This document shows, piece by piece, positions 1-42,650 of a DNA stretch of 42,650 bases. How positions within the stretch are numbered: the stretch's first letter is position 1; each line of letters begins with the position of its first letter. Location of the stretch: positions 1 to 42,650 of the forward strand of contig DAIDKH010000038.1 in assembly GCA_027450145.1 (NCBI GenBank), given 5' to 3'. The notes under the pieces were generated by a model that was not told the DNA's origin, did no database searches, and saw only the letters and a list, made by a program, of their open reading frames with translations. A program made the translations under genes and the position numbers. This DNA is from Chthonomonadaceae bacterium. Its GTDB lineage: Bacteria > Armatimonadota > Chthonomonadetes > Chthonomonadales > Chthonomonadaceae.

Positions 1-297
1 GTACATGAGGGTTGTGTACGCGGAGAAGTCGTAGTGTCCTTTTACTCGCTCGGTGCCTTGCCACGAAAAATCCATGCGTATCCACTTAAAGCCCTCGGCC
101 GCCAAAAGCTTCATCTCGCCTTTTGCCGGTGAGGTGAAATGAATGTTCACTCCAAGGGACGCTGGTACTCCAGGTTGGGGCAGGGGATACCGCTCGCGAT
201 AATCGTTGCCTGCAGCCGATGCCGCAGCGCACCGAGACAAGGCCAGAAATGTTGCGCCCAACACAACCAAAGAAGCCGTACGCAAAGTCGCCTCCAT
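1..297 (-). CDS. secreted glycoside-hydrolase-like protein, N-terminal part
   Basis: This reading frame stays open from an ATG at 297 to the left edge, giving the first 99 residues of a longer protein. Residues 1-26 form a signal peptide (basic start, a run of Leu/Val/Ala, then an Ala-rich cleavage region). After a Pro-rich linker come GVNIHF, then MKLLAAEGFKWIRMDFSWQG and a tyrosine-rich segment. This pattern of a strand with GxNIHF followed by 'GFKWIRxDFxW' is typical of the first strands of TIM-barrel glycosidases such as GH5/GH39/GH42-like enzymes. The exact family cannot be told from this piece. The start is preceded by GGAAAG directly against the ATG. It fits with the other secreted carbohydrate-active proteins of the window. 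Confidence 0.75.
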   Translation of the reverse strand, partial: MEATLRTASLVVLGATFLALSRCAAASAAGNDYRERYPLPQPGVPASLGVNIHFTSPAKGEMKLLAAEGFKWIRMDFSWQGTERVKGHYDFSAYTTLMY

Positions 298-725
298 CTT
301 TCCACTGCAAATTTGTAACCGTAGGTACGCGCAGGCTCCCGGTACCTATCGTAAGTAAAATGGGGATGCTGCGCACGACTACTTACCGCCGAATCACACC
401 TGCACTTAACCTCGCGCTAGTTGCTAGCATGTTAAATAAGCTGTTCAAATTATCCTTCTTTACCTAGTTTGTGCTCCAATATTGGCAGGTCAATCTGTAT
501 ATTTGGAGCGCTATCAATTAGCTCCTATCGTTAGGATGCGCCATTTCTAGTTCGTAACATGTGCAGGTGTTTTACTGGCATTGACGGGCGATTTGGTATT
601 TGTGCTGCGGTTAATCATGTACGCCTAGGTCGTCGATCGGCAACAATCGTATATTTTGTCCACCGTGAGCTTAGCCGCAGATAGTCTGCCTTAACTGCCT
701 CACTCAATGTCATAATGACTTTAAT
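298..725. other. divergent intergenic region
   Basis: About 430 bases separate the glycosidase on the minus strand from the plus-strand gene at 726. I see no convincing gene. There is an inverted repeat with 7-base arms, TAGGTAC at 322-328 and GTACCTA at 342-348, which would lie in the leader of the minus-strand gene. A CATAAT hexamer at 711-716 sits only 10 bases before the ATG at 726, so if it is a -10 box the downstream mRNA would be nearly leaderless. Confidence 0.4.
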
Positions 726-1604
726 ATGAGAAATTCGATTACATGTGTGCTGTTGGTCGTGTGTACCGCTGTGCTTGCACTTCCATCAAACGCACAGGCT
801 CCACCCTCCTTAAGCACTCCATACGTCGTAATAGAAAACCGGGAATTGGGCGGTGTTAAAATCGTGATGCCTCACCGTCCAACCCCCTTGACGATCGGCC
901 GTGTAGTAAGTGTAGCCAGTACATTTGCAAAGTCTGCTGGAAGTTCAGTTACGGGAGTGGTTGAGGACTCCGGTGCGTACGGCTTATTGGTTGGGCTTGG
1001 TGACAAGAGGGCTATAAGGATCATGCCGTCACTGTCAGCCATGAACGTGCCGCCCGGGACGATAGTTCTTGCTCTAGGTGATGCCAAGTTATTTCCGCCT
1101 GCGATAACGGTGAAGCCTGGTACGCCGCTTTTCGTATCAACCGGCAGGCGATTCGAGCCCGTTCGTCGCGGGTTCGTACCACGTGTCGGCGACGTTGTTG
1201 CCCTGCCGCTGGATTTGCAAGATAGAGAGTCATCCGTGCAGCAGTTACTGGACTTGGCTGCACAATATGTTCAGCAGTTACTCTGGATTGCAGTCAAGCA
1301 GCACATGGTCGTCGCGAACGGGATGTTGACGATTCATACGCATTTCTCGGCTGACGAACCTGATAGGGTGTTCGCTGTTATGTTGAGTACTGATGGGCAG
1401 CTGAGCGACCTTACAAACAAAGCTCCATTTACGCTTAACCTGGATACGCGCACGATATCGGATGGCCTGCACACAGTCACAGTATCTGCGATGAATAAGA
1501 ACGGACAGACTATTACATCGGCTAGCAGAGTGATAATGGTTTACAACCATGTTTTTGGCCCACCTGCACCAAAAGCTCAACAGAGCAGCCCACTAAACCA
1601 CTAA
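726..1604 (+). CDS. secreted protein of unknown function
   Basis: I do not recognise this 292-residue protein. Residues 1-24 look like a cleavable signal peptide ending in SNAQA, so it is exported. The middle (about 40-175) is rich in Val, Gly and Pro with short beta-type segments. The C-terminal part (about 200-275) has the alternating pattern of an Ig-like beta sandwich, ending in SDGLHTVTVSAMNKNGQ, which resembles Ig-like modules of bacterial surface proteins. There is no clear ribosome binding site before the ATG at 726. It is followed after 12 bases by the gene at 1617 and probably cotranscribed with it. Confidence 0.7.
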   Translation: MRNSITCVLLVVCTAVLALPSNAQAPPSLSTPYVVIENRELGGVKIVMPHRPTPLTIGRVVSVASTFAKSAGSSVTGVVEDSGAYGLLVGLGDKRAIRIMPSLSAMNVPPGTIVLALGDAKLFPPAITVKPGTPLFVSTGRRFEPVRRGFVPRVGDVVALPLDLQDRESSVQQLLDLAAQYVQQLLWIAVKQHMVVANGMLTIHTHFSADEPDRVFAVMLSTDGQLSDLTNKAPFTLNLDTRTISDGLHTVTVSAMNKNGQTITSASRVIMVYNHVFGPPAPKAQQSSPLNH

Positions 1605-1616
1605 ACGGGAGAAGAT

Positions 1617-2084
1617 ATGAACCTGCCTGCTAATTTGAAAGCCCACTTGAACACTCTATTCGCACAGCACCCTATTGAAAAGGCAATGTGCTTCTTGCGT
1701 GGTGCATCCCCAGTACTCACTGATGAGGTAAAGGCGCTGCTGCGTACTGGGGTGATCGCCGAGGATAGCACGCTTGCCGCGGGGCTCTGGCTCTACGTCG
1801 ACGACCTCGATCGTTGTCATGAGGTTTGCCAGGATCTGCCGGACTCACTAGGAGCCTGTTGGCATGGAATCATGCATCGGCGTGAGGGAGACTACTCTAA
1901 TAGCCATTACTGGATGACCAGAGCCGAGCGTAATCCGTTACCGCAGAGCCTCTCTGGGGCCGCTCTTCACGATTTGGTGGATGCGGTTTCTCGCAGTCGC
2001 CAGACGACCGAGGAACACCTTGTTTCACGCCAACGCACAGAATGGCTTGCGCTATTTGAGTACTACGCGAACCAGCCTGGTTAG
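1617..2084 (+). CDS. conserved hypothetical cytosolic protein
   Basis: This 155-residue protein has no signal peptide or membrane segment. The stretch GACWHGIMHRREGDYSNSHY (residues 80-99) is its most distinctive part. From memory, similar 'HRREGDYSNAxYW' proteins of unknown function occur in several soil and freshwater phyla. I cannot name a function. GGGAGAAG just before the ATG serves as ribosome binding site, and the 12-base gap to the previous gene suggests one transcript. The stop codon TAG (2082-2084) overlaps the stop codon of the convergent gene that ends at 2081. Confidence 0.7.
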   Translation: MNLPANLKAHLNTLFAQHPIEKAMCFLRGASPVLTDEVKALLRTGVIAEDSTLAAGLWLYVDDLDRCHEVCQDLPDSLGACWHGIMHRREGDYSNSHYWMTRAERNPLPQSLSGAALHDLVDAVSRSRQTTEEHLVSRQRTEWLALFEYYANQPG

Positions 2085-4732
2085 CGAGCATCTATGCGAA
2101 TTGCCATTACCTGATGAGGCGTTAGCGAAACAGAGAAGCTGCATCGGTCACCGTGTGGACGAGTCGACGTGGACGACCAGCCAGAAAGACTGTCCTCCAA
2201 TTTAACCTCGTTGATTATGTTCAGTTCGTGAGCCCACAGAGTTATTTTACTCTGTTGCGGGCTGTCGGTATGGTTTCTCAACGTGATCCATGTCGTCCCA
2301 TATCGTTCGAGGTAGACAGCAGTGTTACTGGATTCGGCATAGGGAATTGGTTGCCAGCCAGCCCGTGAAAGCATCTGCATGATGGGAACGTAAGTCTTGA
2401 ACAACTGTCTGTCGCGATTGTACCAGCGAGGTGTTTCCCAGTAGGGATGGTCGGCAGCATCAGCGCTGAAGCACGAAGGGAACACGTCGTAGAAGAGACA
2501 CCTGCGGAAATATCGCGCCATATCAACATGGTTGAACTTATCGAAGTTGGTGTTCATCAGGAGTAGGTAGGGCTTATGATACGATAGGGTTCGCCGATAG
2601 TCAAAAATTGCATCGTCGTCAGGGGAATAGGCACCGTTACCATCCAGCCAATTAACCTCAATCCCTGCTTCATCCAACATCGGCATAAAGCACCAAAAGT
2701 TTACTGGGGTAGTATTTGCCATAAGCTGTTTCCCGCGAGCGCGCAGGTCGCGAGACATATAATTCACCAGGCCGAACAACGAGTACCACTGTGGTACCGT
2801 GGCGGTGAGGGACGCTGTATCGAATGTAGCAGGATAAGGGCATGCCGCGAGTTGATTTGGTACGTCGGATTCCGTGTTCAACCATGCCTCCAGGGAGTCG
2901 AGGTATTCGCCGCTGGGAGCCGTGGAGGCGTGGATGACGTATCGATTTACTGCGATGCGGCGATTGTATGTGAGCGTGGCCTTTGTGATCTCGCCCTGCA
3001 CCGCTGCTAGTGCAGGATTTGGGTTTAATATGAACAGAGCGCCATCGCACCACGGCTCATTACGAAACTGTACGTTCAGCCTTCCGTCCTTTCGCCGGGT
3101 GCCACTGTTTAGTAGAGCCTGCGCCCACATCTTTTGGTCTGAAGTTCCGGCGTTGAGCTGAGATCGTATTAGTGCCATTACCGCATGATAGGTACGAGGC
3201 ATGTTTTTGGGCATCGGCAGCCAAAATGAGGAAGGCTCGGAGTAATGAAAGCTGAGGATTCCCAATGCACGGTCGGTAACAGTGCTATTATCGCCCTCGT
3301 GGTACCTAAAGTGAAAGTCTTCTGGGCGGGCGACGGTTTCTGGATCTGTGAACGGAATCCATATCCCGCCTGCCACGGTGGTGGAAGGATAGCTGCGAGG
3401 ATGCATCGCGTAGTATTGCGCCGCCGCCTCTCGAAACCCCCAGCTTGCCGGGGCCGGTGGCAACGTGTCAATGCGGAATCGAAAAGTTGCTGCATCGCGA
3501 TAGGTTCGCGAACCAACGGCGGCAAGGGAATAATCGAAAGCGACCACTAGCTGTCGAGCCGGGGCATTATAAAACAACCGGCTGGTGGCGGGCATTCGAC
3601 GGCTTAACGCCATCATCACACCGCCAGTGGTGTTGTTGACTTCCCCAAACGGGTATCGAGATATCGATCCACATGCGCCGACACCTACCGGTGCCCAGTT
3701 GTGATATTCAATCGAGCCTTTGATAATTTGCGATGTGCGTATATCGCTGCCCCATCGCCAACCAACCGCGTTCACAGGGACAGCAAAATAGACGGTAACG
3801 GCACGGGCGACAGGCAAGACATTTCTAACTGTACCACTGACAATTAGCGTGCTCCCCACAGGCTCAACCAACGCATGAAGCCTTAATCCATTGGTAGGTT
3901 GCATTGCAGACAAAGCCAGGGCATGCCTGCCATTCGTGCTCGTGGTACTAACTGAGCAACTGAGGCGAACAAGGCCGCTGTTGGTCTTTACATCTCGCAT
4001 AAAGAACCCACCTGCAGTGGTACCTATCAGCCTGGAATTCAACAATGTGGTGGTCAGCGCACCGTGGCTCGTGAAGCCTAGTCGTATTTTAGTCCCTACA
4101 AATCGCAGTGCTCTTGCGCCACGGTGCGTTGAGACACTCGGCGGTTGTATCGCCTGCCCATCCCAGACGCGTGAACCTGAGACCTGGAAGACGTGTACGT
4201 CTCCAAACCAGGCTGTTCCTTCAAAGCTTCTAAAGAGCAGGTACAGGTTTAGCGATTGTATTGGCTTTGCTGGCAGTATTGTCTCCGTGCGGCGCTGCCA
4301 TCCATGGGTACCACTATCGAAGTTCACGCTCTGTCCCCATAAATGAGAGCCGTCTGTATAGGTGACATCCACGTATAAGCAGTAATTCGCGCCACCAACC
4401 CCATGTGCATTTTGAGCCCGACTCCACCCGGAAATAGTGATTGGAGCGGCATCGCTCTGGTTGAGGACAATGGTCTGCACGGCGCCAAATGTCGATGCAC
4501 GCGTGGTACTGCTGCACCGAACCGATGCTGGACCTGTATGTGCTATGTGGGCGTCTCTGGTGTATCCCTTCTCGAAGGGCTGCCACCCTGATATAAGGCC
4601 GGAGGTTGTTACGGCAGTCATGTTTCCATTTGCTGCCAGATTATGCGGATTTGTGCGGCAGGACGCGCTTGTGGGTAGGGAAAACAGAAGCGCCGTGATT
4701 ATGACGGAGGAGTAAAAGGTGTTGCAAAACAT
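2081..4732 (-). CDS. large secreted protein with carbohydrate-binding-like N-terminus, unknown family
   Basis: The chosen start gives 883 residues with a signal peptide at about 1-24 (hydrophobic IITALLFSL, then SASC). The frame stays open 46 codons upstream, but that extension has no signal-peptide character. Residues about 33-185 look like a CBM4/9-type jelly roll: a hallmark opening with N and G, then GWSRAQN, aromatic strands and a final WFGDVHVFQV strand. About 230-480 is a beta-rich region. About 480-800 looks like an alpha/beta catalytic domain with many Trp, Asp and Glu, including PMLDEAGIEVNWLDGNGAYS and YLLLMNTNFDKF. A small beta domain closes the protein. The order suggests a glycoside hydrolase of a family I cannot name. 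An enzymatic role is inference. Confidence 0.7.
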   Translation of the reverse strand: MFCNTFYSSVIITALLFSLPTSASCRTNPHNLAANGNMTAVTTSGLISGWQPFEKGYTRDAHIAHTGPASVRCSSTTRASTFGAVQTIVLNQSDAAPITISGWSRAQNAHGVGGANYCLYVDVTYTDGSHLWGQSVNFDSGTHGWQRRTETILPAKPIQSLNLYLLFRSFEGTAWFGDVHVFQVSGSRVWDGQAIQPPSVSTHRGARALRFVGTKIRLGFTSHGALTTTLLNSRLIGTTAGGFFMRDVKTNSGLVRLSCSVSTTSTNGRHALALSAMQPTNGLRLHALVEPVGSTLIVSGTVRNVLPVARAVTVYFAVPVNAVGWRWGSDIRTSQIIKGSIEYHNWAPVGVGACGSISRYPFGEVNNTTGGVMMALSRRMPATSRLFYNAPARQLVVAFDYSLAAVGSRTYRDAATFRFRIDTLPPAPASWGFREAAAQYYAMHPRSYPSTTVAGGIWIPFTDPETVARPEDFHFRYHEGDNSTVTDRALGILSFHYSEPSSFWLPMPKNMPRTYHAVMALIRSQLNAGTSDQKMWAQALLNSGTRRKDGRLNVQFRNEPWCDGALFILNPNPALAAVQGEITKATLTYNRRIAVNRYVIHASTAPSGEYLDSLEAWLNTESDVPNQLAACPYPATFDTASLTATVPQWYSLFGLVNYMSRDLRARGKQLMANTTPVNFWCFMPMLDEAGIEVNWLDGNGAYSPDDDAIFDYRRTLSYHKPYLLLMNTNFDKFNHVDMARYFRRCLFYDVFPSCFSADAADHPYWETPRWYNRDRQLFKTYVPIMQMLSRAGWQPIPYAESSNTAVYLERYGTTWITLRNHTDSPQQSKITLWAHELNIINEVKLEDSLSGWSSTSTRPHGDRCSFSVSLTPHQVMAIRIDAR

Positions 4733-4815
4733 AGCATGTGTACCTGCACTGGGTTTTATATTACGGTGGAATAAATGATTATAACCTACTGGATTGCAAG
4801 TGAAGGGAAATGACG

Positions 4816-5028
4816 ATGAAGAACGATGAGCAAATAATCGTAGAACGTCGGGCCGATGGATACGTTGCATTCGCTAGAGGCAAAAGCCATTCACTGTTCG
4901 CCGCAGATACTCATGAGGAAGCACGGGCCCGCGCCATTGCGTACATCGAGAGGGAGTTCTCGCCATGCAGTACCTTCACTGAGGAACTGGAAGACCCGTG
5001 CCCTGTGCACAGAACTGCCTGGGGCTAG
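4816..5028 (+). CDS. small HicB-like protein
   Basis: This 70-residue protein reads IIVERRADGYVAFARGKSHS followed by a segment with DTHEEARARAIAYIE. The order of a strand, 'DGYVA', a second strand, then 'DTxEEA' leading into a helix resembles the small HicB-type alpha/beta fold, often an antitoxin or an orphan. The first half fits better than the second, which has no DNA-binding domain. No HicA-like partner lies beside it. The ATG at 4816 is preferred over 4810 because AAGGG at 4803-4807 lies 8 bases upstream. Its TAG stop (5026-5028) overlaps the stop of the convergent chelatase gene. Confidence 0.55.
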   Translation: MKNDEQIIVERRADGYVAFARGKSHSLFAADTHEEARARAIAYIEREFSPCSTFTEELEDPCPVHRTAWG

Positions 5029-5921
5029 GAACAGGTGGCAACGGGTAGTGCATGGGTAATGCGGTCTCGCAATATCTCCGTTAGAGCGGGAGAGAACCCG
5101 AGAAACCGTCCCATTCTGAAAAGGGTCTGTGGATACTCTGCTGCGCCAGCTTCTAAAATAGTGGGGAGATCGTCTGCAACGTGAGTTCCGGTGTGTAGAA
5201 AATACGGTACAGCAGTTATCGTATTTGCTCCAGATTGCACACATGTGTGAATTGCTGTGGGAATGTCGGGCTCATTGCACTCCATGAACCCGACCTCTAC
5301 AAAACTGAATATTGCCTGCACCCGAAGCAGCTCTGCAATTCGCAGGGCTGCTTCGTTTGCATTACTCCTGGGGCTGCCGTGAATCATCAGTAGTAGTGCC
5401 TCTTTACCTTGGGACGAAATTGCAGGCGGATCTGGACACACCTTCCCCGAAGGCACCGCGCCACGTGGGCACTGCGCACTTTCATATAGCGGACACACCT
5501 GTTCATAACGGCAATACGCAGGGGCCGTTTCCAAATCCAACCGCCAGTACGCCTGTGAACTCGCCTTGACGGCACTTTGAAGCACTGCGGTGGCCAAGCG
5601 CTCATCGTACCCTAGTGGCTGGGCAACGATGAAATTAACCTGCGAATGTCGTGATTGCTCATCAGCGATGGCTAACTGTAGGTCGTGTGAAACAAATTTC
5701 CCGGGAGCCAGGAAATAGGGGGCAACCACGATTGTCGTTGCGCCTTGCTCTACGGCTCGTGCGACACCCGATGCAAATGACGGCTTGTTGTAGTTAAGGA
5801 ATCCCGGCTCAATGATTTCACATATGTTGCGTTCTTTTAGCCTCGCGGCGTGCTGCCATAGCGCCTGCTCGCTTCCGCACAACAGCGAACCGTGAGAAAA
5901 TAGGACTACGCCCGTGGTCAT
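5025..5921 (-). CDS. cbiX: CbiX/SirB-type sirohydrochlorin chelatase, tandem domains
   Basis: This 298-residue protein has two copies of the CbiX fold. The first starts VVLFSHGS and has PYFLAPGKFVSHDL. The second starts LLMIHGSP and has PYFLHTGTHVADDL. The paired HGS loops and the PYFL..G..V..DL strands carry the metal-binding histidines of class II chelatases, which insert cobalt or iron into sirohydrochlorin for cobalamin or siroheme synthesis. Which metal is used cannot be told. Between the copies is a cysteine cluster spaced C-x5-C-x7-C-x10-C, which might hold an iron-sulfur cluster. The ATG at 5921 has GGGGG seven bases upstream. A 15-codon upstream extension is less likely. No other cobalamin gene is adjacent. 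Confidence 0.88.
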   Translation of the reverse strand: MTTGVVLFSHGSLLCGSEQALWQHAARLKERNICEIIEPGFLNYNKPSFASGVARAVEQGATTIVVAPYFLAPGKFVSHDLQLAIADEQSRHSQVNFIVAQPLGYDERLATAVLQSAVKASSQAYWRLDLETAPAYCRYEQVCPLYESAQCPRGAVPSGKVCPDPPAISSQGKEALLLMIHGSPRSNANEAALRIAELLRVQAIFSFVEVGFMECNEPDIPTAIHTCVQSGANTITAVPYFLHTGTHVADDLPTILEAGAAEYPQTLFRMGRFLGFSPALTEILRDRITHALPVATCS

Positions 5922-6000
5922 GAAATGCCCCCAAAAGTCATTCACTTTAGCTATTTCAATATACACATTCTAGCATAGTCGTTACTTCATACCTGTTGAA

Positions 6001-6028
6001 TTTACTCGCCAAATGTTACGGGTATACT
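6001..6028 (+). promoter_or_regulatory. probable sigma70 promoter of the pseudopilin gene
   Basis: TTTACT at 6001-6006 and TATACT at 6023-6028 are separated by 16 bases, a fair match to the housekeeping consensus. Transcription would start near 6035 and produce a leader of about 115 bases. Confidence 0.4.
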
Positions 6029-6044
6029 TGACGTGTAAGGGTCG

Positions 6045-6116
6045 GTCGTTGCAAAGATGCAGAGGCGCCCGCCACAAGCTGGCAAGTTAATGCACGACAG
6101 AAAATGCTGTCGGCAT
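6045..6116 (+). ncRNA. structured 5' leader of the pseudopilin gene
   Basis: The leader can fold into an outer helix, GTCGTTGCA (6045-6053) with TGCACGAC (6091-6098) and one bulged base, enclosing a small hairpin GCCA (6071-6074) with TGGC (6080-6083). A second hairpin follows, ATGC (6104-6107) with GCAT (6113-6116). It does not match a riboswitch class known to me. In particular the conserved core of GEMM-type c-di-GMP switches is absent. Confidence 0.35.
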
Positions 6117-6149
6117 AGAGCATCACCGTGATTCAGGAGATCAATAAGA

Positions 6150-7031
6150 ATGACCTGTTACAATCGAAGTCGCGCCTTCACGCTCATAGAGCTATTGGTT
6201 GTAATCGCAATAATTGCGATATTGGCAGCCATACTTTTCCCTGTGTTTGCCCAGGCTCGTGAGAAGGCTCGCCAGATTGCCTGCGTGAGTAACATGCAGC
6301 AAATTTCACTGGCGTTCCTTATGTACACTCAGGACTACGACGAGACGTATATGTCGCCGTACTATTATGCCTACGTTGACAACAACGGCAACTCTGCTCT
6401 GGAGCCCTACATCAAGAATCACCCGGGGGGAGGCAACCGCAATACTGTTTGGGCCTGCCCAGACCTACCCGATGCGCCCTCTGGAGCGAACCTCGGTTAC
6501 CATGGCTATGTGCGAACCTATGCGATGAACCAGTTTCTCCGCAGTGCCGGGCCAAACTACAACGGATCTGTTGTGATCAACGACCCAGATGCCTGTTATT
6601 CACTGCCTGGCCAGTACACGCAGTGGTACAGCACCACGCCCGAGGGAAAGCTGCATTCGTCGGACGATGTAATAACCGAAGCTGCGATCGTTGAGCCTGC
6701 TAATACCGATCTGCTTTTTGAGGGCATGCCGGAGGTTAGCAGCGATGGCGTGTACGCTGGTTCAACAAATCAGGACGGTGACTGGATGTTTGTAAAGGGC
6801 TTTTGGGATAATGCCGCGGATGAGGCCAAGTTTTGGTATTCAACTGTTTCGCCAGATGTGGCATACCACAGCAATATGAGTAATTTTGCCTTCTGTGATG
6901 GGCATGTGAAAGCCATGCCAGTTTCGAAAATGGACTTCAATATAACTCAGCACGCCAACGATAACATTTGGCTAACCCACGATGGTAGAGAAGGGGCTCC
7001 TGTCATGCCGCAATCTGCCTGCCATTCCTAA
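6150..7031 (+). CDS. DUF1559-type pseudopilin
   Basis: The 293-residue protein begins with a type IV prepilin leader: a short basic region, then [20 protein letters not shown], where processing precedes the Phe and Glu at +5 is present. It continues [13 protein letters not shown] and [10 protein letters not shown], and near residue 250 has [11 protein letters not shown], the H-x-DG type motif that ends DUF1559 pseudopilins. Such proteins are membrane anchored by the N-terminal helix and processed by a prepilin peptidase. They are abundant in Armatimonadota, Planctomycetota and Verrucomicrobiota, with poorly known roles. AGGAG lies 10 bases before the ATG. A related gene is at 33090. Confidence 0.92.
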
Positions 7032-7119
7032 GTTTAGCAATCGAATTTGGCAGGGTGGTGAGGCCGGTTTTGGCTGCTTCCAGGCCGGCCTTGCTTGTGC
7101 GAAAGGATACAAACACGTA

Positions 7120-7782
7120 ATGGTGTTCTCTCCGGGTATGAACATATTTTTTGATCTTGATGGCACTATCTCTGATCCGGAGCTAGGAATAACCCGCTGC
7201 ATTCAACATGCCCTGGCTGCCCTCGACAGACCTGTACCAGCTACCCACGAGCTACGTTTCGCAATTGGGCCGCCATTGCGTGGAACATTCGCTCAATTGT
7301 TGAATTCTACGGACCAGACGGAGATTGGTCGAGCGGTGGCGCTTTATCGTGAGCGCTTTTCAACAATCGGCTTGTTCGAGAATACGCTGTACGATGGCGT
7401 AACTGCGGTTCTAGATGAGCTTGTGACTGCTGGATACTGCCTTACTCTAGTAACCGCGAAACCGATGCCATATGCGACGCGAATCATAGAGCATTTTTCG
7501 CTTCAGTCTCATTTTTCCAGAATATATGGTAGTGAATTGAATGGTCGCTTTGATGACAAAGGAGAGCTTATTGAGCATGTTCTCCGCGCGGAGTCACTAA
7601 GTGCGAGCAGGTGTGTAATGGTTGGCGACCGCATATATGACATTCACGCCGCTCATCGCAATGGGGTAAAGGCGATTGGGGCACTTTGGGGCTTTGGAAC
7701 TCGAGAGGAGCTTGGAGAAGCGGATATGTTATGTGAACGGCCGATTAGCCTGCCGGCCGTTCTTCCATATTTCGCTCAGTAG
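7120..7782 (+). CDS. HAD-superfamily phosphatase, phosphoglycolate-phosphatase-like
   Basis: This 220-residue protein has all HAD motifs. Motif I is FFDLDGT with the nucleophilic Asp, motif II is TLVTAKP, and the acidic motif IV is [10 protein letters not shown] helical cap lies between motifs I and II. The IGPPL segment of the cap is common in the phosphoglycolate phosphatase and pyrophosphatase-like branch, so cytosolic dephosphorylation of a small metabolite is likely; the substrate is not predictable. The ATG at 7120 has AAGGA 12 bases upstream. The ATG at 7138, directly before the first strand, is an alternative without a ribosome binding site. The 3' end overlaps hisI by 7 bases on the opposite strand. 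Confidence 0.85.
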
Positions 7783-8147
7783 GCTTCCATCAGCTTTTCA
7801 GCCGTTACAGTGAGCTCGTCGCCATCATTTGTAACTTGCCGAAAAAAGCACGAACGATACCCCTCGTGACATGCAGCGCCGGTCTGCTCAACCCGAACAA
7901 GCAGGCAGTCCTGGTCACAGTCAACGTGCAATGATACTACTTTCTGTATATTGCCGCTGGTTTCGCCCTTAATCCAGAACTTCTGTCGTGACCTGCTCCA
8001 GAATGTGGCTCGTCCTGTAGAGATCGTGTTTTCAACAGCCGCATGGTTCATGTAGGCTACCATCAAAACCTCACCATTTAGTGCGTCTTGTACTACCGCA
8101 GGAATGAGACCATTGGCATCAAATTTTAGTCCATCGGGAATTTTCAT
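7776..8147 (-). CDS. hisI: phosphoribosyl-AMP cyclohydrolase
   Basis: HisI opens the purine ring of phosphoribosyl-AMP in the third step of histidine synthesis. The 123-residue length is normal for the single-domain enzyme without HisE. Seen here are VLMVAYMN near the start, ATFWSRSR, the metal-binding HVDCDQDC and the second cysteine region CHEGYRSCF. It follows hisF by 29 bases on the same strand. GAGGAT lies 5 bases before the ATG. Other his genes are not in the window, so the pathway is scattered. Confidence 0.95.
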
Positions 8148-8176
8148 TGTATCCTCGTTTAATTCTCGTCATCTAT

Positions 8177-8974
8177 TTAGTCTGCAGGTGCCATTGTTGG
8201 TACTGGCCGAACGCAAATACCTGCATTGGCCATGGCGACCTTGATGTCGTTTATAGAGTAGAGGCCATCGTGCACAATGGATGCGATGAGTGCAGCATCT
8301 GCATGGCCTTTGGTGATCGCGTCCGCACAGTGTTGCGGCGTCCCTGCTCCGCCTGATGCGATAACCGGAATTCCTACTGCGTCTGCGACAGCCCTGGTAA
8401 GAGCAAGATCGAAACCCTCCTGTGTACCGTCTCGATCCATGCTAGTAAGCAGGATTTCTCCAGCGCCTAGCGATTCAGCTCTTCGTGCCCATTCAATGGC
8501 GTCCAGACCGGTGGGCCTGCGTCCTCCGTGGGTGTATACCTCCCAACGAGGACGTCCATCGTCAAATGCGCCGACAAGCCTCGGGTCAATAGCAACAACA
8601 ACACATTGACAGCCGAACTGCTCTGCAGCTTCACTGATTACCTCCGGTCGTTCAACGGCTGCCGTATTGACTGCCACTTTATCGGCGCCAGCGCGCAAAA
8701 CCTGCCGGAAATCATCAGCCGTCCGTATTCCTCCGCCAACGGTGAACGGGATAAAGACCTGTTCGGCCACGCGCGATGCTATGTCGAGAATGGTACGGCG
8801 TTCCTCGTGACTTGCAGTGATATCGAGGAAAACGAGTTCGTCGGCACCCATTGCATTGTAGCGGGCGGCAAGTTCAACCGGATCCCCGGAGTCGCGGAGA
8901 TTCAGGAAGTTAACGCCCTTTACCACTCTTCCACCCTGCACGTCCAAGCACGGAATCACACGTTTGGCAAGCAC
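8177..8974 (-). CDS. hisF: imidazole glycerol phosphate synthase, cyclase subunit
   Basis: HisF is the (beta/alpha)8 subunit that uses ammonia from HisH to make imidazole glycerol phosphate and AICAR. The 265-residue protein shows the catalytic Asp11 in [20 protein letters not shown], the second catalytic Asp in VVAIDPR near residue 130, and the phosphate-binding IASGGAG. The start is GTG at 8974, with TAGGAG 8 bases upstream. It is the first gene of a hisF-hisI operon. The glutaminase partner hisH is not nearby. Confidence 0.96.
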
Positions 8975-9007
8975 GAAAGCATCTCCTATTGGGTAGGTTT
9001 CGTTAGC

Positions 9008-9036
9008 ATTATGGCACTAGAGGCGATACTTGGCAA
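9008..9036 (-). promoter_or_regulatory. sigma70 promoter of hisF-hisI
   Basis: On the minus strand TTGCCA (9031-9036) and CATAAT (9008-9013) are 17 bases apart, each matching the consensus at five of six positions. The transcript would begin near 9001, leaving a leader of about 27 bases before the hisF GTG. Confidence 0.65.
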
Positions 9037-9152
9037 GTAAAACAAAAGGTCGATACACTATGCAATAGGTGGATGAGAGGTCAGCTAGAGGACTGCGTTG
9101 GCTATTCAGCACATCGCAGACGTCGCCAACTTACCATTTTTAGGGATGATTG

Positions 9153-9181
9153 GCGGGTAAGTCCAAAAAGGTCTTACCCGC
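9153..9181. terminator. hairpin after the GH116 operon
   Basis: A perfect 9-base inverted repeat, GCGGGTAAG (9153-9161) and CTTACCCGC (9173-9181) with an 11-base loop, lies 48 bases downstream of the GH116 gene's stop. No T-run follows on either strand, so it may protect or process the 3' end rather than terminate by itself. Confidence 0.5.
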
Positions 9182-9228
9182 ACTAATTCGTACTACGAGG
9201 GTTAGTACGTACTTTCAAAGCAGTTCAA

Positions 9229-12200
9229 TTACCGCAGTTCGACTCGAAAGTCCGTACTGGTGTGGATCTCGTGAATATCCCCGAGGTTCACAATGCTGGC
9301 TCCATGCGAGTGCATAACCGTTGCTTCATGCCTGTGGCCATTAATCGAAAAGAATGCAGTTTTGTATTGACCACCCAGTGAGAGTGTCTTGAGCGACAGC
9401 CTGCCGAATTTAATCTCTATAGCAGCTGTCAATCCAGTCTCATCAACTTTCTGAGAGAAGGTGCCCCAGCCAACTGCGGTCGTAAAGGGGCAACGGAAAT
9501 CGTGCGGACTTATCATCGGGTGAAACCCTAACAGTCCTTGTTGTGCATTGTGTACGAAACCACAGGCTGAAATGAATGTACCGTAGGACGCCATTGATCG
9601 CGAATAGTGGTCGCTGCACTCTACTTCGTTATAAGGATTACGCCGTGAGGGATGATACCTGTCGTGTATGGCACGGGTAATCGCGAGGCCCTCCTCAACC
9701 ATTCCTTCTGCAACCATATGACTGGCAGCCTGATGCTCAAAACCAGACATACACTCATTGAAATAGCCGTACTGCCAGGCACTTACATCACCAAATTCAT
9801 CCTTAACGCCTTGCGGATTTGTCGCCATAATGAGGCCACCATCACCTTCCAAAGCGTACAGCCGTCCCTCTGTGTTCTTTCTTCTAAACGGACCGACATC
9901 GGGGGCGAAGTTATACGTGTACAATGAACGGAGCGCGGAAAGCGTCTTTTCCTTGTCTAGCACACGGCCAATACCCGCTTGCCAGGCCCAACTTTGCCCC
10001 ATTACCTGGTCGATGTGGCAGCCACCATAGGTGCCCAGAGCACCAAAATGCGCCGGATCATGAAGCTGAATAAAATACTGACCGTTGAAGAGGCGAGTCT
10101 CAATAGCTGCGCGGCTCTGTTCATGCAGGCGCTTGCACCGTACGGCAAATTCGGTGTCACCCACAACGGTTGCCATCTCATGACAGGCGGCGAGAGCGGC
10201 ACTGTAAAGGCCGCTTATCCACGCAATTTCACCGTACCAATCTGCATCCAGCGTGTTAGGTTGGGGGCCATCAAGCAGGCCGTCCTGATTGCTGTCATGT
10301 TGAATAAGGTACTCCATTGCCTTCCTCAACCGAAGCCAAATTCGCTGGAGGAAACCACGATCGAGGGTCATCGTATATTCTCTGTATGTGCCCAATATCC
10401 GACCTGCCTGACCGTCTACCGCTGGACCGGTACCTTCACCTCGATACCCAATGATGCCAGTTTGCGGGTAGAACGCCACACCTAAATCAACAAACTCGCG
10501 AAGGTGCCGTTCAATGTCCGGAAACAGCCTGGCAGGAGCCTGGGCATATTGCCATACGTGTGTACAGGTTCCCTCGCAACAGCCTACGCCTTCCCATGCC
10601 CAGAAACGACCGCTGCCAAAGCGATGACTGGTACTCGTGGCCAGGATTGACGTATTTGCCATGGTACGGTCTAGAAACCAGTAAGGTAGAGTGGAGTCGT
10701 ACCATGTGTCCCGCCACAGAATCGTGGTGTGCTTAAGCTTTGCGTAGTTGGCGCCTGCATAATTCAAAACCTCTGCCGCCGAAGCGAATCGCTCGCCGTA
10801 CCACGGTCCGGTAATGGCGTCGGGGCAGGGAACGTTGCAGTTGGGAAAGTGCCATCCAATGAGAAACGTCAACTTGACATGTTCACCTGCGCCAAGCTTG
10901 ACTTCACGGCCTATAGAGCCGACCATCGGTTCACCGGCATCCTGGGTGGCCGTGTTAGCAACATTGCCCGTAAATAGGGCTGTAGGTTCGTCGTTTGGGC
11001 GGCAGGTTCCACCCTGCAGAAGGGCAAACGCCATGGTGCCGTAGTCTACCTCGGCCCTAATTCCCTCTTGCAGTCCTGGTCTGTCCGTCTGTATGATGTG
11101 AGAAACACCAACGTTTCCCCAGGGACCCGTGCCTTGATCATAGACCTCAATAGTAGCCTCTTTGCCAACATACTGCGCAGCGGCAAAGGTAACTAATCGC
11201 ATTAAATTGCTGTTGGTGCCCGATGCCTGAAACACCTGTTGGCCCCCGACAGTGATTCGTACACCTTCGGTTTTCGAATCCGAACCTCCGCCCACGTAAA
11301 ACTGGATGTAGTTGCGCTGAATGGTAAAAGGCGGGCTTGTTAACGTGCCCACGGCACTGTCCCGTTGACCAGCATCCGTTCCTGGCGCCGAGGCATGACT
11401 ATTTACTACTCGGTCTCCCAGACCGCCAAGGTCACCCATGTAAGATGGAGCAGCGGAGCGAAGAACGGGTCCCGTGCCGAAGGCATTACCGGTCACCTTC
11501 CACGGAGAGTAGTCGGCACGTTGAAAGTCATCAATGATCACATTGGGACGGGGTGAACTATCTGGCGCGGCAGGCACTGCGCTAAAATGAATCATTGCGG
11601 ACGAGTTGTCCGTGGTGCAGTCTGCTCTTCTGGTCAACAGTGACGGTATGGCGCTGTGAATACAGACGGCATTCTGCAGCCACCCACCAAAAAACGCTTC
11701 GACATCCGCACTGCTGTGATTTGTGAGCGTCCACTCACATACAGTCATGGGTAGTGCCGAATTTTCAGTATCCAGCGGGCAGAACGGTGAAAACGACGTG
11801 AGTTGCGCAGAGATTGGTGAATTCGTGTCAGTGTAATTAACAGTCGCGACAGGATACTCGCCGCGAAAGGTCACATTTTGCCAGCCAGTCGCATCCATGT
11901 TACGAACATGGTTGCCAATTTTTAGAGCGAATCCCTGTTGAACTGGTGACTGCGCCTGCAATGGATGGGCGTAGTTGGCGCCGCCGGTTGCATTGACGTG
12001 AAACTCCTTGCCGAAGGCCGTACAGTCTACAGTCCGAGGCGAGATACCAAGGCGTGACTCGTTGAATATGCCCCAATACCACAACTTGCCGTCACCGCTT
12101 AGGTAGAGCGTGCCAGCAAACAGACCGCCAACTGGCATACCGATATAGCGAAGCTCGCCTCGCGCTTTACTGTAAATTTCTGGTTCACCGCGTGTTGTTA

Positions 12201-12399
12201 GCGATTTAACCCATTCTGGATTGAGATGCTTCTGCGGAGGTACCAATGTAGCGAACTCCTTGGTCTCAAAGGGACCAGCAAAAGCAGCTCGTGGTTCCAA
12301 TGTAGCGGCTGCAATGGTACCCGTGCAGCCAATGATAAAGTTGCGTCTGCTTACCTTGCCGACGCTGCGTGATTTGTTGACGCCTGCAGTACCTGCCAT
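9229..12399 (-). CDS. GH116-family glycosidase (glucosylceramidase/beta-glucosidase-like), secreted
   Basis: This 1056-residue protein starts with a twin-arginine signal: SRRNF at residues 17-21, a hydrophobic run and cleavage near AFAG. Residues about 80-275 and 440-540 form the N-terminal beta domain of GH116 (GMPVGGLFAGTLYLSGDGKL). Residues about 285-440 are an inserted beta-sandwich like that of GH32 levanases (GTAFGTGP-type start, then GTLTSPPFTI and YIQFYVGGGSD). Residues about 565-1010 are the (alpha/alpha)6 catalytic domain. Glu603 in WEGVGCCEG is the best candidate nucleophile, with Glu609 as alternative. Asp718 in NTLDADWYG is the candidate acid/base. GGAGGT lies 6 bases before the ATG. 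It is downstream of, and 29 bases from, the GH116-like gene at 12429. The natural substrate is probably a plant beta-glucoside or xyloside; this is inference. Confidence 0.85.
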   Translation of the reverse strand: MAGTAGVNKSRSVGKVSRRNFIIGCTGTIAAATLEPRAAFAGPFETKEFATLVPPQKHLNPEWVKSLTTRGEPEIYSKARGELRYIGMPVGGLFAGTLYLSGDGKLWYWGIFNESRLGISPRTVDCTAFGKEFHVNATGGANYAHPLQAQSPVQQGFALKIGNHVRNMDATGWQNVTFRGEYPVATVNYTDTNSPISAQLTSFSPFCPLDTENSALPMTVCEWTLTNHSSADVEAFFGGWLQNAVCIHSAIPSLLTRRADCTTDNSSAMIHFSAVPAAPDSSPRPNVIIDDFQRADYSPWKVTGNAFGTGPVLRSAAPSYMGDLGGLGDRVVNSHASAPGTDAGQRDSAVGTLTSPPFTIQRNYIQFYVGGGSDSKTEGVRITVGGQQVFQASGTNSNLMRLVTFAAAQYVGKEATIEVYDQGTGPWGNVGVSHIIQTDRPGLQEGIRAEVDYGTMAFALLQGGTCRPNDEPTALFTGNVANTATQDAGEPMVGSIGREVKLGAGEHVKLTFLIGWHFPNCNVPCPDAITGPWYGERFASAAEVLNYAGANYAKLKHTTILWRDTWYDSTLPYWFLDRTMANTSILATSTSHRFGSGRFWAWEGVGCCEGTCTHVWQYAQAPARLFPDIERHLREFVDLGVAFYPQTGIIGYRGEGTGPAVDGQAGRILGTYREYTMTLDRGFLQRIWLRLRKAMEYLIQHDSNQDGLLDGPQPNTLDADWYGEIAWISGLYSAALAACHEMATVVGDTEFAVRCKRLHEQSRAAIETRLFNGQYFIQLHDPAHFGALGTYGGCHIDQVMGQSWAWQAGIGRVLDKEKTLSALRSLYTYNFAPDVGPFRRKNTEGRLYALEGDGGLIMATNPQGVKDEFGDVSAWQYGYFNECMSGFEHQAASHMVAEGMVEEGLAITRAIHDRYHPSRRNPYNEVECSDHYSRSMASYGTFISACGFVHNAQQGLLGFHPMISPHDFRCPFTTAVGWGTFSQKVDETGLTAAIEIKFGRLSLKTLSLGGQYKTAFFSINGHRHEATVMHSHGASIVNLGDIHEIHTSTDFRVELR

Positions 12400-12428
12400 C
12401 AGAAGACCTCCGCATTTAATGTGAAGAA

Positions 12429-14438
12429 TTACCGAACAGTGATGTGCAATACATCGCCCACTTGCAACCGTAGTTTTGGCGTAGGTGTCAGTTTGAACAG
12501 GCCATTGGGTAAAACCACAGACGTAAAGCCCACTGGCTCGTCTCCAACTCGCATAAATACCTGCGGATGTGGCGGTGTAAAGCCCGCAGGATAAGGTGGT
12601 GTACCCGGGATTGTAACCTCGTTCACGGTGAAAGCCGTACCTTTAGATTTAAAAAGGCCGGTGATATCGGTGAATGCAAACTGCCGCTCTAACGAGATAT
12701 CAAGGAGACCTCCATGTGCGGTGGGCCGGTAATCTGTGGTGAGCAACAGGGATGGCAGAAATATTGGGGAACGCATGGATCGCCATGTGCCGGGTATAGT
12801 CGGCCGGACGGCCAATGTGCCGTTTAGCGCGTTGAGCTGAAATCCAGAAACAACATATTGTGCGTTCCATACCGCTGAGTCGCGCCAACCGTTGCTACTA
12901 AATCCAGAAGCCAACTCGTTCAAACCGGCCTCCGGCAGTCCACTTAAAATCATGGCGAGCGACACTGGTGTCGATTTTGCCGTGTGCCCGTTAGGCGCGT
13001 CCGCTGAAGACTGCACGTTTACCGGAATGGCTGCAAGGAATGCCAGCACGCGTACAGATGCGCCAACCTCACTACGGGCTTGTGAATGTGTGAACGTCAG
13101 GCCAGTGATAGGCATCTTGGTACCCTCACAAATTGCCTGAATGCGAGCGAGGCACTGTCCTGCTAACTGATAAAGGGCATCATCACCATGAAACGACGAT
13201 AAAAGATTTTGTAATTTTGGCAATAACGGTCGCAGCCAATCAACATTACCCGTCCAAAGCACATACTGGTAGGCCTCAACTATGGCTGCCACGGAATTGT
13301 TAGACTGCTTCAACGTTGCTGCTGCGTGACGAGGAAAGAAGCTAAGGAGCATGGGCCAGGCGAGTAGGCGCTTACAGATCGACGGTGCGGACGCGTTCGA
13401 CAAGTGTCGAAAGTGGAATACTCCGTCATGATCAAGCGTCGTTCGTGAAATGAGCGGGACCGCCGCCTGAATCACGTCAGATTTAACTGTTTCTGGCAGG
13501 TTAGAAAACAGTACCTGATACTGCCAATCGCGGGTAAGCACGTGCAGTGGCAGCCAGTTTTTCGCAAGGCGTTCAGCGGCCTCTGAAGATGAAGCCGCGA
13601 CCACCTGGTAATAGTGCTTATTCTGTACACTAGAGTTGTACATTGCAATTGCAAAGGGGATGACTGCCTGGTCACCAGGCTGAAGCGTGAATTTCACGCA
13701 TATGGCCGCCGCGGTAGCGCCACTCGATAGCTTTGATGCTGTAAGGCTACCGTATTGAACAAGATCCTGCCACCATGGAGGTAAGTCATTACCGGGCTGC
13801 CAAGTCGTGGTGGTAACCGTCGATTCGGGATGGCGTGGCTCTACGGCTATCGTTACATTGTTGGAAGACGATTTGCTGGCAAGCGTTACGCCAAATGACC
13901 CCGGCGGGTAGGTGGGTGTCTCTGTCTCCGCCTTCTGGAAAAGTGACGGAGGGGCTTGCCATGAGAGCACTGCGGAAATCGTCACAGGTTTACTAAGAGT
14001 ATTAGAAAAGCGATAAACGAGGTCGAAACCTGGCAGCGCGCAATCTGGCAGCTGATGTGGAATGAGCGGAGAAAAGGCTAACACCGATATGTCGGCGCCC
14101 ATCCGTCCATCGGTCACGCCAAACTGTGCCTGCGGAAATTCGCGTGTATAGAGCAGGCTGGAAACCACAGGCGACTTCATGGATGCACCGCTTTGCAGCA
14201 GTCTGGTTTCTACTCGGCCCTCAACATCCGTTCGAACGGCCATGAAGCTACCCGGCAGTGGCTCCGAATGATCCCCGCAGTAGCTGAATTTGCCATTCGC
14301 TCCCAAAATCACATAGCTGCCAGCGCCAACGCCACCAAGAACCAGTGACGAACCTCGTGCGACTGCATCGGCTGCTCTCACTCTGGCGCCCATACAAAGA
14401 AGGACAGCCATGCAAATGGCCATGAACAAAGATTTCAT
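12429..14438 (-). CDS. GH116-like secreted protein lacking catalytic residues
   Basis: This 669-residue protein has a Sec signal peptide (about 1-22) and the same opening as GH116 proteins: LVLGGVGAGSYVILGANGKF, then a beta domain with ISVLAFSPLIPHQLPD and VYRFSNTLSKPVTI. The helical part is shorter. Residues 339-369 align without gaps with residues 597-627 of the neighbouring enzyme (both begin G-x-F and end F-P), but the two Glu positions of the neighbour are His345 and Ala351 here. I also find no counterpart of the acid/base Asp motif. A non-catalytic, perhaps binding or regulatory, role is inferred. No ribosome binding site precedes the ATG. It is the first gene of the operon. Confidence 0.75.
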   Translation of the reverse strand: MKSLFMAICMAVLLCMGARVRAADAVARGSSLVLGGVGAGSYVILGANGKFSYCGDHSEPLPGSFMAVRTDVEGRVETRLLQSGASMKSPVVSSLLYTREFPQAQFGVTDGRMGADISVLAFSPLIPHQLPDCALPGFDLVYRFSNTLSKPVTISAVLSWQAPPSLFQKAETETPTYPPGSFGVTLASKSSSNNVTIAVEPRHPESTVTTTTWQPGNDLPPWWQDLVQYGSLTASKLSSGATAAAICVKFTLQPGDQAVIPFAIAMYNSSVQNKHYYQVVAASSSEAAERLAKNWLPLHVLTRDWQYQVLFSNLPETVKSDVIQAAVPLISRTTLDHDGVFHFRHLSNASAPSICKRLLAWPMLLSFFPRHAAATLKQSNNSVAAIVEAYQYVLWTGNVDWLRPLLPKLQNLLSSFHGDDALYQLAGQCLARIQAICEGTKMPITGLTFTHSQARSEVGASVRVLAFLAAIPVNVQSSADAPNGHTAKSTPVSLAMILSGLPEAGLNELASGFSSNGWRDSAVWNAQYVVSGFQLNALNGTLAVRPTIPGTWRSMRSPIFLPSLLLTTDYRPTAHGGLLDISLERQFAFTDITGLFKSKGTAFTVNEVTIPGTPPYPAGFTPPHPQVFMRVGDEPVGFTSVVLPNGLFKLTPTPKLRLQVGDVLHITVR

Positions 14439-14560
14439 AGTGATTAGTTATTCAGGTTGCTTGCCATTCCCTGCATACCTCGCAAAAATACGTGTTGATG
14501 GTATGCGGTAACGCCGACAATGAAATTGGATCATTCATTTAGAAAGGAGGTACATGACAC
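14439..14560. promoter_or_regulatory. divergent promoter region between the GH116 operon and fliK
   Basis: The 122 bases must hold promoters for both directions. An inverted repeat GCATACC (14473-14479) and GGTATGC (14500-14506) is a candidate operator. GCCGACAA at 14513-14520 differs by one base from the -10 element of flagellar sigma28 promoters, but no TAAA element lies at the expected distance. The ribosome binding site of fliK, AAGGAGG, is at 14544-14550. Confidence 0.35.
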
Positions 14561-16375
14561 TTGCCAGTTGCAATTCCTGCAGCACCGCCGCCGATGCCAG
14601 ACAGCTCTCCACCGCCGGCTACGGCTGCATCCAGCCCAAGTGATTCGTCAGCATCTTTCAACAGCATGCTGCAGAATGGTATGGCAGCCAATTCGCCAGC
14701 CACAACCTCAACATCGTCAAACGGTCAACAAGATCCGGCGCCACCAAGTGCCGCCTCAGGTGCTCCTGCACCAAATACAGGGGGTAGCTCCAATTCGTCC
14801 GAGTACAGCGCCGCAACGCATCAGTACAGTAACAGCGGTGGTTCGTCAAACACTCCCTTGTCGCCGCCTGCATCCAACGCACATGCTGGCCCGTCAAAGC
14901 CAACAGTAGTACCACCGGTTGCGCCCACTACCGCAGAAATGTCGATATTAGCCGCCGCAATCGTTCCTCTTCAACAGGTTTCTACGCAAGTTGTTCATTC
15001 TGTTCCGTCTCCCGGAGGTAGTGCGACTCCGTCCGGTACTTCGGCACCGGCGGCGCACACATCCGCCACTACAACTGCCTCCGTGGACTCTGTAGCTGTC
15101 GCGAAGAACGTCAGTACAGGAGCGGTGCAGGTTACGACGACAACCCCTTTATCGGTTCCTACGATTAAAGTGGACGTTCCTGCAAATAACAGTGTAGTGA
15201 GCGGTATGCCAGCATCACAAAATACTGTGAGCACTGCAACCGGAACCGCGCAATCAGTACAACAACCTACAGGTGAGCAGCCAATCGTTGTAGCAAGCGT
15301 AACTCCATCGGCGAAGAGTTTGAAGGCCCTGCAGTCGATGGTGACATCAATTCAAGGTGGAAACACGCCAACAACAACGCAGGTAGTACCTAATTCAGGC
15401 AGCAGCGCTCAGATGCTGATGAACCATGTTAGCAGGGCATTAACGCTGCAACAACTGCCTAAACAGCCGGTTCCAAGCGCCGCATCTGCTTCTGGTGAAG
15501 GTACGGTACTGCCCCCAATCACTTTCAGCAAGGGCACGCCTATTTCGGTTCCTGTTGGTATTGCGCCACCAATGACCGCGGCCGCTGATCAGCAGGGATC
15601 TGCCAATGCAATCAACGGATCCGACCATACCGAAGTAGCAGGTACCGCCGACCTAAATGTTGGGACAGGTGGAACGCCTGCCGGCTTGGTGGGCGTTGCA
15701 ACTGCGAAGCCAGGCAGCCAGACAAACGGGGATGGGTCAGGCACAACTGGAGGCGGGGGACAGGGCCAAACAGCCAATCAGGGCCGTGATCCGGGTGGCA
15801 ACTTGCCGCAGAGCACCAACGTTGTGGCGTTGGGGCAGAACGGATCGACCACAACCCCAGGTGCGGTGTCTGCTACGGCCAGCGCGAACGCGACTACTTT
15901 GCAAGACCAGACTGCCGCACGAATTGCTGTAGCAAACCAGGTCGCTAATCAAATTGAGAGCCAGCGGCTGCAAAATGGCAATGGTCGGTTTGTGGTCAAT
16001 CTTCATCCCGCCGAACTGGGGAATGTGCAGGTTACTGTAAGCCAGAGCAAGGGCGTGATATCGGCACGACTCGTTGCAGAAACTTCTCAGGCACAGCACG
16101 CGCTGGAAAGCGGTAGGCAGCACCTATCGCAGGCCTTCGAACACAGGGGAATCAAGCTGCAGTCGCTTCAAATCTCAATGAACTCAGGGGGCGCCGGTCG
16201 TCAAGGAAATCCATTCCAAGCGCAAAACCAGTCAAATTTCGTAAGGACCACGCAATCTGGGCGTAATTCCTCCTTAGCTAATCAACCAATACCTGAAGAG
16301 GTAAGTGCAGGAATACCGATAAGATCAATAGGTTCCGTTGTAGGTTCCAATGCCATGCTCGATTATCGCGCATGA
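14561..16375 (+). CDS. fliK: flagellar hook-length control protein
   Basis: FliK is the secreted ruler that fixes hook length and switches export specificity. The 604-residue protein has a long low-complexity region rich in Ser, Thr, Pro, Ala and Gln (about 1-440). This is followed by the globular C-terminal hook-length domain at about 455-545, including FVVNLHPAELGNVQVTVSQS, then ALESGRQHLSQAFEHRGIKL. The start is a TTG with AAGGAGG 10 bases upstream. An ATG at 14554 in another frame, 3 bases from the same site, opens only a 29-codon reading frame. It is the first gene of flagellar block I, 17 bases before flgD. Confidence 0.9.
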   Translation: MPVAIPAAPPPMPDSSPPPATAASSPSDSSASFNSMLQNGMAANSPATTSTSSNGQQDPAPPSAASGAPAPNTGGSSNSSEYSAATHQYSNSGGSSNTPLSPPASNAHAGPSKPTVVPPVAPTTAEMSILAAAIVPLQQVSTQVVHSVPSPGGSATPSGTSAPAAHTSATTTASVDSVAVAKNVSTGAVQVTTTTPLSVPTIKVDVPANNSVVSGMPASQNTVSTATGTAQSVQQPTGEQPIVVASVTPSAKSLKALQSMVTSIQGGNTPTTTQVVPNSGSSAQMLMNHVSRALTLQQLPKQPVPSAASASGEGTVLPPITFSKGTPISVPVGIAPPMTAAADQQGSANAINGSDHTEVAGTADLNVGTGGTPAGLVGVATAKPGSQTNGDGSGTTGGGGQGQTANQGRDPGGNLPQSTNVVALGQNGSTTTPGAVSATASANATTLQDQTAARIAVANQVANQIESQRLQNGNGRFVVNLHPAELGNVQVTVSQSKGVISARLVAETSQAQHALESGRQHLSQAFEHRGIKLQSLQISMNSGGAGRQGNPFQAQNQSNFVRTTQSGRNSSLANQPIPEEVSAGIPIRSIGSVVGSNAMLDYRA

Positions 16376-16392
16376 AATCAGGAGGTAAATGA

Positions 16393-16803
16393 GTGAGTAC
16401 AAACAGCATAACCGGCCCCAGTTCTGCAGGTTCTGCAACTGGCGCTGCGACTCAACAGGTTCTTAACAACCAGAGTCTGAACGAACAGGCATTCCTGCAA
16501 CTCCTTAGTACGCAGCTTGCCAATCAGGACCCAACTCAACCGCAGGACCAGAGCCAGATGCTCGCCCAGCTTGCCCAGTTCTCCACCGTGGATGGTGTGA
16601 ACAATATGGCCACAGGACAGAGCCGTCTGCAAGCGCAGAACCTGCTGGGACATCAGGTGGATGCACTCGTGGTGAGCGGCAATACTTCCACTCCAGTGAC
16701 TGGCAAGGTAACGAGCGTATCGTGGAACGGAAGTACCACAAATGTCAGCCTGGACAACGGCAGCACCATTACGCTCGATCAGATTACACAGGTTCTGCCC
16801 TGA
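16393..16803 (+). CDS. flgD: flagellar hook-capping protein
   Basis: FlgD caps the growing hook and is needed for FlgE assembly. Residues 28-65 carry the conserved N-terminal signature LNEQAFLQLLSTQLANQDPT followed by QMLAQLAQFSTVDGV. The C-terminal 50 residues form a short SH3-like strand region (TGKVTSVSWNGSTTNVSLDN). At 136 residues it is the short form, lacking the larger Ig-like domains of the enterobacterial protein. The GTG start has GGAGG 7 bases upstream. Confidence 0.93.
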   Translation: MSTNSITGPSSAGSATGAATQQVLNNQSLNEQAFLQLLSTQLANQDPTQPQDQSQMLAQLAQFSTVDGVNNMATGQSRLQAQNLLGHQVDALVVSGNTSTPVTGKVTSVSWNGSTTNVSLDNGSTITLDQITQVLP

Positions 16804-16827
16804 TCACCAACGATAGGATTTACAGGG

Positions 16828-17265
16828 ATGATTGACCCAACTCTCGCTGGCATAGCCCCGGTTACACCGGCTAACCCAATAACAGAGGCGCAATCCGCAA
16901 CACGGGCCGCTAATACCGCCGCCTCGGCATCGCAGCCAACATTCGCTGAGATACTCAGGGCACAGCAGGGCATTGCCGCGCCGGCATCTGCGCCATTAGA
17001 TCCATCGTCCAGTGGCTTACGCTTTTCAGCACACGCACAAACCAGGCTTCAATCCAGACGAATCACGCTGGACGCAAGTCACTTGCAGAGGCTTCAGGGG
17101 GCGGTGCAGCGCGCAGCAGGCAAAGGCTCTAAGGACGCGCTGGTGTTAATGGACAACATGGCGATGGTTGTGAGCGTCAAGAACCGCACCGTGGTAACTG
17201 TGGTCGATAGTGACAACATGAAAGAAAATGTATTCACCAACATCGATAGCGCGGTGATTGCATAG
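16828..17265 (+). CDS. flagellar operon protein of the TIGR02530 type
   Basis: This 145-residue protein has a variable Ala-rich N-terminus and a conserved C-terminal half: LRFSAHAQTRLQSRRITL, a helix, KDALVLMDNMAMVVSVKNRT and VVTVVD. That is the signature of the small protein usually coded between flgD and flgE in Firmicutes and related phyla, including the 'SxHAxxRLxxR' start. Its role is not settled; it is thought to act in hook assembly. Gene order here (flgD, this gene, flgE, flbD) is the usual one. CAGGG precedes the ATG. Confidence 0.85.
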   Translation: MIDPTLAGIAPVTPANPITEAQSATRAANTAASASQPTFAEILRAQQGIAAPASAPLDPSSSGLRFSAHAQTRLQSRRITLDASHLQRLQGAVQRAAGKGSKDALVLMDNMAMVVSVKNRTVVTVVDSDNMKENVFTNIDSAVIA

Positions 17266-17279
17266 GTTTAAGGATACAA

Positions 17280-17305
17280 CAGGCTGGACCGCTTGCGGAA
17301 GCCTG
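17280..17305 (+). ncRNA. structured element A in the flgE leader
   Basis: Outer stem CAGGC (17280-17284) with GCCTG (17301-17305) encloses an internal loop TGGA on one side and AA on the other, then an inner stem CCGC with GCGG (17289-17298), which as CCG-CTTG-CGG makes a tetraloop hairpin. The same layout recurs before flgG at 36103-36137. Confidence 0.45.
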
Positions 17306-17312
17306 GCAACAG

Positions 17313-17344
17313 GCTGAGCCATTGATCGATTGATATGGCTCAGC
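17313..17344 (+). promoter_or_regulatory. hairpin before the flgE ribosome binding site
   Basis: A perfect 9-base stem, GCTGAGCCA (17313-17321) with TGGCTCAGC (17336-17344), ends about 9 bases before the flgE Shine-Dalgarno GGAGG near 17354-17358. No T-run follows, so it is not an ordinary terminator. Confidence 0.5.
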
Positions 17345-17368
17345 ACTCAACATGGAGGTTTGTACAAC

Positions 17369-19087
17369 ATGCTTCAGGCAATGTTTTCAGGTGTGAGTGG
17401 ATTACAGGTGCATCAAACCCGATTGGACGTGATTGGAAACAACATAGCAAACGTAAACACCATTGGGTTTAAGTCGGGCTCAGTAACGTTCGAGGATCAG
17501 CTTTCGCAAACGCTGAAGGACGCATCCGCACCTGGTGCCAACGTTGGTGGCGTAGATCCATCTCAAGTCGGTCTCGGAGTTATGATCGGTGCAGTTGAGA
17601 CCCAGCAGACACAGGGAAACCTGCAGACCACTGGCAACAACACAGACATGGCCATTCAGGGCAACGGCTTCTTCATGGTGAGCAACGGAAGCTCTACAAG
17701 CTATACACGTGATGGCTCCTTTCAGCTAGACGGAAATGGGGTACTTGTTAATCCCGCAAATGGCGATCAGCTTCTGGGTTACAGCGCCGATGCTAACGGC
17801 GTGGTAAATACCACGCAGCCAATTACTTCAAGCAGTGTACTGAAGATTCCCGTAGGGACGCTCACTTCGGTAAAACAGACCGGTGCGGCGGTTTTGGCTG
17901 GTAACCTAGATGCTAGTTCCTCACTTCAGACGACGTTCACAACGCTCAACGGAAATATCGCGAACAGCCCAAGCACGATCTCTACAACCGCATACGATTC
18001 GCAGGGCAATGCCCACCAGGTTCAGTTCACGTTTACACAGGGGGCGCCCACAGCTACCGACAACATTTGGAACGTTGGTGTAACAGTCGACGGTGCAGCA
18101 GTTAGCGGTACGCATACGATGGCATTCAGCTTGGCCACCGGCCAATACGATCCTGCTAACTCCTCGGGCCTACCCACTAACCTTGCGGTAAACGGAACAA
18201 ACGGGGCTGGCAATTTCACGATGAACGTGAACTACCAGAACACTCTTTCCGACGTGGCTACCAGCCCGGCATCTGCTGGAGCAACCACAGACGGCCAGAC
18301 GGGTAGCCTGCCCACCTGGTCGACATCAACGGACGTCTACGATAGCCTAGGCGTAAAGCACAACCTTACAGTTACTTACACCCGCGCTGTTATCGGCTCG
18401 TCAACCGGAACTGGTACTCCGCCCCTAGCCGCTCCGCCTTCATCGGCTACAGGTCAGTGGAACTGGACCGTCAAAGAAAACGGCGTAACACTCGCGTCTA
18501 GTACTCCGGGTGTCGTTAATCCACCGGCTACGGCTAACGAAACAGCTACGAATAGTCCACTCTATTTTGGGCCAAACGGCAACCTTCTTGATCCGAACAA
18601 ACAGACAGTCATGGTGACACCTGTCACTGGTTCAACGACCCCGTTCCCGATTTCGCTCGATTTCAGCGGAATAAGTCAGCTGGCAGGTACGTCGAATGTT
18701 GCCGTAACCCAGCAGGACGGATTCCCTGTTGGCACGCTACAGTCCTTCAATATCGATCAGACCGGGCTGATCACGGGTGTATTCTCTAACGGCCAGTCGC
18801 GATCTCTTGGCCAGGTGGCCATGGCCACCTTTACCAACGCCGGCGCTCTCACCAAGACCGGGCAGAACAACTATCAGGCGTCTGCCAACTCTGGCGTCGC
18901 GCAGATAGGACTGCCAGGTGCAGGAGGCAGCGGGACAATCAACACTGGCTTCTTAGAGATGTCGAACGTGGATCTCTCTACAGAATTCACAAACCTAATC
19001 GTGACGCAGAGAGGTTTCCAGGCGAACACCAAGATTATTACGACGGTTGACTCGATGTTGAACGACGTCATCAACATGCTGCCGTAG
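17369..19087 (+). CDS. flgE: flagellar hook protein
   Basis: FlgE polymerises into the hook. The 572-residue protein begins MLQAMFSGVSGLQVHQTRLD and continues VIGNNIANVNTIGFKSG, the N-terminal rod-family signature. Residues about 85-125 show the GNGFFMVSNG...YTRDGSF segment. The middle is a long Ala/Thr/Ser-rich insert. The C-terminus has GFLEMSNVDLSTEFTNLIVT and QRGFQANTKIITTVDSMLND, which pairs with the N-terminal helix in the assembled tube. GGAGG about 10 bases upstream supports the ATG at 17369 over one 39 bases earlier. Confidence 0.95.
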   Translation: MLQAMFSGVSGLQVHQTRLDVIGNNIANVNTIGFKSGSVTFEDQLSQTLKDASAPGANVGGVDPSQVGLGVMIGAVETQQTQGNLQTTGNNTDMAIQGNGFFMVSNGSSTSYTRDGSFQLDGNGVLVNPANGDQLLGYSADANGVVNTTQPITSSSVLKIPVGTLTSVKQTGAAVLAGNLDASSSLQTTFTTLNGNIANSPSTISTTAYDSQGNAHQVQFTFTQGAPTATDNIWNVGVTVDGAAVSGTHTMAFSLATGQYDPANSSGLPTNLAVNGTNGAGNFTMNVNYQNTLSDVATSPASAGATTDGQTGSLPTWSTSTDVYDSLGVKHNLTVTYTRAVIGSSTGTGTPPLAAPPSSATGQWNWTVKENGVTLASSTPGVVNPPATANETATNSPLYFGPNGNLLDPNKQTVMVTPVTGSTTPFPISLDFSGISQLAGTSNVAVTQQDGFPVGTLQSFNIDQTGLITGVFSNGQSRSLGQVAMATFTNAGALTKTGQNNYQASANSGVAQIGLPGAGGSGTINTGFLEMSNVDLSTEFTNLIVTQRGFQANTKIITTVDSMLNDVINMLP

Positions 19088-19098
19088 TAACGCGTAGC

Positions 19099-19134
19099 CT
19101 GCCCGCGTGAGAAATAAACCACTGGCGCGGGCAG
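19099..19134 (+). promoter_or_regulatory. GC-rich hairpin between flgE and flbD
   Basis: CTGCCCGCG (19099-19107) pairs perfectly with CGCGGGCAG (19126-19134). Its 3' arm touches the flbD ribosome binding site GAGG at 19134-19137, so folding could lower flbD translation or end part of the flgE transcripts. Confidence 0.5.
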
Positions 19135-19148
19135 AGGACCTAACTTAA

Positions 19149-19376
19149 ATGATACAAGTGACAAGATTTAACCACACAGAGTTCACCGTGAATGCGGATC
19201 TCATTGAATTCGTTGAGCATACGCCAGATACTGTGATCACGATGGTTACAGGGCGGAAAGTTCTGGTTCTCGAGACCGTGGACGAGGTAAAGGCCCGGGT
19301 AATTCAGTACCGCAGAGAGGCTGGTCCATTCTGGATGCGGCTGGACGGGGTGGAGCCGCAGCACAACGCGGCATGA
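19149..19376 (+). CDS. flbD: FlbD-family flagellar protein
   Basis: FlbD of this small family (about 60-80 residues, not the Caulobacter regulator of the same name) lies between flgE and motA in many flagellar operons; its task is uncertain. The 75-residue protein reads MIQVTRFNHTEFTVNADLIE, then FVEHTPDTVITMVTGRKVLV and VDEVKARV, the whole family signature. It is followed 23 bases later by motA. Confidence 0.92.
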   Translation: MIQVTRFNHTEFTVNADLIEFVEHTPDTVITMVTGRKVLVLETVDEVKARVIQYRREAGPFWMRLDGVEPQHNAA

Positions 19377-19399
19377 GTTGAGGAAGGACAACCGACGTT

Positions 19400-20191
19400 A
19401 TGGATCTGGCTACAATCATTGGTATGCTGCTCGCATGGGGTGCCCTCATTGGCTCTCTTCTTATGGAAGGTGGGCAGCTTCGGGCATTGGTAAACATCCC
19501 AGCAGCACTGCTGGTATTTGGCGGGACCTTTGGTGCGGCATGTGTAAGTTTCAGGTTAAACCAGATTATGGAACTGCCCAGCATTCTGGAACAAGCCTTT
19601 GCTGAAAGTACTCTCGATTCCGGTGCCGTCATCCGTATGCTCGTTCGCTTTGCCGAGCGTGCAAGACGTGAGGGGCTGCTCGTTCTGGAAGAGGAGTGTC
19701 GACGAATCAAGGATCCCTTCTTACAAAAAGGTGTGCGCCTTGCAATTGACGGCACGGATCCCGAGATGGTGCGCGAGATAATGACCACCGAGATTCATTT
19801 TCTGCAATCTAGACACAAAGTGGGTGAATCGATCTTTACCACTTTGGGTGGGTTCGCACCGACTCTCGGGATCATTGGCACCGTTATGGGGCTTATACAT
19901 ATGTTGGCGAACCTTAGCGACCCTGGAAAGATGGGCCCGCTAATCGCTGGTGCATTCATTGCGACCTTGTACGGGGTTAGCAGTGCCAACCTCATCTTCT
20001 TGCCCATCGCAAACAAATTGAAGGCGCGCAGCAGCGATGAGCTCCTCATACGCGAGGTAATGGTGGAAGGAATTCTATCTATTCAGGCAGGCGACAACCC
20101 CAGACTCGTTGACGACAAATTGAAGGCATATCTCGCACCTAGATTACGGTCTGGAGCAACTGGCGCGGGTGCCGCATCGCTTGCCCGATAA
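19400..20191 (+). CDS. motA: flagellar motor stator protein MotA
   Basis: MotA forms the five-subunit ring of the ion channel that drives the flagellum. The 263-residue protein has four membrane segments: about 2-20, 32-50, and a pair at about 150-170 and 180-200 (TLGGFAPTLGIIGTVMGLIH and GALIAGAFIATLYGVSSANL-like). The cytoplasmic loop between the second and third carries the charged residues that act on FliG. It is followed by motB after 77 bases. Confidence 0.95.
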   Translation: MDLATIIGMLLAWGALIGSLLMEGGQLRALVNIPAALLVFGGTFGAACVSFRLNQIMELPSILEQAFAESTLDSGAVIRMLVRFAERARREGLLVLEEECRRIKDPFLQKGVRLAIDGTDPEMVREIMTTEIHFLQSRHKVGESIFTTLGGFAPTLGIIGTVMGLIHMLANLSDPGKMGPLIAGAFIATLYGVSSANLIFLPIANKLKARSSDELLIREVMVEGILSIQAGDNPRLVDDKLKAYLAPRLRSGATGAGAASLAR

Positions 20192-20268
20192 GCGACACCC
20201 TACAGATGATTTACGAGCGGACCTTTTAAGGGTATGCGGTTAATGTATATGTTCAGGAGATTTAAGGC

Positions 20269-21036
20269 ATGATTAGAAGGATGCAGCCTGCACAGGATGG
20301 CCACGGTAATTTGGACCGATGGCTGCTTACCTATGCCGATATGATCACATTGCTTACAGCGTTTTTTCTCATGCTTTACTCAATGTCGGTCATGAGCAAG
20401 GGAAAGTTTCAGCAGGTTGCCGCCGCCGTCCGCACAGAATTTGGTGGGAAAAACGGCAAGACAGGTGCAAGCAACGGCTCAGGTTACAATGGGGTTCTGC
20501 CAGACCCGGCCTATGTAGAATATCAGGTTGCGATGGCTAATCTCGCTAAATATGTGGAACAACATCACTTGGGAGGCAAAGTAAAAATCTCTAGCGACGA
20601 ACGCGGTGAGGTGATTACACTGCTTTCAGATGGCGTGTTGTTCAAGAGCGGCCAAGCGCATCTGCAACCCGCGGCAGTGCCTCTGCTAATGCGCGTTGCA
20701 AGCGTATTGAAGCCCTTGCCAAACAACGTTCTTATTGAAGGCCATACGGACAATAAGCCGATACATACGGTTCTTTTTCCCAGTAACTGGGAGTTGTCGG
20801 CTTCGCGTGCTGCGGCAGTATTGCGTGAATTGGTGTATTCGGCGGGGCTTACTCCTTCGCGATTTTCCGCGGCGGGTTATGCAGATACCAGGCCAGTTGG
20901 ACCGAACGATACGCCTCATGAGCGAGCTCAAAACCGTAGAGTAGACATTGTCATTTTGAAGACGCGCTTGCAGAAACAGGCAGATCTGCTGCGACAGGCA
21001 GAACTGCAGAGAGTTGAGACCGGCTCAGGGAACTAG
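20269..21036 (+). CDS. motB: flagellar motor stator protein MotB
   Basis: MotB anchors the stator to peptidoglycan and carries the ion-binding residue. In the 255-residue protein the single membrane segment includes LLTYADMITLLTAFFLMLYS with the ion-binding Asp24. Residues about 125-235 are an OmpA-like domain with LIEGHTDNKPI and RAQNRRVDIVI. The residues around Asp24 do not settle proton versus sodium use. AGGAG lies ahead of the ATG. Confidence 0.95.
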   Translation: MIRRMQPAQDGHGNLDRWLLTYADMITLLTAFFLMLYSMSVMSKGKFQQVAAAVRTEFGGKNGKTGASNGSGYNGVLPDPAYVEYQVAMANLAKYVEQHHLGGKVKISSDERGEVITLLSDGVLFKSGQAHLQPAAVPLLMRVASVLKPLPNNVLIEGHTDNKPIHTVLFPSNWELSASRAAAVLRELVYSAGLTPSRFSAAGYADTRPVGPNDTPHERAQNRRVDIVILKTRLQKQADLLRQAELQRVETGSGN

Positions 21037-21123
21037 ATAGCCGCAGTGCCCGGCGTAATATTTCTCGGATTGTATTTGGCCATACGGTGGAGACGCAAGA
21101 CAAGTTAAGGGAGTAACAGGTCA

Positions 21124-21585
21124 ATGAGTAAGAGCAAAGCCCCTGTGGCTGAGGAAAAAGAGCCCGGTAAGAAGAAGTCGAAGTTGGTAATCGTTGTTAT
21201 AGCCGCTGTGGTTCTACTCGTAGCACTACTGGGCGCAAAAAGCATGATGGGAAACAAAAAGCCAGCTGGACCGCCTAAACCTGTTGAGGGTAAAGAGATG
21301 GCGTTAGATTCCTTCTTAGTGAACTTGGCGGGTAATAACGACCACTACCTTAAGACAACTATCTCGCTGGGGCTTCAAAAGGGTGTGGATGAGAAGAAAA
21401 TCACGGATCATACGGCAGCTATTCGCGATTGCATATTGACTATCCTTACGAGTAAGCACCGCAAAGATATTTCGGGCACTGCTGGCGAAGAGGAACTTAA
21501 AACCGAGATAAAAGACGGCATTAATAAGGTTCTAGACAAGCCTGACGTCGTGAACGTCTATTTCACAGAATTCGCCACGCAATAG
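21124..21585 (+). CDS. fliL: flagellar basal body-associated protein FliL
   Basis: FliL forms rings around the stator and supports its activity. The 153-residue protein has a Lys-rich start, one membrane helix at about 20-40 (LVIVVIAAVVLLVALLG), and a periplasmic domain with MALDSFLVNLAGNNDHYLKT and a C-terminal NVYFTEFATQ. It closes block I. In many genomes fliM and fliN follow, but here the flagellar genes stop. Confidence 0.93.
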   Translation: MSKSKAPVAEEKEPGKKKSKLVIVVIAAVVLLVALLGAKSMMGNKKPAGPPKPVEGKEMALDSFLVNLAGNNDHYLKTTISLGLQKGVDEKKITDHTAAIRDCILTILTSKHRKDISGTAGEEELKTEIKDGINKVLDKPDVVNVYFTEFATQ

Positions 21586-21591
21586 CAAGTC

Positions 21592-21621
21592 TAGACAATT
21601 TAAGCAAATTTAGCGTATACT
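21592..21621 (+). promoter_or_regulatory. sigma70 promoter after fliL
   Basis: TAGACA (21592-21597) and TATACT (21616-21621), 18 bases apart, each match five of six consensus bases. The start would be near 21628, which gives the hypothetical gene downstream its own transcript. Confidence 0.55.
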
Positions 21622-21732
21622 GCAACAACTCGACTAGTTTACGCGTTATAAAGTTGGTTGAGTTATAACACCAGCAACGGCAATTATCTTATTCGCGGGG
21701 TGGAGGCTGGTTACCCGCAGACGGAACGATCA

Positions 21733-22017
21733 ATGTCTCGCACATTAATTGTGGCAGTACGCAAAACCTGGAGGGTTAATCCGGGTATGGTGTACGCGCT
21801 AGTGAAGATACATGATGGATCGCTCAAAGTTGTTCAGTCGTGCCCGGCCGGCACGAGGTTCTGGGATGTAGATGAAGTGGAGGTCCTGCTGACAGGGGAC
21901 AAAACCAGGAAGATATATTCCGAAATTCGTTGCGAGGCAATGCAGTGGTGCATGGAAGAGGGGCGAGCGCGGTTAGCTGCGCGAAGCAAATCTCATCCTG
22001 CTGGGCTTGTAGCGTAG
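21733..22017 (+). CDS. hypothetical protein
   Basis: I do not recognise this protein of 94 residues from the ATG at 21733. It contains LIVAVRKTWRVNPGMVYALV, a Cys-containing FWDVDEVEVLLTGD segment and a charged helical end, with no signal peptide or membrane segment. The frame is open back to a TTG at 21658, giving 119 residues, and neither start has a good ribosome binding site. A promoter at 21592-21621 and a bidirectional terminator at 22029-22073 bracket it as a single-gene unit. Confidence 0.55.
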   Translation: MSRTLIVAVRKTWRVNPGMVYALVKIHDGSLKVVQSCPAGTRFWDVDEVEVLLTGDKTRKIYSEIRCEAMQWCMEEGRARLAARSKSHPAGLVA

Positions 22018-22028
22018 AGCGATTATAT

Positions 22029-22073
22029 AATGTTAAGCCTCTCCGGAAGAATACTTCGGAGAGGCTTAACATT
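22029..22073. terminator. bidirectional terminator
   Basis: A long, nearly perfect stem (22029-22049 with 22054-22073, one bulged G, loop AATA) lies between the convergent hypothetical gene and greA. TTTT follows on the plus strand at 22072-22075. Confidence 0.85.
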
Positions 22074-22099
22074 TTGCGGCTTGCAACACGTGATGCTTG

Positions 22100-22588
22100 C
22101 TACATATGTATTTCTGCTATCTCGAATTCGGCTACGCCATGGGGCAAGTGTACCTCAACGGTATCTCCTTTGGATCTGTGCATCACTGCCTTGCCGACCG
22201 GAGATAAACTAGAGATCTTATCGTCGCCATTCGCTGTCGCTGCGTCGGTTATAGTAACTGTGAACTCGTCCTCAGGATCATCAACACTACGCAGCGTAAT
22301 TCGGGAGCCTATGGTTACCACCGTACTCCCTGCGGCGGCATCATCCTCCACCACATGAGCTTTAAGGAGCAGTGCCTCCAGTTCGGCTATCCTGCCATTA
22401 AGTATAGCCTGGGCCTGTCTTGCTGCCTGATATTCAAAATTTTCCGACAGGTCACCATACTCGCGGGCTGTCTGTACGGATTGACGGATGGCAGGGAGTT
22501 CTACGATTTTGAGGCGGCGAAGCTCTTCTTCCTTTTGTCGTTTGCTGCTTTTTGTTAAAATTATCTCGTCGTGCTGCATTTCTGCCAA
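22100..22588 (-). CDS. greA: transcription elongation factor GreA/GreB family
   Basis: GreA enters the secondary channel of RNA polymerase and stimulates cleavage of backtracked transcripts. The 162-residue protein has the N-terminal coiled coil (about 15-80) with the tip sequence AREYGDLSENFEYQAARQAQ, whose acidic DLSEN residues act at the polymerase active site. The C-terminal FKBP-like domain (about 85-160) includes ISSLSPVGKAVMHRSKGD. The start may be TTG at 22588, close to AGGAG, or the ATG three codons on. It stands alone with its own promoter and a leader attenuator. Confidence 0.93.
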   Translation of the reverse strand: MAEMQHDEIILTKSSKRQKEEELRRLKIVELPAIRQSVQTAREYGDLSENFEYQAARQAQAILNGRIAELEALLLKAHVVEDDAAAGSTVVTIGSRITLRSVDDPEDEFTVTITDAATANGDDKISSLSPVGKAVMHRSKGDTVEVHLPHGVAEFEIAEIHM

Positions 22589-22623
22589 TAATCTCCTGCC
22601 TTGAAGTTAAAGAAGACGCCGAT

Positions 22624-22668
22624 AAAAAACAATATGCGAACCACTGCCGAGGCAAGTGGCCGCACTTG
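22624..22668 (-). terminator. intrinsic terminator inside the greA leader (attenuator)
   Basis: On the minus strand the leader folds into a long interrupted stem (22630-22668) made of CAAGTGCG / CGCATATTG, CCACT / AGTGG and GCC / GGC around a TC loop, followed directly by six T residues (22629-22624). The fold begins at the predicted transcription start, so a short RNA of about 40-45 bases is expected when it terminates. Confidence 0.7.
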
Positions 22669-22673
22669 GGCTA

Positions 22674-22702
22674 ATACTACCATACAAGTAGGTTCCTGTC
22701 AA
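22674..22702 (-). promoter_or_regulatory. strong sigma70 promoter of greA
   Basis: TTGACA (22697-22702) and TAGTAT (22674-22679) on the minus strand are exactly 17 bases apart. The -35 box is perfect. The transcription start is predicted at about 22667. Confidence 0.75.
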
Positions 22703-22839
22703 ATTCTGCTGGCGATGCTGGTCCTGGAAGCGTGAACAGAAACTAGGTTGTCCTACCGCGCAGATTCCTCAATACCGCACGCACCGAGATAAACCTTCAT
22801 GAAAGGCAGCCGGCGCCGATGACGCCTGAGTTAACGGGT

Positions 22840-22861
22840 AAAATTGCCGAGAAGCCGGCAA
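22840..22861 (-). terminator. possible intrinsic terminator of the fdh operon
   Basis: Minus-strand TTGCCG-GCTTCT-CGGCAA is followed by TTTT. It lies about 190 bases after the oxidoreductase stop codon, so it would be a distal terminator. Confidence 0.5.
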
Positions 22862-23023
22862 CAAGCGCGCAACACAAGGAATTGACAGTCTCCCTAGTTC
22901 AATCGGCTGATCGTTGATTGCACAAGTCACAACTCCACCACGATGAGTGGTGAAAACAGAGGGACTAATGGGAACACATACGCAACTGAACAGCTAATAG
23001 TTACAGGTTTGCGAATAAATGGG

Positions 23024-23042
23024 GTGCACGGTATCTGTGCAC
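23024..23042 (-). terminator. hairpin after the oxidoreductase gene
   Basis: GTGCAC (23024-23029) pairs with GTGCAC (23037-23042), 8 bases after the stop codon in the direction of transcription. No clear T-run follows. Confidence 0.35.
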
Positions 23043-23049
23043 ACTCCGG

Positions 23050-25386
23050 TTATGCCTGTGGCGATGCCAATTGAAGTGTGATGACGATAGATTTTGACAC
23101 GGGCGTATTACTCTTATCAGCCACATTATCCAGTGCCGCAAGAACATTGGTCTCCGGGTAGTAGGCAGCTGCGCATCCTTCAGGAATTGAATACTCAACT
23201 ACCTTAAATTGACGGGCGGTACGGACTTCACCTCGAAAGTGGCTGGTAATATCCACCCAATCACCCGCTTTAAAACCGCGCCGCGCAATGTCGGCACTGT
23301 TCATGAAAATGACCCTTCTACCTCCACTAATGCCGCGATAACGATCATTAAGCCCGTATATCGTTGTGTTGAACTGGTCGTGGCTGCGAATAGTCATTAG
23401 CAGAAGTTCCCCGTCCGCCAGAGGTTGTTCCTGAACGTGCATGGGAGTGAAGTGTGCCTTACCGTCTGATGTGCGAAAAACGAGATTAGCTGCTGCGTTT
23501 GGGAGATGGAACGGACCCTCTTTCACACGCATGTTAAAATCGGTAAAGCCAGGAACAACGCGTGCAATGTGATCGCGAATTCGGTCATAATTGCCAATTA
23601 AAGCATCCCAATTTACCGCAGAGCGGGAGCCCAATACGGCTTTGGCAATTCCCGCAACTATAGCTGGCTCACTAAGCAGAAATGGTGAAGCAGGCGCCAA
23701 CGTACCCCGCGAGGCGTGAACCATGCTCATCGAGTCCTCTACTGTTACGAACTGGTCTCCACTCGCTTGCACATCCCGTTCAGTGCGCCCTAGGCAGGGG
23801 AGTATAAGCGCCTGATTTCCCGTAATAAGGTGTGCGCGGTTCAGTTTCGTGGAGATGTGAACCGTGAGCCTGCATTGTTGAAGAGCCTGGGCAGTCATCT
23901 GAGTATCTGGCGTTGCGGAGAGAAAATTACCGCCCATTCCAATGAAGACCGAATTCGGGTGCGAGTGCATGTAGCGAATTGCGTCTACCGTGTCCAGACC
24001 ATGTTCTGTTGGTGGGCTAAAATCGAATTCACGACCCAATGCGTCGAGGAATTGGCCGCTCATTTTTTCCCAAATGCCCATTGTTCGGTCGCCTTGCACA
24101 TTGCTGTGGCCACGTACCGGGCACAGACCTGCGCCTTGCTTTCCAAGGTGACCGCGCATCAACGCGATATTAACCAGTTGTTGTATAGTGGCAACTGCCT
24201 GTTTGTGCTGGGTAAGGCCCATGGCCCAGCAATAAATTACACGCTCGCTGGTAGCAAGGATCTCCGCTGCCTCTCTAATCTGAGGCTGTTTTAAGCCAGA
24301 TAGCCGTTCAATATCTTGCCAACTCATGCTTTTTATTGTGGTTACCGCTTGCTGCCAGCCACTTGTGTGTTGGTCAATAAATGCTTGGTTTATTACGGTG
24401 CCTGGTGACGCCTCTTCCAACTCTAGTAGAACCTTTTGCAAGCCTATTGCCAGGGCCGCATCTCCGTTGATTTTTACCTGAAGATAAAGAGACGCAATTG
24501 GCGTGCCGCCAGTTGCAATCGATAGTGGCTGCTGAGGATGTTCAAACCTTAAAAGCCCGGGCTCCGGCAGCGGATTAATCGCTACGATCTTGCAGCCGTT
24601 TTTCTGCGCGAGGGCAAGTGCCGTCATCATCCTGGGGTGGTTAGTACCAGGGTTCTGCCCAAAGATAAAGATCGCCTGAGCGTGGTAAAAGTCGTCTAGA
24701 AGTACCGTACCTTTGCCTACACCGATAGTCTCAGAAAGCGCGGCGCCACTTGACTCGTGACACATATTAGAGCAATCTGGTAGATTGTTTGTACCAAACT
24801 GCCTAACGAATAGCTGGTAAAGGAACGCCGCCTCGTTGCTCGTTCTGCCAGACGTATAGAACATAGCTTCATTAGGTGATGAAAGGGAATTCAGTTCAGC
24901 GGCAACAAGCTTGAACGCATCGTTCCAGTCTATCGGCTGGTAGTGACTACTGCCTGGGGCAAGCCACATCGGGTTCGTAATTCGGCCCTGCTTGCCCAGC
25001 CAGTAATCTGATTGATGAGACAGTTCCTGAACGGAATATTTCTGGAAAAACTCTGGGGTTACTCGCTTGAGAGTAGCCTCCTCTGATATGGCCTTGATAC
25101 CATTCTCGCAAAACTCAAAGCGCGATCTATGAGAATCTGGGTCGGGCCACGCGCAACCAGGGCAGTCGAAACCAGTCTTCTGGTTCAGGTGCAACCATGT
25201 AGCGGCGCTACGTCGAACACCCATTTCAGTTAGGGAGAACTGAGAGCTGACAAGTACCGCAGGAATGCCTCCTGCGTACTTCTTCGATGGTGAGACAGCA
25301 GCGTCATCCCGTTCTTCCGGTGAAACTATTGAAACCGACTGAATGTCCAAACCATTGCTTTTGTGCGGCATAGTTGGATCGGTCAT
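23050..25386 (-). CDS. FdhF/YdeP-type molybdopterin oxidoreductase alpha subunit (formate dehydrogenase-like)
   Basis: The 778-residue protein belongs to the 'oxidoreductase alpha (molybdopterin) subunit' branch related to formate dehydrogenase H and YdeP. Near residue 75 is FDCPGCAWPD, the reduced cysteine motif of this branch in place of a full four-cysteine iron-sulfur motif. SNMCHESSGAAL at about 207-218 holds Cys209 where formate dehydrogenases carry selenocysteine or cysteine as metal ligand. FGQNPGTNHPRM and a C-terminal molydopterin dinucleotide-binding domain (about 650-770, LLMTIRSHDQFNTTIYGLND) complete it. Substrate is most likely formate, by analogy and because fdhD precedes it by 23 bases. 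The ATG at 25386 has GGGGGAG 6 bases upstream. Confidence 0.9.
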   Translation of the reverse strand: MTDPTMPHKSNGLDIQSVSIVSPEERDDAAVSPSKKYAGGIPAVLVSSQFSLTEMGVRRSAATWLHLNQKTGFDCPGCAWPDPDSHRSRFEFCENGIKAISEEATLKRVTPEFFQKYSVQELSHQSDYWLGKQGRITNPMWLAPGSSHYQPIDWNDAFKLVAAELNSLSSPNEAMFYTSGRTSNEAAFLYQLFVRQFGTNNLPDCSNMCHESSGAALSETIGVGKGTVLLDDFYHAQAIFIFGQNPGTNHPRMMTALALAQKNGCKIVAINPLPEPGLLRFEHPQQPLSIATGGTPIASLYLQVKINGDAALAIGLQKVLLELEEASPGTVINQAFIDQHTSGWQQAVTTIKSMSWQDIERLSGLKQPQIREAAEILATSERVIYCWAMGLTQHKQAVATIQQLVNIALMRGHLGKQGAGLCPVRGHSNVQGDRTMGIWEKMSGQFLDALGREFDFSPPTEHGLDTVDAIRYMHSHPNSVFIGMGGNFLSATPDTQMTAQALQQCRLTVHISTKLNRAHLITGNQALILPCLGRTERDVQASGDQFVTVEDSMSMVHASRGTLAPASPFLLSEPAIVAGIAKAVLGSRSAVNWDALIGNYDRIRDHIARVVPGFTDFNMRVKEGPFHLPNAAANLVFRTSDGKAHFTPMHVQEQPLADGELLLMTIRSHDQFNTTIYGLNDRYRGISGGRRVIFMNSADIARRGFKAGDWVDITSHFRGEVRTARQFKVVEYSIPEGCAAAYYPETNVLAALDNVADKSNTPVSKSIVITLQLASPQA

Positions 25387-25409
25387 CTCCCACTCCCCCA
25401 TATTGTGTG

Positions 25410-26270
25410 TTATAGCACGATGCGTTTAGGATGCGAGTAAATGTTAAATCGCTCGCCGCGCACAAATCCCAAAAGTGTTACACCATAACCTATGGCTAAT
25501 TTGACGGCTAAACTAGAGGGGGCTCCAACAGCGGCAACAATGGGCATTCGAGCCATTATCGCCTTTTGAACCAGTTCGAAACTCGCTCTGCCGCTTAGCA
25601 CGAGCGCGCAAGGCTGATCAAGTCCGCCAACGGATTGTGCTCGCCAACCGACTAGTTTATCAACAGCATTATGACGCCCGACATCCTCACGTACGACAAA
25701 TTCGTCATTACTAGGCTGGTAATATGCTGCCGCATGAAGACCACCAGTCGACTCAAAGATGATTTGATGCTGCTTTAACCTAACCGGTAGCTGGTAAATG
25801 GTTTCTGAGGAGACCTGCATCACGACTGACTCCAGGTTCTGCGCTCCTGCGATAGCTAGCGCGTTGAGCGAGGTCTTCCCGCATATACCGCAGCTGGAGG
25901 TTGTGTAGAAATGTCGCTGCAGGCGTCCGATATCGGGCTTTAGTTCGTTAGCGAGAGTAAGTGTCACGCGATTAGAACCGTTCTCTATAGCCTCGGCACC
26001 CGTTTGAGACTGCTGCTGGTCTGCGTAGATATCTGCTGCACTGCGGATAATTCCTTCCCCTATGAGGAAGCCTACCGCGAGGTCTCTATCATCGCCGGGA
26101 GTGCGCATTGTAATGGCGATTGTGGTCTCCTGCCAGGAACCATCATTCTTCCAGCGCAGGCGAACCTCTAACGGCTCCTCAATTGCAAGGTAGTCGCGTT
26201 CTTCCGACTGCGCGGAACCAACCACTCGCGTCACTTTGCATGAGAAATTGTTGTGATCGGTTTGTACCAT
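25410..26270 (-). CDS. fdhD: formate dehydrogenase accessory sulfurtransferase
   Basis: FdhD moves sulfur from a cysteine desulfurase to the molybdenum cofactor, which activates formate dehydrogenase. The 286-residue protein shows TMRTPGDDRDLAVGFLIGEG, the catalytic loop TSSCGICGKTS with the conserved cysteines near residues 130-135, GGLHAAAYY, and REDVGRHNAVDKLVGW. It is the first gene of the operon and supports the formate dehydrogenase reading of the next gene. I see no good ribosome binding site before the ATG. Confidence 0.95.
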   Translation of the reverse strand: MVQTDHNNFSCKVTRVVGSAQSEERDYLAIEEPLEVRLRWKNDGSWQETTIAITMRTPGDDRDLAVGFLIGEGIIRSAADIYADQQQSQTGAEAIENGSNRVTLTLANELKPDIGRLQRHFYTTSSCGICGKTSLNALAIAGAQNLESVVMQVSSETIYQLPVRLKQHQIIFESTGGLHAAAYYQPSNDEFVVREDVGRHNAVDKLVGWRAQSVGGLDQPCALVLSGRASFELVQKAIMARMPIVAAVGAPSSLAVKLAIGYGVTLLGFVRGERFNIYSHPKRIVL

Positions 26271-26529
26271 ACTATGTGAGTGGCTCTTGCTTTTCTAGAG
26301 CCCACGGGCTCTTAAACTTCGTGACCAATTGCAAGCTCTCGGGCAGGAATCGAATCGAGTACCGCCTAATTATTTTGCGGCACAAACGATTCGCAGAATG
26401 TTGTGGATCTACTCGAAATCCACGTGCAGCACGCGGTGCAATGTACCCAAGGTAACTGAACTGCGCTTCTTATTGTTACGCCTTTAAACGACATTAGTGC
26501 CGCGAATGGCAAACCGTAAAGGAAAAATC
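26271..26529. other. divergent region between fdhD and the VOC gene
   Basis: No gene is seen. AGAGCCC and GGGCTCT at 26297-26312 form a near-continuous 16-base dyad close to the fdhD start and could be an operator. GTGGAT and ATCCAC around 26402-26422 form another hairpin. No clear promoter hexamers were found on either strand. Confidence 0.35.
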
Positions 26530-26907
26530 ATGGCTATTGCAGTCAAAGAGTTGAATCATGTGGCAATTCACGTGAGCAATCTAGATGAATCCATCCACTT
26601 CTACAGGGACATATTGGAGCTTCCAGTACTCGATCGACCCGCCTTCGATTTCGGAGGTGCCTGGTTTGCTTTTGGAACCCAGGAGCTACATCTCATAGAA
26701 GATAAGGCACTTGCATCCTCGGCTCGCAGGCATCACCACTTTGCGTTGTTGGTTGACGACACCACCGCTGTAGAGGAACACTTAAAAGTCAAGGGGTGGA
26801 CTGCAATCGTAAGCCATGGATCGCGCCCGGATGGAGCGCCGCAGCTGTTCATTACGGATCCCGACGGCTATTCTATAGAATTCACAAGTCTGCCCTGGCG
26901 TAAGTAA
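26530..26907 (+). CDS. VOC-fold metalloenzyme (glyoxalase / fosfomycin-resistance-like)
   Basis: The 125-residue protein has the two beta-alpha-beta-beta-beta modules of the vicinal oxygen chelate fold. The first has LNHVAIHVSNLDESIHFYRD with metal-ligand His, then LHLIED. The second has HHFALLVDD and ends FITDPDGYSIEFTS with the Glu ligand. So His, His and Glu positions are present and it is probably an active metal enzyme, such as glyoxalase I, an extradiol dioxygenase relative or a thiol transferase; the substrate is unknown. AAAGGA 6 bases upstream decides the ATG at 26530. Confidence 0.88.
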   Translation: MAIAVKELNHVAIHVSNLDESIHFYRDILELPVLDRPAFDFGGAWFAFGTQELHLIEDKALASSARRHHHFALLVDDTTAVEEHLKVKGWTAIVSHGSRPDGAPQLFITDPDGYSIEFTSLPWRK

Positions 26908-26983
26908 TCGATACGAGGTGAAATTCGACCGATAGATTGCAGCACACCTGTGACGAGGGACTATCTGTTGCCGCCACCGGCAC

Positions 26984-27376
26984 CTAATCGCCATGGAGCG
27001 ACTTCACTTGGGGTTTCAGTCGTTCGTCCACAATGCTGAAAAAGCTGTATGCTTTGTGGTAAACGTTTTCCCAAATGTTTGGCAAGTTAATCATTACGGG
27101 ATCGTAATCGGCCTGATTGCGCAAGTCTCGCAGGTACGCGGCTAATGGGTAAGCCCGTTGCATTTCTCGGTGATGTGATGTTCGATATATGTACCAAACC
27201 TGATGGTGGATGCCAGCAGTATGAGTAAGGTGATAGCCCTGTTGTTCGAGCAGTTGGCGAGCGGTTCCAAAAACGGCATAATATGCCCTGCTTATCGCAG
27301 CGCGATATGCTTGTTCGGTACCCTCTGCAGCAAGCTCGCTCGCCAGACTGAAGTACAGGCGCCAATCAAATTCCAT
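26984..27376 (-). CDS. HEPN-domain protein
   Basis: This 130-residue all-helical protein has the HEPN features AISRAYYAVFGTARQLLEQ (about residues 28-46) and YLRDLRNQADYD (about 83-94). The second corresponds to the R-x4-6-H active-site motif of HEPN ribonucleases, but an Asp stands where His is usual, as in a common subgroup ending RNxADYD. Whether it cleaves RNA is therefore open. Its ATG follows the stop codon of the upstream gene with no gap, so the two are translationally coupled, as toxin and antitoxin genes often are. Confidence 0.82.
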   Translation of the reverse strand: MEFDWRLYFSLASELAAEGTEQAYRAAISRAYYAVFGTARQLLEQQGYHLTHTAGIHHQVWYIYRTSHHREMQRAYPLAAYLRDLRNQADYDPVMINLPNIWENVYHKAYSFFSIVDERLKPQVKSLHGD

Positions 27377-27727
27377 TTAACGTGACTCCACAACGACGGT
27401 CATGTCGTTCTTTGCCAAATCTGCGGCATCCAGCCACCAATTCTCCAACATTTCATGCTCTCTGCGAATTGCTTGGGCTGGAGGCAACGTCGTGTAGATA
27501 ACCACATACAGTTCGCAGGTACCGCTATCTAGATCGTGAAACAATTTCAAACAGGGTGCTGCGGTATCCCCAAAAAACTCCCGTATTTTACTTGGAGCGT
27601 CGAGCAGTAGTTCCTTGAGATGTGGATGGTTCTCTAGATACTCGGTCACTCTTTGTGCATCCTTCACCTCGGCATATAGTCCAAAAACGGACGCACAATC
27701 AACGTATTCGTTCTCGTCGGGTTCCAT
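27377..27727 (-). CDS. partner protein of the HEPN gene, possible antitoxin
   Basis: This acidic 116-residue protein has a helical first half and a second half with REFFGDTAAPCLKLFHD, then CELYVVIYTTLPPAQAIRRE and ENWWLDA. From memory, proteins with this 'L.L..D.....EL.V.I.T.L.P.EA...L..F...WWLD' pattern are regularly coded beside HEPN proteins of the type found here. Their biochemical role is not known to me. GGAGG is 12 bases before the ATG at 27727. A 12-base perfect palindrome covers that region (27743-27754). Confidence 0.72.
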   Translation of the reverse strand: MEPDENEYVDCASVFGLYAEVKDAQRVTEYLENHPHLKELLLDAPSKIREFFGDTAAPCLKLFHDLDSGTCELYVVIYTTLPPAQAIRREHEMLENWWLDAADLAKNDMTVVVESR

Positions 27728-27742
27728 TGTCTTTTTACGCCT

Positions 27743-27754
27743 CCGTTGCAACGG
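27743..27754. promoter_or_regulatory. palindrome between the HEPN pair and the PL4 gene
   Basis: CCGTTGCAACGG is a perfect 12-base palindrome in the 73-base divergent gap. It overlaps the ribosome binding site of the HEPN partner and may be an operator for either direction. Confidence 0.4.
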
Positions 27755-27800
27755 GAGTTTACCACACCCCACTGCACTCGCTAACTAAAGGAGAAACAGG

Positions 27801-29690
27801 TTGAAACGAGAGTTCCTGCCACTTGTAGCCCTGGCCCTCATCTTTCTAAACGGTTCGAAGATGTCGGTCTACGCCAGTCCATCCATTCCGCCTGTGTCGG
27901 TTTCGCAAACTGCGCAGCGCGTTCTGTTAAGTAACGGGTTCATTACTCTTCAGATCGAGAAATCTACCGGGCACGTGGTTAACCTCGAGAGAACCGGGCA
28001 CCGAGATATTCTGTCTGCTAGCAGGCGGTTGGTTATGTATTTTGACGCAAATGGCCACGGAAGCAAGATGCCGCGCAAGGGCTATTGGGGGATGAGCGAC
28101 GCCAGTTGCCACATTCTGCGACAATCGCCTTCCATTGTGGAGGTTGTGTGCACAGAAACACCAAGTAATGAATTCCCGTTTAGAACGGCAGTCCATTATA
28201 TCCTGCGAAAAGGTGACGGCGGCTACTATACTTTCGTCACGCTCCGTCATGCTGCTTCCGCATCGGAAGGTGTGATTGGGCAGTGTAGGTACGTCATCAA
28301 AGTGAGGCCGTCAATGTTCAGCAGCTATTTTGTAACGCGTACAGAGCAGGGCAGCTATATGAACACACCCAGCCAAGAACTTAAAGAGGTGACGAATGCT
28401 ACCTATCAGTTTCCAGATGGGTCAGTTCGAACGAAATATAACAATTCGGCTTATGAGTCTAATCTTCACGTATACGGAGTAACTGGGGCAAACCAGGGGC
28501 TGTGGATGATTACACCCAGTTCGGAAGCTGTTAACGGCGGCCCAACCAAGCAGGATCTAACCGTACATCAGGATGCCACTATAGTACTGCGAATGCTGCA
28601 ATCCGGGCATTTTCTGGATGGGAGTTTGGCGGCGATACGTGCCGTTGGAAACTGGTCTAAAATCTACGGACCGTACTATGTGTATCTTAACACGGGGGCG
28701 TCGCCGCAAATCATGTGGCATGACGCACGCCGCGAGGCACGCGAGCAGGTAAAGCTATGGCCGTACCGCTGGATGCACAACAGTTTGTTTGCAAATAAAC
28801 GTGGCACTGTTACGGGCGTTCTATATCACAGTGATGGAAAACCTGCGGTGTACGCCCATGTGGTTTTAGCGGCTCCGCGACCCGACTGGCAACTACAAAG
28901 CATGGGCTATATTTTCAGCAGCAGAACCGATAGCAGCGGGCGCTTCACGATAAAGAATGTTATTCCCGGAACCTATAGCCTGTATGCCTACCAGGCTGGC
29001 ACCGCCTCGCAGTATGTACGGACTTCCGTAAAGGTGGGTGCCAACAAGGTGACGCATCTGGCACGTGGCCTCTGGCGCCCATTGGCCTCTGGTAAACGCC
29101 TTTGGCAGATCGGTATTCCTGATAGGTCCGCATCCGAATTTCGCCATGGTCGCGATCGACGCCAGTTCGGATTATGGAACCTGTATCCCATCGACTTTCC
29201 GAAGGACGTGAACTATGTAATAGGGGAGAGTACGCCGGCTCACGACTGGAACTATTGCCAGGTAGTGGCGCAGCGAAAGGACGGGACCTGGCATCGACCG
29301 GTGTGGACGATACACTTTTCCCTTTCTCATGAGGTGGCGGGAACTGGTATATTGGTTATGGGAATTGCGGGAGCTTCCCAGGCGCACGGTATTCTGGTTA
29401 GCCTAAATGGCAAACCGATGGCTAAAGTTGATTTACAGCACAGCGATCCCTGTATCTATAGAGATGCTGTTACCGGAGGGATGTATAGACTAAAGTTGGT
29501 ACGCTTCAACGCGGCATTACTGAAAAAGGGCGGGAATCGTATCACGTTGCGATTAGCGCTGGCAAAAATGGCGCCCACGCCATACAAGCCTCTTGCCATG
29601 CCGCGGGGTGGCGTAATGTACGACTTTGTACGGCTAATGTATCTTCCTAACAGCCGGGTCGCCAAAGCCACGGTAGAAACGCTGCGTTAG
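27801..29690 (+). CDS. polysaccharide lyase family 4 rhamnogalacturonan lyase, secreted
   Basis: PL4 enzymes cleave the rhamnose-galacturonate backbone of rhamnogalacturonan I in pectin by beta-elimination. The 629-residue protein has a signal peptide (about 1-26), a large beta-sandwich catalytic domain (about 35-320) ending in WSKIYGPYYVYLN, and WPYRWM at about 322-327. A fibronectin-like domain follows (about 335-420; RGTVTGVLYHSDG, VIPGTYSLYAY). The C-terminal binding-type domain (about 430-625) includes LWQIGIPDRSASEFRHG, FPKDVNYVIGES and DWNYCQ. The start is TTG with AAAGGAG about 7 bases upstream. Confidence 0.9.
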   Translation: MKREFLPLVALALIFLNGSKMSVYASPSIPPVSVSQTAQRVLLSNGFITLQIEKSTGHVVNLERTGHRDILSASRRLVMYFDANGHGSKMPRKGYWGMSDASCHILRQSPSIVEVVCTETPSNEFPFRTAVHYILRKGDGGYYTFVTLRHAASASEGVIGQCRYVIKVRPSMFSSYFVTRTEQGSYMNTPSQELKEVTNATYQFPDGSVRTKYNNSAYESNLHVYGVTGANQGLWMITPSSEAVNGGPTKQDLTVHQDATIVLRMLQSGHFLDGSLAAIRAVGNWSKIYGPYYVYLNTGASPQIMWHDARREAREQVKLWPYRWMHNSLFANKRGTVTGVLYHSDGKPAVYAHVVLAAPRPDWQLQSMGYIFSSRTDSSGRFTIKNVIPGTYSLYAYQAGTASQYVRTSVKVGANKVTHLARGLWRPLASGKRLWQIGIPDRSASEFRHGRDRRQFGLWNLYPIDFPKDVNYVIGESTPAHDWNYCQVVAQRKDGTWHRPVWTIHFSLSHEVAGTGILVMGIAGASQAHGILVSLNGKPMAKVDLQHSDPCIYRDAVTGGMYRLKLVRFNAALLKKGGNRITLRLALAKMAPTPYKPLAMPRGGVMYDFVRLMYLPNSRVAKATVETLR

Positions 29691-29734
29691 GTCCACGGGA
29701 TGCGATGGGTCGGCAACCGCCCTTCGTCGTACAC

Positions 29735-29775
29735 AAAAATGAGGGCAGGTACACAAGTTCAATTGTGACCTGCCC
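29735..29775 (-). terminator. terminator of the TPR/CRTAC1 operon
   Basis: GGGCAGGT(A)CACAA (29743-29756) pairs with TTGTGACCTGCCC (29763-29775). On the minus strand a run of five T residues follows at 29739-29735. The hairpin sits between convergent genes and may also slow plus-strand transcription. Confidence 0.75.
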
Positions 29776-29831
29776 GTAGATTAAGACCGCGAGAAGTAAT
29801 TTCTGCGGCAGGATTTTAGTAAATAATTGCG

Positions 29832-31637
29832 TTACACGACCGAACTGGGTTGCTTTACTCGTGGGTCTAATATAGGACTACCACCTTCTTTCACATAGTA
29901 GAAATGATTGGACTTTAATGATCCAAATTTCTGGGTGAGACCTAGCGGCCATCTTATCTCAATGGCGTCTATCCGTGTAACGCTGCTTAGACCGAACGTA
30001 ATGCGCAAATCGGAATGAGAGATGTAGCTAGAGCCCCCGTGTATGCGCGCTGTCTGTTGACCGTGACTGGTGAAAATGGTCACTTTTGCACCAATTGCGT
30101 CACGGTTAGAATGAACTCCTTCTAACCGTATGGTAAGCCAGTTATTGCGGTTACCACCATCGTTTCTAAAGACCTGCAGCGGGCCGTTCTGCGCAACCAT
30201 TACTATGTCCTGATCACCGTCATTATCGATGTCACCGACTGCTAGGCCCCTGGTTACCCGTGGCTTTGCAAGGTCGCCTAGAGAATGAACGTCATCAAAA
30301 AACTTGCCTCGACCATTGTTGTGGAAGAGCTGTTGGCTCTGGGCATAGGTTGAGCCTTCGCCTAGTATCTCAATGTGATCCAGAACGTGGCCGTTGCCAA
30401 CCACCACGTCTAGATTACCGTCAAGATCATAGTCTATAGACTCCAGGCCGAATCCAAGAAACTGGAGATTTGAGCTCGCCATATCCGACTGGTAAGAGTC
30501 TTCCTCAAAGATTCCGTGTCCGATATTCTTAAACACCGATTTCGTTTCACCCGAAAAGTTGACGACAAGCAGGCTGTCCTCACCGTTGTGGAAGAAGTCC
30601 CCCGGCGCGATCCCCATACCGCTCATGGGCGTGCCGTCTGGTCCAACTGCAACTCCAGCTTGCATCGCCATGTTGGTAAATGTACCATTGCGATTGTTGT
30701 GCCACAGTGTATTGGGCATGGTATCGTTCGTAACGAACAGGTCCATCCAGCCGTCATCGTCGTAGTCCATCCAAACAGCCCCCATGGCCTTACCAGGCAC
30801 AGCGTTTATGCCCGCCTTCTCTGTTATGTCGGTAAACGTTCCGTCGCCGTTGTTGTGGTAAAGACGGGACACCGACGGTTGATACACCTGGGGTCGGCAA
30901 TAGGAGAGTTCACCCTCAAGCAGACACGGCTTATCGAGGGGGATTGACCATGAAGCGTAGTGACATATGAATAGATCCAGGTGCCCGTCGTTGTCGAAAT
31001 CTCCCCATGCGCTGCTTAATGGCCAGGGAAAAATCTTACCTTCGGTATCAGCCACGCCCGCCACATGAGTGACCTCGGTGAATGTGCCATTTCGGTTGTT
31101 CTTGAACAGGTGGTTACCGCCATAGGCTGTGATGTACACATCGGGCCATCCATCGTTGTCGTAATCCGCTATGGAGACACCCATGCCGTACCCGGTATAG
31201 GAGTCTAGGCCTGAGCCTTTGGTAACGTCTGTATAAGTTCCGTCACCGTTGTTGCGATACAAAGCGTTCATTTTAGGAAACGGCTGAGTATTTGGGTTAC
31301 CTGGAATGGGGCCACCCTGTACCACCAATATATCGAGCAGGCCATCGTTGTTGTAATCGAATAGCGCAACACCACCACCAGTTGTTTCGATAAAGTAGTG
31401 GTGTCCTGTCGCACCATTGTTGAAGTCCCAGTTGATACCGGCTTGCTTGGTAATATCATGAAACTGAATGGGATAAGTCGTAATCTGATGGCTGTTTGCT
31501 ATCTGCTCCGGCGTAAAAATCGTAGTAACCGGATACGACTTCGGTTTGATAGCTGGGGAGCGCTTGGTATCGTGGCAGCCCGCACTGGTAAGAGCTCCGG
31601 CAATTGCCGTAAGGAAAAGTTTTCTGCGTGAAATCAT
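29832..31637 (-). CDS. CRTAC1-like secreted protein with FG-GAP/VCBS repeats and ASPIC/UnbV domain
   Basis: The 601-residue protein has a basic start (MISRRKLF), a hydrophobic stretch and a lipobox-like SAGC near residues 18-21, so it may be a lipoprotein. Residues about 85-480 contain repeats built on DYDNDGWPDVYIT, DFDNDGHLDLFI, DYDDDGWMDLFVT and DIDNDGDQDIVMV, each a calcium-binding loop of a beta-propeller blade. Residues about 500-590 are the ASPIC/UnbV domain (NNWLTIRLEG and EIRWPLGLTQ). Such proteins are extracellular binding scaffolds in Planctomycetota, Acidobacteriota and relatives. Its start ATG overlaps the stop of the TPR gene by one base. Confidence 0.9.
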   Translation of the reverse strand: MISRRKLFLTAIAGALTSAGCHDTKRSPAIKPKSYPVTTIFTPEQIANSHQITTYPIQFHDITKQAGINWDFNNGATGHHYFIETTGGGVALFDYNNDGLLDILVVQGGPIPGNPNTQPFPKMNALYRNNGDGTYTDVTKGSGLDSYTGYGMGVSIADYDNDGWPDVYITAYGGNHLFKNNRNGTFTEVTHVAGVADTEGKIFPWPLSSAWGDFDNDGHLDLFICHYASWSIPLDKPCLLEGELSYCRPQVYQPSVSRLYHNNGDGTFTDITEKAGINAVPGKAMGAVWMDYDDDGWMDLFVTNDTMPNTLWHNNRNGTFTNMAMQAGVAVGPDGTPMSGMGIAPGDFFHNGEDSLLVVNFSGETKSVFKNIGHGIFEEDSYQSDMASSNLQFLGFGLESIDYDLDGNLDVVVGNGHVLDHIEILGEGSTYAQSQQLFHNNGRGKFFDDVHSLGDLAKPRVTRGLAVGDIDNDGDQDIVMVAQNGPLQVFRNDGGNRNNWLTIRLEGVHSNRDAIGAKVTIFTSHGQQTARIHGGSSYISHSDLRITFGLSSVTRIDAIEIRWPLGLTQKFGSLKSNHFYYVKEGGSPILDPRVKQPSSVV

Positions 31638-32860
31638 TATTGTGGTTCAATGTAGGGCAGGTAGCCCGGTAACTTTAATTCCGACGCCAACTTAGGCAGG
31701 GCGTGGCGATTACAGAATGCAATTGCCTTAGAGCGCACATCGGTGTTTTTCGGGGCGGCAATCACCGCGAGCTTGTAATAGGTTAGCGCCTTTTGATCAT
31801 GATCAAGGATCTCCTCCAAGTTCGCGAGTTTCAACAACGCCTTAACGTTTTGCGGATCGTACGGCATTCTATCCGCGAGATGGTCCGCAGTGTTTTTCCA
31901 TTTAAGTACCTGATTGTAATGGGCGAGAACTATATTGCGCGCTTTGCTGTTGCCAAGCATTCCGTAGCACTGCATAAGCCCATACAATATTGTGTCGTTG
32001 TTAGGCTGGATACGGAGGCCGGCGGCGAAAAACTTTAATGCCTTAGCCGGTTGGTTGGCGGAAACAAGTATTTGACCAATCAGTACATAGGGATTTACAA
32101 CGTACGGATTCACTCGGCCGGCGTGCAGTGCATACTTTAACACCATATTCATATTTTCAACAGTATGTGGTTTCTGTTTGTACACGCTTGCCATGAGAAT
32201 GAGTGCCTGGTAATCGTCAGGATATAGTTTCAGATAAGTGGTTAGATCTGCCTGAGCCTGTTGCATATCCCCGTTATCCATCTCCGCCGCGACCATAGGA
32301 ATATAGTATTCAGGCAGTATTTTGATGGCAGCAGCTCGTTTTAGATAGCTTATTGCCTCCATTCTATGGTGCGCCTCTACCAACTGCAGGCCGTAGTCAC
32401 CAACCGCTACAACGTTGTGCGGCATCAGTCGCGCCGCTGCGAGGCCCGCCTTGTGGCTAAGATCTAGCCTACCTGCCTTGTGTGCCACCTTCGAAAATTC
32501 CAGTTGAAGGTTTCCGTCATTCGGGTTGAATGCGGTTGCCTGCAATAAATATTTACCAGCTACCCTGTAGTGCAAAGCGGCGGCGTAAAACTGTCCTAAT
32601 TTCTCATAGTTTCGCCAGAATTTCGGGTCTGCCTTAATGCCAGCTTGCCAATAGTTTCGAGCGGCTAACGGCTGATGATGGTCCATAGCCGTCAGTCCTT
32701 TCTGATAATAGCGCATTCCCGGTCGATACATCTGATAAGAGTACCAACCAAGATAGATAATCGAGCCGAGTCCTGCCGCAAGGAGTATGAGTAGCAGGGC
32801 AGTTTTAAGCTTCGCAGCGCCGCGCGCTTCATTAGCGCGCTGAGCTGTACCGGAAGTCAT
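31637..32860 (-). CDS. membrane-anchored TPR protein
   Basis: The 407-residue protein has one N-terminal membrane helix (about 18-42, TALLLILLAAGLGSIIYLGW). After this come helical repeats of the tetratricopeptide type, for example AARNYWQAGIKADPKFWRNY, LDLSHKAGLAAARLMPHN and AKALKFFAAGLRIQPNNDTI. The large domain is probably periplasmic. The gene is coupled by a TAATG overlap to the CRTAC1-like gene, and TPR proteins often neighbour that family, so a shared role at the cell surface is likely. GGAG 7 bases upstream decides the ATG at 32860. Inverted repeats AACGTGG and CCACGTT lie just upstream. Confidence 0.87.
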   Translation of the reverse strand: MTSGTAQRANEARGAAKLKTALLLILLAAGLGSIIYLGWYSYQMYRPGMRYYQKGLTAMDHHQPLAARNYWQAGIKADPKFWRNYEKLGQFYAAALHYRVAGKYLLQATAFNPNDGNLQLEFSKVAHKAGRLDLSHKAGLAAARLMPHNVVAVGDYGLQLVEAHHRMEAISYLKRAAAIKILPEYYIPMVAAEMDNGDMQQAQADLTTYLKLYPDDYQALILMASVYKQKPHTVENMNMVLKYALHAGRVNPYVVNPYVLIGQILVSANQPAKALKFFAAGLRIQPNNDTILYGLMQCYGMLGNSKARNIVLAHYNQVLKWKNTADHLADRMPYDPQNVKALLKLANLEEILDHDQKALTYYKLAVIAAPKNTDVRSKAIAFCNRHALPKLASELKLPGYLPYIEPQ

Positions 32861-32892
32861 TGCTAATCTCCAAACCGAGTCCAACGTGGAAT

Positions 32893-32936
32893 AAGATTTG
32901 ACATTTTACCACGTTATCTATACGTTAAATTAACAG
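32893..32936 (-). promoter_or_regulatory. candidate operator/promoter of the TPR operon
   Basis: The arms AACGTGG and CCACGTT lie about 20 bases apart upstream of the TPR gene. The minus-strand sequence between and beside them contains a TAAAAT hexamer that could be a -10 box. No strong -35 box was found. Confidence 0.3.
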
Positions 32937-33036
32937 TCCGAAAATCCTGAAAGATGACCCGAGGTATGAGTAACAGTGAGAGGATGGGTGCCTGATGAAA
33001 GTGAGACTGCACTTGCAGGACATAGCCGTACAAATA

Positions 33037-33071
33037 ATTAGAAGGCGCCACATAGTGCGACGCCTTCTAAT
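33037..33071 (-). terminator. terminator of the second pseudopilin gene
   Basis: A perfect 11-base stem, ATTAGAAGGCG (33037-33047) with CGCCTTCTAAT (33061-33071), contains a smaller CAC/GTG hairpin. It starts 19 bases after the stop codon at 33090. The T-run is weak (TATTTGT). Confidence 0.65.
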
Positions 33072-33089
33072 GTTTCTATGCGATACTGC

Positions 33090-33872
33090 CTAGCTGTTCC
33101 AAGTGGCTGAAGGGCCATGGAGCGGAGCGTTGGCACCCGTAGATACGTTTACGTTGTTGTTAAAGATAGCGTTTGGGGCTACCTGAGCAAGCGGCGCAAA
33201 CTTCGTGTGACCATCTGCAAAAACCCAGTCGCGACCGCCGCCATTGGTGGTGAATCCAATGGTGCCGTTCTGGGTGTCGAAGCCCAATTCGTCATAAATC
33301 ATCGGCTTTTCAGCAGGTGTGGTTATGGCCGCGTCGGAAACGCCATCGCGCACCGCAGCGCCGCAGAAGTGCGGCAGGCCCTGCCAGACGTTTACATCAG
33401 AGCCAAAAGAGGCATCGGTGTGGGAGTTCCAACTCTGATCAAGCATGGTTGTCTTGTCCCAGTAATCATGGTCATACCAGGAGTCGAACATCGAACCATA
33501 GCTTACGTAGTTGCTGTTGCGCCATGAGGTGCCGTCATTAGGGCAGTAGTAGACACCTACCTCTTTAATGTACGGATAAATTTGCGACTCCCATCCGCAC
33601 GCCGCGTACGGGTCGACTTTCTTGGTGACGGGATCGGGCTGCCCAATCAGCGGTGAATCCCAGTTGTCTCCAGCAGGATACTGTTCGTCGTAATCTTGCA
33701 CATACATCAGTGCAGCTGTTCCAAGTTGATTGAGGTTGCTGATACAAGCTGCCTGACGGGCTTTTAGACGAGCCTGAGCAAATACCGGGAAGAGAATGGC
33801 CGCGAGAATAGCGATAATAGCGATGACCACGAGCAGCTCGATTAACGTGAAACCCTTAGAATGATCTCTCAT
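33090..33872 (-). CDS. DUF1559-type pseudopilin
   Basis: This 260-residue protein has the prepilin segment [20 protein letters not shown] and continues into [13 protein letters not shown] and [10 protein letters not shown], almost identical to the protein coded at 6150. The C-terminal part carries [13 protein letters not shown], the DG motif of the family. The middle parts of the two proteins differ, so they are old paralogues. AAAGGG lies 7 bases before the ATG. It follows the small membrane-protein gene by 91 bases and probably shares its strong promoter. Confidence 0.92.
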
Positions 33873-33963
33873 TTTAACCCTTTCTTTAAAGTGTCACACA
33901 CGTGCGCAGGTGGTACTATTCGCCACTTTGCGCATAGCAAACATTTGGACCGGGAAGTAGAGG

Positions 33964-34206
33964 TTAATTACCAGACTGAGTGCCTGTGTTGCCGGGGGCA
34001 GCTTGCTGCGCCATGGCGGGCATGCCTTTGGTGGGAGTACCTCCTCCGCTGCTGCCGCGCATCTTTTGCATAGCTGTCATCTGCTTCTGCGCATCTGGAG
34101 CTAGCGTCTGCTTGCCGGACAAAAAGTGATACCCGTATGCAATGATCAGTATAAGCGCCACGATTCCAATGGCTACCGCCACTGGTGTGCTTATCGGCTT
34201 CTTCAT
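33964..34206 (-). CDS. small single-pass membrane protein
   Basis: The 80-residue protein begins MKKPISTPVAVAIGIVALIL and has one membrane helix (about residues 9-29). It ends in a flexible, Gly/Gln/Met-rich tail with APDAQKQMTAMQKMRGSSGG. I cannot assign a function. Its position directly upstream of a pseudopilin gene, with a shared promoter, suggests a link to pilus or secretion machinery. The frame is open upstream, but GGGAGGT about 10 bases before 34206 fixes the start. Confidence 0.72.
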   Translation of the reverse strand: MKKPISTPVAVAIGIVALILIIAYGYHFLSGKQTLAPDAQKQMTAMQKMRGSSGGGTPTKGMPAMAQQAAPGNTGTQSGN

Positions 34207-34214
34207 CGGGCTGA

Positions 34215-34228
34215 ACACCTCCCAAGGT
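34215..34228 (-). promoter_or_regulatory. hairpin over the ribosome binding site of the small membrane protein
   Basis: On the minus strand CACCT-TGGG-AGGTG folds into a tetraloop hairpin, and the Shine-Dalgarno GGGAGGT lies inside its loop and 3' arm. Translation could be limited by this structure. Confidence 0.45.
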
Positions 34229-34327
34229 GATGAAGTTCGTAACTGAGAGCAATGTACGGACAGTGTGAAGGAAGGGCACTCTCGTTGCGACTGTGTGCTA
34301 AGGTGATTTAACGTATTAGCATGCAGA

Positions 34328-34356
34328 ATTATAATGCACTTTTCTGCTCCTGTCAA
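34328..34356 (-). promoter_or_regulatory. perfect-consensus sigma70 promoter
   Basis: On the minus strand TTGACA (34351-34356) and TATAAT (34328-34333) are separated by exactly 17 bases. Transcription would begin near 34321 and give a 115-base leader before the small membrane-protein gene. Confidence 0.85.
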
Positions 34357-35233
34357 TGCAAAATCGGCATAATTTATAACGATCTGTAAGAATATTTTAA
34401 AATATTCACATTATTCGTTTGCGGCCTGAACGAACGTTTAGTTAAAATTGTGCTCCTTGTGGAATGCATGCCATGTTTGTGGCTCTGGCATGCAATATTG
34501 GCTTAATTGGCTAGGATTTGCAGTATTCAAGGTACCAAATGAGATTGAATGACCTTTGGTACCATACTGGGTAAAATTTGGTTGAAATTGTCTTTCGGAT
34601 TTACATAAAGTTGTCAAATGTAGTTCGCATTGTGTTGGATGTGATGGAACCAAAGGGATACCAAATGCCAGATCGGACGTACCTAAAATCACGGGTGGCA
34701 CTCCGCAACGATAGTCACAAGAATTTCAGGAGATTTAATCGGACAATTGTAGTCAGAAAATAAGATATGGCTAGCGGAATTAGTGTGAATATTAGCATGT
34801 AAATAGTTGTACATAGCAGTAAATGTAGGCTCGAGTTGATTAAGACGCTTGCTCATCTATGCTCGAATTACACGGCAGTATGTCTGTGCAGTATCCGCGT
34901 AGAGGATCCCACGCCCAGTGATTCACCGTTAAACTGGCGCAGGATTTTGAATTTTCGTATGGTGAATCTGCTTGCACTATGCCCCAACTGGACCCTAGCA
35001 TTTCGAATTCCTCATTGGACTGCCCTCAATGTCCAAGCATCTATGCCAACGCGGCGGTTTAATCCGTTAGGCTCCATGATGATCGCCGTCTTAGTTGGCC
35101 GCGTGAGACGAGCTATAAACTTACTCTGCTTGGTATTACCGCCGCGACAATACGCGAATAGCGCCTCGTGTTATAAGTGGGTTCATCGCAAGGTTCAATT
35201 CTACAGTATTCTCTGCAAAAACCTGTAAAGATT
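34357..35233. other. gene-poor, AT-richer intergenic region
   Basis: Nearly 900 bases without a supportable gene. The first 450 bases are visibly richer in A and T than their surroundings and hold several inverted repeats: an 18-base perfect palindrome GAATATTTT/AAAATATTC at 34390-34407, a hairpin GCATGCCA...TGGCATGC around 34466-34494, and GGTACCAAA...TTTGGTACC around 34531-34563. A sequence close to GGTACCAAATGAGAT recurs as GGATACCAAATGCCAGAT near 34657. Open frames here lack ribosome binding sites and family-like protein features. Confidence 0.5.
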
Positions 35234-35241
35234 ACCGATAA
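35216..35241 (+). promoter_or_regulatory. possible sigma28-type promoter of flagellar block II
   Basis: ACCGATAA at 35234-35241 differs from the GCCGATAA element of flagellar sigma28 promoters by one base, and CAAA lies 14 bases upstream, near the usual place of TAAA. Transcription would begin near 35248. Confidence 0.4.
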
Positions 35242-35248
35242 TCGAACT

Positions 35249-35294
35249 GTTGGAGGGTATCAGGTCTGTTAGGCATACCGATATTTCATCCAAC
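35249..35294 (+). promoter_or_regulatory. folded leader of flgF
   Basis: GTTGGA (35249-35254) pairs with TCCAAC (35289-35294), and inside it GGTAT (35256-35260) pairs with ATACC (35275-35279). The fold would begin at the predicted start of transcription and end 15 bases before the ribosome binding site. Confidence 0.4.
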
Positions 35295-35323
35295 TACCAT
35301 CTGTTTTTGGAGTGATTGACTTT

Positions 35324-36070
35324 ATGGAAAGAGGTCTCTATACTGCTGCATCTGCGATGATGGCCCAACAGACCATTGAAGATATTCTCGCACAGAATAT
35401 CGCCAACGCAAGCACCATTGGTTACAAGCAGGACGTTCCATCCTTCGAAGCACTTCGAGGTATGCAACTCGATCGAATCACGAATGGCAACCAAACCTCT
35501 GTGGGAACACTCGGTACTGGTGTTGAACCTGGCCAGATATATACCGACTGGACCACTGGCGCTATTGAAACTACGCACAATCCTCTGGATGTAAGTCTCG
35601 CAGCAGGTCAATTCCTTACCGTGCAGACACCCACGGGTACGGCTTACACCCGGGCCGGCGCACTCACTCTTGACGGCAAAGGCAATCTCGTAACGATTGG
35701 TGGTCAACCCATTTTGGATTCGGCGGGTAAGCCAATCAACGTGTCTGGCGGAGTAGGGGTGCACATCGACGGAGCAGGCAATATTATATCAGCCGGCAAA
35801 GTTGCCGCAACACTAGGCATCATGCAGATTAATCCAACTGGGCTTACCAAAGCCGGCTACTCGCTCTATACAGCACTGCCTGGAACCGTGGTAAAGGCCG
35901 CCACAACTCCGACAGTATATCCAGGCACAGTTGAGCAGTCGAACGTAAACATCGCGCAGAGCCTTATCGAGATGATTATGGTTCAGCGCAATTTCGATAC
36001 CGCAGAAAAGGCAGTCTCTACTCACGACGCCGCACTTCAGCAGGTAACCACGGACGTGGGCAAGGTATAG
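35324..36070 (+). CDS. flgF: flagellar basal-body rod protein FlgF
   Basis: FlgF is a proximal rod subunit in the periplasm. The 248-residue protein begins MERGLYTAASAMMAQQTIED and continues ILAQNIANASTIGYKQD, the rod-family N-terminus. The middle has TAYTRAGALTLDGKGNLVT, and the C-terminus VEQSNVNIAQSLIEMIMVQR and NFDTAEKAVSTHD. It is closest to FlgF rather than FlgG by its N-terminus, its length and its place before flgG. GGAG 11 bases upstream supports the ATG at 35324. Confidence 0.9.
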   Translation: MERGLYTAASAMMAQQTIEDILAQNIANASTIGYKQDVPSFEALRGMQLDRITNGNQTSVGTLGTGVEPGQIYTDWTTGAIETTHNPLDVSLAAGQFLTVQTPTGTAYTRAGALTLDGKGNLVTIGGQPILDSAGKPINVSGGVGVHIDGAGNIISAGKVAATLGIMQINPTGLTKAGYSLYTALPGTVVKAATTPTVYPGTVEQSNVNIAQSLIEMIMVQRNFDTAEKAVSTHDAALQQVTTDVGKV

Positions 36071-36085
36071 ACCCTCGCCAGGGTC
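36070..36085 (+). promoter_or_regulatory. small hairpin after flgF
   Basis: GACCC (36070-36074) pairs with GGGTC (36081-36085) directly at the flgF stop codon. No T-run follows. Confidence 0.35.
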
Positions 36086-36102
36086 TGCTATTCAATCTTT
36101 CA

Positions 36103-36137
36103 ACGGCTGGACCGCTCATTTTCTTGGCGGAGGCCGT
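36103..36137 (+). ncRNA. structured element B in the flgG leader
   Basis: Outer stem ACGGC (36103-36107) with GCCGT (36133-36137), internal loop TGGA (36108-36111) opposite AG, inner stem CCGC (36112-36115) with GCGG (36127-36130). The core GGCTGGACCGCT is identical to that of element A at 17280-17305, while the outer base pairs differ but still pair. Two further hairpins (TCGCAC/GTGCGA and TGCGG/CCGCA) lie between it and the flgG ribosome binding site. Confidence 0.45.
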
Positions 36138-36208
36138 GCTGTTCGCACCCGATGTGTGCGACGCGCAATCACTGCGGAATATGACCGCAATGGAGGCTTG
36201 GCACGACT

Positions 36209-36997
36209 ATGGATCGCGCACTATTCACTTCTGCAACGGGTTTAGCTGCACAGCAGCTTAGCCTAGATGTAATCGCCAACAACCTGGCAAACGTAAGCAC
36301 TACAGGCTTTAAATCAAGCCGCGCCGATTTTCAGGACTTAATGTATCAGGATCTGCAGGACCCCGGTAGTCAAACCGGCCCAAACTCGATGCTTCCAACG
36401 GGGACACAGGTTGGTCTGGGCGTTTCTGCTGGCGTTACCAGAACGATTAACACCGAGGGCACACTGCAGCAGACTGGTGGCGCCACCGACATGGCGATTA
36501 ATGGCGCAGGATACTTTAAGATACTTATGCCAGATGGCTCCACTGCGTACACCCGCGCAGGTAACTTCTCAGTTGATGGAACTGGCAGGCTGGTAACGCC
36601 CCAAGGTTACTCCATACAGCCCGAGGTCCTCATCCCGCCGAACAGCCAGAACATCGCCATAAACTCTACTGGTCTCGTGACAGTTATGTTGCCTGGGCAG
36701 ACACAGCCTCAAACCGTTGGTCAGATTACACTCACCACATTCATCAATCCTTCTGGGTTACGAGCAATGGGAGGCAACCTCTTTCAGGCGACCGTTGCAT
36801 CGGGGCAACCGGTGGACTCAAATCCTGGGACACAGGGCACAGGCACTCTACAACAGGGAGCACTGGAGTCCTCCAACGTGGACATCGTATCTCAAATGGT
36901 GCAGATGATCATCCTTCAGCGAGCTTATGATACTAACTCTAAAGTGATTCAGTCGGCTGATCAGATGATGGCAACGACCAACCAGATGAAGGCGTAG
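36209..36997 (+). CDS. flgG: flagellar distal rod protein
   Basis: FlgG forms the distal rod. The 262-residue protein has the typical start MDRALFTSATGLAAQQLSLD and VIANNLANVSTTGFKSSRAD, followed by DFQDLMYQDL. It continues with GAGYFKILMPDGSTAYTRAG in the middle and QGALESSNVDIVSQMVQMI with LQRAYDTNSKVIQSADQM at the end. Length is normal for FlgG. GGAGG precedes the ATG. It is followed 17 bases later by flgA. Confidence 0.95.
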   Translation: MDRALFTSATGLAAQQLSLDVIANNLANVSTTGFKSSRADFQDLMYQDLQDPGSQTGPNSMLPTGTQVGLGVSAGVTRTINTEGTLQQTGGATDMAINGAGYFKILMPDGSTAYTRAGNFSVDGTGRLVTPQGYSIQPEVLIPPNSQNIAINSTGLVTVMLPGQTQPQTVGQITLTTFINPSGLRAMGGNLFQATVASGQPVDSNPGTQGTGTLQQGALESSNVDIVSQMVQMIILQRAYDTNSKVIQSADQMMATTNQMKA

Positions 36998-37014
36998 GCC
37001 AGAGGTTCTTTGCA

Positions 37015-38034
37015 ATGAATTTCGCTTTAAAAGCCGGCTGTGCGCTCATGTTGTGCCTCGGTCTCTCTGCCATTTCTGTTGTCACAGCTTCTGCACTCAC
37101 TCACGCCACAGTAGTGGTGAAAGTACGCGATTTGAGCCAGGTGGACGGAACACAGTTTTCGCTAGGTGAGATTGCCACTGTTTCTGGTGATTCATCTGCC
37201 GAGGTAGCGCGTGCACGGTCGGTTATTATAGGTATATCCCCGTTGCCAGGAATGGTGCGCAACCTCATGCCCGGTGACATCCTTGTCCACTTGCGCGCCG
37301 CCGGCTTCAAACCGGCCATGCTGCACATAATCGCGCCCAGTGTGGTGGAGGTGCAGCGCAAGTCAATCACTGTAAGCATGGCGCAGGCATCAGCAGTTGC
37401 CGTAAAGGCAGCCGAGGCGGCCGTTGCGACAATGCCCGGCGCATCCGTTACCGCAGAGACACCCAACGGATCTGTTAACGTTCCCACAGGTACGCTCACA
37501 CTGGTGGCTGGGCCGGTGTCGGGACAGGCGGACATGGGCACACTCTATGTTCCGGTTGCAATTCAGGTGAATGGCAGTACCGTTCAGACCGTGCAGATCA
37601 CGCTGCAGGTCAACCAGAAAGCGACGCTGGTAGTCGCCAATCACACCATCTCACCGCAGGACATCATCACTGCTGCCGATGTGTCGCTGGTCACGATCAA
37701 TGTGCCGCACGGGTTCAACTCCCCTGTCACTTCCATTGATGCCGTTATCGGCAAGCGCGCCACAAGCATGATTTCTGCTGGAATGCCAGTGCCTGCGACC
37801 GCTTTGGAGACGCCCCCCGATATCACTGCAGGAAGCGTAGTAACAATCCTATGTGCTGTCGGCACTGTGCGGATAACTGCAACAGGTACCGCCGAGGCTG
37901 CAGGGCATGTTGGAGAAACCATTCAAGTTTACGCCAACTCTACACGCAAGATGTTGAGCGGAATCATTCTCGACAAACATACGGTGCAACTTACTTCCAT
38001 TCGCAATGGGCAGGCAGGAGAAAGCGGCAAATGA
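37015..38034 (+). CDS. flgA: flagellar P-ring assembly chaperone
   Basis: FlgA is the periplasmic chaperone for FlgI. The 339-residue protein has a signal peptide (about 1-28). A variable N-terminal region follows, then a C-terminal SAF-type domain at about 205-330: ATLVVANHTISPQDIITAAD, VIGKRATSMISAGMPV and GSVVTILCAVGTVRITATG. It is longer than the enterobacterial protein. The stop overlaps the flgH start as ATGA. Confidence 0.92.
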   Translation: MNFALKAGCALMLCLGLSAISVVTASALTHATVVVKVRDLSQVDGTQFSLGEIATVSGDSSAEVARARSVIIGISPLPGMVRNLMPGDILVHLRAAGFKPAMLHIIAPSVVEVQRKSITVSMAQASAVAVKAAEAAVATMPGASVTAETPNGSVNVPTGTLTLVAGPVSGQADMGTLYVPVAIQVNGSTVQTVQITLQVNQKATLVVANHTISPQDIITAADVSLVTINVPHGFNSPVTSIDAVIGKRATSMISAGMPVPATALETPPDITAGSVVTILCAVGTVRITATGTAEAAGHVGETIQVYANSTRKMLSGIILDKHTVQLTSIRNGQAGESGK

Positions 38035-38672
38035 AAACGACAAAAATCGCATTGAGCGTGTTGATGTGTACCACTATAACGGTGCTGGTGATGCCAGTTA
38101 CTCCGGCAGCCGCCCAGTCGCTCTTTCCTGTTAAACAGGCCAACGAGGCTCTTAGGGGCAGTACCAGCGGAGGTACGTTTTCGCTCTTCAGCGATCTACG
38201 GGCTCACGAGGTCGGAGATGTACTCACCATCACGATTAACGAGAACACAACGGCGTCATCCAGTGCGACTACTAAAGTGTCTCAGGATGAGGGAGTGAAC
38301 CTGTTTGGAGGTTCTGGCCTTTTCCACCGGCTCTTCGGAGGACTGAGCCTAGGTGCAACAAATTCCCGTACGGCCAACGGATCGGGCCAAACTACCCGAA
38401 CTGGAACCCTGGTTACCACGCTCTCTGTGGTCGTTAAGGACGTGTTGCCAAACGGAATTCTCAAAGTTCAGGGATCACGAGTTATAGGCGTTAATAAAGA
38501 GTCGCAGAAGGTCACATTTACGGGTCTTGTGAGGCCCGAGGATATTGGCTCTGATAATACCGTGCCCTCTAATCTGGTGGCAGACGTGAAGGTCCAATAT
38601 GACGGTAAAGGCATGGTTTCAAGAGCCCAAAGTCCAGGAATACTGACGCGCATTGTCCGGTTCCTCTTTTAG
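38031..38672 (+). CDS. flgH: flagellar L-ring protein
   Basis: FlgH builds the bushing in the outer membrane, so its presence shows a diderm envelope. The 213-residue protein has an N-terminal signal ending near PAAAQSLF, then FSLFSDLRAHEVGDVLTITI, ENTTASSSA, the Gly-rich loop, and GILKVQGSRVIGVNKESQKV with GLVRPEDIGSDNTVPSN. I see no lipobox cysteine at the cleavage site, unlike the lipoprotein form of enterobacteria. AGGAG lies about 10 bases before the ATG within the end of flgA. Confidence 0.93.
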   Translation: MKTTKIALSVLMCTTITVLVMPVTPAAAQSLFPVKQANEALRGSTSGGTFSLFSDLRAHEVGDVLTITINENTTASSSATTKVSQDEGVNLFGGSGLFHRLFGGLSLGATNSRTANGSGQTTRTGTLVTTLSVVVKDVLPNGILKVQGSRVIGVNKESQKVTFTGLVRPEDIGSDNTVPSNLVADVKVQYDGKGMVSRAQSPGILTRIVRFLF

Positions 38673-38684
38673 GGCGAAGCGTTG

Positions 38685-39869
38685 ATGAGAAAGCAGACAA
38701 TGAGATTAATTACAGCTCTATCGATAACGATGTTAATCGCTGTGCCGTGCATGTGGGCTTCGGCACAGCAGGGCGCAGCCACCGGGCCTCAGATCGCTTC
38801 ATACAGCAGTGCCGTACCTGGTCCGGGCCTTGTACGCTTGAAAGACATTGCAAATGTGCAGGGGGTGCGTGGAAATCAGCTGATTGGCTACGGCCTCGTC
38901 GTGGGCCTGGAGGGAACCGGTGACGGTCAGAGCACTATTTTTACAGTGGATACACTGGCAAATATGCTAAGGCGGTTCGGGATCACGGTATCTCCCTCGG
39001 CCATAACGGTAAAGAACGTTGCAGCAGTCATGGTAACGGCCACATTGCCGCCGTACGCAAAACCTGGCAGCCGCATTGATGTGATTGCGTCATCGATGGG
39101 TGATGCCAAATCGCTGCAGGGTGGGACCTTGCTGCAGACCCCTTTGCGGGCTGCGGATGGCCAAATCTACGCGGTAGCGCAGGGGCCGCTCTCAATCGGC
39201 GGCTTTAACTACTCCTCGGGCGGCAGCAGTGTGCAGAAGAACGATGTGAACGTGGGGCGTGTTCCTAACGGCGCTTACGTTGAGCAGGCTGTACCAATGC
39301 CAGTAACTGCAGACGGCACAACGCTGCAAGTCTCGTTATCACAAGCGGATTTTACGACCGCTGCACGAGTAGCCGCAGCCATTCGCACCCAGCTAGTGGG
39401 GGTGAACGCCCTCGCGATGGATGCCGATACCATCACTGTTGATATCCCTCCAACGATGCAGGGGGACATGGTTCGGTTTATTTCTCGAGTGGAAAGAGTG
39501 ACGGTTACCCCTGACGTGCAGGCGAAAATTGTGGTGGATGAGAGAACGGGTACAGTGGTCATTGGTGGTAACGTGCGTCTTGCGCCGGGCGCGGTTGCAC
39601 ATGGCGATATCAACATACAGGTCACCAACACCCCTGTAGTCGTACCTGCACCTCCTGGCATAAATGCGCCACCGCCTGTAGTCGTCCCTCAGAAGTCGAC
39701 TACGGCCACCGAGAGTGGCGGCAAGCTCGCAATTATTCCCGCCACGACCACTGTAGATCAACTTGTGCACGCTCTAAACGCATTAGGTGTTTCACCGCGT
39801 GACCTCATATCCATCTTGCAGGGTATGCACGCTGCCGGCCTCATAGATGCCGAAATCGAGATTATGTAG
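38685..39869 (+). CDS. flgI: flagellar P-ring protein
   Basis: FlgI forms the periplasmic ring around the rod. The 394-residue protein has a signal peptide (about 1-27). The family core follows: RLKDIANVQGVRGNQLIGYG, LVVGLEGTGD, NVAAVMVTATLPPYAKPGSR and IDVIASSMGDAKSLQGGTLL. It ends with LNALGVSPRDLISILQGMHA and AGLIDAEIEIM, matching the full length of the family. The ATG at 38685 is preferred over a TTG just before it. flgJ follows after 14 bases. Confidence 0.96.
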   Translation: MRKQTMRLITALSITMLIAVPCMWASAQQGAATGPQIASYSSAVPGPGLVRLKDIANVQGVRGNQLIGYGLVVGLEGTGDGQSTIFTVDTLANMLRRFGITVSPSAITVKNVAAVMVTATLPPYAKPGSRIDVIASSMGDAKSLQGGTLLQTPLRAADGQIYAVAQGPLSIGGFNYSSGGSSVQKNDVNVGRVPNGAYVEQAVPMPVTADGTTLQVSLSQADFTTAARVAAAIRTQLVGVNALAMDADTITVDIPPTMQGDMVRFISRVERVTVTPDVQAKIVVDERTGTVVIGGNVRLAPGAVAHGDINIQVTNTPVVVPAPPGINAPPPVVVPQKSTTATESGGKLAIIPATTTVDQLVHALNALGVSPRDLISILQGMHAAGLIDAEIEIM

Positions 39870-39883
39870 GAGAACGATACTTC

Positions 39884-40363
39884 ATGACACAAACGATAAC
39901 TGCGGCAGGCAGCGCTGGAACACCTGCCTACCAACAGGAAGTCACAAAACTGAAAAAAGCGGCGCAAGGCTTTGAAGCGATCTTTCTCGATACTCTTCTT
40001 AAAGATATGCGCAAATCGACCAAACAGAGCCACCCACTCTTTGGCGGGGGATTCGCGGCTGGTGAATACCAGAGCATGATGGATCAACAGTTGGCGACTA
40101 CGATGAGCAAGAGTGGAGGCTTTGGGCTCGCATCAATGCTCGTTAAAAACCTCGCACCGTTGCTGCCAGGGGCGCCCACCAAACCTGCGCATCCGGAAGC
40201 GGGTGTACAAGGCGTCACTGTTTCGGGCGCCGCAGGTACCGCGGCCGCTGCCGGCGCAGTTCCTGGAACCTCAGGCTCTGAAGTAGGCGCTGCCAGTGAG
40301 TTGTCAACGGTAGCCCCGATGGCTGTTGTACCCGCCGGTGTTCCCGGCCGAGGAGGGCGATAA
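39884..40363 (+). CDS. flgJ: rod-binding protein, FlgJ N-terminal type
   Basis: The rod-binding domain of FlgJ serves as the rod cap scaffold. The 159-residue protein has it at about 20-90: LKKAAQGFEAIFLDTLLKDM, RKSTKQSHPLFGGG and AAGEYQSMMDQQLATTMSKS with GGFGLASML. The C-terminal part is a low-complexity Ala/Gly/Pro tail. The peptidoglycan hydrolase domain of proteobacterial FlgJ is absent, so another lytic enzyme must open the wall. The stop overlaps the next start as TAATG. Confidence 0.92.
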   Translation: MTQTITAAGSAGTPAYQQEVTKLKKAAQGFEAIFLDTLLKDMRKSTKQSHPLFGGGFAAGEYQSMMDQQLATTMSKSGGFGLASMLVKNLAPLLPGAPTKPAHPEAGVQGVTVSGAAGTAAAAGAVPGTSGSEVGAASELSTVAPMAVVPAGVPGRGGR

Positions 40364-40866
40364 TGCCTGCACCACAAGTTGCAAATGCAGTGCCTGTTCA
40401 GCGACTGCTTCAGCAGGAGCTTGCCGTAATGGAGCAGATCCTTACACTGACCGATGCAATTACCGATGCATTAACAAAGCAGGACATCGCACGGCTCCAG
40501 GAGTTGGTTGCTGAGAAGCACCGATGCATTATGAATGGTACGCGAATTGATCAGGAGCGCGTTGTTGCAGCCAAGAGCCTGGCATGGGCGGCAGGGGTAT
40601 CTCCTACAAGCACACTCTGGCAGGTCTGTCAGGTTCTGCCCAAGGCTGGTCGCAATACTTTGCTTCAGTTGCGTTCACGGATGCTGAATGTTCACTACCG
40701 ATTGCAGCAGGCGGAGGATCGTAACAAGGTTCTATTGGCGAACGCCATACACCTTACACGATTTCACATCGACTTACTCACGAATGCAGCGCTGCACCCC
40801 GCAGCGTATGGCACGAACCTTACCAGAGTGGCTAATCCCGCGTTTTATGTGGATAACAAGGTCTGA
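40363..40866 (+). CDS. flgN: FlgN-type flagellar export chaperone
   Basis: FlgN escorts the hook-filament junction proteins FlgK and FlgL to the export gate. The 167-residue protein is nearly all helical and reads LLQQELAVMEQILTLTDAIT, DALTKQDIARLQELVAEKHR and later LLQLRSRMLNVHYRLQQAED. Sequence similarity in this family is low. The identification also rests on its position between flgJ and flgK and on the helix pattern. Confidence 0.8.
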   Translation: MPAPQVANAVPVQRLLQQELAVMEQILTLTDAITDALTKQDIARLQELVAEKHRCIMNGTRIDQERVVAAKSLAWAAGVSPTSTLWQVCQVLPKAGRNTLLQLRSRMLNVHYRLQQAEDRNKVLLANAIHLTRFHIDLLTNAALHPAAYGTNLTRVANPAFYVDNKV

Positions 40867-40881
40867 TGACTAATGGAACCA

Positions 40882-40904
40882 GCCGGACCACGGATTGGGT
40901 CGGC
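40882..40904 (+). promoter_or_regulatory. hairpin before flgK
   Basis: GCC(G)GACC (40882-40889) pairs with GGTCGGC (40898-40904) with one bulge. It ends about 10 bases before the AAGGAG of flgK. Confidence 0.4.
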
Positions 40905-40930
40905 GACCGGATCAAGGAGATGATAACTAA

Positions 40931-42367
40931 ATGACATCAACATTCTTCGGGCTGCAGCTGGGGTATTCGGGCCTAATGGCGAACCAGACAGCTCTAGACG
41001 TCATTTCTAATAATACTACCAACGTAAATACGCCAGGTTACACCCGTCAAGTGGTGAACTTCACGGAGGGTACACCCTACACGGTTCCGGGTTTGGGCTC
41101 ACCTACACTTGGACAATTGGGTACAGGCGTGACAATATCCAGTGTTTCGCAGGTCAAGGATCAGTACCTCAACCAGCAGGTTTGGGCCGCGGGATCCAGT
41201 CTTAGTTCTTCTAATAGTCTCAGCACGTCGCTTAGCCAGGTGGAGTCCGCATTTGGTGAACCCAGTAGCACAGGTATCGGAGCACAACTGACAAACTTCT
41301 TCAATTCGTTCAGCTCGCTAGCTACCAATCCACAGGACAGCGGCTTACGAACAACAGTAGTAGATACCGCTGTGTCGCTTACGACTGAGTTTCACACGGT
41401 AAATACTAACCTCGCCGCTCTAACGCCACAGATTGCCAACCAGACGAATTCTGCAATATCGCAAGTGAACCAGCTAGCAAGCCAGATAGCCGCGCTAAAC
41501 GGTCAGGTAAAGCTTGCCATCACTAACGGTAACAGCCCCAATGACTTAATGGATAAGCGGGGACAGCTCATTACCCAACTCAGCAGTATCGTCAATGTAC
41601 AGCCAATAAACGAAACCGATCCCTCAACAGGCAAATCCACCGGCGCCATCAACCTGAATGTAGGCGGTTTCGCTCTTGTGCAAGATGGTACTGCGAACGG
41701 ACTTCCATCTACGGTAACAACGCAGGACGGCCAGCATGGACTGCAGACTAGCACGGGTACTTTCATACCTATCCAAAGCGGGCAACTGTCAGGATTGCTG
41801 CAGGCAGCGACGTTGGTGGCAGGTTACCAAAACCAGCTTGATACACTGGCTTACAACCTTGCTACATCTGTAAATAGCATTCACCAAACGGGTGCTGCGT
41901 TAGACGGAAGCACGGGCCATCTATTCTTTGCGGCACCACCTCCCAGCCCAGGCACCGGGGCTGCTGCATCGCTGAACGTCGACCCCAACATACTCTCAAA
42001 CCCGAACAACATAGCCGCGGCGACCTTGCCGGCCCCTCCAGCCACACCAGCACCTGGAAACGGCGACAACGCGACTGCCATTGCTCAGCTGGCATCCACT
42101 GCGGTGGTAAACGGTCAGTCGCTAAACGACTATTACAACGGGCTCATTGCAAAAATTGGCGCGGACTCGCAAGTCGCGCAACAGCAAGTAACAACGCAAA
42201 CTGCTGTGGTGAATCAGTTGCAGAACCAGCAGTCGTCGGTTTCCGGGGTCAATATGGACGAGGAGCTTACGAAGATGCTGCAATACCAGCGATCCTATCA
42301 GGCAGCCGCCAAACTGGTGAGCGTTGCGGACTCGTTTCTCGACACTATCATTAACACCATGAACTGA
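40931..42367 (+). CDS. flgK: flagellar hook-associated protein 1
   Basis: FlgK forms the first junction ring between hook and filament. The 478-residue protein begins TSTFFGLQLGYSGLMANQTA and LDVISNNTTNVNTPGYTRQV. It has the long helical region with VNQLASQIAALNGQVKLAIT and DLMDKRGQLITQLSSIVNVQ. It ends SSVSGVNMDEELTKMLQYQR and SYQAAAKLVSVADSFLDTII. The domain order and length fit FlgK. It follows flgN and precedes flgL. Confidence 0.95.
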   Translation: MTSTFFGLQLGYSGLMANQTALDVISNNTTNVNTPGYTRQVVNFTEGTPYTVPGLGSPTLGQLGTGVTISSVSQVKDQYLNQQVWAAGSSLSSSNSLSTSLSQVESAFGEPSSTGIGAQLTNFFNSFSSLATNPQDSGLRTTVVDTAVSLTTEFHTVNTNLAALTPQIANQTNSAISQVNQLASQIAALNGQVKLAITNGNSPNDLMDKRGQLITQLSSIVNVQPINETDPSTGKSTGAINLNVGGFALVQDGTANGLPSTVTTQDGQHGLQTSTGTFIPIQSGQLSGLLQAATLVAGYQNQLDTLAYNLATSVNSIHQTGAALDGSTGHLFFAAPPPSPGTGAAASLNVDPNILSNPNNIAAATLPAPPATPAPGNGDNATAIAQLASTAVVNGQSLNDYYNGLIAKIGADSQVAQQQVTTQTAVVNQLQNQQSSVSGVNMDEELTKMLQYQRSYQAAAKLVSVADSFLDTIINTMN

Positions 42368-42378
42368 TGTGTCGTGTA

Positions 42379-42414
42379 CCTGCTCGCGGTTGTGATAACT
42401 CACCTGTGAGCAGG
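42379..42414 (+). promoter_or_regulatory. hairpin before flgL
   Basis: CCTGCTCGC (42379-42387) pairs with GTGAGCAGG (42406-42414), with one wobble pair. It ends about 8 bases before the flgL ribosome binding site GGAGAG. Confidence 0.45.
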
Positions 42415-42437
42415 CAGCGGCCGGAGAGTATTACGTT

Positions 42438-42650
42438 ATGGCAATGCGTGTAAGCACAATGGAAATGGCAAATCTCGCCATATTCAACCTGAATCAAACA
42501 TCGACCAACTACCAAACCGCGCAAGAAGTGGTGAGCAGCGGATTGGCAATTAATAAACCTTCGGATAATCCTGCTGGAATGGAGCAGGTGCTTCAACTGC
42601 AGCACCAGAATGGGCTGCTAACGCAGTTCAGTACGGTAATGAACGATGCG
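42438..42650 (+). CDS. flgL: flagellar hook-associated protein 3, N-terminal part
   Basis: FlgL is the second junction protein below the filament. The 71 residues present start MAMRVSTMEMANLAIFNLNQ, then VVSSGLAINKPSDNPAGMEQ, the flagellin-type N-terminal D0/D1 helix with the 'G..I..PSDNP' turn. FlgL rather than flagellin is inferred from its place right after flgK and from the lack of the flagellin 'SL..I.T' start. GGAGAG lies about 10 bases upstream. The gene runs off the right edge. Confidence 0.9.
   Translation, partial: MAMRVSTMEMANLAIFNLNQTSTNYQTAQEVVSSGLAINKPSDNPAGMEQVLQLQHQNGLLTQFSTVMNDA

Follow-up and report, generated by a model that had tools for sequence, protein, structure and literature searches.

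The question raised by this locus is whether greA of a Chthonomonadaceae bacterium is transcribed from a promoter that leads directly into a terminator, as in Escherichia coli, in which the greA leader yields the short GraL RNAs. A first-pass annotation of the window (the whole stretch of DNA analyzed, 42,650 nucleotides in length, which is contig 38 of a 4.14-Mb genome) had proposed a near-ideal greA promoter with a start at about 22667, followed by a hairpin and six T residues that still lay upstream of the greA start. An intrinsic-terminator structure, one of the features of a GraL-type attenuator, was found between the greA promoter and the greA ribosome-binding site (RBS). The leader is best read as an early, partly read-through intrinsic terminator near the transcription start, which very probably controls greA; this degree of confidence does not extend to feedback by GreA.

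The greA gene and its leader in the window

The product of the gene (Table 1) matched Pfam families GreA_GreB_N (1e-21) and GreA_GreB (3.6e-16), with the TTG-start version as the query, and its top matches in NCBIfam were GreA models, with scores slightly under the cutoff. The ATG is more likely to be the start than the upstream TTG, because the latter codon reads TTC in the sister species (G001); it is GTG in another congener (G002). The distance from the Shine-Dalgarno-like AGGAG to the ATG was 13 nt. A second GreA-like gene on another contig of the same genome encoded a product that was 31% identical, with E replacing D at the first tip position, and no promoter or T-run matching those of greA was found in the stretch upstream of this paralogue. 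An ORF convergent to greA, potentially encoding a small protein, had no Pfam match; similar-looking ORFs convergent to greA were observed in several other genera, even where flagellar genes were not adjacent. Where greA and this ORF converge, their 3' ends are separated by a palindrome that is probably a bidirectional terminator.

Table 1. Features of the greA locus in the window and related leaders in other genomes
Feature	Position or loci	Strand	Description	Basis
greA	22100..22579	-	159 aa, tip motif GDLSEN; start ATG 22579, alternatively TTG 22588 (162 aa)	
Shine-Dalgarno-like AGGAG	22593..22597	-	3' of terminator	Sequence; kept in congeners
Spacer and T6, predicted RNA 3' ends	22624..22633	-	ATTG 22633-22630, TTTTTT 22629-22624	
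Terminator hairpin	22634..22665	-	Extreme 5' end of the RNA	Fold, congener conservation, covariation
Predicted transcription start	~22667 (range 22666..22668)	-		Spacing to the -10 hexamer
greA promoter	22674..22702	-	TTGACA 22702-22697, 17 bp, TAGTAT 22679-22674, TG before -10	
Molybdopterin oxidoreductase gene	23050-25401	-	Upstream of greA, same direction	
Small ORF	21658-22017	+	~100-120 aa, convergent to greA	
Palindrome	22030-22074		AATGTTAAGCCTCTCCGGAAGAATACTTCGGAGAGGCTTAACATT, long and near perfect	
Other-family greA leaders with AAGCACTGGTT..AACCAGTGCTT stem	L097, L098, L101, L103, L107, L112, L124, L126		Mostly near the RBS	
rplU upstream regions	L140, L141, L147, L148, L149, L155, L161			
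Further promoter-to-terminator leaders	L136, L138, L139, L142-L146		Rrf2-type, holin-like, radical-SAM-like, purA, prepilin-like, oxidoreductase, topA	

The greA promoter matched the consensus at 10 of 12 positions. Promoter-like sites were about as frequent in the sequence as in shuffles (3 observed versus 2.8 expected), and the promoter alone was thus not above chance. The hairpin, which begins 2 to 3 nt from the predicted 5' end of the RNA, had a minimum free energy of -18.9 kcal/mol (z = -3.0 versus dinucleotide shuffles), and 2 of 200 shuffles were equally stable. A simple terminator scan did not flag the hairpin, probably because the scan needs a T-run 0 to 2 bases past the stem and the gap here is 4. 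Given a promoter count no higher than in shuffles and a hairpin absent from the scan, the sequence alone is no proof, and comparison decides. Direct reading of the sequence bore out the proposed promoter, the predicted start, the hairpin, and its six T residues; what makes this element convincing is the comparison. The short RNAs of about 40 to 45 bases that had been predicted agree with the 39 to 44 nt computed here for the terminated RNA, which is likewise a prediction.

Conservation of the leader in the genus and family

Alignment of the region around the greA leader in three species of the genus revealed a sharply bounded pattern of identical columns. Upstream of the -35 element, 30 of 204 columns were identical, barely above the level of unrelated DNA. 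Identity rose to 24 of 29 columns in the promoter, fell to 3 of 8 between the -10 element and the hairpin, and reached 29 of 32 in the hairpin (with the three variable columns in or beside the loop) and 10 of 10 in the spacer and T6; 34 of 44 columns were identical from the T-run to the ATG. As judged from this alignment, the footprint of conserved promoter, stem, and U-run shows that selection preserves the three as a unit, and the unit at greA is therefore under purifying selection.

Among 17 genomes of the family, 16 had an orthologue of the greA gene in the window, and the promoter-hairpin-T-run layout recurred at greA in 11 of these 16, representing nine genera, which answered the suggestion that greA leaders of related genomes be compared. 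All eleven leaders contained a TTGACR-17-TGTGGTATCTT-like promoter followed immediately by a hairpin and a T-run, and the consensus across the family was TTGACA-17-TGTGGTATCTT. A single conserved sigma-70-type promoter was recognized at greA by a scan that sees this type only and not promoters of other sigma factors. The layout was degenerate in G008 and G015 and was not found at greA in G004, G009, and G013. In the sister family f3, the greA promoter was present and a hairpin with a T-run was absent.

Folded from the predicted starts, the eleven hairpins had energies of -8.7 to -21.9 kcal/mol. Stem sequences varied between genera (GTGCGAA/TTCGCAC, ATATGAATGCC/GGCATTCATGT, AGCGAATCGTCC/GGACGTTTCGCT, and others). 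A plain MAFFT alignment of the eleven leaders misaligned the hairpins of G005 and G003, and pairs were therefore counted on arms of the lower stem that had been aligned manually. In this alignment, 93% of cells were paired and five of six pairs had changed on both sides somewhere; pairing was lost when the partner arm was slid. Shuffle values for this covariation are flattering because the register was handpicked to pair. Within these aligned arms, the leader hairpin is shown to be structurally conserved, with compensatory changes.

These comparisons bear on what the hairpin is for. It might be a fortuitous palindrome or might serve to terminate transcription of the upstream gene, and the molybdopterin oxidoreductase gene in the window does run in the same direction as greA. 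Either origin is extremely improbable: the greA promoter lies between that gene and the hairpin, and a chance palindrome is opposed by the conservation among congeners and the covariation in the lower stem. The upstream gene is a same-strand molybdopterin oxidoreductase gene in the genus and is divergent in four relatives (G005, G006, G012, and G014), and the hairpin is therefore not the terminator of the upstream gene, an assignment that these divergent neighbors rule out. As the gene orders show, the leader element remains at greA when upstream genes differ.

The terminated RNA might instead be a small RNA acting in trans. GraL provides the precedent, having been reported to act on nudE (PMC6829880). 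Such a function is very unlikely here, as the stem sequence varies between genera, with the structure alone being kept, and as hardly any single-stranded seed region exists outside the hairpin.

Stem-loops within a few nucleotides of the 5' end, such as that of ompA, stabilize transcripts. The hairpin could likewise protect the greA mRNA from 5'-end-dependent decay, with termination secondary, absent, or additional. The stem began at +1 to about +4 of the predicted starts in most of the 11 genomes (about +10 in G007), the placement that stabilizers need, and three leaders had weak (G005, GTTGGTTTT; G006, GTTCTGTTTT) or interrupted (G011, TTTTATTTT) U-tracts. A stabilizer requires no U-run, yet the spacer and T6 were invariant in the genus and a run of T5 to T8 was present in most of the 11 genomes. 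Stabilization, whether alone or alongside termination, is rated unlikely, although the two roles of the hairpin could coexist.

An antiterminator in the 5' arm was also considered. The candidate hairpin CAAGUG-CGGC-CACUUG was strong in two of the three congeners (G000 and G002) and weak in the third (G001), yet pairing of this kind was not significant across the nine genera (P = 0.33).

Early terminators at other genes and in other families

The genome was searched for the strict pattern TTGACA N16-18 TANNNT N28-58 TTTTT, which misses promoters with weaker hexamers. Six places were found, namely, greA and five others; four of the five (all except L091) were folded, and none of these four had a hairpin comparable to that of greA. 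In several Chthonomonadaceae genomes, rplU (ribosomal protein L21) was preceded by a promoter and then by a hairpin and T-run within about 50 nt, as in G016 (stem CTGGCTCCG..CGGAGTCAG plus T-run); the rplU leader of the window's own genome had only a weak hairpin. The rplU leaders shared the promoter, hairpin, and T-run layout with the greA leader of the same family, whereas their stem sequences were unrelated to it. The same layout was found in the family before topA, purA, genes for an Rrf2-type regulator and a holin-like protein, and others. These genes were named by reading translations rather than by family search, and the sites were taken by eye from a list of pattern matches, so that their number is at least that given in Table 1.

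Early termination is thus a general device in Chthonomonadaceae, and GreA is not proven as its sensor: with such terminators also preceding rplU and other genes, GreA is not singled out by the layout in itself. The greA terminator might accordingly be one case of a family habit of placing weak terminators after strong promoters, constitutively leaky and setting a low, fixed greA level without regulation. This is a narrower version of the preferred explanation and overlaps with it, the sole difference being the lack of regulation. It is a distinct possibility, with which the shared layout at rplU, topA, purA, the Rrf2-type gene, and others, as well as the failure to find a conserved antiterminator, is consistent. 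Against it, attenuation recurs at greA in several phyla (PMC2965389), which makes greA look like a preferred target, and GreA-dependent control has been demonstrated in E. coli (PMC6829880).

Leader hairpins were also found at greA in other families of Armatimonadota. Those of family f15 had GCCCCG..CGGGGC stems with UUUCGUUU-like or TTTCGTTT-like tails. In families f8, f36, and f19 and in one f15 genome, the greA leader carried a GCACUGG stem with UUAUNUUAU near the RBS; the AAGCACTGGTT..AACCAGTGCTT stem was conserved in sequence among these genomes, mostly with a TTATNTTAT-like tail, and these leaders had no match in Rfam. The greA stems of all four families were unrelated in sequence to the GUGCGAA-stem element of the window. 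Armatimonadota greA may thus have gained sequence-unrelated leader hairpins repeatedly. Taken together with the Proteobacteria, bacilli, and Clostridia, early termination might then be a convergent, GreA-sensitive way of setting GreA levels, a tentative generalization that is on the doubtful side.

Proposed control of greA and comparison with known leaders

Under the preferred reading of the leader as an early, partly read-through terminator, many polymerases leaving the greA promoter would meet a complete terminator within the first ~45 nucleotides. Those that terminate would release the predicted 39- to 44-nt RNA, and the remaining polymerases would read through to produce greA mRNA, translated from the RBS just downstream. 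The terminator should be leaky because the U-run lies 4 nt past the stem. Its role would be to keep greA expression low, and the efficiency of termination would most likely report RNA polymerase pausing or backtracking and hence GreA activity. We infer that the element terminates transcription in vivo, that it is leaky, and that it controls greA dosage. Feedback by GreA on its own leader is plausible, if not quite probable; the acidic residues in the GreA tip (GDLSEN) would do no more than permit GreA-driven termination.

In E. coli, about one-third of greA transcripts extend beyond the terminator in the leader, and GraL RNAs are 37 to 47 and 49 to 59 nt in length (PMC6829880). Catalytically active GreA reduces read-through of the E. 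coli leader in vivo and not in vitro, and full repression requires both the stretch from +1 to +18 and the hairpin sequence (PMC6829880). Strengthening of termination by GreA at its own leader needs catalytically active GreA and an extra factor, by a route that is unexplained. Attenuators of greA are already on record from Proteobacteria, Bacilli, and Clostridia, with greA/rnk in seventh place in a ranking of gene families by attenuation; the greA leader models of that study include a clear antiterminator, and Armatimonadota are not named in the passages on these leaders (Naville and Gautheret 2010; PMC2965389). Searches of the literature on Term-seq with greA and on small RNAs of Armatimonadota yielded nothing useful.

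The claim that the design is the same as that of GraL held in part. As in E. coli, an intrinsic terminator (with U7 in E. coli) comes directly after the greA promoter and upstream of the greA RBS, this arrangement is conserved, and the predicted RNA is similar in size to GraL. Recognizable homology was not found. As a positive control, the E. coli greA leader (L095) scored 127.5 bits against the Rfam family RF01769, "Enterobacteria greA leader." Positions 22560 to 22720 of the window, searched with E values up to 10, gave no RF01769 match and a single chance miRNA match, and RF01769 was matched neither by ten loci from the family nor by ten from other families. Membership of RF01769 was therefore ruled out.

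The architecture also differed. One recognizable promoter was present here, in contrast to the two overlapping promoters (P1 and P2) of E. coli, and the spacer of 4 nt between stem and U-run is a further difference. The hairpin begins at about +3 here and after about 18 nt in E. coli; no comparable stretch of ~18 nt before the hairpin was found in the 11 genomes, in which the onset lay at +1 to about +10 of the predicted starts. The 5' stretch required in E. coli for full repression by GreA therefore does not exist in this leader. In contrast to the greA leaders described by Naville and Gautheret, no significant antiterminator was found here across genera, the form covered being the 5'-arm hairpin.

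With no 5' stretch and only a stem and a U-run, the leader is a natural, minimal, and independently built version of that of E. coli. If GreA alters read-through here, a hairpin and U-run suffice; if GreA has no effect, the mechanism in E. coli requires the additional sequence of the leader there. The device itself is already known elsewhere, and Armatimonadota are added to the phyla with early terminators at greA. Because neither the window leader nor its relatives match RF01769, the greA leader of the window is, as judged by sequence comparison, a separate instance of this known device in another phylum.
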